In this document: positions 1-64,000 of the stretch, in pieces | Layout of the letters: every line of letters begins with the position of its first letter | How positions within the stretch are numbered: the stretch's first letter is position 1 | Assembly: GCF_019226825.1 (NCBI RefSeq) | Contig: NZ_CP076642.1 | Span: 930,001-994,000 of the forward strand | Source: Vibrio ostreae | Lineage (GTDB): Bacteria; Pseudomonadota; Gammaproteobacteria; Enterobacterales; Vibrionaceae | Direction of reading: 5' to 3' | DNA: 64,000 nucleotides | The notes under the pieces: generated by a model | Database searches by the model: none | The model's input: the letters and a program-made list of their open reading frames with translations, nothing else | What the model was told of the DNA's origin: nothing | Translations under genes and position numbers: made by a program

Positions 1-58
1 ACTCCGCGCCAATATCTGCAAAGCTGAGCAATTTCATCCAAGTTTTTCTCTGTTCCAT
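1..58 (-). CDS. 5' end of an unidentified gene, running off the left edge
   Basis: An ATG on the minus strand at 56-58 opens a frame that stays open to the window edge (MEQRKTWMKLLSFADIGAE). It is divergent from azlC with an 89-base gap. A gene divergent from azlCD is often its regulator, but 19 residues are too few to assign a family. The call rests on the open frame and the divergent layout only. Confidence 0.4.
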   Translation of the reverse strand, partial: MEQRKTWMKLLSFADIGAE

Positions 59-147
59 GTGGCTAACTCGGAACAATAAACACCACCGGTGACGCTGCAT
101 TACGCAGCCAAATTAGTATAATGTCACCTTCACAATCAGGATGATTT

Positions 148-870
148 ATGAGTAGTACCGTTTTGTCACATGCCAACCCCAATCCTTCTCGCGCCCGCCT
201 GTTCTGGCAGGGCACTGTTGCCATGCTTCCGCTCAGTGTGGCGGTATTGCCCTGGGGACTGTTAGCCGGTTCGTTCGCCATCGATGCGGGTCTCAATCCA
301 CTCGAAAGCCAGGCCTTGTCAGCGATCCTGTTTGCAGGTTCGGCGCAGTTGGTGGCCACTGGCATGTTTAAAGCGGGCGCAGGTCTGCTGACCATGCTGA
401 TCACCACCCTGTTTATCACCTCACGTCACTTGCTGTACAGCATTTCAATGCGCAGTAAAATCAGTCCGTTACCGACCCGATGGCGCTTAATTCTGGGCTT
501 TCTGCTCACGGACGAATTATTTGCTTTGTGCGGACAACAAAATGAACAGCAATTTAATCGCTGGTATGCACTCGGTGCAGGTCTGAGCTTCTATCTGTGC
601 TGGAATCTGGCCACACTGGCAGGTATCGTTGCCGGCAGTTACATCCCGGCGCTGACTGATCTTGGTCTGGAGTTTGCGGTCGCAGCCACTTTTATCGCGA
701 TTGTCGTGCCCAATATCAAAAGTGTGCCGGTTTTGGTGTCTGTGATAGTCGCCCTGGTGCTGTCGGTAACACTTAATGTATTACAGATAGACGGTAGCCT
801 GATGATTGCCAGTATCGGGGCCATGCTGGCCGGTTTTGCCACTGAACAACTTTCGCCACTAAACAACTAA
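148..870 (+). CDS. azlC: AzlC family branched-chain amino acid exporter, large subunit
   Basis: The 240-residue protein is very hydrophobic with several membrane segments. Its N-terminal part has the AzlC pattern, with a PWG turn (VLPWGLLAGSFA) and an FAGSAQ motif near residue 63. AzlC pairs with the small AzlD protein to export branched-chain amino acids or analogues across the inner membrane. An AGGATG Shine-Dalgarno just upstream supports the start. azlD follows 13 bases later, so the two form an operon. The substrate is inferred from the family only. Confidence 0.9.
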   Translation: MSSTVLSHANPNPSRARLFWQGTVAMLPLSVAVLPWGLLAGSFAIDAGLNPLESQALSAILFAGSAQLVATGMFKAGAGLLTMLITTLFITSRHLLYSISMRSKISPLPTRWRLILGFLLTDELFALCGQQNEQQFNRWYALGAGLSFYLCWNLATLAGIVAGSYIPALTDLGLEFAVAATFIAIVVPNIKSVPVLVSVIVALVLSVTLNVLQIDGSLMIASIGAMLAGFATEQLSPLNN

Positions 871-883
871 TGGGAGGCCGCGC

Positions 884-1204
884 ATGATCCTGCTTTCAAT
901 CCTCGCCATGACTGCTCTGGTGTTTGTCAGCCGCTACGTTTTTCTCGAACCCAGACTGCCGCTGCGCCTCAGCCCGCGTCTGCAGCGTCTGCTCAGCTAC
1001 TCGGGCCCGGCGGTTCTGACGGCAATTTGGGCTCCTATCGTTTTTACTCATGAGCACACACTGTGGCTTGGCCAAAACAACCCTTATCTGTGGGCTGCGG
1101 CACTGGCTGCCCTGCTGGCCTGGAAAACGAAAAATGTTCTGCTCACCACCGTACTGAGTATGACTGTCTTTCTGTTCCTTAATCTGGTTACCTTTGCCGC
1201 TTAA
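884..1204 (+). CDS. azlD: AzlD family small subunit of the AzlCD exporter
   Basis: The 106-residue membrane protein has about four hydrophobic segments and the usual AzlD length. A GGGAGG ribosome site lies in the short azlC-azlD gap, which indicates translation as one operon. The gene is followed by a strong hairpin terminator. It is the obligate small partner of AzlC. Confidence 0.88.
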   Translation: MILLSILAMTALVFVSRYVFLEPRLPLRLSPRLQRLLSYSGPAVLTAIWAPIVFTHEHTLWLGQNNPYLWAAALAALLAWKTKNVLLTTVLSMTVFLFLNLVTFAA

Positions 1205-1242
1205 CCAGCAACGGACGCAAATCAGTGGCTGCCAAAAACAAA

Positions 1243-1265
1243 AAACCACCGCGAAGCGGTGGTTT
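1243..1265 (+). terminator. Terminator after azlCD
   Basis: Ten-base perfect arms (AAACCACCGC / GCGGTGGTTT) flank a GAA loop. The A-rich 5' side and T-rich 3' side suit a bidirectional terminator between azlD and the convergent FAH gene. Confidence 0.8.
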
Positions 1266-1312
1266 CAATCAACACTGATATCTTCTAATGCCATTCAATG
1301 ACATAGAAAGCG

Positions 1313-1353
1313 ATTCACTAAAATAAACCGTTATTCACCAAAATAACACGTTA
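1313..1353. repeat. Two near-identical 20-bp direct repeats
   Basis: Two adjacent 20-base units (1313-1332 and 1333-1352) begin ATTCAC and end CGTT, followed by the start of a third (ATTCAG). They lie between the azlD terminator and the 3' end of the convergent FAH-family gene. No function is evident. Confidence 0.6.
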
Positions 1354-1366
1354 TTCAGCTCCGTTG

Positions 1367-1981
1367 CTACTCAGCAACCCATTCAATTTCCATCAGAGTT
1401 TTATCAGCGCATTTCAGGCGCGCCAGAAACAAGTCATCTTGATGCACCACACCAACTCCGGACGGAGTGCCCGTCATCACGATGTCTCCATCGGCTAACG
1501 TCGTATAGGATTGCAGGTCATCCAGAATCACGTCGGGTTTGAACATCATCTGACTCACACCACCGCACTGAACTCGTACACAGTTAATATACAACTCCAG
1601 TGAGAGCTGTCCGATGTCCAGGCCTTGTAAAGAGATAAAACGGCTCAGAACCGCAGAACCATCAAATGCTTTGGCTCTTTCCCACGGCAGCTGCTTGCCT
1701 TTCAGCTGTGACTGAAGTTCACGCTTGGTCAGATCTAAACCCAGACCGACAGCGCTAAAACGACCATTTTCGACCACAAAACAGATCTCAGTTTCATAAT
1801 GGAGAGCTTCCTGATGAAACGCGTGCAGAGTGCTGGAAATACTGCTATTGGGCTTATTAAACACCACCATCTGGTCCGGAATGACATTGTTGAGCTCTTT
1901 CACATGCTCAACATAATTACGCCCGACACAAACCACTTTTGACGGGTAGACCAACCTCTCATCAACACGAACCGAATTCAT
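1367..1981 (-). CDS. Fumarylacetoacetate hydrolase family protein
   Basis: The 204-residue protein is a compact FAH-fold enzyme of the YcgM/FAHD1 size class. It opens with the family pattern KVVCVGRNYVEH. It then has the metal-binding ETE stretch (HYETEICFVVE) and ends with GTPSGVG. Relatives hydrolyse or decarboxylate small diketo acids such as acylpyruvates or oxaloacetate with a divalent metal. The exact substrate cannot be read from sequence. It stands alone, convergent to azlCD. Confidence 0.85.
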   Translation of the reverse strand: MNSVRVDERLVYPSKVVCVGRNYVEHVKELNNVIPDQMVVFNKPNSSISSTLHAFHQEALHYETEICFVVENGRFSAVGLGLDLTKRELQSQLKGKQLPWERAKAFDGSAVLSRFISLQGLDIGQLSLELYINCVRVQCGGVSQMMFKPDVILDDLQSYTTLADGDIVMTGTPSGVGVVHQDDLFLARLKCADKTLMEIEWVAE

Positions 1982-2086
1982 CTCTCTTCCTTGAACTATG
2001 GTGAAAGGAAAAGTGTACCGGATCCGACAGGCACTCCCATCAAATTCTGTCGATGCGATGCCAAAATTAAGATCTGCCGCCCACTC

Positions 2087-2557
2087 TTAATTCGCAACCT
2101 TGCCGATGACTTTTTCACATAACTGCTTGAGCTGAACCAGTTCTGCAACCTCCAGATCAAATTTGCACATCATCGCAGCCGGCACCGTCAGTGCCCGCTC
2201 ACGCAGGCTTTGTCCCTTTTCGGTCAGGCACAACTCACGCGCCCGTTCGTCAATCGCACTGCGACGGCGCTCGAGTAGACCTTTCCCTTCCAGGCGTTTC
2301 AGCAGCGGCGTTAAGGTCCCCGAATCGAGATAAAGTTTTTCGCCCAGCGTTTTTACGCTGATCGCATTTTGCTGCCACAGCACCATCATCACCAGATACT
2401 GAACATACGTCAGATCCAGGGCGTCGAGCAGTGGTCGGTAAGCCCTCACTACCGCATTAGCCGCGCTATAAAGAGGGAAACAGAGCTGGTTATCCAGCAA
2501 CAACATGTCATCGCTACTGGCAGGTAAATCAGTTTGAGAGGAACGGCAATCACTCAT
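2087..2557 (-). CDS. ohrR: OhrR, MarR-type organic peroxide sensor and repressor
   Basis: A MarR-family winged helix protein. The ATG at 2557 gives a 156-residue protein beginning MSDCRSS; an upstream in-frame start at 2572 would overlap an operator. Cys26 in DNQLCFPLYSA sits where OhrR proteins carry the peroxide-reactive cysteine. The wing region (LEGKGLLERRRSAIDERAR) is typical. It is divergent from ohr, and two palindromes lie between them, the usual arrangement in which reduced OhrR represses both genes. Confidence 0.9.
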   Translation of the reverse strand: MSDCRSSQTDLPASSDDMLLLDNQLCFPLYSAANAVVRAYRPLLDALDLTYVQYLVMMVLWQQNAISVKTLGEKLYLDSGTLTPLLKRLEGKGLLERRRSAIDERARELCLTEKGQSLRERALTVPAAMMCKFDLEVAELVQLKQLCEKVIGKVAN

Positions 2558-2567
2558 TTTTATCACT

Positions 2568-2582
2568 CGCAATTAAATTGCG
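2568..2582. promoter_or_regulatory. OhrR operator, site 1
   Basis: Perfect palindrome CGCAATTAAATTGCG directly upstream of ohrR. Its AATTAAATT core is repeated in a second site near ohr. OhrR is known to bind AT-rich dyads of this kind. Confidence 0.7.
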
Positions 2583-2626
2583 CACAATATACTTGCCTTA
2601 TGAGCAAAGATCGATCTAATATTGCT

Positions 2627-2641
2627 TACAATTAAATTGCG
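2627..2641. promoter_or_regulatory. OhrR operator, site 2
   Basis: ACAATTAAATTGCGT-type dyad with the same AATTAAATT core as site 1, about 30 bases upstream of the ohr start. Two sites, one by each divergent gene, suggest autoregulation plus repression of ohr. Confidence 0.7.
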
Positions 2642-2673
2642 TACAACTTAAATTACCCTATAGGAGAAGAAAG

Positions 2674-3099
2674 ATGAGTGCTCTATACACAACCAAAGCC
2701 ACCGCATCAGCAGGTCGTAACGGCAAAGTCAGTACTGATGACGGATTACTGACCCTGGACTTAAGCTACCCGAAAGAGATGGGTGGCACCGGAGCCGCAA
2801 CCAATCCGGAGCAATTATTTGCCGCAGGTTATGCAGCCTGTTTTTCGAACGCGATTTTACACGTCGCAAGAGAAGCCAAAATCAGCCTCAAGTCGGCCCC
2901 GGTCAGTGCGGAAGTCGGTATTATCCAGAACGAGAACGGCGGTTTCGCTTTGACGGTAAATTTAGCGGCAACATTGGAACTGCCGGAGCAACAGGCAGTC
3001 GAACTGGTAACTAAATCACACCAGGTTTGCCCTTACTCCAATGCAACCCGCGGCAACATTGCCGTCGGCGTCACTGCCAACGGTATCAAAATTGCCTAA
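2674..3099 (+). CDS. ohr: Ohr, organic hydroperoxide resistance peroxidase
   Basis: The 141-residue protein has the full Ohr/OsmC layout. The catalytic Cys56 lies in GYAACFSNAI and the resolving Cys in QVCPYSNATRGN near residue 120. The N-terminal LYTTKATASAGRNG is characteristic of Ohr. Ohr reduces organic hydroperoxides in the cytoplasm using lipoylated partners. A GGAGAAG ribosome site precedes the ATG. It is divergent from and probably repressed by the adjacent OhrR. Confidence 0.95.
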   Translation: MSALYTTKATASAGRNGKVSTDDGLLTLDLSYPKEMGGTGAATNPEQLFAAGYAACFSNAILHVAREAKISLKSAPVSAEVGIIQNENGGFALTVNLAATLELPEQQAVELVTKSHQVCPYSNATRGNIAVGVTANGIKIA

Positions 3100-3120
3100 T
3101 TGGGAGCAAAATTGCACAAA

Positions 3121-3145
3121 AAGCCGCCACCTGGCGGCTTTATTC
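3121..3145 (+). terminator. Terminator after ohr
   Basis: AAGCCGCC / GGCGGCTT hairpin with a four-base loop, followed by a short T-rich tail. Confidence 0.75.
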
Positions 3146-3275
3146 ATTTTTCTTCAATAAAAACAAAACCTAAACGTCACAAAGCAGAAATCAAACCGTC
3201 ATTTAAAAATCCTACCTTACTCACATCCAAACGAAAGAGCACCGAAGCTCGTGAACTATGAATAAGGTAATAACA

Positions 3276-4265
3276 ATGAAACAAGCAGCAGTGGCAATCG
3301 CCGTTTTCGCAGCCCTGGCATCAGGCTCAGCAATGGCAGCAACCGTTTACAAAGCCGATGGTACCGAACTGAAAGTTGGCGGTCGTATGGAGTTCCGTGG
3401 TGACTTCAACGGCACCACCAAAGGCGAAGAAATCGAAGGCACAATGAAAAACAAAAGCCGTATGCGTCTGAACGTGAAAGGCGAAACGGAACTGGCTAAC
3501 GAGATGAAAGGCTTTGCAGTTTGGGAAGCAGAGCAAGGTGTTAACTCATCTGCTGATAACGACGAAGAATCTGATTTTGACCAACGTTATATGTACGTGG
3601 GTCTGAAAGGCCACTTCGGCGCAGTCTCATTCGGCCGTCAGGACAGTGCTGGCGTGCAAATCTCTAACATGTCAGATATTGCTACCTTTACTGGCGACCA
3701 AAAGGCATTCATCAACTCAGGTAACGAGCAAATCAACAACACGATTGCTTATGGCTACGAGTTCGACGCTGTCAGCCTGAAAGCAAGCTACATTGCCGGC
3801 GAAGAAAAAGATACTGATGGTTTTGGTATCTCTGCAATCTACAACACCCCATTTGGTCTGGATATCGGTCTGGGCTACTCATTCAATGACAATGGTGAAG
3901 GTAACGGTTCTGCTGACCAAGTTATCGCGGGCCTGGGCTACACCATTGATCAACTGTACCTGGCAGCAACCTACACCACAGGTGACCTGGACGACGATGC
4001 GAACCAGGAGTTTGATGGTGTGGAACTGGTTGCTCAGTACAAACTGACCAAAGAATTCCGCATGATTGCGGCGTACCAGAAACAAACTGAAGAGACCAAC
4101 GGTGTTGATGAAGACACAGCTGACTTTTTCGAACTGACTGGTCGCTACGACTTCAATAAAAACTTCCGTGGTTACCTGTCTTACATGCTAAACAACCTGG
4201 ATGAAGAAGACACTGGTTACGATGTAAACGACACCGTTCGCCTGGGTCTGCGCTACGACTTCTGA
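3276..4265 (+). CDS. Outer-membrane general porin (OmpU/OmpC-like)
   Basis: The 329-residue precursor has a signal peptide ending SAMA-ATV and an Asp/Glu-rich trimeric-porin beta-barrel. It ends in the outer-membrane signature GLRYDF with a terminal Phe. The start at 3276 is preferred over 3258 because AAGG sits eight bases before it. The N-terminal KADGTELKVGGR resembles Vibrio OmpU-type porins. It should let small hydrophilic solutes cross the outer membrane. It has its own terminator and lies upstream of the tandem small RNAs. Confidence 0.88.
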   Translation: MKQAAVAIAVFAALASGSAMAATVYKADGTELKVGGRMEFRGDFNGTTKGEEIEGTMKNKSRMRLNVKGETELANEMKGFAVWEAEQGVNSSADNDEESDFDQRYMYVGLKGHFGAVSFGRQDSAGVQISNMSDIATFTGDQKAFINSGNEQINNTIAYGYEFDAVSLKASYIAGEEKDTDGFGISAIYNTPFGLDIGLGYSFNDNGEGNGSADQVIAGLGYTIDQLYLAATYTTGDLDDDANQEFDGVELVAQYKLTKEFRMIAAYQKQTEETNGVDEDTADFFELTGRYDFNKNFRGYLSYMLNNLDEEDTGYDVNDTVRLGLRYDF

Positions 4266-4298
4266 TCCCTCCCTTAATCTTGTGGGATACTGTCCATT

Positions 4299-4322
4299 GG
4301 CCAAGCTTCGCTTGGCCTTTTT
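4299..4322 (+). terminator. Terminator after the porin gene
   Basis: Perfect GGCCAAGC / GCTTGGCC hairpin with a TTC-type loop followed by six T. Confidence 0.85.
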
Positions 4323-4338
4323 GCACTTCGTGAGTGCA
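4322..4338. promoter_or_regulatory. Dyad resembling an NtrC-type enhancer
   Basis: TGCACT-N5-AGTGCA is a perfect six-base dyad with a five-base spacer, the same architecture as the enterobacterial NtrC site (TGCACC-N5-GGTGCA). It lies about 120 bases upstream of the predicted start of the first small RNA, a normal distance for a sigma54 enhancer. It abuts the porin terminator, so it could be only local hairpin sequence. The activator is inferred. Confidence 0.35.
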
Positions 4339-4432
4339 GTATGAGCCGAAACAGTGCTGAGAAAATGCTCAGCCGCTGAATCAAGATTCACCACACAGGT
4401 TAATCAACGGATATTATTGGCTTTTCAAAGTT

Positions 4433-4446
4433 GGCATGAGGAATGC
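4433..4446 (+). promoter_or_regulatory. Sigma54 promoter of small RNA copy 1
   Basis: TTGGCATGAGGAATGC has GG at 4433-4434 and GC at 4445-4446 with exactly ten bases between, the obligatory sigma54 -24/-12 spacing. The predicted start is near 4458. The same arrangement recurs in front of copy 2. Confidence 0.75.
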
Positions 4447-4457
4447 TTAGTAGTTAG

Positions 4458-4555
4458 TACAAATGCAGGCAGCGTTTGTGCTTCTTTTCAGTGGTAAGGC
4501 AGAAATCACTGATCACTTCATGTTCTTTGACCTCCCTCTGGGAGGTCTTTTTTTT
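4458..4555 (+). ncRNA. Tandem sigma54-dependent small RNA, copy 1
   Basis: Predicted RNA of about 98 nt from TACAAATGCAGGCAGCG to a strong terminator (GACCTCC / GGGAGGTC plus eight T). A central stem pairs CAGTGGT with ATCACTG through one G-U wobble. Copy 2, 223 bases downstream, is almost identical along its length. I do not recognise the family: it is not Qrr, Spot 42, RyhB or a CsrB type. The U-rich end suits Hfq binding. The short open frame inside lacks a ribosome site. Confidence 0.7.
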
Positions 4556-4655
4556 GCACCAAGTTTACTCTCATGCCCTAAAACCAAGCAGCAAAATTGG
4601 TTCTACCTCAGCGATAAAAACCTCAATCATCTGATTTTATTGGCTTTATAAAATT

Positions 4656-4669
4656 GGCATAGAGAATGC
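4656..4669 (+). promoter_or_regulatory. Sigma54 promoter of small RNA copy 2
   Basis: ATTGGCATAGAGAATGC has GG at 4656-4657 and GC at 4668-4669 with ten bases between. The upstream ATTGGCTTT element is also shared with copy 1. The predicted start near 4681 falls at the same TAC as in copy 1. Confidence 0.75.
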
Positions 4670-4680
4670 ATTGCTATAAT

Positions 4681-4776
4681 TACAAATGCAGGCAGCGTTT
4701 GTGCTTCTTTTCAGTGATATGGCAGAAATCACTGATCACTTCATGTTCTTTACCTCCCTCTGGGAGGTTTTTTTTT
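4681..4776 (+). ncRNA. Tandem sigma54-dependent small RNA, copy 2
   Basis: Predicted RNA of about 96 nt, nearly identical to copy 1. The differences keep structure. The central stem becomes a fully Watson-Crick CAGTGAT / ATCACTG. The terminator loses one G and its pairing C together (ACCTCC / GGGAGGT). This covariation supports a structured RNA rather than a coding repeat. The duplicated unit includes the promoter, so each copy is probably transcribed separately. Confidence 0.7.
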
Positions 4777-5128
4777 GCGTGTCATGTATCTGACACCGAA
4801 AGGATACTAGTCGCTTTAGCTTGCTCGTTATTTGAGCGGCATCAATATTATCAAAATCTACGCCTCCTGAAACACAAATGGCATCGACAAATGTGGCGCA
4901 GATCAGACCAATACAAAACCAATTGCATAATATAAATCCCGTTTAGCACCGATAGCGAGCTGTGTTTGCGGCAACCTGTCTCTGTCAACCAATCCTGCGT
5001 TAAAAATAAACTGAAAGAAAAACACCAGAATCTCTGTCTTAACCTTTAACTCACCCGATTGCACAGCTGACAGCGAATGCTTATGCTGATGATTAATCGG
5101 GCTCAAATCAAGATTCAGAGGAATGAGG
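4777..5128. other. Gene-free stretch between small RNA copy 2 and the glutaredoxin-like gene
   Basis: About 350 bases of AT-rich sequence. I see no supported coding frame, repeat or strong hairpin here. It presumably holds the promoter of the downstream gene. Confidence 0.5.
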
Positions 5129-5740
5129 ATGACCAAGCCAATTAAAGTGACACTTTATCGGTGGGCTGGGCAGTTTGGCCCGTTTAAAGTCAAAATACCA
5201 TGCGGTGAATGCACATTAAGCAAAGATATCCTGGAAGATAGTTTACGCAATGAACTACTGGATGTACCGGTCGATCTGGAAATCAAAGACTGGCTCAGCA
5301 ACTGGTGGCAGCCACTGCGCTTCGGCGCATGGCACGCACCTATTGTGACGGTGGAAAATCGGGTCGTCAGCCAGGGAGAAGCCCTCAACCGGGGAGCGTT
5401 TATTCAGGCTGTGATCAGCGAATGGGTCAAACGCGACAGATTACAGGGCAATATTGTCTTTGGTAAATACAACTGCCCATATTGTCAAAAAGCCAAGAAG
5501 CTGCTCGATACCGCTGGTATTCGCTATCAGTATCATGATGTTGTGAAAGAGAGTGCCGCCCTGTATCGTATGATCCCGGAAGTCAAAGCGCATATCGGTG
5601 GTAAAACTCCGGTCACCGTACCGCAGATCTGGCTTAACGGTGACTACATTGGCGGTTGTGATGCGCTTGAAGATTGGCTCAAAAGCCATATGGACAGCAA
5701 CAATGTTATCCACTTCTCAAGCACGGTCAGTGGTGAATAG
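5129..5740 (+). CDS. Protein with two thioredoxin-like domains, glutaredoxin at the C-terminus
   Basis: The start at 5129 is chosen because AGAGGA lies six bases before it; an ATG at 5123 is too close. The 203-residue protein has a C-terminal glutaredoxin domain (about 105-195) with CPYC at 116-119, cis-Pro TVPQIW and GGCDAL. The first 100 residues look like a second thioredoxin-type fold with CGEC at 25-28 and a possible cis-Pro at HAPIV. It probably acts as a cytoplasmic thiol-disulfide oxidoreductase. The N-terminal domain is less certain, and no partner gene is adjacent. Confidence 0.8.
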   Translation: MTKPIKVTLYRWAGQFGPFKVKIPCGECTLSKDILEDSLRNELLDVPVDLEIKDWLSNWWQPLRFGAWHAPIVTVENRVVSQGEALNRGAFIQAVISEWVKRDRLQGNIVFGKYNCPYCQKAKKLLDTAGIRYQYHDVVKESAALYRMIPEVKAHIGGKTPVTVPQIWLNGDYIGGCDALEDWLKSHMDSNNVIHFSSTVSGE

Positions 5741-5768
5741 CACAGCATTGCTCTGGAGTTACCATCCC

Positions 5769-5856
5769 ATGTTTCGATCTCAGATAGTTTCGATTCCATA
5801 TAGTTTCGATTCCATATAGTTTCGATTCCATATAGTTTCGATGCCATATAGTTTCA
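5769..5856. repeat. 16-bp tandem repeat array
   Basis: Four head-to-tail 16-base units TAGTTTCGATTCCATA (5785-5848, the last with one change), with a degenerate unit before (5769-5784) and a half unit after. It lies just past the stop of the glutaredoxin-like gene. There are no spacers, so it is a minisatellite and not CRISPR. Copy number is likely to vary between strains. Confidence 0.9.
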
Positions 5857-5872
5857 ACCCCGGATAAAAACG

Positions 5873-5903
5873 AAAAGCCCCGGTTGTGACAACCAGGGCT
5901 TCG
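5873..5903 (-). terminator. Terminator of the 44-residue gene
   Basis: AAGCCCCGGTTGT / ACAACCAGGGCTT hairpin with one mismatch. It is followed on the minus strand by T-rich sequence and precedes the repeat array. Confidence 0.7.
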
Positions 5904-5922
5904 ATAATATTGATGGCTCGCG

Positions 5923-6057
5923 TTAGCGGCTGATCTTCTTCCACAATGTTTTGATGAAAGACTTTTTCTTCGGCTTAATTTTGCCGTACAGCTCTGCATG
6001 CATCAGCTGCTGACCGATCACTTGACTCATGTACAGTGCACCTAAATCATTACCCAT
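5923..6057 (-). CDS. Small basic protein of 44 residues
   Basis: A short minus-strand frame starts at ATG 6057 with a near-perfect ribosome site, GGGAGGAAATC. It encodes MGNDLGALYMSQVIGQQLMH at its start and ends in a Lys-rich tail (KPKKKSFIKTLWKKISR). There is no signal peptide or obvious membrane segment; the tail could form a basic amphipathic helix. The Shine-Dalgarno, own terminator and intact frame support a real gene. I do not recognise a family. Confidence 0.65.
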   Translation of the reverse strand: MGNDLGALYMSQVIGQQLMHAELYGKIKPKKKSFIKTLWKKISR

Positions 6058-6187
6058 GATTTCCTCCCACACTAAGATGTAATTTAACTACATATTGAAG
6101 TTAATATAGCATCAAAACAGGATAAAACAAGACATAGGTCACACTTTAAAGTAATTAAACAACGAAAAGCAGTAATTACACAACAAA

Positions 6188-6538
6188 TTAGCTGCGTTTA
6201 GGCTGTTTATAGGTCTTACCCGCCGCCTGATAAGTGTCCTTCACTTTGACATCAAACAGCGCTTCAAAGAACCAGGCTACAAACTTAATCACATCTTCAC
6301 CTTCGTTCATGATGTGCTCAACGTATTCCTGCTCTACGCCCTGTTCATCAGTCTGCACAAACACATGATAGATACGTTGTTCACCTTCAATATCAGCCAG
6401 AGCAAACTGACCACTCAGAGAGTGTGCCGCTTGCGCGATATCCGCGTCATCCGATTGCTTCAGCAATTCGAGCGCTTGTGGCAGTGATTCTTTCGCACAT
6501 AGTTCTTTTACCAGCGCTTCAAACTCATTCTGTTGCAT
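6188..6538 (-). CDS. Conserved hypothetical protein, 116 residues
   Basis: The start at 6538 is chosen because AGAGGAAG precedes it; a longer frame to 6676 runs through the hiuH terminator. The protein begins MQQNEFEALVKELCAKESLP, is acidic and helical in its first half, and has an aromatic stretch FVAWFFEALF near the end. It has no signal peptide or catalytic motif that I recognise. It lies downstream of hiuH behind that gene's terminator, so it is probably a separate unit. Confidence 0.7.
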   Translation of the reverse strand: MQQNEFEALVKELCAKESLPQALELLKQSDDADIAQAAHSLSGQFALADIEGEQRIYHVFVQTDEQGVEQEYVEHIMNEGEDVIKFVAWFFEALFDVKVKDTYQAAGKTYKQPKRS

Positions 6539-6650
6539 CTTGCTTCCTCTTTGATTGCAGTGCCGGATTATAACGATAAGGTGCCCGGCCTGCATCAGCA
6601 ATACTACATCCCCGGTAATTATCTTTGCGCTGGGCGAACCGCCGGGCATT

Positions 6651-6675
6651 AAAAATGGGTGGCCAAAGCCACCCA
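6651..6675 (-). terminator. Terminator of hiuH
   Basis: GGGTGGC / GCCACCC hairpin followed on the minus strand by five T. Confidence 0.8.
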
Positions 6676-6697
6676 CGCGTTATCGCTCAAGCTTAAC

Positions 6698-7105
6698 TTA
6701 ATTGCCGCGGTAAGTAGAATAAGCGTAAGGGCTCAATAGCAGAGGAATGTGATAATGTGCGTCTTTATCCGTCACATTGAATTCAACCGGAATTTCACTG
6801 TAGAAACTGTCGATATGTTGCTTGTCAAAGAATGGAGCAACATCAAAAACCACCCGGTAGTGATCTCCGTCGCCTAAAGCAAAACTGTTGATGCGTCCCT
6901 GAGCATTAGTGGTTTGCTCGGACAGTAACTGCCATTCACCGTTCAACTGCTGATAGAAACGCACATCGACGCCTTGCCCTGGTAAACCCTGATTGGTATC
7001 CAGCACATGCACGCTGACATCAGCCAAAGCTGGCACACTAATCAATAAAGCAGCAGCCGCCAGGCTACGTTGAATAAACCGGGTCATAGGTGTTTGCTTA
7101 ACCAT
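6698..7105 (-). CDS. hiuH: Periplasmic 5-hydroxyisourate hydrolase (transthyretin-like)
   Basis: The 135-residue protein starts with a signal peptide (about residues 8-28, ending PALA), then the HIUase motif SVHVLDTNQG, a central GRI segment, YHIPLLLSPYAYSTYRG and a terminal Asn where most relatives end in Ser. HIUase opens the hydroxyisourate ring after urate oxidation. The signal peptide indicates a periplasmic form, as in Salmonella. No urate oxidase or OHCU decarboxylase gene is adjacent. It is divergent from a LysR gene that may regulate it. Confidence 0.9.
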   Translation of the reverse strand: MVKQTPMTRFIQRSLAAAALLISVPALADVSVHVLDTNQGLPGQGVDVRFYQQLNGEWQLLSEQTTNAQGRINSFALGDGDHYRVVFDVAPFFDKQHIDSFYSEIPVEFNVTDKDAHYHIPLLLSPYAYSTYRGN

Positions 7106-7294
7106 TTATAGTTACCTCTGTTTGTAATGAATATGCCCATCACAAGACCCGGAGACTGCGATAAATATTTCAACTGATGCAAAATTTTTCCGTACGGCTA
7201 AGGGTTTATTCCCGGAGAAAAGTGTTTATAGTGGTGCTCTTTAACCATTGGCTCAGTTTTCCCCACCGAAAAGAGCGCTCGATAGGAATATGTT

Positions 7295-8197
7295 ATGGAT
7301 TGGCTGCAAAGTGTTACCACTTATACCCGCGTGGTTGAGGAAGGCAGCTTTAATGGTGCGGCACGCAAGCTCAATACCACCAGCTCAGCGGTCAGCAAAC
7401 GTATCCATTGGCTAGAGGAGCGCATTGGCGTTCAACTGCTCAAGCGAACTACCCGCTCGGTCACCCAGACCGAAGCTGGTGCACTTTTTTATCAGCGAGC
7501 CAAGTCACAGCTGGAAAGCTGGCAATCTGTCGTCGATGAAACCCGCTCGCTCAACCAAAGCCCGGCCGGACTGCTAAAAATCGGTGCCACTTTGGCGGTA
7601 GGTTCAAAATTCCTGATGCAATATGTCGACGAGTTTCTTCATCTTTATCCCGATATTCGTATCCAGTTGACGACCACAACGCCAGGCCAGTTACCTGAAC
7701 TGCATCTTGACCTGTTTATCAGCCGTGAAATCGAGCAGCTCAATTCCCTCAGCTTTAAAGCGACAGCCCTATTTGAGCATCATGCCGGCTTTTACGCCTC
7801 TCCGCAATATCTGCAGCGGAACGGCATGCCAACCCGGCTACAAGATCTTAATAACCACAATGTCTTATGCTGGGGTGAGCAGACCCGGCGCGAGATGAAA
7901 ACCAGTAATAATCAACGTATCACGGTATCGGGTAACTTTGCTACAACCAACCCTGAAGCCCTGTTTTATGCCGGTAAATGTGGCATGGGTATTGTGGTCT
8001 CCAACCATGTCATGCTGAAAGAAGAACTCAGACAGGGAGCATTGGTGCGTATTTTACCTGACATTACTATCGATCAGGCCACGGTCTATGCCTACTACCC
8101 GAAACTGGATTATCAGCACACGCGCACCCAGTTGTTTCTCAATTTCCTCAAACAGAAACTGGCTCAGTCACAGGACAAAATGCTCACCTTTGGATAA
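7295..8197 (+). CDS. LysR-family transcriptional regulator
   Basis: The 300-residue protein has the standard N-terminal winged helix-turn-helix (about 1-60, with NGAARKLNTTSSAVSKRI). A substrate-binding domain of the PRK/CrgA-like group follows, including the FSGNFATTNPEA-type segment near residue 215. It is divergent from hiuH with about 190 bases between them, so hiuH is the first candidate target. The effector is unknown. Confidence 0.9.
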   Translation: MDWLQSVTTYTRVVEEGSFNGAARKLNTTSSAVSKRIHWLEERIGVQLLKRTTRSVTQTEAGALFYQRAKSQLESWQSVVDETRSLNQSPAGLLKIGATLAVGSKFLMQYVDEFLHLYPDIRIQLTTTTPGQLPELHLDLFISREIEQLNSLSFKATALFEHHAGFYASPQYLQRNGMPTRLQDLNNHNVLCWGEQTRREMKTSNNQRITVSGNFATTNPEALFYAGKCGMGIVVSNHVMLKEELRQGALVRILPDITIDQATVYAYYPKLDYQHTRTQLFLNFLKQKLAQSQDKMLTFG

Positions 8198-8269
8198 TGT
8201 CGCAAACCGAAAAAAGCATTCATTCAGGTAAAACTAAGTAACATGTTGATTTGCGATAACTAATACTAC

Positions 8270-8295
8270 CTATCTGCGCAGAGCCGCGCAGATAG
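8270..8295. repeat. Ten-base inverted repeat between the LysR and GGDEF-EAL genes
   Basis: CTATCTGCGC-agagcc-GCGCAGATAG is a perfect dyad. It lacks a T-tract, so it may be a protein-binding site or a factor-dependent end for the LysR transcript. Confidence 0.5.
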
Positions 8296-8395
8296 TGGAA
8301 AATTGTGATAATTTCAGCCATAGTAACCAAGAGCATAATATGATATCAGTTACTTAATTCCCATCAGTCTGTCTGAGACAACGTGAGTGCGAATT

Positions 8396-10303
8396 ATGAC
8401 TACAACGTCACTGGCTAGAAACGCCGTTAGTCTGGAAACCATAAACGAATTGCTTCTGCTGGAAGAGCACGCATTGCTGGACAGAGCGGCCAGAGTGCTG
8501 CATTCGCATTTCAGCACGTTTTGTACCTGCATTGTCGAACTCGATAAATCTCATTACAAGGCCCATCCTCTCTCCTATGCGGCCGGCATGGAACTGAAAG
8601 TCAGCCCGTGCTACCAGTTGAAAGGCACCCCTTGTGAGCAGGTGGCAAAATCTAAACAGGAGTTTTGCCTGTTTCCCTCTCAGGTCAGTAAGATTTTTCC
8701 GTTTGATGATTTTCTGGCAGACAATCAGATTGAGTCGTATATCGGCGTACCTTTGCGCACCAACAATGGCGAAGTGCTGGGGATATTGATTTCAACCTTT
8801 ACCGAAACCATGCACGATGAAGGGAGCATGGTGGAATACCATCGTATTATTGCGCGCATCATCGTCCATTCGCTGCGTAACAAATGGTTATCTGAGCGCT
8901 CTGACAGCCTGGTCAATCAGCTGAGTTATGAAGTGTCGCATGACAATCTGACCAACCTGATGAACCGCAATTATCTGTCAGATAAATTAGAGCGTCTGGT
9001 CGAGACCAGCAGTGAGCCGTTTACGCTCGCCTACCTTGATATTGACAATTTTAAGGCCATCAATGACCTGTATGGACACTATATTGGCGACCAGATCATT
9101 CGGTTTGTCGCTAATTCGATCTTGCAATGCGTGCGTGAGGAGAACCTGACATTTCGGATTGCCGGCGATGAGTTCGCATTTATCACCTACTCATCAGACC
9201 CACTCAAAATTTGCCGCTCCATTCTCGATAAACTCGAACAAGGCTACTTCGATCCGTCCCATCGCATCAAAGTCAGCCTCAGTATCGGTATTGCGAAAAA
9301 AGGACCGGAAGCGATTAGCGCTGACCAGCTGATACTCAATGCCAGCCTGGCGCTGAAAGATTGTAAACAGAGCCGCAGCAGCCAGATTCGCTGCTATGAC
9401 ACTCACCTGAGCAGTCAGTATCACCGCCGCACTCAAATCATTGACGCTCTGCGCAGTGAACTGGATAAAACCAGTGTCACCGAGGCGGAAATTTTTATAG
9501 TCGTACAGCCCATCGTGCAGCGTGGCCAGAGCGATTGGAACTATTATGAAGTCCTGGCGCGCTGGAATCATCACAGCATGGGCTTCATTTCTCCGGTTGA
9601 GTTTATCGAAGCGGCCGAGCAGTCCGGGCTGATCATTGAACTTGGGGAGCGTATTGTCGAACTGGCCTGTGAAGCCAAGGCCGCGTTAGAGGCGGAACTG
9701 GGTTACAAAGTTAAGTTAGGCCTCAACTGCTCTGCGTATGAATTAACCAATTCGACCCGTTATCTCAATCACTTAATGCACACACTCAACCGTTATCAGT
9801 TCGCTCCTCATGAGTTCACCATTGAGCTGACCGAGACGGTGCTGTTATCACAAACCAATGAGGTGAAGTATATTCTCGACCGACTAAGAGAACTCGGTTT
9901 TACCGTCGCACTGGATGATTTTGGCACCGGCTATTCCAGTCTCAATTACATCCATAGTTATCCGATCGACTGCATCAAGATAGACGCCAGCTTTATTCGC
10001 AACATGTTGTGCAATGAAAACTCGGAGCGGGTCGTCTGGCTGATTATCCAACTCGCCAAACAGTTACAGGTCGACTTGGTCGCCGAAGGCGTGGAAAGCC
10101 AGGATGAGTTAGACAAGCTCTATTCGATGGGCTGTGAGCAAATTCAGGGCTACTTTTTCTCAAAACCGGACAGGCCGGCCCACATTGCTCAGCTGTGGCG
10201 TGAAAACCGCGCTAAGCTGGCCGGTACCCGTTCAGAAAACGCCGAACAGACCAGTCGTCCCGATCAAAGTAATCATCCCGATCAAAACAATTATCGCGAT
10301 TAA
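8396..10303 (+). CDS. GAF-GGDEF-EAL dual c-di-GMP signalling protein
   Basis: The ATG at 8396 is preferred to a GTG at 8387. The roughly 635-residue protein has an N-terminal GAF-like sensor (about 20-170), a GGDEF domain (about 180-345) whose active loop reads AGDEF, and an EAL domain (about 360-610). The EAL domain has EVLAR in place of EALLR, then DDFGTGYSSL and VAEGVES. Most EAL metal ligands are present, so phosphodiesterase activity is plausible. The AGDEF loop makes cyclase activity uncertain. No transmembrane segment is visible. It matches the V. cholerae VCA0080 position next to shyA. Confidence 0.9.
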   Translation: MTTTSLARNAVSLETINELLLLEEHALLDRAARVLHSHFSTFCTCIVELDKSHYKAHPLSYAAGMELKVSPCYQLKGTPCEQVAKSKQEFCLFPSQVSKIFPFDDFLADNQIESYIGVPLRTNNGEVLGILISTFTETMHDEGSMVEYHRIIARIIVHSLRNKWLSERSDSLVNQLSYEVSHDNLTNLMNRNYLSDKLERLVETSSEPFTLAYLDIDNFKAINDLYGHYIGDQIIRFVANSILQCVREENLTFRIAGDEFAFITYSSDPLKICRSILDKLEQGYFDPSHRIKVSLSIGIAKKGPEAISADQLILNASLALKDCKQSRSSQIRCYDTHLSSQYHRRTQIIDALRSELDKTSVTEAEIFIVVQPIVQRGQSDWNYYEVLARWNHHSMGFISPVEFIEAAEQSGLIIELGERIVELACEAKAALEAELGYKVKLGLNCSAYELTNSTRYLNHLMHTLNRYQFAPHEFTIELTETVLLSQTNEVKYILDRLRELGFTVALDDFGTGYSSLNYIHSYPIDCIKIDASFIRNMLCNENSERVVWLIIQLAKQLQVDLVAEGVESQDELDKLYSMGCEQIQGYFFSKPDRPAHIAQLWRENRAKLAGTRSENAEQTSRPDQSNHPDQNNYRD

Positions 10304-10379
10304 CCCTCATCATCGCGGTTAACACGGCGGCGAGGTTGGTGGTGGTCAACGTGGTTTGGCCGGGCGAACGCATGAAAAA

Positions 10380-10404
10380 AGGCCCTGTAATACAGGGCCT
10401 TTGT
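10380..10404. terminator. Bidirectional terminator between the GGDEF-EAL gene and shyA
   Basis: AGGCCCTGTA / TACAGGGCCT hairpin with A-tract on one side and T-rich sequence on the other, between two convergent genes. Confidence 0.8.
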
Positions 10405-10454
10405 CTTACAACGCTGGTGATACCCGGCAACCTATTGACCCGGCACACTGCTCA

Positions 10455-11807
10455 TTAAGAGCCTGATTCCGGTGTTGTTTCACTGGCTGAAACTTCATTG
10501 GCGGACGATGTCTCGGCCTGGTTTGCGGCCAGTAAACCTTCCTGCTGTTCCAGCATGGTGTCGAGCTGATCACGGCGCGCGATAAAATTCGCCATATCCT
10601 TTTTCGGCACTGAATTTGCCATTGGAATTTTCGCCGTCATCGGATTGACCGGATGTCCGCGTACAATCAACTCATAATGGATATGCGGCCCGGTAACTCG
10701 ACCGGTAGCACCAGACAAAGCAATACGTTGACCACGGGTAATCTTCTGGCCTTTGTGAACCAGAATTTTACTCAGGTGCAGATAACGCGTGGTATAGGTA
10801 CTGCCATGGTTAATCACCACGTACTTACCGGCGTAAGGATGGTTGCGGGTCATCACGACTACACCATCACCGGTTGCTAAGACCGGTGTGCCGGTCGGCG
10901 CAGCAAAGTCAGTGCCGTTATGCGGCGCGATGCGACCAGTCACCGGATGACGACGCTGCGGATCAAACGGTGAAGACATACGCCACTTGTGAGCACTTGG
11001 ATAGCGCTGGAAAGCGCGTTGCAGGCTCTCACCATTTTTATCGTAATACTGACCATCTTTGTAAAGATACGCGGTGACTTCATTACTGCGACCCAAAATC
11101 TTAATCGCCTGAATCTCACGGTTGCCCGTCAGTTTATCGCCAACGTATTGACGTGATAGCACAACTTCGAACCGGTCACCGGCACGCAAATCACGCCCAA
11201 AATTAATTTTATCTTTCAGCAACGTCACTATCTGATCGATATCTGAGCTTCCCAGACCCAACTGATTTGCCGACTGCGAGAAACTGCCCTGAATTTCACC
11301 AATCAACGCAAACTCTTTCCATTTGCCCGGAATTTTAACGTCCTTGAACTCGTAGCCACCATCCGGTGTTCGAGAATACACCGCGCGCTCGACCATGCTG
11401 AATTCCAGCTCCATTTTGGCCAGGCTCTTACCATCCTGACCTTTCCAGAAGCGCAAAATATTGCCCGGTTTCAGCGTATCCAGTGCGAGGTAGTTTAAAT
11501 CGGTTTCCATTACCTTCATCATTTCCTGGTAGGTAAATCCCAGTTGCGTGAAGATAGAGCTCAGATTATCACCAGATTGAATCTCATATTCATAATCCGG
11601 ATAGACCCGCTGTGAGTCTGCCGAATCAGACAGAATCGACTCCACGATTTGCGATTCTGGAATCGACAATTCGATAGTTCGTGGATACGAAGGACTGTTA
11701 AGCGAAGATGAGATGGCTGCCACTGCCAGTAGGGGTAATCCTACAACTGATGCTTTCTTGCGTTTAGAAAGCTCAGAAAATCGTAATATTAAAGACTTCG
11801 GTAGCAC
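10455..11807 (-). CDS. shyA: ShyA-type M23 peptidoglycan endopeptidase
   Basis: The 450-residue protein has an N-terminal membrane or signal segment (about 18-35) and a LysM-like/OapA region (about 75-130, YEIQSGDNLSSIF). A linker domain and a C-terminal M23 zinc peptidase follow, with HNGTDFAAP and TGPHIHYEL metal motifs. ShyA-type enzymes cut D-Ala-mDAP crosslinks in the periplasm and allow wall growth in Vibrio. The neighbouring GGDEF-EAL gene matches the V. cholerae VCA0079-0080 layout. The acidic, Ser/Thr-rich C-terminal tail is low complexity. Confidence 0.92.
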   Translation of the reverse strand: MLPKSLILRFSELSKRKKASVVGLPLLAVAAISSSLNSPSYPRTIELSIPESQIVESILSDSADSQRVYPDYEYEIQSGDNLSSIFTQLGFTYQEMMKVMETDLNYLALDTLKPGNILRFWKGQDGKSLAKMELEFSMVERAVYSRTPDGGYEFKDVKIPGKWKEFALIGEIQGSFSQSANQLGLGSSDIDQIVTLLKDKINFGRDLRAGDRFEVVLSRQYVGDKLTGNREIQAIKILGRSNEVTAYLYKDGQYYDKNGESLQRAFQRYPSAHKWRMSSPFDPQRRHPVTGRIAPHNGTDFAAPTGTPVLATGDGVVVMTRNHPYAGKYVVINHGSTYTTRYLHLSKILVHKGQKITRGQRIALSGATGRVTGPHIHYELIVRGHPVNPMTAKIPMANSVPKKDMANFIARRDQLDTMLEQQEGLLAANQAETSSANEVSASETTPESGS

Positions 11808-11903
11808 AATCTAACCCGTGGATAATGTTAAAAGAGCACAAAGAGTAAGTTTTTTTTGGCTAAAAGTCACCTGTAGAGTGTCATACAGTGTCAATCGCAG
11901 ATT

Positions 11904-11926
11904 AAAAAGGCACCGCAGTGCCTTGT
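11904..11926 (-). terminator. Terminator of the CBM48 gene
   Basis: GGCAC-tgcg-GTGCC hairpin followed by five T on the minus strand, about 95 bases past the CBM48 gene stop. Confidence 0.65.
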
Positions 11927-12021
11927 AAGATTTATGTTAGATTTCGCTGATATTATGCTCGCCCACCCGGATAGAATGGCTCACTAAGCGGGGGGCGACA
12001 TCTCAGCAACGGATAAATTGG

Positions 12022-12321
12022 CTACTGATACGTTTTCACCAGGCAGTTATCTTCGCCAAAACCGTTAGGGATGTATTGATCGGCCTCAGCATCATTGACC
12101 CACTGCTCAGTATCGAGCAGATAGCGGAACTGATACTCACCATCTTTAGGTAAACGCGTTTTGTATTTAAAGGTGCCGGTTTTGGCCACTTTTTTCATGG
12201 GTTCAGGCTGCCAACCAAGAAAATCAGCCACAATTTCGACCGTTGAGGCTTGTGACGGAACGTCCAGCTCAAACGTCACTTCCACTTCATCTTTGGTTTT
12301 AAAGAAACGCTTATTAATCAT
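12022..12321 (-). CDS. Stand-alone CBM48 / isoamylase early-set domain protein
   Basis: The 99-residue protein is a single glycogen-recognition-like domain. It has FFKTKDEVEVTFEL, then VADFLGWQPEPMKKV and YQFRYLLDTEQWVNDAEAD, the pattern of AMPK-beta/CBM48 domains. It has no catalytic domain. It probably binds glycogen or another alpha-glucan in the cytoplasm. No glycogen gene is adjacent; glgX is 36 kb away. Confidence 0.8.
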   Translation of the reverse strand: MINKRFFKTKDEVEVTFELDVPSQASTVEIVADFLGWQPEPMKKVAKTGTFKYKTRLPKDGEYQFRYLLDTEQWVNDAEADQYIPNGFGEDNCLVKTYQ

Positions 12322-12548
12322 GTCAAAACTCCATTTTTGAAAAAATCACTCCGCTCGCTGACTATAAAACTAACCTGCTGTAGAAAAAAGCATCATCTGC
12401 AGATAAGAAAATCAGCTCTGTATAAAGTCGTCAGTCATACGTGAAACGAACCAGCCACAGATGTTCAGTACGCATCAGCGGCTTTGGACACCCGGCAGAT
12501 ATTGCACAGTCCGGGCACTACGCCTGCAGTGACACTGGCTGTTCATTG

Positions 12549-13172
12549 TTATTGAATTAACTGATATTTCTGCGATATACCCACCAGTATAGACTTAAAC
12601 TTTGTCGGGACATCACTCACAGCCTGATTCTCATCATGAGTCAGCAGAGAAACGTTAAGTTGGTCATCCTTTTGTTCTAATGCCTGCACCACAATACGAT
12701 CGCCTAACCAAAGACTGTCAGTCATCACCATGCGTTGCCGCTGGGCATCAAACTCAAACAAGGCGAGATAGTACATCAGAGCACGGCTCTGATCAGATAC
12801 CCGGATAATACCGGCATAGCCATACCGCTGAGAGTATTGCGCCAGTTTGAGCACAGTCCTGGCATCGAGCGCCACCTCGCCACGTTGCTGACCTGAATCG
12901 TAAGAACCCAATAGCAATCCCCGGACATCATCGCGACGATTGATCAAGGCAAAAGCAAAAGAGCCAGGCACGCCAATCGTTAAAGGTGCACTAACCTTAA
13001 CATCAAATAATTGTTCGACAATCTCATCGCTGCTGGCCGGACGGGAAGGAAATTTGGCCAGAATGTCATCATCCGACAAAGAGAACCGATACACCCCTGC
13101 GGCTACGACCAACACCAACAACAACAGTGGCGTCAGTAATATTAAAGGAATCGGCAGCCCGCGTTTTCTCAT
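12549..13172 (-). CDS. Membrane-anchored protein of unknown function
   Basis: The start at 13172 is preferred because GGGAG lies about nine bases upstream; the frame also extends to 13268 through a repetitive NRLE/KRLGE stretch. The 207-residue protein has one N-terminal membrane helix (about 6-27) and a soluble, probably periplasmic domain with no motif I recognise. It is divergent from the SulP gene. Function unknown. Confidence 0.65.
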   Translation of the reverse strand: MRKRGLPIPLILLTPLLLLVLVVAAGVYRFSLSDDDILAKFPSRPASSDEIVEQLFDVKVSAPLTIGVPGSFAFALINRRDDVRGLLLGSYDSGQQRGEVALDARTVLKLAQYSQRYGYAGIIRVSDQSRALMYYLALFEFDAQRQRMVMTDSLWLGDRIVVQALEQKDDQLNVSLLTHDENQAVSDVPTKFKSILVGISQKYQLIQ

Positions 13173-13428
13173 TGTTTTTTCTCCCAAGCGTTTATCTTCC
13201 AAGCGATTCGCCTCCAGGCGGTTGCCTGCAAAAAGCGGGCTCTTCATCATTCTGGCCTCGCTAACCACCCCAATACACCACGATTAGCGGGCACTATACC
13301 TCAATCTTGACCCCGGTTTACCGGAGCACAAGCAAAATGTGCAGCGCCCCGGGTTTCACTTTACAGCGTTAGCAATGAGCGTAGAATCCACTCGCTCATC
13401 ACCATTACTTTTGTAAGGTTTTTTTCTT

Positions 13429-15105
13429 ATGTTTGCCATCTATGAGTCCTATCAGGCCGGCTTACTTAAATCCGGCCACTGGACACGTAATCTCGTTGCC
13501 GGTCTGATCGTCGGTGTCGTGGCGCTGCCACTGGCCATGGCATTTGCGATTGCGTCCGGAGTCAAACCCGAGCAAGGCATTTATACTGCCATTTTTGCCG
13601 GTATCATAGTGTCGTTATGCGGTGGATCCCGGGTTCAGATAGCAGGCCCCACCGGCGCATTTATTGTCATTCTGGCGGGAATAGTCTCTGAACACGGCAT
13701 CGTGGGGCTACAAATCGCCACCATGATGGCCGGAGCCATTTTACTGCTGCTCGGCATCAGTAAGCTCGGCAGTATCATCCGTTTCATTCCCGATCCGGTT
13801 ATCGTCGGATTTACCAGCGGGATCGGTGTCATCATCTGGGTTGGTCAGTGGCGCGAATTTTTTGGTCTGCCCGCAATTCACGCCGAACATTTTCATCAGA
13901 AACTGCTGGCTCTGCTGCAAGCGTTGCCGCATCTGGATCTCACCACTACGCTGCTGGCGCTGTTATCTCTGGCCTTGGTGCTGCTCACGCCTAAAATTCC
14001 GCGCTTGAATAGAATTCCCGGCCCTTTAGTCGCTGTGGTTGTGGTCACCGTGCTGCAATATTGCCTCCAGTTCGAGGGGGTTCGAACCATAGGTTCTGCA
14101 TTTGGCGGTATTCCCCAGGGCCTGCCCGATTTGTCCGTCCCCGATGTCAGCCTGGCGCAAGTTCTCAGTCTGATTGGACCGGCCTTTGCCATCGCCATGT
14201 TGGGTGCGATTGAATCTTTGCTGTCTGCGGTCGTCGCTGATGGCATGGCGGGCACCAAACACAACTCCAATCAGGAACTGGTTGGCCAAGGCATCGCGAA
14301 TATGATTACGCCCCTGTTTGGCGGCATCGCCGCGACCGGAGCAATCGCACGCACTGCAACCAATATCCGTAATGGGGGCAACAGCCCGATTGCCGGCGTG
14401 GTGCATGCCCTGACTCTGGTGGTGATTATTCTGGCCCTGGCACCGCTGGCCGTTAACATCCCGCTTGCTACACTGAGCGCGATATTGTTTGTGGTGGCGT
14501 GGAATATGAGTGAGGCAGGCCACTTCGTGAAACTTGTCCGCCGGGCGCCACGCGCCGATGTGGTGATCCTGCTGATAACTTTCTTGTTGACCGTGTTTGC
14601 CGATCTGGTCGTCGCCGTCAATATCGGGGTTATTCTTGCTATTCTGCATTTTGTCAAACGCATGGCAGCCAGTGTTGAGGTCACCGCCAATACCAGTCAG
14701 GATCTCAGCCAGGAACTTCGCGAGTACAACCTGACCGTATTACCTCGCGACATCGCGGTCTACGCTCTGGACGGCCCCTTCTTTTTTGCCGCCGCAGAGA
14801 GCTTTGAGCGAGTCATGACCAGTATCGCCCAGCCGCCCCGTATTTTGATCATTCGTCTGAAGTGGGTGCCTTTTATGGATATTACCGGCTTGCAGACACT
14901 GGAAGAGATGGTGAGCCGCTTCCAACACCAGCAGGTTAATGTCTTGCTCTCCGGTGCCAATCCCAGAGTGGCACACAAGCTGCGTCGGGCAGGAATTGTC
15001 GCCTTGCTGGGTGAGCAGAATATCCAGCCGGATTTTCATCATGCCCTGGGCGCTGCGCTGGCCATGAAAGAAGCGGCCACAGACAAGAATCCATCCTTCA
15101 ACTGA
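13429..15105 (+). CDS. SulP-family anion transporter with STAS domain
   Basis: The 558-residue protein has the SulP membrane core (about 20-410). It begins NLVAGLIVGVVALPLAMAFA and contains the ARTATNIRNGG segment. A C-terminal cytoplasmic STAS domain (about 435-545) contains MDITGLQTLEEM. SulP proteins move sulfate, bicarbonate or dicarboxylates, often with Na+ or H+. The substrate is not decided here. It corresponds to V. cholerae VCA0077 by position. No carbonic anhydrase or cys gene is adjacent. Confidence 0.9.
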   Translation: MFAIYESYQAGLLKSGHWTRNLVAGLIVGVVALPLAMAFAIASGVKPEQGIYTAIFAGIIVSLCGGSRVQIAGPTGAFIVILAGIVSEHGIVGLQIATMMAGAILLLLGISKLGSIIRFIPDPVIVGFTSGIGVIIWVGQWREFFGLPAIHAEHFHQKLLALLQALPHLDLTTTLLALLSLALVLLTPKIPRLNRIPGPLVAVVVVTVLQYCLQFEGVRTIGSAFGGIPQGLPDLSVPDVSLAQVLSLIGPAFAIAMLGAIESLLSAVVADGMAGTKHNSNQELVGQGIANMITPLFGGIAATGAIARTATNIRNGGNSPIAGVVHALTLVVIILALAPLAVNIPLATLSAILFVVAWNMSEAGHFVKLVRRAPRADVVILLITFLLTVFADLVVAVNIGVILAILHFVKRMAASVEVTANTSQDLSQELREYNLTVLPRDIAVYALDGPFFFAAAESFERVMTSIAQPPRILIIRLKWVPFMDITGLQTLEEMVSRFQHQQVNVLLSGANPRVAHKLRRAGIVALLGEQNIQPDFHHALGAALAMKEAATDKNPSFN

Positions 15106-15483
15106 ACATTACTAATTACCCATTTTGTCCTCTTCACCCCTGAATTTACAAATCAGGGGTGTTTTTTTGACCGCGATGCTGAGTTATCAACCTCTTTTGT
15201 GTTCTTTCACCATAACGCGCTATGGGACTGTGTTCATGGTCACATAAAAAGCACAAACCATTTTAAACATTCCATTCACCAATGTAACAATAACAAAACA
15301 ATTAACTATATTGCAGCCACTCCCTAGTGAAATAAAGTGAATATTTAACGATATTTAATGAATAGTATTGCTCAAAACATAAAAACTAGATATTCTTGCG
15401 TGCATGAGTAAATAGGGATATTGAGTGAATGACTATGCCAGGGAGTGGGTATTACTTGAACCAGTGGTATCACGAGAGACGCA
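15106..15483. other. Gene-free stretch before the YjiH-type gene
   Basis: It starts with a strong terminator for the SulP gene (ACCCCTGAttt / aaTCAGGGGT plus seven T at about 15135-15168). The rest is AT-rich and presumably carries the promoter of the downstream gene. I see no coding frame. Confidence 0.6.
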
Positions 15484-16863
15484 ATGCAAGATAACGCTCA
15501 AACTATTAAATCACCGGCAGAAAACACTTCTTCCGGCAGCTTCTGGATGTTCCTGATCCCTTCTCTGATCGGGCTTTTCCTGTTTATGGCACCGATCAGC
15601 TATCAGGACTCTCTGACGATTCCTGTCGCTATTCTGGCCAAATCGATTCAAGCGGTACTGGGTGACAGCCTGGTTGCTATCGTGACCATCATCATCGCTT
15701 TTATGTCGGTTGCTTCCGTGTTGACCAAACTTTTCCAGCCGGCCTGGATCACTCAACGTCCGTTTCTGAATGGCCTGTTCAATCCGAACTGGATCTGGCT
15801 CGTGGTACGTATCATTGGCGGCGCGGCAGTGATCATGACCTTTTTCCAAATTGGTCCTAAAGCGGTTTGGGAAGAAAACACCGGTGGTCTGGTGCTGGAA
15901 GGCCTGCTACCGACCTTGTTCTCAGTATTTATTTTCGCTGGCCTGTTGCTGCCGCTGCTGTTGAACTTTGGTTTGCTGGAACTGATGGGTGCATTGCTGA
16001 GCAAGATCATGCGTCCGCTGTTTAACCTGCCAGGACGCAGTGCGATTGACTGTGTGGCTTCTTGGCTGGGTGACGGCAGTGTCGGTATTCTGCTGACCAG
16101 TAAACAGTACGAAGGTAAATTTTATACTCAACGTGAAGCTGCGGTCGTTGGCACCACCTTTTCTGCAGTATCGATTACTTTCAGCCTGATCGTCATTGCA
16201 CAGGTAGGCCTGGAGCATCTGTTCTTGCCATTCTATGCCGCTATCTGTCTGGCTGGTTTGGTTGCTGCAGTGATCATCCCTCGTCTGCCACCACTTAGCC
16301 TGAAGAAAGACACCTACATCGATGGCAGTAAGCCGCAAGCAGATCAAGATGCGGTACCACAAGGGCATACTGCGTTTTCATGGGGCATGGATCTGGCGCT
16401 GGCTAAAGCTGGACAAGTTGGTTCGCTGAAACACGTATTGGCTGAAGGCGTACGCAACGCTGTTGATATGGTATTCGGGGTACTGCCTGTGGTGATGGGT
16501 CTGGGTACGATTGCGCTGGTTATCGCTGAATATACCTCTGTGTTCTCGATTCTGGGTCAGCCGTTTGTGCCTTACCTAGAACTGTTGGGCATTCCGGAAG
16601 CAGTTCAGGCATCACAGACCATGGTTGTGGGGTTTGCCGACATGTTCATTCCGGCAATTCTGGCCGCTTCAATCGATAACGAAATGACCCGTTTTGTGAT
16701 TGCCGCCATGTCGGTAACACAGCTGATCTACTTATCCGAAGTGGGTGCTTTGCTACTGGGCAGCCGTATTCCGGTCAACATTGTCGAGCTGTTCGTGATT
16801 TTCATCCTGCGCACCCTGATCACACTGCCTGTGATCGCTGGTGTTGCCCACCTGATTTTCTGA
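15484..16863 (+). CDS. YjiH-family membrane protein with nucleoside-recognition (Gate) domains
   Basis: The 459-residue protein is strongly hydrophobic with about ten membrane segments. It has the duplicated Gate arrangement: GDGSVGILLTSKQYEGKFYT in the first half, GFADMFIPAI in the second. These proteins are predicted transporters, but their substrates are unknown. A terminator follows directly (16887-16915). The ribosome site is weak. Confidence 0.8.
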   Translation: MQDNAQTIKSPAENTSSGSFWMFLIPSLIGLFLFMAPISYQDSLTIPVAILAKSIQAVLGDSLVAIVTIIIAFMSVASVLTKLFQPAWITQRPFLNGLFNPNWIWLVVRIIGGAAVIMTFFQIGPKAVWEENTGGLVLEGLLPTLFSVFIFAGLLLPLLLNFGLLELMGALLSKIMRPLFNLPGRSAIDCVASWLGDGSVGILLTSKQYEGKFYTQREAAVVGTTFSAVSITFSLIVIAQVGLEHLFLPFYAAICLAGLVAAVIIPRLPPLSLKKDTYIDGSKPQADQDAVPQGHTAFSWGMDLALAKAGQVGSLKHVLAEGVRNAVDMVFGVLPVVMGLGTIALVIAEYTSVFSILGQPFVPYLELLGIPEAVQASQTMVVGFADMFIPAILAASIDNEMTRFVIAAMSVTQLIYLSEVGALLLGSRIPVNIVELFVIFILRTLITLPVIAGVAHLIF

Positions 16864-17217
16864 TTCCGGTTGTAACAAAACGATGCAAAACAGCCTCACT
16901 GTGTGAGGCTGTTTTGGTTTATCACCGGCTTACTTTCCATTCACTCCTATCAACAAAGCGCCTAGCGAAAACCGCTCTATATCCTGTGCTTTGGCCATCA
17001 TACTCCGCCAATCGTTAAAACAGCCCACATGCGGGGATGGTAAACAAACGTTGGTTTGTGCTATCGGTGAACAGATGAATGCGTTCAAGCATAAAGAGCT
17101 GTATACAACAGGCTGATGATCCGATAACGCCCGATAAGCAAACAAAAAAAGCCCCTCAAGATGAGGGGCAAGGTTACCATCGCTTTATAGTTATAATCCG
17201 TTCAACAGCGAGGGGGC
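16864..17217. other. Gene-free stretch between convergent yjiH-type and pst genes
   Basis: Holds the YjiH-gene terminator (CAGCCTCAC / GTGAGGCTG plus T at about 16887-16915). The pst operon terminator lies on the other strand (GCCCCTC / GAGGGGC with seven T, 17143-17170). No supported gene between them. Confidence 0.7.
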
Positions 17218-17967
17218 TTAGCCAAAGTCCCCATTCACATAGCCGCGAGTGCGATCGTCTCTCGGCTCATTAAAGATATTCTGAGTTTCATCGTGTTCCA
17301 CCAGCTCTCCCATCAGGAAGAAGGCCGTGCGATCGGAAATACGACGAGCCTGCTGCATGGAGTGCGTCACAATGACGATGGTGTAGTTCTTCTTCAGCTC
17401 TTCCATCAGCTCTTCAATTTTGTGGGTCGCAATCGGGTCCAGCGCGGACGTCGGTTCATCCATCAGGATCACGTCAGGCTGCATCGCGATAGTACGAGCA
17501 ATACACAAACGTTGCTGCTGCCCACCAGACAGACCAAACGCATGCGACTTAAGACGATCTTTTACTTCATCCCACAGCGCCGCACCGCGTAGCGAGCTTT
17601 CAACCACTTCATCAATGTGTTTTTTGTCTTTGATACCCTGCGCACGCAGGCCGTAAGCAACGTTTTCATAAATGCTCATCGGGAATGGGTTTGGCTTTTG
17701 GAACACCATACCAACGCGAATGCGTAAATCCGCGACATCGATATTGCCATACACGTCGTCGCCGTCCATGGTCAGCTTACCGGTAATTTTAACCCCTTCA
17801 ATCAGGTCATTCATGCGGTTAAGACAACGCAGTAACGTCGATTTACCACAGCCGGACGGGCCGATCAGCGCCGTTACCTGACGAGTCGGGATTGGCAGGT
17901 TGATCGATTTCAGTGCCTGGTTTTCACCGTAAAACAGGTTCAGGTTTTCAATGTTGAATTTGTTCAT
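17218..17967 (-). CDS. pstB: PstB, phosphate ABC transporter ATPase
   Basis: The 249-residue ABC ATPase has Walker [11 protein letters not shown]-loop, signature LSGGQQQRL and Walker [13 protein letters not shown]. It ends with GYVNGDFG, typical of PstB. It energises high-affinity phosphate uptake with PstA and PstC. It is last in a pstS-pstC-pstA-pstB operon on the minus strand, followed by a strong terminator. No phoU follows here, unlike E. coli. Confidence 0.97.
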
Positions 17968-18017
17968 TGTGTTATCTCTTCAATTCTGTCAGTCGTAGTA
18001 CACGAGTAAATTACGGA

Positions 18018-18881
18018 TTAGTAAGTCGCCGTATTGAATCGCTTGGCGATCAATTTGGTAATCATGTTGATGAGCAACACGACGACAATCAGGACCGTTG
18101 CTGTACCATAAGCCTGGTTCCACTCTTCAACAGTGAACAGCTCGGTAGTCAGCTTGTAAAGGTGAACCGTCAGGGTACGTCCGGAATCCATTAATGAATC
18201 CGGAATACGTGCCACCATGCCTGCGGTCAGAAAGACCGGAGCCGATTCACCGATCACCCGACCGATACTCAGAATGACTGAAGTCAGAATACCTGGCATT
18301 GCGCTTGGCAAAATCAAACGCCAGATAGTATAGATTTTAGAAGCACCAAGGCCGTAGGAGCCTTCACGATAGGTTTGCGGTACAGACATCAACGCTTCTT
18401 CTGTGGTACGGATAATGACGGGCAGAATCAGAATACTCAGCGTCAGCGCGCCCGACAGAATTGAAAAGCCCAGCCCCAGAATCGCAACGAAGAAAGTCAT
18501 ACCAAACAGACCGAAAATAATCGATGGGATACCGGCCAGAGATTCAGTACAGAAACGAATCACCTTAACCAGGCGGCTGCCGACTTTGGCATATTCGGTC
18601 AGGTAAATAGCCGTCATAATACCGAGCGGAGCAGCCACAGCAATAGAGGCCACTACCATATAAATGGTTGAGACGATCATCGGGAAGATACCATGCTCTT
18701 CCCCGGTACGAGTGTAATTGTCGCTGATGAAATTCCAGTCCACGTGCTGCAGGCCGTTAGACAGAATGTACCAGATGATCCAGAACAGAAAACCAACGGT
18801 CAGTGCCGCCGCAATCCAGATCAAGCTGCGCAGTACGTTATCTTTAAATTCACGCGCTTGTTTCAGTTTTACACGATCCAT
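18018..18881 (-). CDS. pstA: PstA, phosphate ABC transporter permease
   Basis: The 287-residue protein has six predicted membrane segments and the ABC permease EAA loop (GLGASKIYTIWRLILPSAMPG). It forms the membrane channel with PstC. It starts five bases after pstC ends and 50 bases before pstB, consistent with one operon. Confidence 0.96.
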   Translation of the reverse strand: MDRVKLKQAREFKDNVLRSLIWIAAALTVGFLFWIIWYILSNGLQHVDWNFISDNYTRTGEEHGIFPMIVSTIYMVVASIAVAAPLGIMTAIYLTEYAKVGSRLVKVIRFCTESLAGIPSIIFGLFGMTFFVAILGLGFSILSGALTLSILILPVIIRTTEEALMSVPQTYREGSYGLGASKIYTIWRLILPSAMPGILTSVILSIGRVIGESAPVFLTAGMVARIPDSLMDSGRTLTVHLYKLTTELFTVEEWNQAYGTATVLIVVVLLINMITKLIAKRFNTATY

Positions 18882-18886
18882 GGGGA

Positions 18887-19819
18887 TTACCTCGCTTTCT
18901 CGCGGTTCAGGTACAGCAATGCCGCATTGAGCATCATGATAAACACCAGCAATACCACGCCGGTGGCATACAGCGCATTGGCGTGAACACCGCTCGCGTA
19001 TGACATTTCGATCGCAATGTTCGCGGTCAGGGTACGCGCAGAATCAAGGATGCCCTGCGGCATCGCCGGCGCATTCCCCATCACCATGATGATCGCCATG
19101 GTTTCACCCAGAGCACGACCAATGCCCAGAATCACGCCGGTCATAATCCCTGAACGAGCAGCAGGCACAAGCAACTTAAAAATGGTGTAGATATTCGATG
19201 CGCCCAGCGCCAGAGAACCTTCTTTATAAGTTTTCGGCACGGCACGAATGGATGTTTCAGAAACGGTAATCACGGTTGGCAGGATCATCACACCCAGCAC
19301 AATAATACCGGCCAGAATGGTGTTACCTGCCGGAACCTGGAAGATGTTCTGAATCAGAGGAACAATGATAACCAGACCAAAGAAGCCGTAAACCACCGAA
19401 GGAATACCTGCCAGCAGCTCTACCGCCGGGCGAATGATGTCCGCGACACGTTTAGGAGCAATCTCAGCGATAAAAATAGCGGTCAGGACACCAATTGGCA
19501 CCCCGACAATCACGGCACCAAAGGTAGAGACAACGGAGGCGACAATCATGGTCGCCACGCCGTACAGTGCCGGTGGCAGCCAGTTTTGGCCCAGAACGAT
19601 ACCGGATACACCGGCTTCCTGAAATGCGGGAATACTTTCCCGGATGATAAAATAAGCAATAATCGCCAGAGAGACGATACCGATGACGGCACTGGTTAAG
19701 AACAAACCGTGGAAAATGCGCTCTCTCCAGTCGATACGCTTTTTCTCACGCAAAGTGCGTTTGGATAGCTGTGTCGATTCACTGTTCATAAGCTGATCAC
19801 TATTTGTCGCGATGGTCAT
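18887..19819 (-). CDS. pstC: PstC, phosphate ABC transporter permease
   Basis: The start at 19819 (MTIATNSDQ) is chosen because AGTGAG lies about seven bases upstream; earlier in-frame starts reach 19876. The roughly 310-residue protein has a charged cytoplasmic N-terminus and six membrane segments. Its EAA loop is LALGASNIYTIFKLLVPAAR. It pairs with PstA and receives phosphate from PstS. Confidence 0.95.
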   Translation of the reverse strand: MTIATNSDQLMNSESTQLSKRTLREKKRIDWRERIFHGLFLTSAVIGIVSLAIIAYFIIRESIPAFQEAGVSGIVLGQNWLPPALYGVATMIVASVVSTFGAVIVGVPIGVLTAIFIAEIAPKRVADIIRPAVELLAGIPSVVYGFFGLVIIVPLIQNIFQVPAGNTILAGIIVLGVMILPTVITVSETSIRAVPKTYKEGSLALGASNIYTIFKLLVPAARSGIMTGVILGIGRALGETMAIIMVMGNAPAMPQGILDSARTLTANIAIEMSYASGVHANALYATGVVLLVFIMMLNAALLYLNREKAR

Positions 19820-19916
19820 ATTCATCTCACTTGTCGAGCGAGTCGATTTGGATTGAAAACGCTCAGCCCTAAGCAAGCGGGCTGAGCAAACTACTGATTG
19901 GTTGTAACGGAATATC

Positions 19917-20741
19917 TTACTTCACAGAGATGTAGTGGTGAGAACCTACGATTTCCTGTGCTTCATCAGTCAGCATCCAATCCAGGAATTTCTGAGTCTC
20001 TGCTGAAGGCTGGCCTTTCTTGTAAAGAACCAGGAATGGACGAGCTACTTTGTAAGAACCGCTCTTCACATTGTCAACACTGGCATTCACACCGTCGATT
20101 GCCAGAGCGTGTACTGAGTTGTCAACCGTACCCAGAGAGATGTAGCCGATTGCGTATGGGTTAGAAGCAACCATAGTTTTCAGGCCACCGTTACCGTTTG
20201 CAACCTGAGCTCGCTGAGAAATCGCAGACACAGTTTTACCAGAAACTTTCATTTTCAGTTCCATGATTTCTTCAAATGCGCCGCGAGTACCTGATGCTGT
20301 GTCACGAGTGATAGCAACGATTGGTTTGTCTTCGCCACCCACTTCTTTCCAGTTAGAGACTTCACCTTTATAAATAGCTGAAACTTGTTCAGCGGTCAGG
20401 CCTTTCACTTTGTTGCTTGGGTTAACCACAACCGCGATACCATCGCGAGCAATGACTTCTTCAACCAGGTTTGATTCTTTTTCAGAATCTTTCAGGTTAC
20501 GAGAAGACATGCCGATATCTGCGCTGCCGTTCTTCGCAGCTTTAATACCCGCTGAAGAACCCGGGCCTTGTACTTCAATAAACACGTCTGAATTCTTTTT
20601 CATGTATGTTTCAGAGAAAACTTCCATCAGTGGTGTTACGCTGCTCGAGCCAACTGCAGAGATGGTCTCTTTTGCTGAAACTGGATTTACTGCCAGAGCA
20701 CCTAGCAGAGCGATTGCACCGATTACTGTCTTTTTCATCAC
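19917..20741 (-). CDS. pstS: PstS, periplasmic phosphate-binding protein
   Basis: The 274-residue protein has a signal peptide ending VSA-KET. The phosphate-binding segments are visible: AVGSSSVTPLME, PGSSAGIKAA and TRDTASGTRGAFEE. It delivers phosphate to PstCA and heads the operon. An AAGGAAATT ribosome site precedes the ATG. A possible Pho box lies upstream. Confidence 0.96.
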   Translation of the reverse strand: MMKKTVIGAIALLGALAVNPVSAKETISAVGSSSVTPLMEVFSETYMKKNSDVFIEVQGPGSSAGIKAAKNGSADIGMSSRNLKDSEKESNLVEEVIARDGIAVVVNPSNKVKGLTAEQVSAIYKGEVSNWKEVGGEDKPIVAITRDTASGTRGAFEEIMELKMKVSGKTVSAISQRAQVANGNGGLKTMVASNPYAIGYISLGTVDNSVHALAIDGVNASVDNVKSGSYKVARPFLVLYKKGQPSAETQKFLDWMLTDEAQEIVGSHHYISVK

Positions 20742-21142
20742 AATTTCCTTTAGTGGCTTTATTGCCGTTGTGTGTCACTTGAACGAGTGTCACTTTAGGC
20801 TGCGAATATGACAATTATGTTTCAATAAATTGAACAGTGCATGACAGAGTGTCATACCGGCAACCAAGGTAAATCAGCACCACAGTTAACTTCGTTAGCA
20901 AAACCAATCACTTAATAAGTGAATTCTGATGCAGCCCGCTTTTATTGATCTTGTGACAAAATCAACAACATTCCTCTGTTGAAACTAAGACCAAAAGGAA
21001 TAAGTCAGATGACTTTTCTATTAAATCCCTATTGATATCTTGTAGTTAGCCGATATCATCAGCGAATTATTTTAATAATCAAAATAACATCCTAGTTAAG
21101 TGTTAATTCATTTTTATCTCATATTTCAGAAGAGGAATTTCA
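20742..21142. other. Divergent control region of pstS and a chemoreceptor gene
   Basis: About 400 AT-rich bases between divergent genes. Apart from the candidate Pho box near 20831-20850 I see no strong dyad and no coding frame. Confidence 0.5.
20831..20850 (-). promoter_or_regulatory. Possible Pho box upstream of pstS
   Basis: On the minus strand, CTGTCAT-GCA-CTGTTCA resembles two PhoB half-sites, about 90-105 bases before the pstS ATG. The spacing is one base short of the E. coli consensus and the second half has a mismatch, so this is tentative. PhoB control is expected for pst operons. Confidence 0.4.
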
Positions 21143-22783
21143 ATGCGCCAGCTACTCAGCGGTTTGTCGATTAAACTGCAGGTGGTGGTACCGGTATTTA
21201 TGACAATGCTGTTACTCATCTCCGGCATTATATACAGTACATCCACCCTTAAAGATGCGTTTCGTGACATGACCCAATCAACCGAAGCGCTGATCAATCA
21301 CAAAGACGAAGTGACTAAAATTATAGACAACACCTATGCAATGCGTATTAGTGCCATCTATAGCTTATTCAAGCCGGAAGAAGTCAAAGTCCTGCCATCC
21401 GTATTAAAACAGCGTCAGAGTGACAACCTGGCTCACCTGCAGTCGATTGGCACTATTCCTGAACTGAACGAAGAAGTGCAACAGCTGAAAAACGCGATGC
21501 AGGATTATGTGGATTACTCAATTAAAACCATGATTCCCCTGCTTAACGTCAAACATCACCAGCAGACTTCAGCCGCATTTGACGCCGAATATACGCGGGC
21601 GATGGATGTGTATCGTGATCAAGGTGCTGTCATGATCAAAGCCATTGATGCTCTGTCAAAAGAGCTTAATCGTTTAGCGCTCGAAAAAGTCCATCTGAGC
21701 GAGGAACACAATCACAGTGTGATGAACATGTCGATAACCGGCCTGATTTTTGTTCTGCTGTTTGCCGCGGCGTTCGCATGGTATCTGGCCGGCGTTATCG
21801 TCACCCCGATTCAAAAGCTGCAAAGTGTGGTGCGTGAAGTTGCACAAGGCAACCTGTTAGTAAACGCAGACGAAGACGGTGATAACGAAGTGACGCTGCT
21901 GGCACGTGATGTCAACAGTACCGTGACTCAGTTGCGCAGCACTGTCGGCGCATTGGTACGCATCAGTGATGACGTGGCCTCTTCGGCAACGGAACTGGCT
22001 GCGGTAATGACGCAGTCCAGCGTGAACTCCGATCAGGAAAAACAGGAAGTCGAGCAAGTTGCTTCAGCGGTAAACCAGATGGAAATTGCCGCCAGCACCG
22101 TGACCGATAACGCGACTCAGGCCGATCAGGCCGCTAAGAGTGCCAACCAGCAGGCACAAAGCAGTATGGCCATGTTTGAACAGAGCAACCGTGCTAACGC
22201 GCTGATGGCTGACAAACTGGGTGATGCAGCCAACGTGGTGAACAACCTGAAAGAGCAGTCCGAAAAAATCGGCAAAGTGATTGAAGTGATTCAGGGCATA
22301 TCTGAACAGACTAACCTACTGGCGCTGAATGCAGCCATCGAGGCTGCGCGTGCCGGCGAAAGCGGACGCGGCTTTGCCGTGGTTGCCGACGAAGTGCGTA
22401 TGCTGGCAGCTCGAACCCAGGATTCGACGAAAGAAATCCAGGCCATTATTGAAGACCTGCAGGATCAATCCGGTATCGCCAACGACAGCATGAACTCCAG
22501 CCTGAAAATGCTGGAAGAGAACCAATCTCTGTCAGCACAGGTCAGCGGTGCCCTGCAAGCGATTAACCAGGCGATCGCAGAACTGAGTGCGCTCAATACC
22601 CAGGTTGCATCAGCGTCTGAAGAGCAAAATCAGGTTACCTCAGATATTAACCGTAACCTGGGCAATATTTATGACCTGGTGAGCCAGAATGTCACCGGCA
22701 TTACCCAATCAGCCACCGCCAGCCAGGAACTATCCGCCCTGGCCGAACAGCAGAAACAGCAGTTGGATTATTTTAAGGTATAG
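21143..22783 (+). CDS. Methyl-accepting chemotaxis protein
   Basis: The 546-residue chemoreceptor has a membrane segment near 10-30, a periplasmic helical ligand domain of about 160 residues, a second membrane segment near 195-215, a HAMP domain and a signalling domain. The hairpin tip reads [19 protein letters not shown]. The ligand domain resembles a four-helix bundle and gives no ligand clue. It is divergent from pstS; a phosphate role would be speculation. Confidence 0.93.
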
Positions 22784-22802
22784 AAATACCCGCTTTCACT
22801 CA

Positions 22803-22842
22803 AAATAATCAGGCCGCCCCTGCAAAGGGCGGCCTGATTATT
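22803..22842. terminator. Bidirectional terminator between the chemoreceptor and DEAD-box genes
   Basis: AATAATCAGGCCGCCC / GGGCGGCCTGATTATT, a long perfect hairpin with flanking A and T runs, serves both convergent genes. Confidence 0.9.
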
Positions 22843-22893
22843 TACCGATAACACTGACTAATTGTTGAACCAACCGGCTTGACTGAACAGTCA

Positions 22894-24228
22894 TTACTCG
22901 CCGTCATCAACCTTAGGGGCAACTTTCTTTTTCGGAATAAAGACCGAATCACCGACTGCCACATGATCATAGAAACCTTTATCGCGTTTGACCGGTTTCT
23001 TCGCGACTTTCTTCGCCTGAGGTTTCGCTTTCGCGTTGCGTGCCGTAACCTTGTCATTCTGTGCCTGACGCGGTTTCAACCCTTTAAACTTACCTTGCAG
23101 GCCTTCCAGCACATCAAACTGAAGATCCTGTTGCAAAAAGGCCTCAACCCGCTTAAAGCTGTCCCAGTCTTTCGGCCCGACCAGAGAAACTGCATCGCCT
23201 TTATTGCCGGCACGACCGGTACGACCAACCCTGTGTACATACTCTTCCGTATGTTTAGGCATATCAAAGTTAATCACGTGGGTGACATTCGCGATATCCA
23301 GACCGCGCGAAGCAACATCGGTGGTCACCAGAATCTTAAATACCGCACGCTCAAACTGACTCATGATGGTATTGCGCTGCGTCTGATTCAGGTTACCGCT
23401 CAGTGCCACCGCTTTGAGTTTTTGCTCGTTCAACTTGGCAGTCAGGCGCTCGGTATCGTTGCGGGTCGCAGTAAAAATAATGACCTGACGATAATCGGCA
23501 TCACTGAGCACACGTTCCAGTAACGCCTCTTTGTGATCAAGATGATCACACAGATAAAAACGTTGGGTAATATCTTTGTGCTGTTCGTTGGCACCACCAA
23601 TTGCAATGCGCTTCGGCTCATTCAGCATTTCATACGCAATGTCATTCACCTGAGCATGATCCAACGTCGCAGAGAACATCAGGGTCTGGCGGCGACGGTG
23701 CTTTGCCACGTTGTGGATATGACGCAACTGAGGAGCAAAACCCAGATCCAGCATGCGGTCCGCTTCATCGAGGATCAGGGTGTCCAGACCTTCCAGAAAC
23801 AGTGAACGATGCTCAAGGTGGTCAGCGAGACGTCCGGGAGTCGCTACGATGAATTTCGGGCCACGGCGCAGTGCCTTAACCTGGTCATTGAAGTTTTCAC
23901 CACCGGTAATAAGGGTCGCGGTATAGCTCAGTCCCGACAGCACTGAACGCAGTTCACTGTACACTTGCTTGGCAAGTTCACGGGTAGGTACCAGAATCAA
24001 ACCACGCGGATCGCGAGCAGACAATGCCTTGGTTTTTAATGCTTTATGCAGCATCGGCAACAAAAAGGCTAGCGTTTTACCCGAACCCGTTTTGGATGAA
24101 GCCAGAAGATCTTTTCCGGCTATAGCAACAGGAATAGCCTGCTGTTGGATTTGGGTCGCCTGCTTGAAATCATAATGTGCCAGTGTTTTCAGTAAGCGAT
24201 TATCTAAACCTAAGTCTTTGAACTGCAA
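22894..24228 (-). CDS. DEAD-box ATP-dependent RNA helicase
   Basis: A TTG start at 24228 is inferred because GGAG lies six bases before it, giving MQFKDLGLD and about 444 residues; the frame also reads back to 24252. It has the Q motif, ASSKTGSGKT, PTRELA, TPGR, DEAD, SAT and HRVGRTGRAG. The basic Lys/Arg-rich tail is typical of RNA-binding members. The helicase probably remodels structured RNA in ribosome assembly or cold adaptation; the subfamily is not certain. Confidence 0.9.
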   Translation of the reverse strand: MQFKDLGLDNRLLKTLAHYDFKQATQIQQQAIPVAIAGKDLLASSKTGSGKTLAFLLPMLHKALKTKALSARDPRGLILVPTRELAKQVYSELRSVLSGLSYTATLITGGENFNDQVKALRRGPKFIVATPGRLADHLEHRSLFLEGLDTLILDEADRMLDLGFAPQLRHIHNVAKHRRRQTLMFSATLDHAQVNDIAYEMLNEPKRIAIGGANEQHKDITQRFYLCDHLDHKEALLERVLSDADYRQVIIFTATRNDTERLTAKLNEQKLKAVALSGNLNQTQRNTIMSQFERAVFKILVTTDVASRGLDIANVTHVINFDMPKHTEEYVHRVGRTGRAGNKGDAVSLVGPKDWDSFKRVEAFLQQDLQFDVLEGLQGKFKGLKPRQAQNDKVTARNAKAKPQAKKVAKKPVKRDKGFYDHVAVGDSVFIPKKKVAPKVDDGE

Positions 24229-24674
24229 AGGATTCTCCAATATCGTTATCAAGCCTTGCGCCGCAAGGCAGGGGTCAAAATTAAAAACGCGGTATGATAA
24301 CGCGAATAGAACATCAATAGATAGAGATCACACAAAATAATCTGGTTTTCATTACGGTTAAGCCTCTCCTGCCTTCATTAGCCCCCCCATAAACCTTCAT
24401 CAAAACAAGGATAAAGCTCTCAAAGCCTTATACGTTAAGGCTTGTGTGATTCCCATCTATACTTAATTTAGCCCAAAATCGGCCTTTAGATAATGAAGCA
24501 AAGCAAGACTCAGCTTGAGATGAAGGTCAATTATTTGATTAATTGGTAAAAATTTGGATTATTTTGACTTTTTCCCGGTAGTCGAAGGCTAAAATAGTGT
24601 CTACACTTTAATTCGTCACTATATGGGCAAAAATGTATAGGGCGTTTTTGATAAATGTAAACAAGGAGTTCAGC
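24229..24674. other. Gene-free stretch between the helicase and lpp genes
   Basis: Divergent promoters must lie here. A small dyad AAGCCTTA / TAAGGCTT sits at 24423-24443. A possible lpp promoter has TAAAAT near 24592 and TTGACT upstream, with long spacing. No coding frame is supported. Confidence 0.5.
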
Positions 24675-24944
24675 ATGAACAAAATGTTAATCGCAGCTGC
24701 AGCGTCATCTGTACTAGTACTGGCTGGCTGTGCATCAGGTCCAGACGAAGCAACCTCTTCTAAACTGGATCAACTTAGCAACCAAGTAAGCGATCTGAGC
24801 AATCAAGTATCTTCTCTGCAAAACAGCCAATCTCAAATGATGTCTAAGCTGAATGCAACTTCTGATGCTGCAATGTCAGCTCAGGAAGAAGCTGCACGTG
24901 CAAACGAGCGCATTGACAATATCGCACAGTCTTACACCAAGTAA
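24675..24944 (+). CDS. lpp: Lpp, major outer-membrane (Braun) lipoprotein
   Basis: The start at 24675 is supported by AAGGAG. The 89-residue precursor has a lipoprotein signal with lipobox LAGC, then heptad repeats (SNQVSDLSNQVSSL) forming a trimeric coiled coil, and a C-terminal Lys. Lpp anchors the outer membrane to peptidoglycan through that Lys, attached by L,D-transpeptidases. An ldtA-type gene lies immediately downstream on the other strand. A strong terminator follows. Confidence 0.92.
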   Translation: MNKMLIAAAASSVLVLAGCASGPDEATSSKLDQLSNQVSDLSNQVSSLQNSQSQMMSKLNATSDAAMSAQEEAARANERIDNIAQSYTK

Positions 24945-24959
24945 GCCTTTGTAGAATTG

Positions 24960-24988
24960 AAAAAGAGCCTCTGATGAGGCTCTTTTTT
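24960..24988 (+). terminator. Terminator of lpp
   Basis: AAGAGCCTC / GAGGCTCTT hairpin ending in six T. Confidence 0.88.
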
Positions 24989-25097
24989 ATGTCTGCATTC
25001 AGCGCTAACTTGTTGACTGTGACAAAACATCTGACTAAATGGCCAGCGGCAACACGGCGACAAATGATAAACGTGTTCAACGGCAGAAAAACAGTGC

Positions 25098-26030
25098 TCA
25101 GTTGACCTCGGCAGTTTCCGTTTTCAGGTCCGGTGCGACCACTTCAACCGGTACCCCGTTTTGAGCCAGAATCACTGCGCGCGCTTTTGTGTCAGATTTA
25201 TTGAATTCATCCATCCACCATTTCAGCTCCATTGGCATCGCCAGAGATTTCTTACTGCCGTCGCTGCGGGTCAGTGGTTCATGCGCTTCGACAAACACGC
25301 TGCGATCCGGTTCCAGTGCCACTTTGACCGGCTCGTCGATGACACGTACTTTTTCGCCGCGATCAACCTGCTGGAATAACCATTCAATGTCTTTCGGCTC
25401 CATACGAATACAGCCTGAGCTGACGCGCAATCCAATGCCAAAATCTTTGTTAGTACCATGGATCAGATATTCACCATGCCCATAACCAAGACGCAAGGCG
25501 TATTCACCCAATGGGTTATCCGGGCCGGCCGGCACGACTGCGGGCAGTTCGATCCCTTTCTTACGATATTCCTGGCGAATATTTTCAGTTGGCGTCCAGG
25601 TCGGAGCCGGACGTTTCTGACTGATCACAGTTTGCATTTCTGGCGTGTCACGCCCGATCCGGCCAATACCGACCGGGAAAATATGGACTTTGCCTGAGTC
25701 AGGCTCGAAATAGTACAAACGCAATTCGGCCAGATTAACCACAATGCCTTCGTAAGGAACATCCGGTAAAATCACCTGGGAGGGAATGGTCAGGACATAG
25801 CCTTCCTGCGGCAAAAACGGGTCAACCCCTTTGTTGGCGGCCATCAGAGCCAGGAAACCCACATCATAGTGCTTGGCAATATTGGCCAGTGTCTCCCCTT
25901 TCTCAATCACATGGTATTGAGTATGGCCGACCATGCTGCTGCCTTCATGGGGCAAATCGTAAGTCGCAGCCCACGCACTGGTTGCAAAACTGGTGGTCAA
26001 TGCTCCCCACAGCAATAACTTACGTAACAT
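25098..26030 (-). CDS. ldtA: L,D-transpeptidase of the LdtA/YcfS type
   Basis: The 310-residue protein has a signal peptide, a LysM domain (about 38-85, HVIEKGETLANIAKHYDVG) and a YkuD domain (about 95-240). The catalytic stretch is HGTNKDFGIG followed by SSGCIRM, with Cys as nucleophile. It makes 3-3 crosslinks or attaches Lpp in the periplasm; the adjacent lpp gene fits the second role. The position agrees with V. cholerae VCA0058. Its start overlaps the photolyase stop by about 11 bases. Confidence 0.93.
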   Translation of the reverse strand: MLRKLLLWGALTTSFATSAWAATYDLPHEGSSMVGHTQYHVIEKGETLANIAKHYDVGFLALMAANKGVDPFLPQEGYVLTIPSQVILPDVPYEGIVVNLAELRLYYFEPDSGKVHIFPVGIGRIGRDTPEMQTVISQKRPAPTWTPTENIRQEYRKKGIELPAVVPAGPDNPLGEYALRLGYGHGEYLIHGTNKDFGIGLRVSSGCIRMEPKDIEWLFQQVDRGEKVRVIDEPVKVALEPDRSVFVEAHEPLTRSDGSKKSLAMPMELKWWMDEFNKSDTKARAVILAQNGVPVEVVAPDLKTETAEVN

Positions 26031-27447
26031 GATCGCTATTATCCTTCGCTTCTTTATATAAGCGTAAGGTTACTTCTCTTTCCGCTTTGTGATCAACTAT
26101 TGGCTGCGGATATAACAGAGAGTTAACACCGGACCAGAGCCATGGCGCGTGAATATACTTTTCCGGCACCTGATTGAGCTCTTCGATCCACTGGCGAATA
26201 AAGCGCCCTTGCGGATCAAACTTTTCACTCTGGGTCACAGGGTTGAAGATACGAAAGTAGGGCTGTCCATCGCAACCGGTGGAAGCACACCACTGCCAGC
26301 CACCATTATTGGCTGCATAATCACCATCAATAAGCTGTTGCATAAAGTAGCGCTCACCCCAGCGCCAGTCGATGTGTAGATCTTTGGTCAGAAAACTGGC
26401 GACAATCATGCGCAGCCGATTATGCATCCAACCAGTCTGGTTGAGCTGACGCATCGCAGCATCAACAATCGGATAGCCGGTTTTGCCTTCACACCAACGG
26501 CGGAATTTCTCCTCATCCTGCCACCATTCCAGGCGGGCGCCCCAATCGAGAAAATCTTTGCTCTTCGACAGACGTGGTTCAAACACCAATAAGTGCTGGT
26601 AAAACTCGCGCCAAATCAGTTCACTGAGCCAGGTCTGCGCCCCTTCCGACAACGCGCCCATATCAGATTCTGCATACAGACGAGCAATACACTGACGAGC
26701 CGACAGGGCACCGATCGCCAAATAAGGGGAAAGCGTACTGGTGGCCGCGCGAGCAGGAAAATCCCTCAGTTGCTTGTAATCCGTCACCTGCTCCTGACAA
26801 AACGCGCGCAGGCGTTGACGCAAATCATCAAATTCAACCGGCCAGTCGCTGCTGTCCACTCGCGGGTAAGAAAAAGGCTGCGTGTCATCCCATACCAACA
26901 CGCTAAGAGAGGCATCCAGCACCCAACACGCGGCTTTAACCGGTGACTCAATTCTCGGCGGAGAGAAACGTGTTAGCCAGGCACGCTTAAACGGCGTGAA
27001 CACTTTGAAATAAGCCCCCTGCTTATTGAGCACGCTGCCGGGCGCCAGAACGCATTTATCGTGTTCCGAGTGCCAGTCAATTCCTTTCGCCGTCAGCAAT
27101 TCAGCAGCCAGAGCATCACGCTGCTGTTCATTGAGCTCATAATCTCGATTCACCAGCACCTGGCCCGCATCGAGTTGCTGCGCTATGTCGGCAACACACT
27201 CAGCAGCCTGGTTAAAGTCATCGACTTCTTTATACAGCAGCGGAATGTTCAGCGCCTGCAACTCGCGCTGCAACGCGAACAAGCGGCGGTAAATGAGATC
27301 GGCCTGAACCGGCGCCAAATCATGTTGCTGCCACTGAGCAGGCGTCGCGATAAACAGTGCACATACCGCTTCACCACTGCTGATCGCTTGATTAAGCGCG
27401 CCGTTATCTACCGAGCGTAAATCGCGACGTAACCACACCAGCTTCAT
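26020..27447 (-). CDS. phrB: Deoxyribodipyrimidine (CPD) photolyase
   Basis: The 475-residue class I photolyase opens KLVWLRRDLRSVDN (antenna-binding domain). It carries FAD-binding motifs in the C-terminal half, including WRWGERYFMQQLIDGD and NNGGWQWCASTGCDGQPYFR. It repairs UV pyrimidine dimers with blue light. It lies in a minus-strand operon with a MerR-type regulator and a YbgA-like gene upstream and ldtA overlapping downstream. Confidence 0.95.
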   Translation of the reverse strand: MKLVWLRRDLRSVDNGALNQAISSGEAVCALFIATPAQWQQHDLAPVQADLIYRRLFALQRELQALNIPLLYKEVDDFNQAAECVADIAQQLDAGQVLVNRDYELNEQQRDALAAELLTAKGIDWHSEHDKCVLAPGSVLNKQGAYFKVFTPFKRAWLTRFSPPRIESPVKAACWVLDASLSVLVWDDTQPFSYPRVDSSDWPVEFDDLRQRLRAFCQEQVTDYKQLRDFPARAATSTLSPYLAIGALSARQCIARLYAESDMGALSEGAQTWLSELIWREFYQHLLVFEPRLSKSKDFLDWGARLEWWQDEEKFRRWCEGKTGYPIVDAAMRQLNQTGWMHNRLRMIVASFLTKDLHIDWRWGERYFMQQLIDGDYAANNGGWQWCASTGCDGQPYFRIFNPVTQSEKFDPQGRFIRQWIEELNQVPEKYIHAPWLWSGVNSLLYPQPIVDHKAEREVTLRLYKEAKDNSDHVT

Positions 27448-27470
27448 ATCGGTTCCTCTTCAAAACAGGC

Positions 27471-28271
27471 TTACTGTTGAGTCAGGGTTTGTAACACATC
27501 TGACAGAAATAACTGCTCGCCAAACCGGCTGACCAGTTGATGCAGCGTCTGAACCTGGTTCTCAGCCAGACTGCGATGAGAGAACAGCGCCACAGCGCTA
27601 TATTGCGCCAGGAACTCATGCTCCTGCAGACCCGTCATGTCCTCAACACCATCCAGGAAGGTGACGTTATAGCCTTGCTCGGCCCAGGTCAGCGCCCAAA
27701 GCCACGCCAGCACACTGCCCACAGGGTCGAAACTCACCACCAGGCAGCGCCCTTTATGCGCTGCTTTATTTTCCGACTCCATGATGCCCGATAACTTGGT
27801 CAGCATAATCGATTGCAGCAGACCTTTTTGCAGCGAGCGCAGCGGACCTTTTACCTTGTCGACCGCGTCAATCACCGGCAACAAGAACTGACGCTCGACG
27901 ATATCAAGCGGATACTCTTTCATCACGGTCGAAATCACACTTTCAGCCTTACCACGATTGAGCTGCGCCAGAGCACTCAACAGGGCTTCACACTCTTCCA
28001 GTTCCGTTTGAGCCGCTGTCAGCTCACCCGGTTCAAGCAGCGCTCCCTGCAACAACTGGCTGACCTTTCCGATTGAGACACCTTTAAGCAGCCAGTTTTG
28101 AATTTGACGTATCGTCTGAATATCCAGGTCGGTGTACAAACGGTGTCCTTTCTCCGTGCGCTGGGGTTGCACCAGGTTGTAACGACGTTGCCAGGCTCTG
28201 AGCGTGACCGGTTTAACCCCGGTAATTTCTGAGACTTCGCGAATCGCGTACAACTTCTCTTCATAAGCCAT
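27471..28271 (-). CDS. MerR-family regulator of the LitR/CarH-like class
   Basis: The 266-residue protein has an N-terminal MerR winged helix (about 5-70: YAIREVSEITGVKPVTLRAW). A C-terminal helical plus Rossmann-like domain resembles B12-binding light sensors. The cobalamin-ligand DxHxxG motif is absent, so it may not bind B12. In V. cholerae the equivalent MerR (VCA0056) is linked to blue-light responses. It overlaps the upstream ybgA-like gene by 11 bases and probably controls the shared promoter. Confidence 0.85.
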   Translation of the reverse strand: MAYEEKLYAIREVSEITGVKPVTLRAWQRRYNLVQPQRTEKGHRLYTDLDIQTIRQIQNWLLKGVSIGKVSQLLQGALLEPGELTAAQTELEECEALLSALAQLNRGKAESVISTVMKEYPLDIVERQFLLPVIDAVDKVKGPLRSLQKGLLQSIMLTKLSGIMESENKAAHKGRCLVVSFDPVGSVLAWLWALTWAEQGYNVTFLDGVEDMTGLQEHEFLAQYSAVALFSHRSLAENQVQTLHQLVSRFGEQLFLSDVLQTLTQQ

Positions 28272-29214
28272 AACGTAATTTCAACTCCTGAGGATGAGGA
28301 TCCAGATAACGCTGTTTACTCAGGTACGCATCCGGATACATGGATAAATAGTGTTTAATCAGCGTCAGGGGTGCCAGCAGCGGCAAGGTGCCGAGACGAT
28401 AATCATGGATCAGACCCGCCAGTTCTGATTTCTGCTCGGCATTCAGAGAGCGCTTGAAGTAGCCTTGCAGATGCATCAGCACATTCGTATGGTTTTTGCG
28501 GCTGGCACGATGTGACAGCGCCTGCATAAGGCCCAAGCGGTATTCACGCACAAACTCTTGCGGATCATGATGACTGACATTGGCCACCAGCCTGCCCAAC
28601 GCCCGGTAAGAGAGCGGATGATGAGCCATAAGCGACAATTTATAGCGGGAATGGAAGTCGACCACTTTGCCTGCGCTCGGCTTATCACCCATGCTCTGAT
28701 AGAAATCATGCAGGCAGAACACCCGGGTAATAAAGTTTTCGCGCAATACAGGATCATTGAGCCGGCCATCTTCTTCAATCGGCAGCCAAGGCATCGCCTC
28801 TTTCAATTTCTGAGTGTAAAGTCCGACGCCCTCTTTTTCCGCGCCATGCTCTTTATACACTTTAACTTTCTCCATCCCGCAGGTAGGCGACTTGGCGCAG
28901 ACAATGTATCCCCGTAGCTGCTCGTGCTGCAGCTCAGCAATTTTCTGCTCAGAGTAGGCCAGCAGGCCAGCCGTGTGATCACGACTCGGGTCTTTGGTCT
29001 CAACCAGAGCGATACGCTCTTGATCCGAAATCAGCCGGATAGTCGGGCGGGGAACAGGTAATCCCATGCCTACCTCCGGACAAACCGCAACAAACTCAAA
29101 GTACGGAGCAAGCTCGTCGGTCACAAACCGGCTCTTTTTATGCCCAGAGTCAAAACGCACCCGCTCCCCCAGCACACAGGAGCTGATTCCGACTCGAATA
29201 CCTTGCGATTCCAT
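28261..29214 (-). CDS. YbgA-like protein with DUF523 and DUF1722 domains
   Basis: The start at 29214 is set by GGAGG six bases upstream. The roughly 317-residue protein has an N-terminal DUF523 domain (VGISSCVLGERVRFD, CPEVGMGLPVPR, CAKSPTCGMEKV) with several conserved Cys. A C-terminal DUF1722 domain contains FHSRYKLSLMAHHP. The activity is unknown. It is the first gene of the photolyase operon, a pairing common in gamma-proteobacteria. Confidence 0.88.
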   Translation of the reverse strand: MESQGIRVGISSCVLGERVRFDSGHKKSRFVTDELAPYFEFVAVCPEVGMGLPVPRPTIRLISDQERIALVETKDPSRDHTAGLLAYSEQKIAELQHEQLRGYIVCAKSPTCGMEKVKVYKEHGAEKEGVGLYTQKLKEAMPWLPIEEDGRLNDPVLRENFITRVFCLHDFYQSMGDKPSAGKVVDFHSRYKLSLMAHHPLSYRALGRLVANVSHHDPQEFVREYRLGLMQALSHRASRKNHTNVLMHLQGYFKRSLNAEQKSELAGLIHDYRLGTLPLLAPLTLIKHYLSMYPDAYLSKQRYLDPHPQELKLRYGL

Positions 29215-29228
29215 ACTGGCCTCCAAAT

Positions 29229-29298
29229 TGTACAATTAAAAACTTTGTATAAGATATAGCATAACTGCTAAAGGTTATACAAACAAATTTCTTGTACA
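29229..29298 (-). promoter_or_regulatory. Two TRTACA-N11-TGTAYA dyads in the photolyase operon promoter
   Basis: TGTACA-N11-TGTATA at 29229-29251 and TATACA-N11-TGTACA at 29276-29298 are copies of one dyad, arranged symmetrically within 90 bases of the ybgA-like start. The form is close to operators described for LitR-type light-responsive MerR proteins. Binding by the MerR encoded in the same operon is inferred. Confidence 0.55.
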
Positions 29299-29652
29299 AA
29301 AAATTCGGTCTGATGTGTTTGCATCATCCCCGTTTCCATCCAGACAACGCGGGTTGCCAGTTTGCAAATATCGCGGTTGAATCCTTCGATATAGAGCCAA
29401 TCGATAGGCAGCAAATCGATTACGTTAGCACTTTCAACATAAATAGTTATCAAAGTAATTCATTCTCGATTACCAACACCATTTTGTGACCAACATCGCA
29501 AGGATCCTTGCTATTACTGATTAGTATTGCCACAACAAATCATTCATGAGTCAACAATATAGGTAATTACACTTTCACGATCGGTAACCACACCTTCATG
29601 TCAGTGAATTAATCTCAGTTGACGAAAGACTGTCCAACTTTGGAGAACAACA

Positions 29653-30363
29653 ATGGCCACCCCACACATTAATGCCGAAACCGGTGATTTTGCAGAAACC
29701 GTGCTGATGCCAGGTGATCCCCTGCGTGCAGAATTCATCGCGCAAACCTATCTCGATGACGTAAAAAAGGTCTGCGATGTACGTAATATGTTTGGTTACA
29801 CAGGCACTTACAAAGGTAAGAAAGTGTCGGTAATGGGACATGGTATGGGCATTCCGTCCTGCAGCATTTACGTGCATGAACTGATCGCAGAATTCGGCGT
29901 GAAAAACATCATTCGTATTGGTAGCTGTGGCGCGGTGCGTGATGATGTCAAACTGATGGATGTGGTCATTGGCATGGGCGCGTCGACCGATTCCAAAGTA
30001 AACCGCATTCGTTTCAGCGGTCATGATTTTGCCGCAATCGCCGACTACGACTTACTGGAAACGGCGGTTAATCAGGCGCGAGCTCAGAATGTTGCGATTA
30101 AAGTAGGGAACGTCTTTTCCGCCGACCTGTTCTATACCCCGGAACCTGAAATCTTTGAAAAGATGAAGAAACTGGGCATCCTGGGTGTAGATATGGAAGC
30201 GGCCGGCATCTACGGTGTGGCCGCCGAACTGGGCGCACGTGCACTGACTATTCTGACTGTATCCGATCATATCCTGCGCGGTGAAAAACTCAGCGCAGAG
30301 GATCGTCAGAAATCTTTCCATGACATGATGCAGGTCGCACTGGAAACGGCGATCAACATCTAA
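29653..30363 (+). CDS. deoD: DeoD, purine nucleoside phosphorylase
   Basis: The 236-residue protein is a hexameric-type [23 protein letters not shown] at the start, [20 protein letters not shown] and VSDHILRGE with the catalytic Asp. It phosphorolyses purine (deoxy)nucleosides for salvage in the cytoplasm. A GGAGAACA ribosome site precedes the ATG. A dyad (CCGCCACTGT / ACAGTGGCGG, 30384-30408) follows the stop and may end the transcript. Confidence 0.97.
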
Positions 30364-30432
30364 GGTAAATTCAACTTATCTCACCGCCACTGTAATTAAC
30401 AGTGGCGGCTGACAAACTCCGAGGGGGCGATC

Positions 30433-31901
30433 GTGTCTTACGACCAATTACCGGTGGATGCGGATGGTCTGCAACTTAACTTTTGTAAAACATTGGCGTG
30501 TGACAACTTTGGATTAAGTGATGCTGAACGTTATATTCTGCAACGCGCAAACCCCAAGCGTCCTACCATGGTTTGTCGTGAATGTGGCGCCTTCCCCCCT
30601 TACTTAACAATCGCGAAGTACTCAACGAGCTGCACCGTCTGCGCCAGTTGCACAGTGACGGCCTGCCCGCGTGTCGCCAGTCTGAGTGCGCTAATTTCGG
30701 CCTGTCGGTTCATACCCATAAGCACTTGTATCACGCTTTTGGTTACAGTGGTGATCGTCAGCGTTACCGCTGCAAAACCTGCCAGTCGACGTTTGTCGAT
30801 AAATGGTCGGGAGCCAATCACAAACTCCAGGTGCAGGAAACCCTGCTCGGCCTGCTGTTTACTGGCTACTCAGTGCGCGAAATCTGCCGTAAATTAAACA
30901 TTAATCCTAAAACCTTCTATGACCATGTCGACCACATCGCCAGTCGTTGCCGGCGCAAACTGGCCGTCATGGATGCACGCTGGATTAATCACACCGACAG
31001 CTATCAATTTGCGTCACGCTTTATGCCGCTGCAACCGCACAGTAATAATGGCGCGCTGTGGATAACGACCGGTGACGCTCGTAGCGGCTACATTTTGTGC
31101 CAACATGTCAATTACTCCGCCGATGAAGAGCCACAAGGCCCGGTGGATCACGACCCGTATGCCTTTCCGGCCCGGTTTGTGTCCCGTCAGCAGTCCGCTG
31201 AAGCCAGTCTGGAGAGTGAGCCGCCTTCTCCGCATCTGCGTCAACGTATCGATCAGAAATACCAAACCATTCTAGCCCGCACCAATGTGGAAGATCCGAT
31301 GGGCAATCTGACCCGTTTTCAGTATCCATCCAAAGGTGCTTTGATTCACCCGCCGTATACTGCCTACGCGCACTATCTGCATTTGTTGGATATGTGTAAT
31401 GAGAACAAGCGGATAACTCTCTATATGCCGCAGGATCCTCTGCTGCGCTCGGCAGCACTCAGCGTTTGTCTACCACGAATCAGAACCAACCGTGTGGATC
31501 TGATGTATGTGGAGGAAGACAGCCAGTGGATCAGCGGCCACAAGTTTGAAAAAGTCGACATCGTACTTATGGGATGGTGGCGTGACCGCTGGGCAATCAC
31601 TCATCAGCAATCAGGCAGCAAAGGCATCTGTTATCTGGCCGGCGATAACCCAGAGCCAACGTACTGGCTGGAGCAAGCCTCAATCCGCCAGATTGAATTT
31701 TATCAGCAGCGCTTCCAACTGCTGTTCGATGGCTTTATCAACGAGCCAAGACGCAAACTCAGACCGGGCGGGCTGCTGCCGTTACTGGACATTTTCCGTG
31801 CCTGGCATAACCTCTGTTATCAGGATAAACACGGCTTTACCGCGGCTCAAAACCTGGGCGTAACACAACACCCCCTTACATTAAAAGAACTTTTGTCCTA
31901 A
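30433..31901 (+). pseudogene. Transposase-like zinc-ribbon/HTH protein, frameshifted
   Basis: A GTG start at 30433 (GAGGGGG upstream) opens a frame that reads to VCRECGAFPP. The protein then continues in another frame as LLNNREVLNELHRL to 31901. One C missing from the C6 run at 30594-30599 accounts for the shift. The restored protein would be about 489 residues, with paired Cys motifs (CRECG, CRQSEC, YRCKTCQSTF), an HTH (REICRKLNINPKTFYDHV) and a segment WITTGDARSGYIL like the first catalytic strand of DDE transposases. No terminal inverted repeats are visible, so it looks domesticated. Confidence 0.7.
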
Positions 31902-32068
31902 ACTTTCGGCGAATTCCCAAACGTAAATTTGTGAACTATGGTCAATAAATACAGTGACTCATTGTAAAATAACTAAAATTGTTGCACTAATACGTTTGAA
32001 GTCATGTCGGCATTTTACCCGGAGAAATTCGGCCAACTGCTGACCACAACGCCAAGGATCTCATCAGT

Positions 32069-33556
32069 TTGGATAAAAACCACTACCTAATCGATCTTGA
32101 ACTCGACCAATTGCGCAATAAATTTGAATCAGAACCCCAGCAGACACTGCTGGTGGCTGAGCAGTGTCTGGTGCGTTCAAAACAACTCGATTACTCCGAT
32201 GGTATTATCCAGGCACTGATTATTCTCTCCCGTTGCCACTGGCTTGAGCACAATCACGGCCAGGGGCTGAAAACCATCAAACAGGCGCTCAGTTACCAGA
32301 ACAGCCTGGACACCGATGATTATGTTCCCGAAATATTGCATATCCACGCCTTACATTTCTGGGGACAAGCAAAGTTCTACACTGCACAACAGTTTTGGAT
32401 CAATGCCCTTGAGCAGGCCGCACTGGTCGATGAACATGGCATTATGATCGAGTGTCTGATCGGTTTGGGTAATGTCTGGCGAACGACCGGCGAGCATAAA
32501 CTGGCCGCTTCAACCCATGAGCTGGCCGTCAAGGTCGCCAACAACACGCGCATTCACTGGCTGGAAGGCAAAGCCCGCATTTTATGGGCCTGGGATCTCT
32601 ACCTGCTCAATCAGTTTGTCGACATGCTAACTGTACTTGATGGTGCTGAAGAAGCACTGCAAGGTCATCAGGACCGCACCTGGCAGGCTGAAGTGTGGGA
32701 TTTCAGAGCATTAGCTTTACTCGGGCTGGAAAGGCTCAGTGATGCCGATGAAGCCACCCAACGCGCGCATGATCTGGCGGTCAAACACGATTTAGTCTGG
32801 ATGACCGCTCACTCCTACATCAGCCGTGCACGACTGGAGATGCTACGCCATAATCTGGACGAGGCGACTCGGCTGCTGCATGCCGCCGAACGCTCAGCCG
32901 ACGATGCCGATAACCGGGAATTGTTGGCACAAATCTGTTATCAACAATCTTTAATCGCCGAAGAACGCGGTGACTACCAAAGCGCCTTGCGGGCATTTCG
33001 TCATTATCGTCTCCACTCGACCCGCATGCTACGGGAGCAGACGGTACAAATCGGGCTCGATAAAGCTCGTATGTCCAAAGATCAGCTTGAGCAGCGCGCC
33101 AGAAAGCTGATTAACCGCATCCGCACCCAGTTCGAATACGACCCGGAAAAGCATCTGTCCAATATGGTGTCAGAAACCTACTGGTGGGAACAATTAGTTC
33201 AGTTCAAAGCGGAGCTGAACCATGCCAATCACTCGGTGATTACCATTTTGCATCCGGATCCCTACTTTCTCGACATTTGTACCGAGCTGGTACACACCTT
33301 GTGTGCTTCACAGGACTTGTTGTCAAGACTGAGCACTCATCGGCTGGGACTGCTGGTAAAAGAAAAAGACCGCGCCGCAGACAAGCTCTATCAGACCTTG
33401 CAACAGATGATCGACATCTATCCCTGGCAGCGTAAAGGGCTGCATCACGAGATGCCGGATATTCAGCTGTACGATATTCTCAGTTTTCCATTTACCCTAG
33501 AGCAGTTAGAACAGATACAAACACAGGAAAAGTCGTATGGAAGTCCTACTCAATAA
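32069..33556 (+). CDS. TPR protein with a decayed GGDEF-like C-terminal domain
   Basis: A TTG start at 32069 with AAGGAT upstream gives 495 residues. Residues about 20-350 are helical TPR-type repeats with no signal peptide. The C-terminal 130 residues align in pattern with a GGDEF domain (SVITILHPDPYFLDICTEL, then LSRLSTHRLGLLV) but lack the GGDEF motif and metal ligands. It overlaps the next gene, a true TPR-GGDEF protein, by 20 bases, so the two are co-translated and probably work together. Confidence 0.75.
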   Translation: MDKNHYLIDLELDQLRNKFESEPQQTLLVAEQCLVRSKQLDYSDGIIQALIILSRCHWLEHNHGQGLKTIKQALSYQNSLDTDDYVPEILHIHALHFWGQAKFYTAQQFWINALEQAALVDEHGIMIECLIGLGNVWRTTGEHKLAASTHELAVKVANNTRIHWLEGKARILWAWDLYLLNQFVDMLTVLDGAEEALQGHQDRTWQAEVWDFRALALLGLERLSDADEATQRAHDLAVKHDLVWMTAHSYISRARLEMLRHNLDEATRLLHAAERSADDADNRELLAQICYQQSLIAEERGDYQSALRAFRHYRLHSTRMLREQTVQIGLDKARMSKDQLEQRARKLINRIRTQFEYDPEKHLSNMVSETYWWEQLVQFKAELNHANHSVITILHPDPYFLDICTELVHTLCASQDLLSRLSTHRLGLLVKEKDRAADKLYQTLQQMIDIYPWQRKGLHHEMPDIQLYDILSFPFTLEQLEQIQTQEKSYGSPTQ

Positions 33557-35120
33557 AATTCAGGACGCGGGACTGGACGCCACGTCGGTCACGGGCGAAG
33601 GTGCGATCATTTTCTGGAATCATGTACGTAAGCATATTGCGACCACACCGGAAGAAAAAGCCCTGTGTCTGATATTCAGTGCAGAATGCCGCGCTGAACT
33701 CAATCAGTTAGCCCAAAGCAGCGAGGAGTTGCGTTCGGCACTGAAACTATTAGCAGCCAGTCATGACTATGAACTTATCCTGTCACTGAAAAACAGCCTC
33801 AGTGAACGTTTGATTGAACTTGGCGACTACTCCGCGGCACTGACAGAGTATATTTCTGCGTCGGGCCTGGCGGTGGAACACAGCCTGATTGACGACTACG
33901 TGCTGGCCGTGCTGGGCATGGGTAGCTTATGCGATGACTATGGCGATCATACCCGGGCACTGCGCTACTACCAGAAAATAGACGGGATTGATCATGCCAT
34001 CTCCAGCCGCTCTTTACGGCTGAGGTACAAGCTGAATATGTTGGGCTGCTATCTGCATCTGCATCGCTACACCGCCGCCAACGATTTGATTAAAGAGTGC
34101 GAAGAGCTGAGTATTCTGGTCAACGACAAAAATCTCGCCGGACAAATCCTGCTTTATCGGGCTACGTTATATCGCCAGCAGAATAAACTGGAGCTGGCGA
34201 TAGCGACTCTGGGCAGCGTCGCGAACCAGGTCGGTCAGGTGCATTCATTGTGGCTTTCCGTCATGCTGAGAATCGAAAAAGCCTACTGCTTGCTGCAGTT
34301 AGATAAGTATCAGTACGCCACTTTGGTACTGCAGGCAACGGAAAAACGCCTGCCAACCAAGATCACCTCGGTGCTTGAACAACGCCTTTATCGTGCATTC
34401 AGCCAAATCAGCGAGCAGCAGGGACAGTTTAAAACGGCACTGGCTTATGAGAAGAAAGGCTTTCGCATAGAATCCGATCTGATGAAACAGATCCCGATCG
34501 GCGAACTGGGCTCGCCGCAACTGCGCCGCTTATCTCGCTTTGAACTGCAACTGAAACTCATCTTATCTGAACTGGAAAACCGCGAGCTCAAAGAAACCAC
34601 AGAGAATCAGAAACATGCCGTGGCGCAATTGCAGCAAGACGTCTACACCGATCCGATGACCAAGCTGCACAATCGGCGCTGGCTGGATAGCAAACTCAAA
34701 GATCTGCTGCTCAACGTAACACCATTCGCCTTTCTGGTCGTCGATATCGACCATTTTAAATCGATTAATGATGAACTCAGCCATCTGGTCGGGGATAGTG
34801 CTATTGTCAGTGTCTCATCCGAACTGGCGCGCTATTTCCGTTTTCGTAATGCGTCATGTGTTCGTTTTGGTGGCGAAGAATTCCTGGTGATTATCGAAAA
34901 TGCGACTCTCGAACAAGCCCATGGCCATGCGGAAATGTTTCGCGAACGCATTAACCAGTTTGATTGGGAAAGTATTCTTGGTGAGCGCCGCCTGACCGTC
35001 AGTATCGGCGTCACTCTGCATCGAGAGGGTGAAAACACCCAACGCACTTTCTATCGTGCCGACAAAGCGCTGTATCGCGCCAAAGCCAACGGCCGTAATC
35101 AGGTCTGCACGGAGAACTGA
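33537..35120 (+). CDS. TPR-GGDEF diguanylate cyclase
   Basis: The 527-residue protein has N-terminal TPR repeats (about 40-340), a short coiled segment (LENRELKETTENQKHAVAQL) and a C-terminal GGDEF domain (about 360-520). The active loop is RFGGEEF and DIDHFKSIND carries the metal ligands, so cyclase activity is expected. It has no membrane segment. It makes c-di-GMP, probably controlled by a ligand or partner through the TPRs. It overlaps the upstream decayed paralogue. A hairpin follows the stop. Confidence 0.9.
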   Translation: MEVLLNKIQDAGLDATSVTGEGAIIFWNHVRKHIATTPEEKALCLIFSAECRAELNQLAQSSEELRSALKLLAASHDYELILSLKNSLSERLIELGDYSAALTEYISASGLAVEHSLIDDYVLAVLGMGSLCDDYGDHTRALRYYQKIDGIDHAISSRSLRLRYKLNMLGCYLHLHRYTAANDLIKECEELSILVNDKNLAGQILLYRATLYRQQNKLELAIATLGSVANQVGQVHSLWLSVMLRIEKAYCLLQLDKYQYATLVLQATEKRLPTKITSVLEQRLYRAFSQISEQQGQFKTALAYEKKGFRIESDLMKQIPIGELGSPQLRRLSRFELQLKLILSELENRELKETTENQKHAVAQLQQDVYTDPMTKLHNRRWLDSKLKDLLLNVTPFAFLVVDIDHFKSINDELSHLVGDSAIVSVSSELARYFRFRNASCVRFGGEEFLVIIENATLEQAHGHAEMFRERINQFDWESILGERRLTVSIGVTLHREGENTQRTFYRADKALYRAKANGRNQVCTEN

Positions 35121-35128
35121 ATCCTCCC

Positions 35129-35148
35129 GGCGAGCGCAACGCTCGCCA
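35129..35148 (+). terminator. Hairpin after the TPR-GGDEF pair
   Basis: GGCGAGCG-caa-CGCTCGCC, strong stem with only a weak T-rich tail. Confidence 0.6.
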
Positions 35149-35224
35149 ACCTCTTAGCCTGGACTGATTGCACCCGGCGCCCTTATTCCCCAAAGCCCTT
35201 TTATGCAATCAATTTGAGCCGCTA

Positions 35225-36415
35225 TCAGCTCCAGCGCAGGATGCGCACTTCGTTGCCTTCCTGCGGCTGACCAGGAATATTGAGAGAGAGCAGGAAAGAA
35301 ACTCCGGCCATCGCAGCCCCGATCAGAAATACCGCGGCTGGCGAAACCAGCCACAGCAGACCAAAGGTCACCGGAATCACGACCGCTGCGATGTGGTTAA
35401 TCGTAAACGACACACCCGCAGTAGAGGCCATATCAGCCGGATCAGCAATTTTCTGGAAATAGGTTTTCACCGCCAGCGCCAGCGCAAAAAACAGATGGTC
35501 AACCACGTACAGGCCCGCAGCCCAATGAGCATCAGTCACGAAAGCATAGCTAACAAACACACAAATCAGCCCAAGGTACTCAAACATTAGTGCTTTGCGT
35601 TCGCCAACAATGCCAATAAAACGACCAATACGCTTAGCAAACAGGAAGTTGAACACATAGTTGATCAAAAATAGCAGGGTAATATCAGCCGCCGAATAGC
35701 CAAATTTTTCCACCATCAGAAAACCGGCAAACACGGTAAATATCTGACGCCGTGCGCCACTCATAAAAGTCAGCGCATAGTAAAGCCAGTAGCGTTTACG
35801 CAGCACCAGTTTCTTGTTCTGCGGTGTCTTAGCCTGAAATTCAGGAAACAGTAATGCGATGGCAATCACCAACACCAAACCGGTCCCTCCTGTGATGCCA
35901 TATACCCATTTGTAACTGAGCTGTAATTGCTCCAGCATCACCCAGACAACGCCATAGGTGATGAGGGAAGCCAACGCGCCAACCGAGATAAATTTACCCA
36001 GCATTTCCGGCGCTTCTTCTTTAGTCAGCCATTGCAGCGAGAGGGACTGTTTTAATGTTTCAAAATAGTGGAATCCGATCGACATGATCAAAGTGGTAAA
36101 CAACAGTCCGGTCAGAGTCGGGAACCATCCGGTCATGGTCACTCCGAAAGTGAGCATCGCCAGCGCGATGATCATAAAACGCTGTTCACGAATGAACAGC
36201 AGAACAAAGATGGCGGTGAAGGCGAGAAAGCCCGGAATTTCACGCACACTTTGCAGCAAGCCGATGTCTGCACCATTAAACTGCGCTTGCTCAACCGCAA
36301 AATTGTTGAGCAGAGCCATCCAGCTGGAAAATGCAATCGGCACGATAATCGAAATTATCAGCAGAAAATTTTCAGGAGTTCGCCAATTTTTAGCTTCCAT
36401 GGGTATTATTATCAT
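35225..36415 (-). CDS. MFS transporter
   Basis: The protein of about 396 residues has twelve predicted membrane segments in two halves around a basic loop (TPQNKKLVLRKRYW). The N-terminal ATG could be 36415 or 36400; neither has a strong ribosome site at good distance. The substrate is unknown. It is convergent to the TPR-GGDEF genes and divergent from the next gene. Confidence 0.85.
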   Translation of the reverse strand: MIIIPMEAKNWRTPENFLLIISIIVPIAFSSWMALLNNFAVEQAQFNGADIGLLQSVREIPGFLAFTAIFVLLFIREQRFMIIALAMLTFGVTMTGWFPTLTGLLFTTLIMSIGFHYFETLKQSLSLQWLTKEEAPEMLGKFISVGALASLITYGVVWVMLEQLQLSYKWVYGITGGTGLVLVIAIALLFPEFQAKTPQNKKLVLRKRYWLYYALTFMSGARRQIFTVFAGFLMVEKFGYSAADITLLFLINYVFNFLFAKRIGRFIGIVGERKALMFEYLGLICVFVSYAFVTDAHWAAGLYVVDHLFFALALAVKTYFQKIADPADMASTAGVSFTINHIAAVVIPVTFGLLWLVSPAAVFLIGAAMAGVSFLLSLNIPGQPQEGNEVRILRWS

Positions 36416-36540
36416 CCTAGCGTTTAACAGGCGGCCAGTTTACCTAAACTTCTGTGCACTGTAACCTTTCTGTAGCACAACATTAACACCAATACCTGTT
36501 GAACGAACGCTGACATCATACCTGACTGCCGAGGACTGCT

Positions 36541-37521
36541 ATGCATATCCGATTTGCTACTGCCAATCTGCTCAATTATCTGGCGCCGCCGAACGCGTTT
36601 TATGACTTTAACAATATTTACGAAGCTGGCCAGTGGCAGCAGAAACAAGCCTGGCTAAATCGTAAACTCGCCGCGCTGAATGCCGATGTGATTGGTTTCC
36701 AGGAAGTATTCACGCCAGAGGCTCTGCAACAGCAAGTGACGGAGTTGGGGTACCCTTATTTCGCGGTGGTCGATCAACCCAAAATCAGCGATGGCTACAT
36801 TTATTCATCGCCTGTCGTCGCGATTGCCTCGCGTTTCGAACTGATCGAGGTCAAGCAGATCGATGTGACGGTGGAGGGGTTCAGTTTTCAACGTCAGCCG
36901 CTACGTGCAACCCTCATCCATCCGGCGCTCGGCCTGGTGGATGTGTATGTGGTGCATTTTAAATCCCAACGTTCAATGCTGGAAAGCGAGGAAGACGCCA
37001 GGTTGGTTGATGCCTGGCAAACAGAGCTCTACGGACGCTGGCAATCCGCGATGCAACGAGGACAAGAGGCGCATCTGCTTCATCAGGCCATGGTGCAGCG
37101 CAAACGCCAGTATGGCCATCCCATGGTACTGATGGGCGATTTCAACCAGGTGCTAAGCAGCATGGAATTCAATGCGCTGCGCGCGACTCATCGTTTCCGC
37201 CAGCCTGATACTTTTGCACCTTTACTGCCCTATCATCTGCACGACAGTTGGGAGCTCTTTAGCCATAGTCACGCAGGAGCACGGAAACCGACCCATTACA
37301 GTGGCGCCAGTGGTCAGGTGCTCGACTATATCCTGCTCAGCAGCGACTTTACCCAGGACGCCGACCATCCGGTGGCAACCGTGGTCGATTATCATGTGGA
37401 AGATCACCATCTGGTCAATCCGCACTCAGAAGCCGACCGCTTTGCCAGCGATCACGCCCTGGTTGCCGTGACCTTGCAGTGCGCTAAAACCATAGCCGGG
37501 AATAGCGAGTTGCCGCTTTAA
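36541..37521 (+). CDS. Endonuclease/exonuclease/phosphatase-fold protein
   Basis: The 326-residue protein follows the EEP pattern. It has RFATANLLN at the N-terminus, VIGFQEVF with the metal-binding Glu, YVVHFKSQRS, MGDFNQV and the final FASDHALVAV with the catalytic His. Members hydrolyse phosphodiester or phosphate esters; the substrate is not evident. No signal peptide is visible, so it is probably cytoplasmic. Confidence 0.88.
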   Translation: MHIRFATANLLNYLAPPNAFYDFNNIYEAGQWQQKQAWLNRKLAALNADVIGFQEVFTPEALQQQVTELGYPYFAVVDQPKISDGYIYSSPVVAIASRFELIEVKQIDVTVEGFSFQRQPLRATLIHPALGLVDVYVVHFKSQRSMLESEEDARLVDAWQTELYGRWQSAMQRGQEAHLLHQAMVQRKRQYGHPMVLMGDFNQVLSSMEFNALRATHRFRQPDTFAPLLPYHLHDSWELFSHSHAGARKPTHYSGASGQVLDYILLSSDFTQDADHPVATVVDYHVEDHHLVNPHSEADRFASDHALVAVTLQCAKTIAGNSELPL

Positions 37522-37600
37522 ATAATAATGAGCGCTATCACTGCCCGGTTCACCTTAAAGCATCGCAAGGCGGACAGCATTGATCCTTGCCCCAGGCAGA

Positions 37601-37930
37601 TTATAATCCCGCCGTCTTGATCAAGTGCTGCCATCGGGAATGGCTCTGCAGATAGTGTGCAACGTAACTACAACGTGGAATCAGCTGCCATTGTCTCGCT
37701 TCCAGCAACGGTAGAATGCACTCCATCATGACTTGTCCGTATCCCTTGCCACGCAGTGATTCGGGAATTCGGGTTGAGGTTATTGTCATCACTCTCCCCT
37801 CCAGGTAATAGTCCATCCGGGCCCAGTCGTCGCCCTCCAGATGCACCCGAATCTGCTGCTGTTGATCAAACACCACTTCATGGTAATTGCCAGCCTCATC
37901 CGACGCCGTATGCGAGCTGTTCCGCTTCAT
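37601..37930 (-). CDS. Small GNAT-fold acetyltransferase (NATD1/YjdJ-like)
   Basis: The 109-residue protein is a compact GNAT domain with the acetyl-CoA loop RGKGYGQVMME. It ends in the Y-x(n)-HP-type region seen in the NATD1 group (RCSYVAHYLQSHSRWQ). The substrate is unknown. It is convergent to the EEP-fold gene and divergent from plzD. Confidence 0.8.
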   Translation of the reverse strand: MKRNSSHTASDEAGNYHEVVFDQQQQIRVHLEGDDWARMDYYLEGRVMTITSTRIPESLRGKGYGQVMMECILPLLEARQWQLIPRCSYVAHYLQSHSRWQHLIKTAGL

Positions 37931-38062
37931 TTTTGCTCCAATTTTGATAAATAACTCAAAGAAATTGTCGCCTCATCACATTGAATCTCAAATTATCTAA
38001 TCATAAAATGTGCTTAACTGCAGAAAAAAAGCATAAAAGCAGTCAATAATACGGAGACCATA

Positions 38063-38812
38063 ATGCGCGCACAGTCAGTGGCAACACCGCAAGAGCATGG
38101 AAGCTCGAAGTCCAGCGCCCGACAAAAAAATGTGTCGACTCTCAACAGCACAGATGCGTTGGCGATGGTGGAACACGGCAGTGAGCTGACTTTAAGCATC
38201 ACTACCCCGGTCGGAACTAAATTCAGTTGTAAAACCCCTTTTATTGGCACGCATTCTGATACTTATCTGTTGATAGAGATTCCACAGGTCTCAGCAGAAG
38301 ATCTCAACTTTTTCTTTCAGGAAGGATTCTGGATCAACGTCCGAGCCATTTCCCCACGTGGGGAAGGCGCTATGCTGCATTTTCGCAGCCAGCTACTGCA
38401 CATTATGCAAGAGCCGATAGCGCTGGCGATGCTGTCCATTCCCAACACCATGCAAGTCACCCAGCTACGTAAAGAACCGCGTTACGAGGTCAACTTGTCC
38501 GGCAAGGTTTACCTGGGTGAACAAAAAGCGGAATGCGAAGTCCGGGATCTGTCTAAAAGTGGCTGTCGTTTCATTACCGCTCCGGTTGGCCGTACCTATC
38601 AGGTGGGAGATCTGGTCTCCGTCGAGCTGTTTGCAGACCGCAGAAGCAGTAAAGTGTTTGCGCCGCTGACTGGTAAAATCTGTAACTTACAGCGCTCAAT
38701 GCATTATGCCCGTTACGGCTTGGAATTTAACGATCAGGGTAAGACCAACGCTAAAAATTTGCTGGCACGACTCAAATTCAACGGTACGAAATTAACCTTG
38801 AACGTGGAATAA
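38063..38812 (+). CDS. plzD: PlzD-type PilZ domain c-di-GMP receptor
   Basis: The 249-residue protein has an N-terminal YcgR-N-like domain (about 30-130) and a C-terminal PilZ domain (about 135-245). Both c-di-GMP contacts are present: the RKEPR stretch (RxxxR) and DLSKSG (D/NxSxxG). It matches V. cholerae VCA0042 (PlzD), a structurally known c-di-GMP binder in motility and virulence control. A Qrr small RNA is encoded on the opposite strand just downstream. Confidence 0.92.
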   Translation: MRAQSVATPQEHGSSKSSARQKNVSTLNSTDALAMVEHGSELTLSITTPVGTKFSCKTPFIGTHSDTYLLIEIPQVSAEDLNFFFQEGFWINVRAISPRGEGAMLHFRSQLLHIMQEPIALAMLSIPNTMQVTQLRKEPRYEVNLSGKVYLGEQKAECEVRDLSKSGCRFITAPVGRTYQVGDLVSVELFADRRSSKVFAPLTGKICNLQRSMHYARYGLEFNDQGKTNAKNLLARLKFNGTKLTLNVE

Positions 38813-38864
38813 AGACTAGCCCCAAACGACTTGGAGTTGCAGGCAGGATTGACCAACGACAGAT

Positions 38865-38974
38865 AAAAAAGAGCCAACCGCAAATGGTGCGATTGGCTTA
38901 TATATGATGTGAACAAATATCGATTCACTAACAACGTCAGTTGGCTAGGTGACCCTCGGCTTAATAAGGGTCGA
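38865..38974 (-). ncRNA. qrr: Qrr quorum-regulatory small RNA
   Basis: On the minus strand a 110-nt RNA starts at CGACCCTTATTAAGCCGAGG and contains the conserved Qrr core GCCAACTGACGTTGTTAG. It ends with the Qrr terminator GCCAATCGCA / TTGCGGTTGGC plus T-run. The 5' hairpin GACCC / GGGTC is intact. Qrr RNAs use Hfq to control luxR/hapR and aphA-type mRNAs. Which Qrr number it corresponds to cannot be decided here. Confidence 0.93.
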
Positions 38975-38984
38975 TACATATTAT

Positions 38985-38998
38985 GCATTAAGCGTGCC
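38985..38998 (-). promoter_or_regulatory. Sigma54 promoter of qrr
   Basis: Minus-strand TTGGCACGCTTAATGC has GG at 38998-38997 and GC at 38986-38985 with ten bases between. The RNA start follows about 12 bases later. LuxO-P and sigma54 are the known Qrr activators. Confidence 0.9.
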
Positions 38999-39073
38999 AA
39001 CTTGAAAAGCGCTTTTTCGGCCTGTTCTGCGCACATTCACCTCAATCTTCAGCATGTTTTTGCATTTTAAAAA

Positions 39074-39086
39074 TTGCAAAATGCAA
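39074..39086. promoter_or_regulatory. LuxO binding site
   Basis: TTGCAAAATGCAA is a palindrome matching the LuxO site (TTGCA-N3-TGCAA), about 100 bases upstream of the qrr start. A half site (TTGCATTTTAAAA) lies next to it at 39060-39072. Confidence 0.75.
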
Positions 39087-39221
39087 AAACACGCATTTTG
39101 ATACGCAACTCATCACTTAATCTACGCTGACATTGTTTAACGATAATTTCAATTTATCGGTCGGATTTGACTCGCCTTTTTGGGTATACTGCCGTCATCA
39201 GTTGGTCTAATAAGGTTAGTA

Positions 39222-40142
39222 ATGAATTACATCACTACATTTTTAAAAGGTATCGCCATGGGCGCTGCGGATGTTGTACCCGGCGTGTCAGGGGGGACTA
39301 TTGCTTTTATTACCGGCGTATACGATACCCTGTTAGAAAGTATTCGCCGCATTAACCCACGTTTACTCAGCTTATGGAGACGAGAAGGTTTTGCTGCCGC
39401 TTTTCGTCATATCAACGGCGGATTTCTGATCGCATTGTTCGGCGGCATCATCACCAGCATCGTCAGCCTGGCGAAACTCATCTCCTGGCTGCTGGAAACC
39501 CATCCCATCCCGACCTGGTCTTTCTTCTTCGGTTTAATTTTGGTCTCTGTGTACCATATTCTGCGTCAGGTTCAGCAAAAAAGTGTGTCCCGCTGGTGCT
39601 GTCTGGCACTCGGGGTGGCGTTCGCCTATTCGATTACCGTAATCAAGCCTCTTAGTATGGATTTTACCAGCCTCAATATTCTGCTGGCAGGCAGCATTGC
39701 CATCTGTGCGATGATTCTACCCGGGATATCCGGTAGCTTTATCCTGCTGCTGATCGGTATGTATACGCCGATTATTGATGCGGTGAAATCGTTGCAAGGC
39801 AGTGTGCTGGGATTGTTTGTGCTCGGTTGTGTGGCAGGCTTGCTCTGCTTCTCTCACCTGCTGTCATGGCTGCTGAACCACTATCGTGACGTCACGCTGT
39901 CTTTTCTCACCGGCCTGATGCTGGGGACTCTACCGAAAATCTGGCCCTGGAAAGAGACTCTCAGTTGGCGCACCAATTCACACGGTGAACAAGTACCGCT
40001 GCTGCAACATAATCTCAGTCCTTTTGAATTTGAATCCGTAACATCCCAGCCAGCTCAACTAGGTATCGCCATCCTGTTCATGGTATGTGCGATTGCTCTG
40101 GTATTAGGCCTGGAGAAATATGCCAGCCGTCACGACATGTGA
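39222..40142 (+). CDS. popT: PopT (DUF368) undecaprenyl-phosphate flippase
   Basis: The start at 39222 is set by AAGG seven bases upstream; the frame extends back to 39180 without a site. The 306-residue protein is polytopic and carries the DUF368 signature GAADVVPGVSGGTIAF near residue 12. The V. cholerae homologue VCA0040 recycles undecaprenyl phosphate across the inner membrane. It is transcribed away from qrr. A hairpin with short T-tail (40158-40183) follows. Confidence 0.92.
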   Translation: MNYITTFLKGIAMGAADVVPGVSGGTIAFITGVYDTLLESIRRINPRLLSLWRREGFAAAFRHINGGFLIALFGGIITSIVSLAKLISWLLETHPIPTWSFFFGLILVSVYHILRQVQQKSVSRWCCLALGVAFAYSITVIKPLSMDFTSLNILLAGSIAICAMILPGISGSFILLLIGMYTPIIDAVKSLQGSVLGLFVLGCVAGLLCFSHLLSWLLNHYRDVTLSFLTGLMLGTLPKIWPWKETLSWRTNSHGEQVPLLQHNLSPFEFESVTSQPAQLGIAILFMVCAIALVLGLEKYASRHDM

Positions 40143-40382
40143 CCAACTGACCAACACAAAAGGTGGCTGCGGCCACCTTTGTTATTCATATCGCCCCTGC
40201 GCCAGGCCCAGATTTCTACCGCACTATCACAATTTTCCCCTTTGCTCACAGCCACTTATTATGCAATGTGCTAGTCTTGCCTTAATTACGTCATTCCCGT
40301 GACTGGCGTAACTGTGTTGTGATGTTAAACCTGGCAATAGCAGACAACGTCGCTGTAGCCTTCGATGATCTGAGCCGTCCGA

Positions 40383-40811
40383 ATGCAAAGAACACTTCAC
40401 ATTGGCTGCATCCTTTTAGCGCTGACCGGCGGCTTTTTTGCCGCCCAGATGACCGATTTTTCTCAGCAGGGACATCGCCCGGCTGACTTGGGCGATTACT
40501 GCACCCTGTCCACCATCAGTTGCCAGCAACACAACGTCACCATGACAATGGCCGACGACCATGTGCAGCCACTGGTTGCAACCCTCATTCACATAGACTG
40601 GCCGGACACCGCTGCAGAGACTCTGCTGCTCTCCATGCAAGGTCTGGAAATGGAGATGGGAGAAGTGCGCTTTAAGTTGCAGCGCAATCAGCAGGGGATT
40701 TTTACTGCTGATATCGTCCTGCCAGTCTGTACCGCAGGCGATATGACCTGGCTTGGTACTCTGACCGATGGCAGACAAACTGTCTATCCGGCAATAAGGA
40801 TGCAACGATGA
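40383..40811 (+). CDS. Small membrane-anchored protein in the copper-delivery operon, FixH/YtkA-like
   Basis: The 142-residue protein has an N-terminal membrane or signal segment (about 5-21) and a periplasmic beta-rich domain with MEMGEVRFKL and DIVLPVCTAGDMTW. This pattern resembles FixH/YtkA-like copper-associated domains, but the match is loose. Its stop overlaps the next ATG by four bases (ATGA). A role in copper handling is inferred from its neighbours. Confidence 0.6.
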   Translation: MQRTLHIGCILLALTGGFFAAQMTDFSQQGHRPADLGDYCTLSTISCQQHNVTMTMADDHVQPLVATLIHIDWPDTAAETLLLSMQGLEMEMGEVRFKLQRNQQGIFTADIVLPVCTAGDMTWLGTLTDGRQTVYPAIRMQR

Positions 40812-41440
40812 GTAAAAACTGGTCTCTGATCCTGGTGGTGGCTTTTGCGCTTGGCTTCGCGCTAAAAAACTATCTCGACACACATCAACAGCAGCCGATG
40901 CCACCGCCACAAAACGCAACACAGCTTAAGTCGGTGGTGTTATATGGTGAAAATAATAAAGCGGTCGAGGTGTTTGACCGAAACGACAACCGTATCCGCA
41001 TTCTCTATTTTGGCTTCACCCGTTGCCCGGACGTGTGTCCTACCTCACTGGCGATGTTAGCCGGAGCGCTGAATCAGTTGGATGATACAGCTCTGGATCA
41101 ATTACGCCCGATGTTCATCTCTCTTGATCCGGAAAGAGATAACGCCGCCGACTCGGCCAAATATGCCCATTACTTCCATCCGATGCTGGAAGGTTTGTCT
41201 GCCCCGCTCGCGGTGACGACAGCTCTGGCTCATCAATATGGCGTGATCTTCCGCAAGACTGAATTACCTGACTCCAAGCTGCAATATACCCTGGACCACA
41301 GCTCCTATTTCTACTTTATTCGTCCGGATGGCAGCCTGATCACTAAGGTGCCTCACACCCAGAACCCGGCGCCGCTCATCGCCGCAATTCAGCAAGTTCT
41401 GTCTGCAACGTCGAATATCCCCCCATCACAAGGAGAGTAA
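40808..41440 (+). CDS. Sco1/SenC family copper chaperone
   Basis: The 210-residue protein has a membrane anchor (about 4-20) and a thioredoxin-like SCO domain. It has the copper motif CPDVCPTS and the distal His in LDHSSYFYFI. SCO proteins deliver copper to, or reduce, the CuA site of cytochrome oxidase. It is the middle gene of a three-gene operon. Confidence 0.92.
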   Translation: MSKNWSLILVVAFALGFALKNYLDTHQQQPMPPPQNATQLKSVVLYGENNKAVEVFDRNDNRIRILYFGFTRCPDVCPTSLAMLAGALNQLDDTALDQLRPMFISLDPERDNAADSAKYAHYFHPMLEGLSAPLAVTTALAHQYGVIFRKTELPDSKLQYTLDHSSYFYFIRPDGSLITKVPHTQNPAPLIAAIQQVLSATSNIPPSQGE

Positions 41441-41444
41441 AGTG

Positions 41445-41885
41445 ATGATCAAAATGTGCTTATTAGCGGCCGTCCTGCTAAGTCCGATGACACTATCAGC
41501 CACCACCCTAGAAGTGAGCCAGGCGTATGCCCGCGCGACCCCGCCCAATGCGGTCACCAGTGCCGTATTCGCCACTATCAGCAACCATGACAACCAGGAC
41601 CATTCCATAGTGGCAGCGCTGACACCGGCAGCGGGCAAAGCAGAACTGCATGACGTGATCACCGAGGGTGACATGATGAAAATGCGTCAGGTCACTTCTT
41701 TTAAACTACCGGCCGGCGGCTCGCTGCAACTCAAACCCGGCAGTTTTCATATTATGTTGTTTGATTTACCCCAGCCCCTGATGGCAGGTATGAACATTGA
41801 GGTCGAACTGCAATTAGAAAATGGCGACCACTACCGTTTTGATGCCCCGGTAAAAAAGGTGATGGCAGGAATGCATCAGCATTAA
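41445..41885 (+). CDS. PCu(A)C periplasmic copper chaperone
   Basis: The ATG at 41445 is preferred to the GTG at 41442 because AGGAGAG is seven bases upstream. The roughly 146-residue protein has a signal peptide ending LSA. Its copper ligands follow the PCuAC order: ELHDV, GDMMKMRQV, then PGSFHIML. The C-terminus is His-rich (MHQH). It works with Sco to metallate cytochrome oxidase. No oxidase genes are in the window. Confidence 0.92.
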   Translation: MIKMCLLAAVLLSPMTLSATTLEVSQAYARATPPNAVTSAVFATISNHDNQDHSIVAALTPAAGKAELHDVITEGDMMKMRQVTSFKLPAGGSLQLKPGSFHIMLFDLPQPLMAGMNIEVELQLENGDHYRFDAPVKKVMAGMHQH

Positions 41886-42370
41886 TATGGCGTTCAGTGC
41901 CGCGCGCTTGAACTGCCGGCACTTTTACTTCCCGCTCTTTTTCTTCATCACGCCACGGATATCTGCTGCCCCCGCCACCATTCAGAAAATGTAACCAGAA
42001 CGTTAATGACACCTTATTCCACTCGCTTTTAGAACCAAACGGTCATTCGGTGCTGGCTTTGCGCACTCAATAACAAACCAGACGCATAGCAGTCAGAACA
42101 AGGGACTGCGCTCTTTTCTGAGAGCGGTACAATAGTCTGAAAATAATTCAACACACCAAATACCTGACCAATCCGCTCACAACCAAGTCAACTACAAGTA
42201 TTTAACAAAAATCCTAAAATGTGTTGCAATTCAACATAAGCGGTAATTTTTTGTTCTAACGAACAATTAATCCTAGACACATTATCCCGTGACGTTAATA
42301 TTGGCTACCTTCAGTGATATTCACTGAAATAACTACAAACTGAACTTTATTTTCATCTCAGGGATAACTA
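41886..42370. other. Gene-free stretch before sstT
   Basis: About 485 bases without a supported gene. The sstT leader contains a perfect dyad TTCAGTG-ATATT-CACTGAA at 42310-42328, a possible regulator site or leader hairpin. Nothing else stands out. Confidence 0.5.
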
Positions 42371-43588
42371 ATGCAAAGCAACAATATTTTTGCCCGTTTT
42401 GCGCGCGGTAACCTGGTGCTGCAAATCCTGGCAGGTATCATCCTTGGTATCCTGCTGGCACTCGTCGCACCGGAATCTGCACAAAACGCGGGTTTACTCG
42501 GAAGCCTTTTTGTAGGTGCACTCAAAGCCGTTGCACCAATTCTGGTGTTTATTCTGGTTGCCGCGTCTATCGCCAACCAAAAGAAAAACCAGCATACCTT
42601 TATGCGCCCGATCGTCATTCTATACCTTTTGGGAACCTTTGCCGCAGCGCTGACCGCTGTATTACTAAGCTTCCTGTTCCCGACCACTTTGACGCTGGTT
42701 GCTGGTGCTGAAGGGGCAACGCCACCACAAGGCATTGCTGAAGTTTTGCATACTCTGCTATTCAAACTGGTCGACAACCCGGTAAATGCCCTGATGTCTG
42801 CTAACTACATCGGTATTCTGGCCTGGGCTATCGGCCTTGGTCTGGCGCTGCACCATGCTTCTGCAACCACCAAAGCGGTATTTGAAGATCTGAGCCACGG
42901 CGTCTCTCAAATCGTGCGTTTCATTATTCGTCTCGCGCCATTTGGTATTTTTGGCCTGGTTTCTTCGACCTTCGCGACCACAGGTTTCAGCGCGCTGGCT
43001 GGCTACGCGCAACTGCTGGCGGTTCTGCTTGGCGCAATGCTGATCATTGCCCTGCTCGTAAACCCGCTGATTGTTTACATCAAAACAGGCACCAATCCAT
43101 ACCCGTTGGTTCTGCAGTGTCTGCGTGAGAGCGGTGTAACTGCGTTCTTCACCCGTTCAAGTGCAGCCAACATTCCGGTCAACATGGCGCTGTGTGAACG
43201 CCTGAAACTGGACGAAGACACCTACTCTGTATCGATTCCTCTGGGTGCAACCATCAACATGGGCGGCGCAGCGATCACGATTACCGTTCTGACTCTGGCT
43301 GCAGTGCATACTCTGGGTATTCAAATCGACCTGATGACAGCGCTGCTGCTAAGCGTGGTTGCGGCAATTTCTGCCTGCGGCGCATCAGGTGTTGCAGGTG
43401 GTTCACTGCTGCTGATCCCACTGGCTTGTGGTCTGTTTGGTATCCCGAATGAAGTTGCGATGCAGGTTGTCGGTGTCGGTTTCATTATCGGCGTGATTCA
43501 GGACTCAGCAGAGACTGCACTAAACAGTTCGACGGACGTTGTGTTTACCGCAGCAGTATGTCACTCAGAACATAAACCGGCTGCTTAA
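42371..43588 (+). CDS. sstT: SstT, sodium:serine/threonine symporter
   Basis: The 405-residue protein is a DAACS-family symporter. It has [14 protein letters not shown] near residue 260 with the Ser-rich hairpin, [20 protein letters not shown], and [20 protein letters not shown] near the end. It imports Ser and Thr with Na+ across the inner membrane. It corresponds to V. cholerae VCA0036. A strong terminator follows. Confidence 0.95.
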
Positions 43589-43613
43589 TCACTAAGCTGA
43601 TCGTTAGACATGA

Positions 43614-43641
43614 AAATGCCCCGCTGTGTCGGGGCATTTTT
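43614..43641 (+). terminator. Terminator of sstT
   Basis: AAATGCCCC / GGGGCATTT hairpin with T-run. Confidence 0.88.
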
Positions 43642-43676
43642 GATCTGTCTTATGTACTCACTGCTTGTACTCACTA

Positions 43677-43704
43677 CTGACCGTTGATCAAGGTCAACGG
43701 TCAG
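43677..43704. repeat. Perfect 11-base inverted repeat
   Basis: CTGACCGTTGA-tcaagg-TCAACGGTCAG lies between sstT and the convergent Sel1 gene. No T-tract follows. Confidence 0.6.
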
Positions 43705-43759
43705 TAATCGGCGTCTGAATGAAACAAGGTACGGTGTCATGACCTCAGGCGACAATTAG

Positions 43760-43825
43760 CCTGAGTCATTGTTGAACCTGAGTCATTGTTGAAAGACAGT
43801 TACTGTTGAAAGAGAGTTACTGTCG
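43760..43825. repeat. Short direct repeats at the Sel1 gene 3' side
   Basis: CCTGAGTCATTGTTGAA occurs twice head to tail (43760-43776 and 43777-43793). A second pair of related GTTACTGT units follows (to about 43825). Confidence 0.6.
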
Positions 43826-43852
43826 GCGATAAGCCGTAAGCGCTCTCAGGTA

Positions 43853-45019
43853 CTAATAACGGTCCATCGGAGTGTGCGAAAAATTCACTGCTGGTGACGG
43901 CTTCGTTTCCGTCTGATCCGCGGGTAACTGGGTCGGTTGGAGCAGTTCGCCATCAACGCCAAACTCATCACGGTGCAGCCCGGGCTCTTGCGTATCCTCA
44001 CTGGGATCCGCCACATCGGGTATCGGCACACCGCGTTTATACAGTTTATTCAGCGCACGGATAATGGAATGTTTCCGTACCGTACCGGAGGCAATTTTCT
44101 TCTGCAAAGGCTTAGCCAGCGACTGCAGACCAACCACTGAATCCACACCTATCTGACTGCCTACCTGATCGCGCAGAGCCTTGGCAGGTTCGTAACCGAA
44201 TAATACCGACAGAAACAACCAGATGTAGGCATTCGCTTTACCGTGAGCACCACGTTCGATCCAAGCCTGACCACAATGATACATGGCTTCAGCATGACCT
44301 TTTTCACAGGCCCGCTCAAGCCAGTAAATACCTTTGGCAAAATCACTGCTTACCCCGACGCCTTTGATATAATTCATCCCCAGTTTCATCATGCCTTCCA
44401 GGCTATGCAGGCTGGCTGCCTTAGAATACCAGTAAGTCGAGTCACCCGGAGCTGGCGCTATATTATCGTGTGACACGCACCACTCGCCCATAAACAACAT
44501 GGCGTCGATATAGTGTTGTTCAGCCGCTTCCTGAATGATAGCGATACCTTTGGTGACATCTGTCTCCACACCGCGACCATGAAACAGTGCACGTCCTGCC
44601 TCATACTTTGCGGTGTTGTCACCTTCCACACCACGGAGATAATTCTGCCAGAACTTGGCTTTTTCTTTTAAAATCACATCGTCACGCATCCGTTGGCATA
44701 ATCTTACGATGCCATACATGCCGGGAATGCTGTCGCTCTGGGCCGCTTTTTCATACCAGAACAGAGCTTCGCGCAAATTGCTGCGTTCCGCTTCTTTGGC
44801 CAGAAACAGCATGGTCGGTACATGGCCGGACTCTGCTTTTTGCAGGCGCTCTTTACGCTCCAGATCTCGCTGACGCTCCAGAGCTTTACGATACGCTTCT
44901 TCACGCGCTTTTTTCTCAGCTTCCAGGCGCTTTTTACGCACCGAAAGTGAAATCATCCAGACAAAAATCAGTATCAGTGATAAGCCTGTCGCGCCAATCG
45001 CGATCCCTATGGTATTCAT
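43853..45019 (-). CDS. Sel1-repeat protein with N-terminal membrane anchor
   Basis: The 388-residue protein has one N-terminal membrane helix (about 5-26), a highly charged basic/acidic segment (about 27-62) and at least five Sel1/TPR-like repeats (about 65-280) such as GIYWLERACEKGHAEAMYHCG. The C-terminal third is less ordered. Sel1 proteins act as scaffolds; no partner is identified. It is probably anchored in the inner membrane. Confidence 0.8.
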   Translation of the reverse strand: MNTIGIAIGATGLSLILIFVWMISLSVRKKRLEAEKKAREEAYRKALERQRDLERKERLQKAESGHVPTMLFLAKEAERSNLREALFWYEKAAQSDSIPGMYGIVRLCQRMRDDVILKEKAKFWQNYLRGVEGDNTAKYEAGRALFHGRGVETDVTKGIAIIQEAAEQHYIDAMLFMGEWCVSHDNIAPAPGDSTYWYSKAASLHSLEGMMKLGMNYIKGVGVSSDFAKGIYWLERACEKGHAEAMYHCGQAWIERGAHGKANAYIWLFLSVLFGYEPAKALRDQVGSQIGVDSVVGLQSLAKPLQKKIASGTVRKHSIIRALNKLYKRGVPIPDVADPSEDTQEPGLHRDEFGVDGELLQPTQLPADQTETKPSPAVNFSHTPMDRY

Positions 45020-45302
45020 ACAATTAATTCTTTATCTGTACTTTGTGCACTGTATCGGCTGAAACGCCAAAAGATTGAGTCTGATATGCGCTAACAGTGC
45101 TGAATAAATGAAGGCCTGCGTAATATCATCCCAGCAGGATAGATGACCATGGTACCGCACTCCATTAGAGCGCGGTACTGACAATCTTATTGAAGATAGG
45201 ATTTGAGCGCAGACACATGGGGCTCGCAACGTGTCTGGCTAGTGACAAACAAATTAAGGGTGAACCGCAATTGACTGTTCACCCACTGTGGACAGAGAAA
45301 AA

Positions 45303-46121
45303 TCACTGAGCCGATTTACGATTCACCGCTTTAACAAACACTTCCTGAGCCCCCTGGATACCCAGTGCTTTGGCTTCATCGAGTAAGCTCAATGCTTTTG
45401 GAATATCGTTGGCTTCGACCGAACGCTCAATCGCGGTGTGGTAATACCCGGTCAGCTCAGTACCCTGTGGTATATTGTCGTTCTGGTTAACAATCTTGCG
45501 ATTGATGATATCGTTAGCTGACACAGACAAACGAAATTGGCCTAATGAGCTGTGCTTGGCTTGCGGGTCGGCAATATCAGGCGGCTGAGTATGACGCGCA
45601 ATCGCGAACGCTTTGGCCGGATGCATGATGGTACTGCTGCCTTTGATATCCTCAGCAGTGGTGTAAATCAGCACGTGCAAGTCCTGACCACTCATGTCAG
45701 GAATCACGTTGAAATCTAGAACAAATTTGTCGTTGTCGAGCAGCTTGGCCGGAACATATTTAAACTGGGCAAAATCTGCATGATAAATCGACTCACCCTT
45801 GCTGTTCAGCACCTCGACATTTGGTGCATAGAACTGCATATCCTGGCTGACAAACGTTTCGATCTGCATATCCAGGCTACCGCGGTTGCCCGGGATCTTA
45901 AAGCCCGCAATCGCGCCGGCACTGTGACCATCCAGCAAAATCTGGCTTTTCTCGGTGAGCGCAAACTCAGTCGTCACCGGCACCGCGAGCGGAGTCCAGC
46001 TGATCTGTTCTGCCTGAGTAATGACTTGCTGCGCTCCCTGCGAATCCATTTCAACAGGATCTACGGATGTACAACCGGTCACCACCATCCCTAACAATAT
46101 GGGAGTAAGCCATTTTCTCAT
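45303..46121 (-). CDS. malM: MalM, maltose operon periplasmic protein
   Basis: The 272-residue protein has a lipoprotein-type signal with a Cys in VVTGCTS, a Ser/Thr and Gln-rich linker, and the MalM domain (ALTEKSQILLDGHSAGAIAGF). MalM is a periplasmic protein of maltose regulons whose exact role is unclear. It follows lamB by about 96 bases on the same strand, so both are probably in one MalT-controlled operon. Confidence 0.88.
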   Translation of the reverse strand: MRKWLTPILLGMVVTGCTSVDPVEMDSQGAQQVITQAEQISWTPLAVPVTTEFALTEKSQILLDGHSAGAIAGFKIPGNRGSLDMQIETFVSQDMQFYAPNVEVLNSKGESIYHADFAQFKYVPAKLLDNDKFVLDFNVIPDMSGQDLHVLIYTTAEDIKGSSTIMHPAKAFAIARHTQPPDIADPQAKHSSLGQFRLSVSANDIINRKIVNQNDNIPQGTELTGYYHTAIERSVEANDIPKALSLLDEAKALGIQGAQEVFVKAVNRKSAQ

Positions 46122-46217
46122 TAACGTTTACCTCAATATCTGCTTGAAAGAAATACAGCCAGAGTCTATCTGGCTGTATTAGTTTAGGACAGTTTATTAG
46201 TTTTAAAAATCAGATAA

Positions 46218-47540
<1,323 letters not shown>

Positions 47541-47693
47541 TTAGGGTCGTTTTTATCGGAATTTTCGTCACTCTCTGGCGGGCTAAACGTCTCTAAAAGG
47601 CAGAAAAGATGGGTTTAACGTCAGAGGGTGATGGGGTAAACCCCGTTTGTTTCAACTGCAACTCAGATTACTTGACGGCCGACAGGCACACTT

Positions 47694-47703
47694 CCTCCAC
47701 CCC
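47694..47703 (-). promoter_or_regulatory. MalT box candidate 1
   Basis: CCTCCACCCC (minus GGGGTGGAGG) differs from the MalT consensus GGGGA(T/G)GAGG at one position. It is one of three candidates in the lamB-glgX gap. Confidence 0.55.
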
Positions 47704-47717
47704 TTGAGATTATTAAG

Positions 47718-47727
47718 GGGGAGTAGA
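47718..47727 (+). promoter_or_regulatory. MalT box candidate 2
   Basis: GGGGAGTAGA keeps the GGGGAG half of the MalT consensus. It is weaker than the other two but close to them, as usual for MalT arrays. Confidence 0.4.
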
Positions 47728-47780
47728 AAGGCGTAGAAAATTACAGGTATGGTCTTTCTTTAGGGCTGATCACGAATTTC

Positions 47781-47790
47781 GGGGCGGAGG
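47781..47790 (+). promoter_or_regulatory. MalT box candidate 3
   Basis: GGGGCGGAGG differs from GGGGA(T/G)GAGG at one position. It lies between divergent lamB and glgX. Confidence 0.55.
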
Positions 47791-47979
47791 AGATCATTAA
47801 CTTCCAGGATCCTGGAATACAAAATGCATATTTGATCACAATTTCAACGTATTAGCCATGCACTTCTGAAATAAAATTACATTATAAAATATGTGACCAG
47901 GCTCTTGACCTTGAACGGCCAAAGCCTTTTACTTAAAAAATGATGGTTAATATTACGCCAATAACAACAACGACTGGAT

Positions 47980-49983
47980 ATGATGAAAACGACTCGTTCT
48001 CGCCCTTACCCTTTAGGTGCAACACTTGATCCAGATGGATGCAATTTTGCTGTGTATGCACCGGCTAACAAAAACCTGTTACTGGCGTTGTTCAACTCTG
48101 ACGGCAGTTACCAAACTCATCCCTTTGCAGACCAATACGCCGGGATTCAGCACATTTACCTCGAAGGTATTCAGGCTGGTCAACGGTACGGCTTTTTAAT
48201 CCAGAGTGATGAAGAACTTTTCTATATTTCCGACCCCTATGCGAAAGCATTGGACAAAAACCTGACTTACAAAGTTCCGTTTCAACTGCGCGATAGTTTT
48301 TCTCTGGCCAAATGCGTGGTCACGGATAGTCACTTTGACTGGCAGGATGTCGCGAAACCCAATCGTCCGCGCGACGAAATGGTCCTGTTCGAAACCCATG
48401 TCAAAGGCGCGACCAAACTTCACACGCAAGTCGATAGTGCGCTGCGCGGCACTTATCTTGGCCTTGTCAGCGAACCTATGCTGGAGTTTTATCGTCAGCA
48501 GCAGATCAATACCCTGCAACTGCTACCGATTGCCGCATGTATGCATGAGCCACATTTACTTGAGATGGAGACGGTTAACTACTGGGGTTATAACCCATAT
48601 CTGTTTATGGCGCCGGATCCGCGCTATGCCAGTCAGGATGCCGTCACCGAACTTAAAACCACCATCCGGGAGCTGCATAGGCAAGGTATCGAGGTCATTC
48701 TGGATGTGGTCTATAACCACACTGCAGAAGGTGGTCAAGATGGCCCGGTGTTTAACCTTAAAGCGCTTGATCCCAGCTACTACCTCAAACATGGCAAGCA
48801 TTACGCTAATTTTACCGGCTGCGGTAATACCTTAGATCTCTCTTATCAGGCATCACTCAACCTGGTGATGGATACGCTGCGCTACTGGGTTAGTGAATTT
48901 CATGTTGACGGCTTTCGCTTTGATCTGGCGGCGACTCTTGGCCGTATCGGCGATGATTTCAGTCGTGACGCCGCTTTCTTTAAAGCGGTGGCTCAAGATC
49001 CGGTACTGCGTCAGGTCAAGCTCATCGCTGAACCCTGGGATATCGGCCCCAACGGCTATCAGGTCGGTAACTTTCCATTTGGCTGGAACGAGACAAACGA
49101 CAAACTACGCGATATTACTCGCAGTTTCTGGCGTGGTGATCAGGGCTACCTGAAAGAGTTCGCCACCCGATTAATGGGATCGCGCGATTTATACAGTGCC
49201 GCCAACTGGCCGTATAAACTGACCGTTAACTACATTACTTATCATGACGGTTTTACCCTGCAGGATTTGGTGTCATACAAGCTCAAACATAATGAAGCCA
49301 ACGGCGAGCAAAACCGGGACGGTCACGGTGATAACCGCTCAGATAATTATGGGGTCGAAGGTGAAACCGACAACATGGTTATCCGCACTATCCGCGAGCG
49401 GCAAAAGCGCAACTTTATGGCCAGCCTGCTGTTTGCGTTCGGTATCCCGCATATTCTAACCGCAGATGTACTGTCCCACAGCCAGAAGGGCAATAACAAC
49501 GCCTATTGTCAGGATAACGAGATCAGCTGGCTCGACTGGACACCGTCAGAACGTAAGTCTTATTTCAAGAACTGGCTGGCTGAGATGGTCGCAGCCCGTC
49601 AGACTTACATGGTGCCTTTCATCCGCGCTTTCAGTGGTGAGGAACGCAATTTCAACCGCATCTTCTGGCGTCGGGTCGATGGTCATTTGATGGAACATGA
49701 CGACTGGAACCGGCTCAGCTGCGTGGCACTGCACATTGGTATTGGTGAAGAAGGTCAGGAACTGCTGTATTTGATTAACCAGACCAACGCTCCGGCCCGA
49801 TTTGTCCTGCCCAATGATCGTAAACAGGACTGGAAAATCATCTGCGATACCAACATGCGTCAGGTTCAGCCGGGACATGCCGAAGGTGAAGTCCTGCAGT
49901 TGCCGATATCAATGACTATTTTACATTACCAGCCCAAAACGCACGCTAAGAAAACGCCAGCCTCCGGCGCTAAAAAAGCCTGA
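47980..49983 (+). CDS. glgX: GlgX-type glycogen debranching enzyme
   Basis: The 667-residue protein has an N-terminal CBM48-like domain (PYPLGATLDPDGCNFAVYAP) and a GH13 barrel. The catalytic motifs are visible: DVVYNHTAEG, GFRFDLAATLG with the nucleophile Asp, LIAEPWDIG with the acid/base Glu, and TYHDGFTLQD. It hydrolyses alpha-1,6 branches of glycogen or limit dextrins. Divergence from lamB with MalT-like boxes suggests maltodextrin-linked control. A hairpin (50011-50038) follows. Confidence 0.92.
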   Translation: MMKTTRSRPYPLGATLDPDGCNFAVYAPANKNLLLALFNSDGSYQTHPFADQYAGIQHIYLEGIQAGQRYGFLIQSDEELFYISDPYAKALDKNLTYKVPFQLRDSFSLAKCVVTDSHFDWQDVAKPNRPRDEMVLFETHVKGATKLHTQVDSALRGTYLGLVSEPMLEFYRQQQINTLQLLPIAACMHEPHLLEMETVNYWGYNPYLFMAPDPRYASQDAVTELKTTIRELHRQGIEVILDVVYNHTAEGGQDGPVFNLKALDPSYYLKHGKHYANFTGCGNTLDLSYQASLNLVMDTLRYWVSEFHVDGFRFDLAATLGRIGDDFSRDAAFFKAVAQDPVLRQVKLIAEPWDIGPNGYQVGNFPFGWNETNDKLRDITRSFWRGDQGYLKEFATRLMGSRDLYSAANWPYKLTVNYITYHDGFTLQDLVSYKLKHNEANGEQNRDGHGDNRSDNYGVEGETDNMVIRTIRERQKRNFMASLLFAFGIPHILTADVLSHSQKGNNNAYCQDNEISWLDWTPSERKSYFKNWLAEMVAARQTYMVPFIRAFSGEERNFNRIFWRRVDGHLMEHDDWNRLSCVALHIGIGEEGQELLYLINQTNAPARFVLPNDRKQDWKIICDTNMRQVQPGHAEGEVLQLPISMTILHYQPKTHAKKTPASGAKKA

Positions 49984-50010
49984 GTCCGGCATATTGTCTG
50001 ACAGCCTTCC

Positions 50011-50038
50011 ACAACGCCCGCCAGCCGGGCGTTGTCAT
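50011..50038 (+). terminator. Terminator of glgX
   Basis: ACAACGCCCG / CGGGCGTTGT hairpin with a weak T-rich tail. Confidence 0.7.
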
Positions 50039-50258
50039 TCTCTGTGACAAAAATCGCCCTTCATCTGCGCGGCCGATTCGCTTGAATCCTGCCCCGTAAC
50101 TACGGATTCAGGTTATACTGGTTACGACTCAGAAAACAATCAGTTGCATAATACTGGCTGCCGCAGCCACCGGGTCATCAAACTCTTGCCCCATCACTGT
50201 TAGCCCATCGTTGTCCGGCCAGCAGAAGAGCGTTACGGGACAATCAAAAGGATGTTTC

Positions 50259-52109
50259 ATGTTTAAATTGTTTGAAAGCTTTACTCAGGCTTTCCCGAAA
50301 AACGAGCCCCAACGTCCACCGGATACGTTGTGGGCATTCTGCCGCCACTACACCAGCGGCTACGAAAAGCCACTTTTGGTCATGGCTCTGATGAGCACCA
50401 CCATAGCGATCATCGAAGTGTCGCTGTTTGGTTTTATGGGTCAGCTGGTTGACTGGCTTTCATCGAGCAATCCGGAAACGTTTTTCCAGGATAACCGCAA
50501 TACCCTGATTGGATTATCACTCCTGCTGTTGATCGGCATGCCGATTCTGGTCTCGGTTTATTCCATGCTGATTCACCAGACCATGCTCGGCAACTATCCG
50601 ATGTCAATCCGCTGGCTGGCACACCGCTATCTGCTCAAACAGAGCCTGTCATTCTATCAGGATGAATTTGCCGGACGCATCGCCACCAAAGTGATGCAAA
50701 CCGCGCTGGCAGTACGGGAAACCGTGATGAAAACGCTGGATGTGTTTGTCTATGTCGCGGTCTACTTCACCGCGATGCTGGTCATGCTGGCTCAGGCCGA
50801 CTGGCGCCTAATGATGCCGATGCTGTTGTGGCTTGTGGCCTACATAGCCATTCAGGTCCGCTTTGTGCCGAAATTGAAAAAGATCTCGGCTGAACAGGCA
50901 GACGCCCGCTCAACCATGACAGGACGCATTGTCGATAGCTACACCAATATTGCGACCGTAAAACTGTTTTCGCACAGCCGGCGAGAAACCCAGTATGCCG
51001 AAGAAGGCATGGAGGGTTTTCTCGATACGGTATACCGCCAGATGCGTCTGGTGACCGGCTTTAATATCTGGGTAGAAATCGCCAACTATCTGCTGGTATT
51101 TTCCATTGCTGCGATTTCGATTTATCTGTGGATGCACAGCGCCATCAGCGTGGGTGCCATTGCGATTGCCATCAGTCTGGCCCTGCGTATCAACGGCATG
51201 TCGAAATGGATCATGTGGGAAGTGGGCGGTCTGTTTGAAAATATGGGGACCGTGGTCGATGGCATGAAAACCCTGTCCCAGCCAATCAGTATTGAAGACA
51301 AACCCGGCGCGCGCGAACTGAATGTACCTAAGGGTGGCATCGAGTTTAACGACGTCAGCTTTCATTACGGCGAAAACAAAGGGGTGATCAACCACCTCAA
51401 CCTGCACATCAAACCCGGTGAAAAAGTCGGCCTGGTTGGCCGCTCCGGAGCCGGCAAATCGACACTGGTTAATTTGCTGCTGCGTTTCCACGATGTGGAA
51501 AGTGGTGAAATACGCATTGATGGTCAGAACATTAAAGGCGTTACCCAGGATTCGCTGCGCCGTCAGATAGGCATGGTGACGCAGGATACTTCTCTGCTGC
51601 ACCGCTCAATCCGTGACAACATTCTCTACAGCCATCCGGATGCCAGCGAAGCAGACCTGCTGCGCGCTACCAGACAGGCACATGCACACGAATTCATTGA
51701 GACTCTGACCGATCCCTACGGCAATGTCGGGTATGATGCGCAAGTCGGCGAGCGTGGCGTTAAACTGTCAGGCGGGCAACGTCAGCGCATTGCCATTTCG
51801 CGGGTGTTACTAAAAGATGCCCCGCTGCTGGTAATGGATGAAGCCACTTCAGCGCTTGATTCTGAGGTCGAAGCGGCGATACAGGAAAGCCTCAATCAGC
51901 TGATGAAGAGCAAAACCGTGATTGCCATCGCCCACCGCCTGTCCACCATCGCGGCAATGGATCGCTTGATCGTTCTCGATCAAGGCCGAATCGTTGAGCA
52001 GGGCTCCCACCAGCAGTTGATTGAGCAAAATGGAATCTATGCCCAGTTATGGGCGCATCAGACCGGTGGTTTTATCGGCTGCGATGAAACCGAAGGCGAA
52101 GTCGCTTAA
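50259..52109 (+). CDS. ABC exporter with fused membrane and ATPase domains
   Basis: The start at 50259 follows AAAAGGAT; the frame opens earlier at 50211 without support. The 616-residue half-transporter has six membrane segments (about 35-330). Its nucleotide-binding domain (about 365-600) has Walker A GRSGAGKST, LSGGQRQRI and LVMDEATSALD. The substrate is not evident. Homodimers of this type export lipids, peptides or drugs. A terminator follows. Confidence 0.92.
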   Translation: MFKLFESFTQAFPKNEPQRPPDTLWAFCRHYTSGYEKPLLVMALMSTTIAIIEVSLFGFMGQLVDWLSSSNPETFFQDNRNTLIGLSLLLLIGMPILVSVYSMLIHQTMLGNYPMSIRWLAHRYLLKQSLSFYQDEFAGRIATKVMQTALAVRETVMKTLDVFVYVAVYFTAMLVMLAQADWRLMMPMLLWLVAYIAIQVRFVPKLKKISAEQADARSTMTGRIVDSYTNIATVKLFSHSRRETQYAEEGMEGFLDTVYRQMRLVTGFNIWVEIANYLLVFSIAAISIYLWMHSAISVGAIAIAISLALRINGMSKWIMWEVGGLFENMGTVVDGMKTLSQPISIEDKPGARELNVPKGGIEFNDVSFHYGENKGVINHLNLHIKPGEKVGLVGRSGAGKSTLVNLLLRFHDVESGEIRIDGQNIKGVTQDSLRRQIGMVTQDTSLLHRSIRDNILYSHPDASEADLLRATRQAHAHEFIETLTDPYGNVGYDAQVGERGVKLSGGQRQRIAISRVLLKDAPLLVMDEATSALDSEVEAAIQESLNQLMKSKTVIAIAHRLSTIAAMDRLIVLDQGRIVEQGSHQQLIEQNGIYAQLWAHQTGGFIGCDETEGEVA

Positions 52110-52141
52110 AAGCTGCAAGCCTGCTATTTATCGAGAACCCG

Positions 52142-52169
52142 GGGTCAGCGTGTATACGCTGACCCTTTT
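52142..52169 (+). terminator. Terminator of the ABC exporter gene
   Basis: GGGTCAGCGT-gtat-ACGCTGACCC hairpin followed by TTTT. Confidence 0.8.
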
Positions 52170-52229
52170 CCCGCCAGACAATTTCTCTTAAAATTCAGTT
52201 CTCTTTCTTTTCACTCTAAATGCGTTGTT

Positions 52230-52934
52230 ATGAATAAAAGCTTTATTACCAATTTTGTCGCGCTGGTCTTGCTGGCGGGCGGCTACGCTCTCGACAACCG
52301 ACTGGCCCTGTATGCCGGTCTGTTTGCCTTCTCCGGTGCCATCACTAACTGGCTCGCCATTCATATGCTGTTTGAAAAAGTGCCCGGATTATACGGCTCA
52401 GGGGTTATTCCGGCCCGCTTCGAAGCCTTTAAAGCAGCGATTAAACAGCTGATGATGACGCAGTTTTTCAGCGACGCCAACATCGACCGTTTCCTCAATC
52501 AGGAAATGGCGGGCGACAAAGCGCTCGATCTTGAACCTGTGATCGCTAAAATCGACTTTAACCCGACCTTTGATTCTCTGGTTGAAGTGATTGAAAACTC
52601 TTCCTTTGGCGCCATGCTGGCGATGTTTGGCGGTCGTGAAGCGCTGCAACCACTCAAGCAGCCGTTTGTCGAAAAAATGCAGGATGCTGTCGTTGATATC
52701 AGCCAGAGTGATACGGTGAAAAACGCGCTCAAAGAGCAACTTGAATCACCGGCAATGCTGAATGAAATTAAAACCAATATTGAGAACATCATTGATCAGC
52801 GCCTGAGCGAGCTGACGCCGCAGTTAGTCAAAGAAATGGTACAGACCATGATCAAAGAGCATCTGGGCTGGCTGGTCGTTTGGGGCGGTATTTTTGGCGG
52901 TGTGATTGGTATCCTGTCCACTTTTGTTGCTTGA
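52230..52934 (+). CDS. DUF445 family membrane protein
   Basis: The 234-residue protein begins with two hydrophobic segments (about 5-50) containing FSGAITNWLAIHMLF, the DUF445/YheB hallmark. A helical soluble region and a C-terminal membrane segment follow (GWLVVWGGIFGGVIGILSTF). The function is unknown. It is a single-gene unit with a bidirectional terminator after it. Confidence 0.85.
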   Translation: MNKSFITNFVALVLLAGGYALDNRLALYAGLFAFSGAITNWLAIHMLFEKVPGLYGSGVIPARFEAFKAAIKQLMMTQFFSDANIDRFLNQEMAGDKALDLEPVIAKIDFNPTFDSLVEVIENSSFGAMLAMFGGREALQPLKQPFVEKMQDAVVDISQSDTVKNALKEQLESPAMLNEIKTNIENIIDQRLSELTPQLVKEMVQTMIKEHLGWLVVWGGIFGGVIGILSTFVA

Positions 52935-52996
52935 TCTGCTCAGCGTTGCTTGATCTACGCAATAAAAGCCGTCAGAAAATCAACAAAGCGTAAATA

Positions 52997-53024
52997 GAAA
53001 TCCCGGGCAGAGCCGGGATTTCTT
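52997..53024. terminator. Bidirectional terminator between the DUF445 gene and phoX
   Basis: GAAATCCCGG / CCGGGATTTC hairpin with A and T flanks, between convergent genes. Confidence 0.85.
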
Positions 53025-53073
53025 ATTGGTCATATGCAGCTTAAGCTTAATCGCTGTTTACGCTGGCAAACCG

Positions 53074-54950
53074 TTATGCACCAATCACGCCGCCATCTTC
53101 GCGGGTAATCATCATCACCGTTGAACGTGGTTTGCTGTTACCACCAGCCGGGAAATGCGACGGAGCATTGTCTTCGCCCGGGTGCTGCACACCAATAAAC
53201 ATGGTTTTGTAATCCGGAGAGAAAGTCAGGCCGGTAATTTCACACGCAATCGGACCGGTCAGAAAACGCTGCACTTCACCAGTGATCGGGTCACCGCACA
53301 ACATCTGGTTGTTACCCTGCCCCGCAAAATCACCCTTGTTGGAGTAGTTACCATCGGTTTGAATCCACAGGCGACCTGATTGATCGAAACCAATACCATC
53401 CGGGCTGTTAAACATGTTTTCAGCGCTGATATTGGCACTACCCGCATACAAATCGCCATGATGAACCGTCGGGTTACCGGCAATCAGATACAGGTCCCAG
53501 GCAAACATATCGGCCGTATGGTCGCCATTGACCGGCATCCAGCGCAGGATCTGACCGTAATGGTTCTCAGCACGCGGGTTCGGTCCGCCAACTGGCTGGC
53601 CCTCTTTCACACCACGGTTTTTGTTGTTGGTCAGGGTACAGAACACGTGCTTGTTGTCCGGGTGAATCGCCACCCACTCAGGACGGTCCATCGTCGTCGC
53701 ACCGACCAGAGTCGCGGCGCGGCGGGCAAAAATCAACACTTCAGCCTGGTTGTTAAAACCATTTTCTGCCGTCAGGCCATTTTTGCCAAAGGTCAGCTCA
53801 ATCCAGTGGCCCTGGCCTTTGAGCTCCTTGTCATCCATATCAAATTTGGCGACATACAGCGTGCCTTCTTCCAGCAGAGCGCGGTTAGCCGCATCATTAC
53901 CTTCCTGATAACGATTTTTAGACACAAAGCGGTACAGGTGCTCACCACGTTCATCATCGCCCAAATAAACGACAGCATGACCATCGCTGTTGAGGGTGAA
54001 CGCGGCGTTTTCATGCTTGAACCGGCCCAACGCCGTACGCTTCATTGGCGTGGAATCCGGGTTATGCGGGTCGATTTCTACAATCCAGCCAAAGCGGTTA
54101 GCTTCATTCGGGTTCTTGGTAATATCAAAACGTTCATCGTGGACATACCACTGATAGTCGTTTGGTTTGGCTTCAATGCCGTAGCGCTTCTGATCCGCCG
54201 TGACAGATGCTTCCTGACTGGCGCCAAAGAAGTCATCAAAGTTCTCTTCACAGGTCAGGTAAGTGCCCCAAGGCGTCTGACCATTTGAACAGTTGTTAAA
54301 CGTTCCTAAAGCCAGGACACCTTTAGGATCCGCTTGGGTTTTCAGCATGTCATGTCCGGCAGCCGGCCCCGTTAGCTGCATCGGCGTATTGGCGGTGATA
54401 CGGCGGTTACGCTTGCCTGAGCGGTCAATGCTCCATTGACCGTTGCTACGTACGATTTCCACGATGGTGATACCCACTGCTGCCTGGGCTTTGCGAACAT
54501 CATCGGCGCTCATCGCCTTACCCTGATGAGCGAACAGGTACTCGTAGTTGGTGTATTCGTTATTGATGGCCAGTACCGCGCGGTCGTCGCTGATTGGGAA
54601 CAGGCTCATACCATCGGTGTTATCACCAAACTGCTGCGCCTGGGCACGGGAGTCCTGTTTACCGCTTGGATCAAATTCTGGTGCATTAGCGAAGATAGGA
54701 TCCCCCACGACATCAGTGGTGTCGCTTTATAGCCTTTTGGTACCACCAGGGTATCAGACGTGGATGCGGGTACCGGCTCGAAGTTGAGTAATGAAGACTG
54801 AGGCTTGGCAGCCATCGCTTTAGCAACCGGGTTCAGAGACAAAAAAGCGCCCGCACCAGCGGCGGCAGTACCAGTCAGAAAACGACGGCGTGATAAACGC
54901 GCATCAATCATTGCGCTAAACTGTGAATCTTGCTCATCACGGTTCCACAT
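53074..54950 (-). pseudogene. phoX: PhoX family alkaline phosphatase, interrupted by a one-base shift
   Basis: The N-terminal frame (from 54950) has a Tat signal (SRRRFLTG) and reads to GYKATPLMSWG. The rest continues in another frame from GDPIFANAPEFD to 53074. A G5 run (C5 on the plus strand, 54702-54706) must be G6 to join them. The restored protein of about 625 residues is a DUF839/PhoX enzyme with Ca/Fe-type motifs (CEENFDDFFG, ERGEHLYRFV). It would be an exported phosphomonoesterase, fitting the pst genes in the window. Both halves are otherwise intact. Confidence 0.85.
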
Positions 54951-55214
54951 AGGGTTGCTCCTTACTTTCGTGATTTATAGTTGCGCAGTCGTTATGTTTG
55001 TTTGCGCAAATTAGTCTTATGTTGCATCAATGCAATTTTATGATGGCAGGAGCTTAGCGGGAATAAATGACGCTTAAGTGAAAGATATATTGCTAAATAA
55101 TGACAAGCCAGAGTGAAAAAATTCGCAGCGATAGCGAGACGGGCCATGCGACCTTATAGATATTTTTCTTAATAAACAGGGACTTTCTCTTAAAGCAAAA
55201 AGAGATGAAGTAAA

Positions 55215-55236
55215 AACGCCACCCCAGGGTGGCGTT
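55215..55236 (-). terminator. Terminator of the arginase-like gene
   Basis: AACGCCACC / GGTGGCGTT hairpin with a T-run on the minus strand. Confidence 0.8.
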
Positions 55237-55248
55237 GGAGAGGTGGTG

Positions 55249-56085
55249 TTATTCGCTGACAGTAACTTCCGCCGACAGAGCACACAACTCATCGACAATT
55301 GCTTTGGTCTGTTTGGAGTAGATAAGCTTATCTTTGGCCCCGACCAGTTGGATCATACGCACCTTACCGGATAATACTGCGTGTCGAACCACCCGTAATA
55401 CCATTTGCAGGTCCAACACCGCATGGTCATCCAGACTGCGTCCCGGCACCAGAGAAGCCAAATCAATATTGAGCACCAGTTGGTCACAATGCTGCATGTA
55501 ATGGTTGAGCTGGGTTTTGAGCTGACTGCGATGACGGAACTGAGACTCCTGATGCGTCACCCAGTTACAACCCAGATCTTCGGCATATTCCAGCATCGGA
55601 CCAGCTACACGCTCGGGATCTATCCCCATGTAAAACAGACGTACATTGGCAAAACGCGACAGAGCAAAGTGAAACACTGATCCAACCTGAGGTTCCAGGC
55701 TCTGTTTTAAGGCAAGCTCGTGACCAATATGAATAATACCAACTTCATCATTATCCAGCACAATCACAGGTAAGGCTTTCAGCAGCACTTCATGGCAGTT
55801 GGCCAGTACTACAGGCACCGAACTCAGTGCCAGATTGCGGCTTATCAGATCCTCAAAGCGGAAATCCGCTTTGTCTTCAATCACTATGTGACCTGCATCG
55901 GCATAGTTAGGGGTGCTCTGCTGCTGATAAAGCCACTCTGATGATAACTCAAGGCTATGCTGGGCAAATTCAAACTCAACGCGAGACATGGGTTTCACGC
56001 GTTCACATACGGTCATAAAGGTAAACGCCGAAATGTGTGGAACCGCACTGCGGCTCAATCGGTAACGTTTGAATAAGCTTAACAT
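55249..56085 (-). CDS. Arginase/ureohydrolase-like protein with missing metal ligands
   Basis: The 278-residue protein follows the ureohydrolase fold order, but the metal motifs are changed. The GGDHS position reads NCHEV, DAHxD reads HIGHEL, and SxDxDxxDP reads LNIDLASLVPG. At most a few ligands remain, so arginase-type hydrolysis is doubtful. It starts six bases after the IclR gene ends and is cotranscribed with it. The upstream extension (MLSLFKRYRLSRSA) is basic and could be extra sequence. Confidence 0.6.
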   Translation of the reverse strand: MLSLFKRYRLSRSAVPHISAFTFMTVCERVKPMSRVEFEFAQHSLELSSEWLYQQQSTPNYADAGHIVIEDKADFRFEDLISRNLALSSVPVVLANCHEVLLKALPVIVLDNDEVGIIHIGHELALKQSLEPQVGSVFHFALSRFANVRLFYMGIDPERVAGPMLEYAEDLGCNWVTHQESQFRHRSQLKTQLNHYMQHCDQLVLNIDLASLVPGRSLDDHAVLDLQMVLRVVRHAVLSGKVRMIQLVGAKDKLIYSKQTKAIVDELCALSAEVTVSE

Positions 56086-56091
56086 GATGAA

Positions 56092-56826
56092 TTACCTTTC
56101 CGGTGGCAACGCTCTCGCGGCCTGCAACACATGTAAAATGATCCGTTGCTTGTGAGTCTCAACCCGGTGTACCGGAGCCATCACAGAGATCGCACCAATC
56201 AATTTACTCCCTTTCATCACCGGAGCGCTGATACCTGATACCCCGGTATCAATTTCAGACTCACTCACGGCATAACCATGGCGGCGTATTTTTTCCAGTT
56301 CGGCTTGCCACTTTTCCATCTGGTGCTCTTCGCCGAAATAGCGCAGGATCTTTTCACAACGCTGCGCCGGCATATACGCCAACATGACTTTGGATGAGGC
56401 GCCACGAAGCAGGGGTTGACTTTGACCCTGGACGAAGCTGCATCGAAGCGCCTGCATACTTTCTTTCTGGCTGACACACAAAGCCCGGTAACCGACCGGA
56501 ACCATGTAGGCTGCCATTTCTCCCGTCTGCTTCTGCAGCCGGCTTAAAACCGCATCAACCGCATCTAAATTATGCTGACTGGTTTCGTAACTGCGCATCA
56601 GTAATAACGCGGCAGGACCAATAATCAGTGTCTTGTCATGCGGGCTTTCCTCAATGAGGTTCCACTCTTTAAGCAATTTGAGATGCCGATAGAGGCTGCT
56701 CAAAGGAACCTGGAGTTGCTCGCTTAATACTTTGGCTGATACCGGTTCATCATTTACCGCAACCTGCATCAGCAGCTGCAGTGATTTTTCGTTAACCTGA
56801 TTCGCAGTGAGCTTTGTTTCTTTCAT
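56092..56826 (-). CDS. IclR-family transcriptional regulator
   Basis: The 244-residue protein has an N-terminal winged helix (about 8-65: KVLSEQLQVPLSSLYRHLKLL) and a C-terminal IclR effector domain (about 85-240) ending GAISVMAPVHRVE. The effector is unknown. It heads a two-gene operon with the arginase-like gene, its first candidate target. Confidence 0.9.
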   Translation of the reverse strand: MKETKLTANQVNEKSLQLLMQVAVNDEPVSAKVLSEQLQVPLSSLYRHLKLLKEWNLIEESPHDKTLIIGPAALLLMRSYETSQHNLDAVDAVLSRLQKQTGEMAAYMVPVGYRALCVSQKESMQALRCSFVQGQSQPLLRGASSKVMLAYMPAQRCEKILRYFGEEHQMEKWQAELEKIRRHGYAVSESEIDTGVSGISAPVMKGSKLIGAISVMAPVHRVETHKQRIILHVLQAARALPPER

Positions 56827-57036
56827 AACGATGTTTTAGCCTTTATCCTTGATAAGCTCAAACCTGAATTCCTATATAGCGAGAATTTAATTTTAATTAA
56901 AGCATTGCATTCTCACCTGGTGGGAATAGCCATAAAATTGGATTGTTTTTTGCCGAGTCTGCGCCAGATTCAAACGAACAACAAGCATGCAATATCGGTG
57001 TAAAGTGACAGCACATCCGCGTTTTGCAGCGATAAA

Positions 57037-57064
57037 AAAAAGCGACGCTAATGCATCGCTTTTT
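57037..57064 (-). terminator. Terminator of the dCache chemoreceptor gene
   Basis: AAAAAGCGA / TCGCTTTTT hairpin past the stop, with T-run on the minus strand. Confidence 0.75.
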
Positions 57065-57111
57065 GAACGGGTCACGCCAAGCGGTATCCGTTGCACAGAA
57101 GGAACCGCTAA

Positions 57112-58998
57112 TCAGGCCAACTTAAACGTCGCCACTTTCGCACTCAGTTCTGCCGCCTGATGACGCAGATCATTTGACTGATTCAAGCTATCGCTGGCGC
57201 CTTCAGCTAACTGCTCAGTCACATCCTTAATCGCGGTAATATTCTGAGTAATTTCGCTGGTGACATGAGTCTGCTCTTCTGCAGCGGTGGCAATTTGCGT
57301 CGCCATATCGCTGATTAACGCGACTGCGGCGTTGATCTCTTCCAGCGCATGCGCAGCTTTATCGGCATCCTCGACTGAACTGACCGCCAGGTCAGAACTG
57401 CTTTGCATCATGGTCACCGCACGTCCGGTCGTCGCCTGAAGCGTATCTATTGTCGACTTAATCTCTTCGGTCGAAGTATGAGTGCGTTGCGACAACACCC
57501 GTACTTCATCAGCGACCACAGCAAATCCTCGCCCCTGCTCTCCGGCACGAGCAGCCTCGATGGCAGCGTTGAGTGCCAGCAGATTAGTTTGCTCGGCGAT
57601 ACCCTGAATCGTCGCCAGCACAGCAGAAATATCCTGAGCATGCTGATTGAGAGCGACAATCACCTCTCCAGCCTGACCCACTTCCTGTGCCAGATTACTG
57701 ATCGACGCGCGGGTATTTTGCACCAGAGTGCGGCCATTACTGGTACTGGTAGAGGAATTCTGCGCCGCGTGCGCAGTCTGCTCTGCGTGAGAGGCGATCT
57801 CCTGAGTAGCCGACGCCATCTCCGTCACTGCAGTGGCCACCATAGTAATTTCCTGCTGCTGGGTGCCAAGCTCCGCAGCGGACTGATTGGCGCGCTGCGC
57901 GCTGTGTTCAGCCTGGCCACTTAACTGCTGTGACTGATGGCGAATATGACCGATCAACTGCTGTAAACTGGCCACAAAGGTATTAAAACTATAAGCCAGC
58001 TTGCCAACCTCATCGTTATTTTCGACCTCAATCCGCTGGGTCAGGTCACCGCTACCGTTGGCAATTTGCTCCAGTGCCTGGGCGACATTCTTAAGTGGCC
58101 GGAACAAGACATTACACAGCAGGTTAAACAGTACAATACAGACCACCACCACGATAAGTGTCGCCAGTAGCTGGCCCCACAATGCATCAAACAGAGGGGA
58201 AACCAGTGAGTGGTAATTAATCACAATCACCGTACTGAGCTGACTGCCGGCAATCGCCTTGGCATACAGAACATAGGTTTCGCCGTTGATCTCAACCTGA
58301 ATATCTTCCCCTGAGTTCTGCGCACGCTGAATATCGGCAAAAGAGAGACCAAGCTCAGCAACACTGCGATTGAGCAGGCTAGGATCAGAATGAGTAAAAA
58401 TATTACCCTGCTGATTGGCAATAAACATATAGCCTGAGCCCGGTAAAATAACCTGCTGCATGCTGTTGAGAATATCAGTAATCTCCACATCAGCTCCCAA
58501 CACCAGCGACTGGCCATGCAGCTGCATGGCTTTCCCTAAAGAAACCACATTGGCTCCGGTTGCAGCCGCTACCGTAGGATTGTCCATATACACCTGCTGC
58601 GGATTGGCCTTCGCATTAATATACCAACCCCATTTACGCGGGTCGTTATTATCTGGCGGTAAGGTCACACCATTGGCATTTTGCTGCGAACCATCAGGAT
58701 AGGCGAGAAAGACATTGTCAAACCCAGCAGCATGCCTGAGCTGCTTCAAGTGTGTCACTATCGCATCCGATTGCATCTCCTCAGACAACGACGTCAAAGC
58801 CAACTGCTTGGATTCCAGCCAGTCGGTCACATACTGGTTGTAAGACGCCGTGGTGCTTTGTAAACGCTGCTCCATTTCAACATCGAGTCGCTGAAGTGAA
58901 GCGTTAAACGATAACGTTTCCACCAGAACACTGCCGATGACAATCGCAGCACTGGCCGAAATGGCCAGTTTATTTTTTAAAGAAAGATTTTTGAACAT
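57112..58998 (-). CDS. Methyl-accepting chemotaxis protein with dCache sensor
   Basis: The 628-residue protein has an N-terminal membrane segment (about 8-30), a periplasmic dCache_1 domain (about 35-270, with [17 protein letters not shown] and [18 protein letters not shown]), a second membrane segment (about 280-300), HAMP and a signalling domain with tip [19 protein letters not shown]. dCache receptors bind amino acids or other small ligands directly. The ligand is not evident. Confidence 0.93.
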
Positions 58999-59217
58999 AG
59001 ACTATCCCGTTTGCATCCTGTTTAACCTGATCAACAAAGTCGCTCTAATAACGAATAAAATTATAGTTTTTTGGAATTGATGCCAATTAGATCTGGCTTA
59101 CGAATCGGGCAATTACTTTACGTTGCCAGACCTAAAATCTAATCTGCATTTCATTCTGTAAAAAATCAGCCGATATTACTACGCTAAAATATCTCCCCCC
59201 GAAAGTGAGATTAGAAA

Positions 59218-59247
59218 AAAGGGAGCAAAAGCTCCCTTTGAAAAAAA
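59218..59247 (-). terminator. Terminator of the GntR-ABC operon
   Basis: AAAGGGAGC / GCTCCCTTT hairpin with a T-run on the minus strand. Confidence 0.85.
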
Positions 59248-59259
59248 TTAAACCTGCGC

Positions 59260-60114
59260 TTAGCGCTTCAATAGTGCCCGCCAACTGGTCTCATCGGTTT
59301 GATAAAGCCGTAGGCTGGCGATAAAGCTCAGCGCTCCGACCGCAAAGTAAATCAGCAAATTGAGCATACTGATTTGTGTCATTAATTCTGCCATATCGCT
59401 GTCGGTCAGCAAATGCAGCGGCAAAGCGAAAATTTGGTCAAAGAAACGTTCAAACCAGTCACTGCCCGTCAGGCCAAACGTCACCCATTGCAGCGCATAT
59501 ACGCCGACAAACATCACCATAATCGGCGCACTGACCAGCTGAGAAAGCAGCAGCGTAAAACAGGCCAGCGGCAACAGTGCCAGCGCCACTAACACCATGC
59601 GCAACAGAAACAGCAGCCAATGAACAGGGATGAACAGCACATCACGCTGATTGTAAAATAGCGTGATCGCATCGTCTGTCATCACATTCACCACCCACAA
59701 CAGGCTATCAACCGTCACCACTAACAGCGAGCAAATCAGCGGGATCACCAAAAGTCCAAAGCCGAGTTTAACCAAATGAATACGTAAGTTACTGACCGGC
59801 ATACTGCGCCAGAACATAAAACTGCCTTCCTGACGCTCTTTACGCAGTGTTTTCGGGAAATAGAGCGTACTGAGCATTACCGACAATAAACCCACGCCAG
59901 CCATCAGCAACGAGCTGAACTCATCAACAAACTGCAGATCAAAATCTTCAAAGCCACTGCTGCTGATTTGAAAACTGAAATTAGCCGATAATCCCCCATT
60001 ACTGAGCAGTCCGGCGAACAAAACCAACACGCAAATCAAGACAAACAGCGGGATTCGGGTGACAGATTTGTGCTCCAGCCACTCTTTTTCTAGCATATAA
60101 AACGCAGGATGCAT
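59260..60114 (-). CDS. ABC-2 type permease of the GntR-linked transporter
   Basis: The start at 60114 follows AAGGAGAAC; a longer frame overlaps the ATPase gene. The roughly 284-residue protein has about six membrane segments and no nucleotide-binding domain. Its ATG shares the A of the upstream TGA stop, so the genes are translationally coupled. It is probably an export or bacteriocin-resistance type channel; the substrate is unknown. Confidence 0.8.
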   Translation of the reverse strand: MHPAFYMLEKEWLEHKSVTRIPLFVLICVLVLFAGLLSNGGLSANFSFQISSSGFEDFDLQFVDEFSSLLMAGVGLLSVMLSTLYFPKTLRKERQEGSFMFWRSMPVSNLRIHLVKLGFGLLVIPLICSLLVVTVDSLLWVVNVMTDDAITLFYNQRDVLFIPVHWLLFLLRMVLVALALLPLACFTLLLSQLVSAPIMVMFVGVYALQWVTFGLTGSDWFERFFDQIFALPLHLLTDSDMAELMTQISMLNLLIYFAVGALSFIASLRLYQTDETSWRALLKR

Positions 60115-60977
60115 CAGTTGTTCTCCTTTTGCAGCGCCAGAAACAGGTCGGCCAGTTTTACAGTGTAAATACGCCCCAGGGTTTGCACCTGAGGCAAACA
60201 TTGCGCAGCCAGCAGCCAACGCGTAGTACCTAAACCTGGCTCAGAGGCCAAAGGCTGATAAGGAGCAATCTGATCCGCCAGCGTCGATGGCGCCTCCAGC
60301 ACAAAATACCCCTGCTCCACATCGGCTATGCTCTGTTGCAATACAACCTTGCCCTGTTTGAGAATCAATACATCCGTCAGCAGGTGTTCGATCTCGGCCA
60401 CTTCGTGACTGGCAATGATCAGGCAACGCTGCCCGTCATGAAACCACTCCAGCAGGTGACGGTAAAACGTATCACGATAAATCAGATCCAGCCCCAATGT
60501 AGGCTCATCCAGAATCAGCACCTTAGTATCCGTCGCGATGACCAGGGCAAGATGAAGCTGAACCTGCATCCCTTTCGACAGTGACTGAATCTTGCTGCGT
60601 GCCTGAATATTGGTTTTACTCAACACCGCGTTGGCTTTTTCCAGATTAAATTTCGGATGCACCCCGGCGGTATAACGCAGCAATTGCTGCACCGTCATCC
60701 ACTGTGGCAGCACGTTGACATCTGAAATATACGCCAGGTTCTCCATCACTTTGTCACGCTGTTGAATCGGGTCCAGGCCGAGAATGGCGATCTCTCCCTG
60801 AAAACGATGAGCCCCAAGCAGAGCTTTAATCAGTGTCGATTTACCAGCACCGTTATGCCCCAGCAAGCCCAGCACCTGTCCGGGGTTAAGAGTAAAATTC
60901 ACCTCCTGCAGGGCCGCAGCCGTGTCAGCACCGGCATACTGTTTAGACACATGTTTCACTTCAACATATGGATTCAT
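60114..60977 (-). CDS. ABC transporter ATPase of the GntR-linked operon
   Basis: The 287-residue protein has Walker A GHNGAGKST, signature SLSKGMQVQL and Walker B VLILDEPTLGLD. It belongs to the YtrB/BcrA-like group paired with ABC-2 permeases. It overlaps the GntR gene by four bases and the permease by one base, forming a tight three-gene operon. Confidence 0.9.
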   Translation of the reverse strand: MNPYVEVKHVSKQYAGADTAAALQEVNFTLNPGQVLGLLGHNGAGKSTLIKALLGAHRFQGEIAILGLDPIQQRDKVMENLAYISDVNVLPQWMTVQQLLRYTAGVHPKFNLEKANAVLSKTNIQARSKIQSLSKGMQVQLHLALVIATDTKVLILDEPTLGLDLIYRDTFYRHLLEWFHDGQRCLIIASHEVAEIEHLLTDVLILKQGKVVLQQSIADVEQGYFVLEAPSTLADQIAPYQPLASEPGLGTTRWLLAAQCLPQVQTLGRIYTVKLADLFLALQKENN

Positions 60978-61351
60978 GATTCACCCTTGACGTGTTGTTT
61001 AAGCTGCTCAACGAATTCATCCAGCGACATATCGATTTGGGCCAGCGTTGCGGCGATGTGCGGAATTTGCTGCTGCAGAAACTGCGCACGTTGCTGACAG
61101 CGCAGTGCCGATACGGCGCCTTCGGCAACAAACATACCCTGCCCGCGACGTTTTTCGACCAGTCCTTCATCCACCAGCAACTGATAACCTTTCATCACAG
61201 TTAAATGATTAATTTTCAAATCCGATGCAATTGTACGCACCGAAGGTAAAGCCTCACCTTCCGGCCACAGACCCTGCGCAATCTGCGCGATGAGTTTATC
61301 CGCCAGTTGGCGAAAAATCGGCTGGCTATCGTGCCACTCAGTCACTATCAT
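60974..61351 (-). CDS. GntR-family regulator, YtrA type
   Basis: The start at 61351 (MIVTEWHDSQPIF) is used; a GTG-start extension to 61384 would run through the operator. The roughly 125-residue protein has the GntR winged helix (SVRTIASDLKINHLTVMKGY) and the short C-terminal helical dimer region of the YtrA subfamily. It probably represses its own operon from the palindrome just upstream. Confidence 0.9.
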   Translation of the reverse strand: MIVTEWHDSQPIFRQLADKLIAQIAQGLWPEGEALPSVRTIASDLKINHLTVMKGYQLLVDEGLVEKRRGQGMFVAEGAVSALRCQQRAQFLQQQIPHIAATLAQIDMSLDEFVEQLKQHVKGES

Positions 61352-61355
61352 ACAC

Positions 61356-61391
61356 CGATATAGTGTTATACATAGATATAACACTATATCG
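61356..61391. promoter_or_regulatory. Perfect 15-base palindrome, operator of the GntR-ABC operon
   Basis: CGATATAGTGTTATA-catagA-TATAACACTATATCG has two perfect 15-base arms with a six-base spacer. It ends only four bases before the GntR ATG, so it overlaps the promoter or the transcript start. YtrA-type proteins are known to bind long dyads in this position. Confidence 0.8.
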
Positions 61392-61435
61392 AATCTGGCA
61401 GATACGCAACCCTAGTCTTTCGCGACGCAGAAATC

Positions 61436-61462
61436 AAAAAGCTCTGCCGAGGCAGAGCTTTG
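61436..61462. terminator. Terminator after the chitinase gene
   Basis: AAAGCTCTGC / GCAGAGCTTT hairpin with A and T flanks, downstream of the minus-strand chitinase. Confidence 0.85.
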
Positions 61463-61482
61463 TATCAATCAATATTCAGTGG

Positions 61483-64000
61483 TCAGTTGACGGTACAGTC
61501 CGAACTACCAATCCGCTGCCACACATCCCACTGGCCGGACAACGTAGGATCATTACCCTGGGTCCACCACTTGGCCTGCCACACACTGCCTGCCCAGTTC
61601 ACCTGGTCACCGCCAACATACACCGCACCGGCTTGCCACAGGTTATCGCACTCTCCGCTGACGGGTGCCGATTCATGTACAATGATCCGAATGGTTGCTT
61701 CGCTAGTGCTCTGACCATCGCTGACCATCACTGTGAAGGTTAGCGTGGTGTTTTGGTTGTACGCAGGAGCGATAAACGAAACACGGCCACCGTTGACACT
61801 CGCCTCAATCCCTTCCGGAATCTGCCAGTTGAAAGTCAGGGCATCACCATCGGCATCACTGGATGCTGAAGCATCGACCACAACACGGTCTCCGGCCTCA
61901 GCCTCAGCCGGGGCAGTCAGCGTTACCACCGGTGCATCGTTTTCAGTTTCTGTAGCGGCAGGCTGCACACTCACGGTGATACTGTCTGACGCGGTTGCGC
62001 CATCGTTATCTGTCACTGTCAGCTGAAAAACCAGTGTCTGCTCCTGTTGCACCTCATCGACAGTAAAACTTGGCTCAGCACCGGAGGCATCACTCAGCGC
62101 CACCACAGGACCGGAGGTCTGCTGCCAAGTGTAGTGTGTAATAGTACCATCACTGTCCGTTGAAGCAGACCCATCCAGCACCACCACGGCCGGGCCGGTC
62201 ACCACCTGATCCTGACCGGCGTCAGCAGACGGCATACGATTGGTCACTGGCAGCCCGGAGCCGGATAGTCCCTCATGCATCGCGTTGAGAATATCGCCGT
62301 TGTCACCGTCCATTTCCCACGAGAACAGACCCGCCAGCCCTAGACTACGGGCATAATCCGCTTTGGCTTTTACTGAGCGTGCATCATCAAATGAAATCAG
62401 TTGTCCGGTCTCACGGTTCCAGACCCAGGCAGCTTCCGCCTGTTGATCATAACCATATTCAAAGCCATTGATCCCCTGATTGTCGCTGCCCAACATATTG
62501 GCTTTAATACCTTTGTAATCGATCACGCCCGCTTCCCATACACCCTGAGCATTGGTGCCGGTCAGTTTACCTTGTCCACTTCCGGTCATCGGGTCGGACG
62601 GTTCGCTCAGACTCGATGGCATAACGCCGTCCCAGCCACGCCCATACATCGCGGTACCGAGTACCAATTTACCCGCCGGCACCCCTTGTGCGAGTAAAAG
62701 CTTTATCGCGTTGTCTGCGGTATAAGCCGGCCCTGCGTATGCCACACCGCTGGCATCAGTGCCATCACCTTGGCACTGGCCCGGGCGCATAAAGCTTCCG
62801 CAGTACAATGCCGCCTGATGACCAGGAACATTATTCCAGCCGCCGTAGAAATCGTAGGTCATCGCAAAGATGTAATCCATATATTGCGCGGCCTCGGCGT
62901 AGTTCACGTCTTCAATCTTGTCATAACCGGATCCGATAGCCGACGTCAGCTCATAAGAACGCCCGGTGTCGGCTTCGAGTTCATCTAGCATAGCGCGTAA
63001 CTCACGCATCAGCGCAACGTAAGCCGGACCATCGTTTACCGGATCACCCAAGGTTGCTGAAGCACCGTCCCCGCCGGGGAATTCCCAGTCAATATCCACG
63101 CCATCGAAAAACTTCCAGGTTTGTAAAAAGCGCTTCACTGAAGCCACAAAGACATCGCGGTTGGTCTGACTGGTGAAATCAAAAAAAGGGTCGGACAAAG
63201 TCCAGCCACCAATCGATGGAATGATTTTCAAATCCGGGTAACGCTGTTTGAGCGCCATCAGCATCCCATAATTCCCTTTTATCGGTGAACTGAACTCATG
63301 GCCAGCCTGCGGAAAGCTTTTCTGATAGGCAGCCCAAGGATCATGAATGACCACTTCATAGTCCGGCACTCCCTGACACGCGGTCATCAAAGCGTTATAG
63401 CTGTTGCCGCCGACCGATTTTACGGATTCATTCGGACCGCAAATCGGAATAAATCCGTACAGAATATGGGTCAGGTTCTGAGCCGGAATGTTATCCACGC
63501 TGTAGTCACGACCATAAATCCCCCACTCGACGAAATAACTGGCTACGACGCCATCCGCTTTTTCCGCATAAGTTTTATTGTTGGGATCGATGTTCATCGG
63601 CAGCGGTTCCAAATGAGCACCATCGGTGTCGGCAATGAGCAACTGAGTCGGAGCACTGACGCTACACCCGCTGTCATCACAAGCTGCAACTTCAAGTTGA
63701 TACTTACCCCCCCTCACTGTAACCAAAACTGGCCGTGGTCTGACTCGAGGTAATCGGGCCGGTCGCGACTTCCTGACCATCAAAGTAAATTTTATAGTGG
63801 TCGCCGGTTTCAGCGCCCCATTGGTTGAAAAGGATGCTGATCGGCGCTTCATCCTGATAATGTACCATCTGCGAATAGCCTGCGGTCGCCCCCATATCCA
63901 GCTCAATTTTGGAAAACTGCAGATTATTTGAGCCATAAACGTCAATACTCGGTGTCGAAGGGAGCGCGACTGCCGCTCCGCTGATCGATATTGCCACACA
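61483..64000 (-). pseudogene. GH18 chitinase, 5' end off the window, one-base shift near the N-terminus
   Basis: The long frame ends at 61483 with a GH18 barrel (catalytic DGVDIDWEFPGG), two PKD/Ig-like domains and a C-terminal CBM5/12 module (LWQAGAVYVGGDQVNW). The N-terminal chitinase domain (FSKIELDMGATAGYSQ) is read in a different frame up to GYSEGG. A C7 run at 63707-63713 that should be C6 joins the two. The order matches V. cholerae ChiA-2 (VCA0027), a secreted chitinase. The signal peptide lies at or beyond the right edge. Confidence 0.85.

Follow-up and report, generated by a model that had tools for sequence, protein, structure and literature searches.

Tandem Vibrio small RNA genes with predicted sigma54 promoters and NtrC-type enhancer sites

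Between an outer-membrane porin gene (3258..4265, + strand; Pfam Porin_4/Porin_1, with NCBIfam OmpF/OmpC/PhoE below cut-off) and a gene with a glutaredoxin domain match (5123..5740, + strand), the window, by which we mean the whole 64,000-nucleotide stretch of DNA analysed here, holds a direct repeat: 4402-4553 recurs at 4625-4776 with 80% identity over 152 nt and a spacing of 223. What do the two copies encode, what would switch them on, and would they act on their neighbours or elsewhere?

Two tandem units and their promoters

By prediction, each unit has a sigma54 promoter and encodes about 97 nt that form two hairpins and end in a U-tailed terminator, and inside the RNA part the aligned copies differ at only about four positions. 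The small RNA of unit 1 would occupy 4458..4555 (+ strand), from a predicted start at T4458, and that of unit 2 4681..4776 (+ strand), from T4681; their fold energies are -32.1 and -29.1 kcal/mol, respectively (z -3.5 and -2.8 against shuffles). In unit 1, fold and alignment give hairpin 1, near-invariant across the family and with the loop AGGCA, at 4458..4480, and a conserved, unpaired linker, GCUUCUU, which may serve as a seed, at 4481..4487. Hairpin 2 follows at 4488..4512, carrying GGCAGAA in its loop on a stem that varies on both sides in relatives, and then comes an intrinsic terminator stem-loop at 4529..4547 with a U-run after it. The corresponding elements of unit 2 are hairpin 1 at 4681..4703 and hairpin 2 at 4711..4735, both from the fold, and the intrinsic terminator stem-loop at 4752..4768; all lie, like those of unit 1, on the + strand. 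A sequence-only reading of the locus had described two near-identical structured units whose few differences preserve structure, and the repeat, the hairpins and the U-tailed terminators bear this out: in hairpin 2 a G-U pair becomes A-U, and one terminator pair is gone on both sides.

The putative -24/-12 promoters of unit 1 (TGGCATGAGGAATGC, 4432..4446, + strand) and unit 2 (TGGCATAGAGAATGC, 4655..4669, + strand) match the pattern TGGCAY-N6-TGC (GG-N10-GC), and in both 11 nt separate the -12 C from T4458 or T4681, as the start sites of the earlier reading need. The pattern is matched four times in the window, against a mean of 2.4 in shuffles, the four being unit 1, unit 2, the promoter of a Qrr gene and a site within a coding gene at 14969. 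This last is a perfect match (14969-14983) within what looks by eye like a gene for a SulP-type transporter, and it is probably there by chance. No sigma70-like promoter was predicted in 4266-5122, and since the porin gene ends in its own terminator (4299..4317, + strand, between the porin gene and unit 1), the units probably depend on their own promoters.

The promoter pattern is also kept in relatives. Every one of the 54 units in the two main classes described below has it, ending 11-13 nt before the RNA; these units had been picked by RNA models or by the RNA core, independently of the promoter, and two of them (L028 and L111) probably represent one species. A smaller, earlier set had given the same result (43/43). 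The third class, C, has the pattern in 4/4 units, yet the acceptance of those four rested partly on the promoter. The sequence-only reading, which gave each unit its own sigma54 promoter, had named promoter loss in relatives that keep the repeat as the observation that would speak against it, and such loss was found only in one decayed remnant (G282). This remnant of an RNA gene (L240, G282:C141:900-1600) lies between porin and ribN; its 3' half stays, and promoter and hairpin 1 are gone. That the units are small RNA genes with predicted sigma54 promoters of their own is, we believe, strongly supported by these comparisons.

Distribution, classes and neighbours

With BLAST, matches were obtained in 22 of 197 Vibrionaceae genomes. 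RNA models were built for class A from 19 sequences and for class B from 14, including V. harveyi, and at a cut-off of E 0.01 the class A model matched 48 of 329 Vibrionaceae genomes and the second model 55 of 329. Of the eight genomes matched by the second model alone, four (G144, G243, G245 and G326) carry class C and one is the G282 remnant; the weak model matches in the remaining three (G131, G325 and G114), in which neither promoter nor hairpin 1 was seen, look spurious and were dismissed. Intact copies are present in 52 of the 329 genomes, all within one genus (Vibrio; 227 genomes), a figure that is possibly low, as the strictly filtered searches may miss weak relatives. A pattern scan of a second collection named 19 loci, among them V. 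harveyi, V. anguillarum, V. ordalii, V. furnissii, V. ruber, V. aestuarianus, V. diabolicus and V. owensii, and the plasmid and phage collections gave no match to the RNA. Because the models leave most Vibrio genomes without a match, the role of the RNA is not a core one in the genus.

Tandem copies are confined to the lineage of the window. Apart from the window itself, more than one copy is found only in the nearest genome, G001, which has three, and the other model-matched genomes have one each. The sequence-only reading had likened the units to paired sigma54 RNAs (GlmY/GlmZ, CrcZ/CrcY); a likeness to obligatory pairs of that kind is not supported, as nearly all relatives are single-copy. 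Window copy 2 is closest to G001 copy 3 (RNA 98%, upstream 83%, downstream 92%). Upstream, window copy 1 is closest to G001 copy 1 (67.5%); its RNA is closest to copy 2 (99%, vs 97% for copy 1), and so is its downstream sequence (77%). The simplest reading of this pattern is that the window's lineage lost a middle unit when two of the RNA repeats recombined.

Hairpin 1 and the bases next to it (CAAATGCA..GCGTTTGTGCTTCT) are almost invariant in the 33 class A and B sequences. Hairpin 2 of class A has the loop GGCAGA in nearly all members on a stem altered on both sides (L082, L089, L090, L094 and L095), and class B has at this place a different hairpin, with two-sided changes of its own, and has lost the second GGCAGA motif. 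In class C, GCATTTG replaces the class A/B bases of hairpin 1, so that a U-G pair becomes U-A, CACTT stands where classes A and B have their GCTTCT stretch, and the body is a long, branched and very stable helix within an RNA of 154-161 nt (L237, L238, L239 and L241). Throughout the three classes GGCA is kept in the hairpin 1 loop, with one class A exception (L012), and in classes A and C GGCAGA recurs further on amid changing stems. From this pattern of conservation, selection appears to keep the promoter, hairpin 1, its GGCA loop and termination, and to allow different bodies.

The neighbours recur as well. Counting one locus per genome, 39 of 48 loci have a porin gene upstream of the RNA on the same strand, 34 a glutaredoxin gene within 1.5 kb, and 29 a ribN-like EamA gene in the downstream 1.5 kb that was examined, including one on a cut contig (L091, V. 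ordalii); the name ribN rests on gene position, by comparison with the V. cholerae locus. There, the porin gene VCA1008, ribN and the glutaredoxin gene VCA1011 are reported as an operon (PMC5312566), and VCA1008 is described as a phosphate-limitation porin (PMC13157583). The other 19 of the 48 loci have no ribN in the downstream 1.5 kb. In the window itself, the roughly 320 bp from 4800 to 5122 show no clear gene and no ribN-like frame, and the same holds for G001. In three of the four class C genomes ribN lies about 2.8 kb from the RNA with other genes between; by eye, these are transporter-like and deacylase-like frames. In a genome that is probably V. cholerae the porin gene adjoins ribN and the RNA is absent. 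At eleven further ribN loci that the models did not match, about 1.7 kb of upstream sequence contained neither TGGCAY-N6-TGC nor the core of hairpin 1, and in four of these the porin gene adjoins ribN.

A putative NtrC-type enhancer

What would activate these promoters? We scored 17-mers at 14 positions against the NtrC consensus TGCACYANNNTRGTGCA, which resembles the printed form, TGCACCAnnnTGGTGCA. The latter is the 17-bp consensus given in print (PMC8743547). Upstream of unit 1, the first NtrC-type site (TGCACTTCGTGAGTGCA, 4322..4338, + strand) agrees at 12 of 14 positions, and a second, 20 bp after it (4342..4358, + strand), at 9 of 14. Unit 2 has sites of 9/14 at 4555..4571, beginning where the T-run of terminator 1 ends, and at 4574..4590 (both + strand). 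The pair score is 21 for copy 1, reached by 1% of shuffles, and 18 for copy 2, a weak value reached by 8.5%. The TGCACT-N5-AGTGCA dyad of NtrC-like architecture to which the sequence-only reading had pointed is thus present as TGCACTTCGTGAGTGCA; it is not single, however, as it has a second site beside it and copy 2 has a weaker pair of its own. In G001, the middle and last of the three tandem units likewise have weaker NtrC-type sites, of 9/14 each (L001, 1552-2092).

Across the family, the best single site averages 11.0/14 in 43 sRNA promoters, vs 8.6 in dinucleotide shuffles, and a score of at least 10 is reached by 91% of these promoters and 13% of shuffles. All 37 promoters of the non-redundant set have their best pair at a spacing of 19-21 bp (shuffles 10%), and 35 of them a pair score of at least 19 (shuffles 3.8%), whereas just 0.6% of 511 window tiles combine that spacing with that score. 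Some pairs are weak: besides window copy 2, those of L116, L114 and L098 are reached by 14%, 5.5% and 5% of their own shuffles. Measured from the -24 GG, the first site lies at -99 to -104 in 27 of the 37, at -89 to -91 in six and at -110 to -113 in four, so that its positions step by about one helical turn; the class C pairs stand at -112, with a spacing of 19 and scores of 19-21. As a contrast, the best pair at the window's Qrr promoter scores 18 at a spacing of 27, reached by 20% of shuffles.

The glnA promoters of Vibrio provide a yardstick from the same genus. An NtrC-type site lies at -101/-102 from the -24 GG in 20/20 of them, and a site at -80/-81 is among the three best in 14/20. The sRNA pair is placed like this glnA pair (about -101/-80) in 27/37 promoters and about one helical turn off in the other 10. 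The best glnA site averages 12.7/14, above the 11.0 of the sRNA promoters, and the top-scoring glnA pair is another combination, spaced 29-44, in 14/20 and one spaced 21-22 in 6/20, the former because more than two sites are present in those promoters. Since site sequence, spacing and position match the glnA promoters, the sRNA promoters carry a predicted NtrC-type enhancer, and a link to nitrogen is supported. The sequence-only reading had offered a nitrogen- or carbon-linked regulator; its nitrogen half is favoured by these glnA-like sites, and for a carbon signal we found no evidence. It had also singled out a shared upstream element, ATTGGCTTT, which is indeed common to both window units but is not conserved even in the nearest relative. 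What is enriched there is an IHF-like stretch: between sites and promoter, the IHF consensus is matched at 9/9 positions in 20 of 54 promoters vs 0.9% in mononucleotide shuffles, with only 7/9 and 8/9 in the two window promoters.

Action, known relatives and significance

The best explanation, and one in which we have considerable confidence, is control by NtrC and sigma54, induction under nitrogen limitation and a trans-acting RNA of about 97 nt. We propose the following model. Each unit would be a gene in its own right, with a regulatory RNA that acts in trans as its product. Under nitrogen shortage, NtrC in its phosphorylated form would occupy the pair of 17-bp sites, which lie some two helical turns from each other and upstream of the -24/-12 element, and an IHF-type bend would help it to reach sigma54 RNA polymerase, upon which the promoter opens. 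Transcription would begin at the foot of hairpin 1 and end at the intrinsic terminator. The RNA would then act on other transcripts through its 5' hairpin with the GGCA loop and, in classes A and B, the GCUUCU stretch; in classes A and C the second GGCAGA would also take part. Hfq-aided pairing near ribosome-binding sites seems the most likely mode, and sequence traits of Hfq-type sRNAs, an intrinsic terminator with a U-tail and an unpaired pyrimidine stretch, are present. In the window's lineage, the tandem copies would presumably increase dosage.

Limited searches for targets of such pairing produced no convincing candidate. The 12-mer complementary to the core, AGAAGCACAAAC, has 65 matches in 18 genomes, of which 20 are the sRNA genes themselves; the remaining 45 compare with 11 for the reversed pattern, and all 45 were examined, without finding a conserved site just ahead of a start codon. 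Most fall within open frames, several of them in one frame of many genomes, so codon use is the likely cause of the excess. One frame of about 103 codons (an ArsR-type regulator by eye) has the match in seven genomes (L132, L147, L188, L190, L195, L203 and L204), which is probably protein conservation, the alternative being a target in the coding region. The pattern AAGAAGCAC-N2-8-ATG was sought in eight genomes; 28 of its 78 listed places were examined and were mostly intragenic, with one (L162, in a single genome) directly before a start codon. Duplex energies against the start regions of the porin (14), ribN (29) and glutaredoxin (34) genes gave mean z values of -0.7, 0.2 and -0.3, that is, no signal.

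Could the promoters be real and the activator another? An enhancer-binding protein with TGCA-type sites, for example one of the LuxO type, might answer a signal other than nitrogen; TGCA half sites are not exclusive to NtrC, LuxO sites contain TTGCA and TGCAA, and the sRNA promoter site scores below that of glnA. We nevertheless think this improbable, as the 17-bp length, the 19-21-bp pairing and the position all match glnA of the same genus, and the window's Qrr promoter is without an NtrC-type pair. Somewhat less improbable, though still unlikely, is a different use of the RNA that is compatible with NtrC control: as a nitrogen-controlled decoy, a counterpart of CrcZ-like RNAs, it would titrate a protein or another RNA through its repeated GGCAG. 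The GGCA(G) motifs, constant together with promoter and 5' hairpin, would then capture one specific partner (an RNA-binding protein or another RNA), and the rest, including the three unrelated-looking 3' bodies, would be scaffold. The constancy of the loop GGCA, the repetition of GGCAGA in A and C while stems vary, and the mRNA target searches, which gave none convincing, would fit. However, the motif is short, class B lacks the second copy, and we know of no protein with GGCAG-type specificity. The U-tailed terminator and pyrimidine linker, moreover, suit an Hfq pairing RNA, and we prefer pairing by way of hairpin 1 and GCUUCU, with the aid of Hfq, to the GGCAG decoy, which is the bolder reading.

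Two further readings would do without a trans-acting RNA. That the units belong to the porin mRNA as its 3' end, or form a leader or attenuator of a downstream ribN, is suggested by the reported co-transcription of V. cholerae ribN with the porin gene (PMC5312566) and by the place of the RNA between porin and ribN in many relatives, but it is very unlikely: every intact copy has its own promoter, terminators flank the window units on both sides, 19 of the 48 loci lack a nearby ribN and three class C genomes have it at a distance, the probable V. cholerae genome has porin and ribN without the RNA, and no pairing signal with ribN starts was seen. A short leaderless peptide, translated from a frame that begins with the AUG of hairpin 1 (by eye, MQAAFVLL... 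for class A), can scarcely be credited, since a one-base insertion in hairpin 1 shifts the frame between genomes, the core has almost no third-base variation, and the AUG lies within a stem with no ribosome-binding site ahead.

Among catalogued RNAs we found no counterpart, in line with the sequence-only reading, which had recognised no known Vibrio sigma54 RNA family and had set the units apart from Qrr. No Rfam 15 family reached its gathering score in the window units or in 11 homologous loci, and for class C, where two of the four loci were compared with Rfam, there was no match at E 0.1. RprA (RF00034) gave full-length but weak matches to both units; with 24.5 and 22.9 bits (E 2.8 and 5.7) they stay well below its gathering score, 70 bits, and are at chance level. 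The Qrr model (RF00378) recovers the Qrr gene of the window (38864-38973) but leaves the units unmatched. That gene (minus strand, 107 bits) spans 38864-38999 together with its -24/-12 promoter at 38985-38999. Like the units, Qrr RNAs belong to Vibrio, are close to 100 nt long, have sigma54 promoters and intrinsic terminators and come in several copies in some species, but the Qrr promoter of the window does not have the NtrC-type pair.

GlnZ, which we take to be the name of the sRNA from the glnA 3' UTR of enterobacteria, is a nitrogen-limitation sRNA, as the units are predicted to be, but is not an independent sigma54 gene. It is reported to be released from the 3' UTR of the glnA mRNA (PMC9731577). 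In Pseudomonas, NrsZ is described as an NtrBC/RpoN-dependent nitrogen sRNA with a functional, processed 5' part of 60 nt (PMC8395346). As predicted for the Vibrio units, it is an intergenic sRNA under NtrC and sigma54, but it differs in length and locus, being about 226 nt, processed and beside ntrC, whereas the units are about 97 nt and lie by porin/ribN. CrcZ, CrcY and CrcX of Pseudomonas are reported to be RpoN- and IHF-dependent, with extra homologous copies in some species (PMC8395346), and they share with the units a sigma54 and IHF-type promoter and additional copies in some species. CrcZ, however, is activated by CbrB, measures 407 nt in PAO1 and has A-rich Hfq-binding motifs, and no such repeats were seen in the units. 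In E. coli K-12, sgrST-setA is reported as an NtrC-dependent RpoN target (PMC8743547); SgrS is a sugar-stress sRNA, to which the units have no Rfam match.

In the literature searched, with supplements and subscription papers outside its scope and sources available in part, we found no description of a nitrogen-controlled Vibrio sRNA. The family appears to be new and is uncatalogued in Rfam 15, and it is possible that it has been recorded as an uncharacterised transcript under a local name. Its kind is already known, since independent NtrC/RpoN sRNAs exist elsewhere (NrsZ, PMC8395346). The RNA may have escaped notice because the best studied species, to judge from the probable V. cholerae genome, seems to be without it. 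With three forms of body on one fixed 5' hairpin, the functional part should be easy to test. If our proposal is true, V. harveyi, V. anguillarum, V. furnissii, V. diabolicus and other Vibrio would gain a post-transcriptional arm of the nitrogen response.
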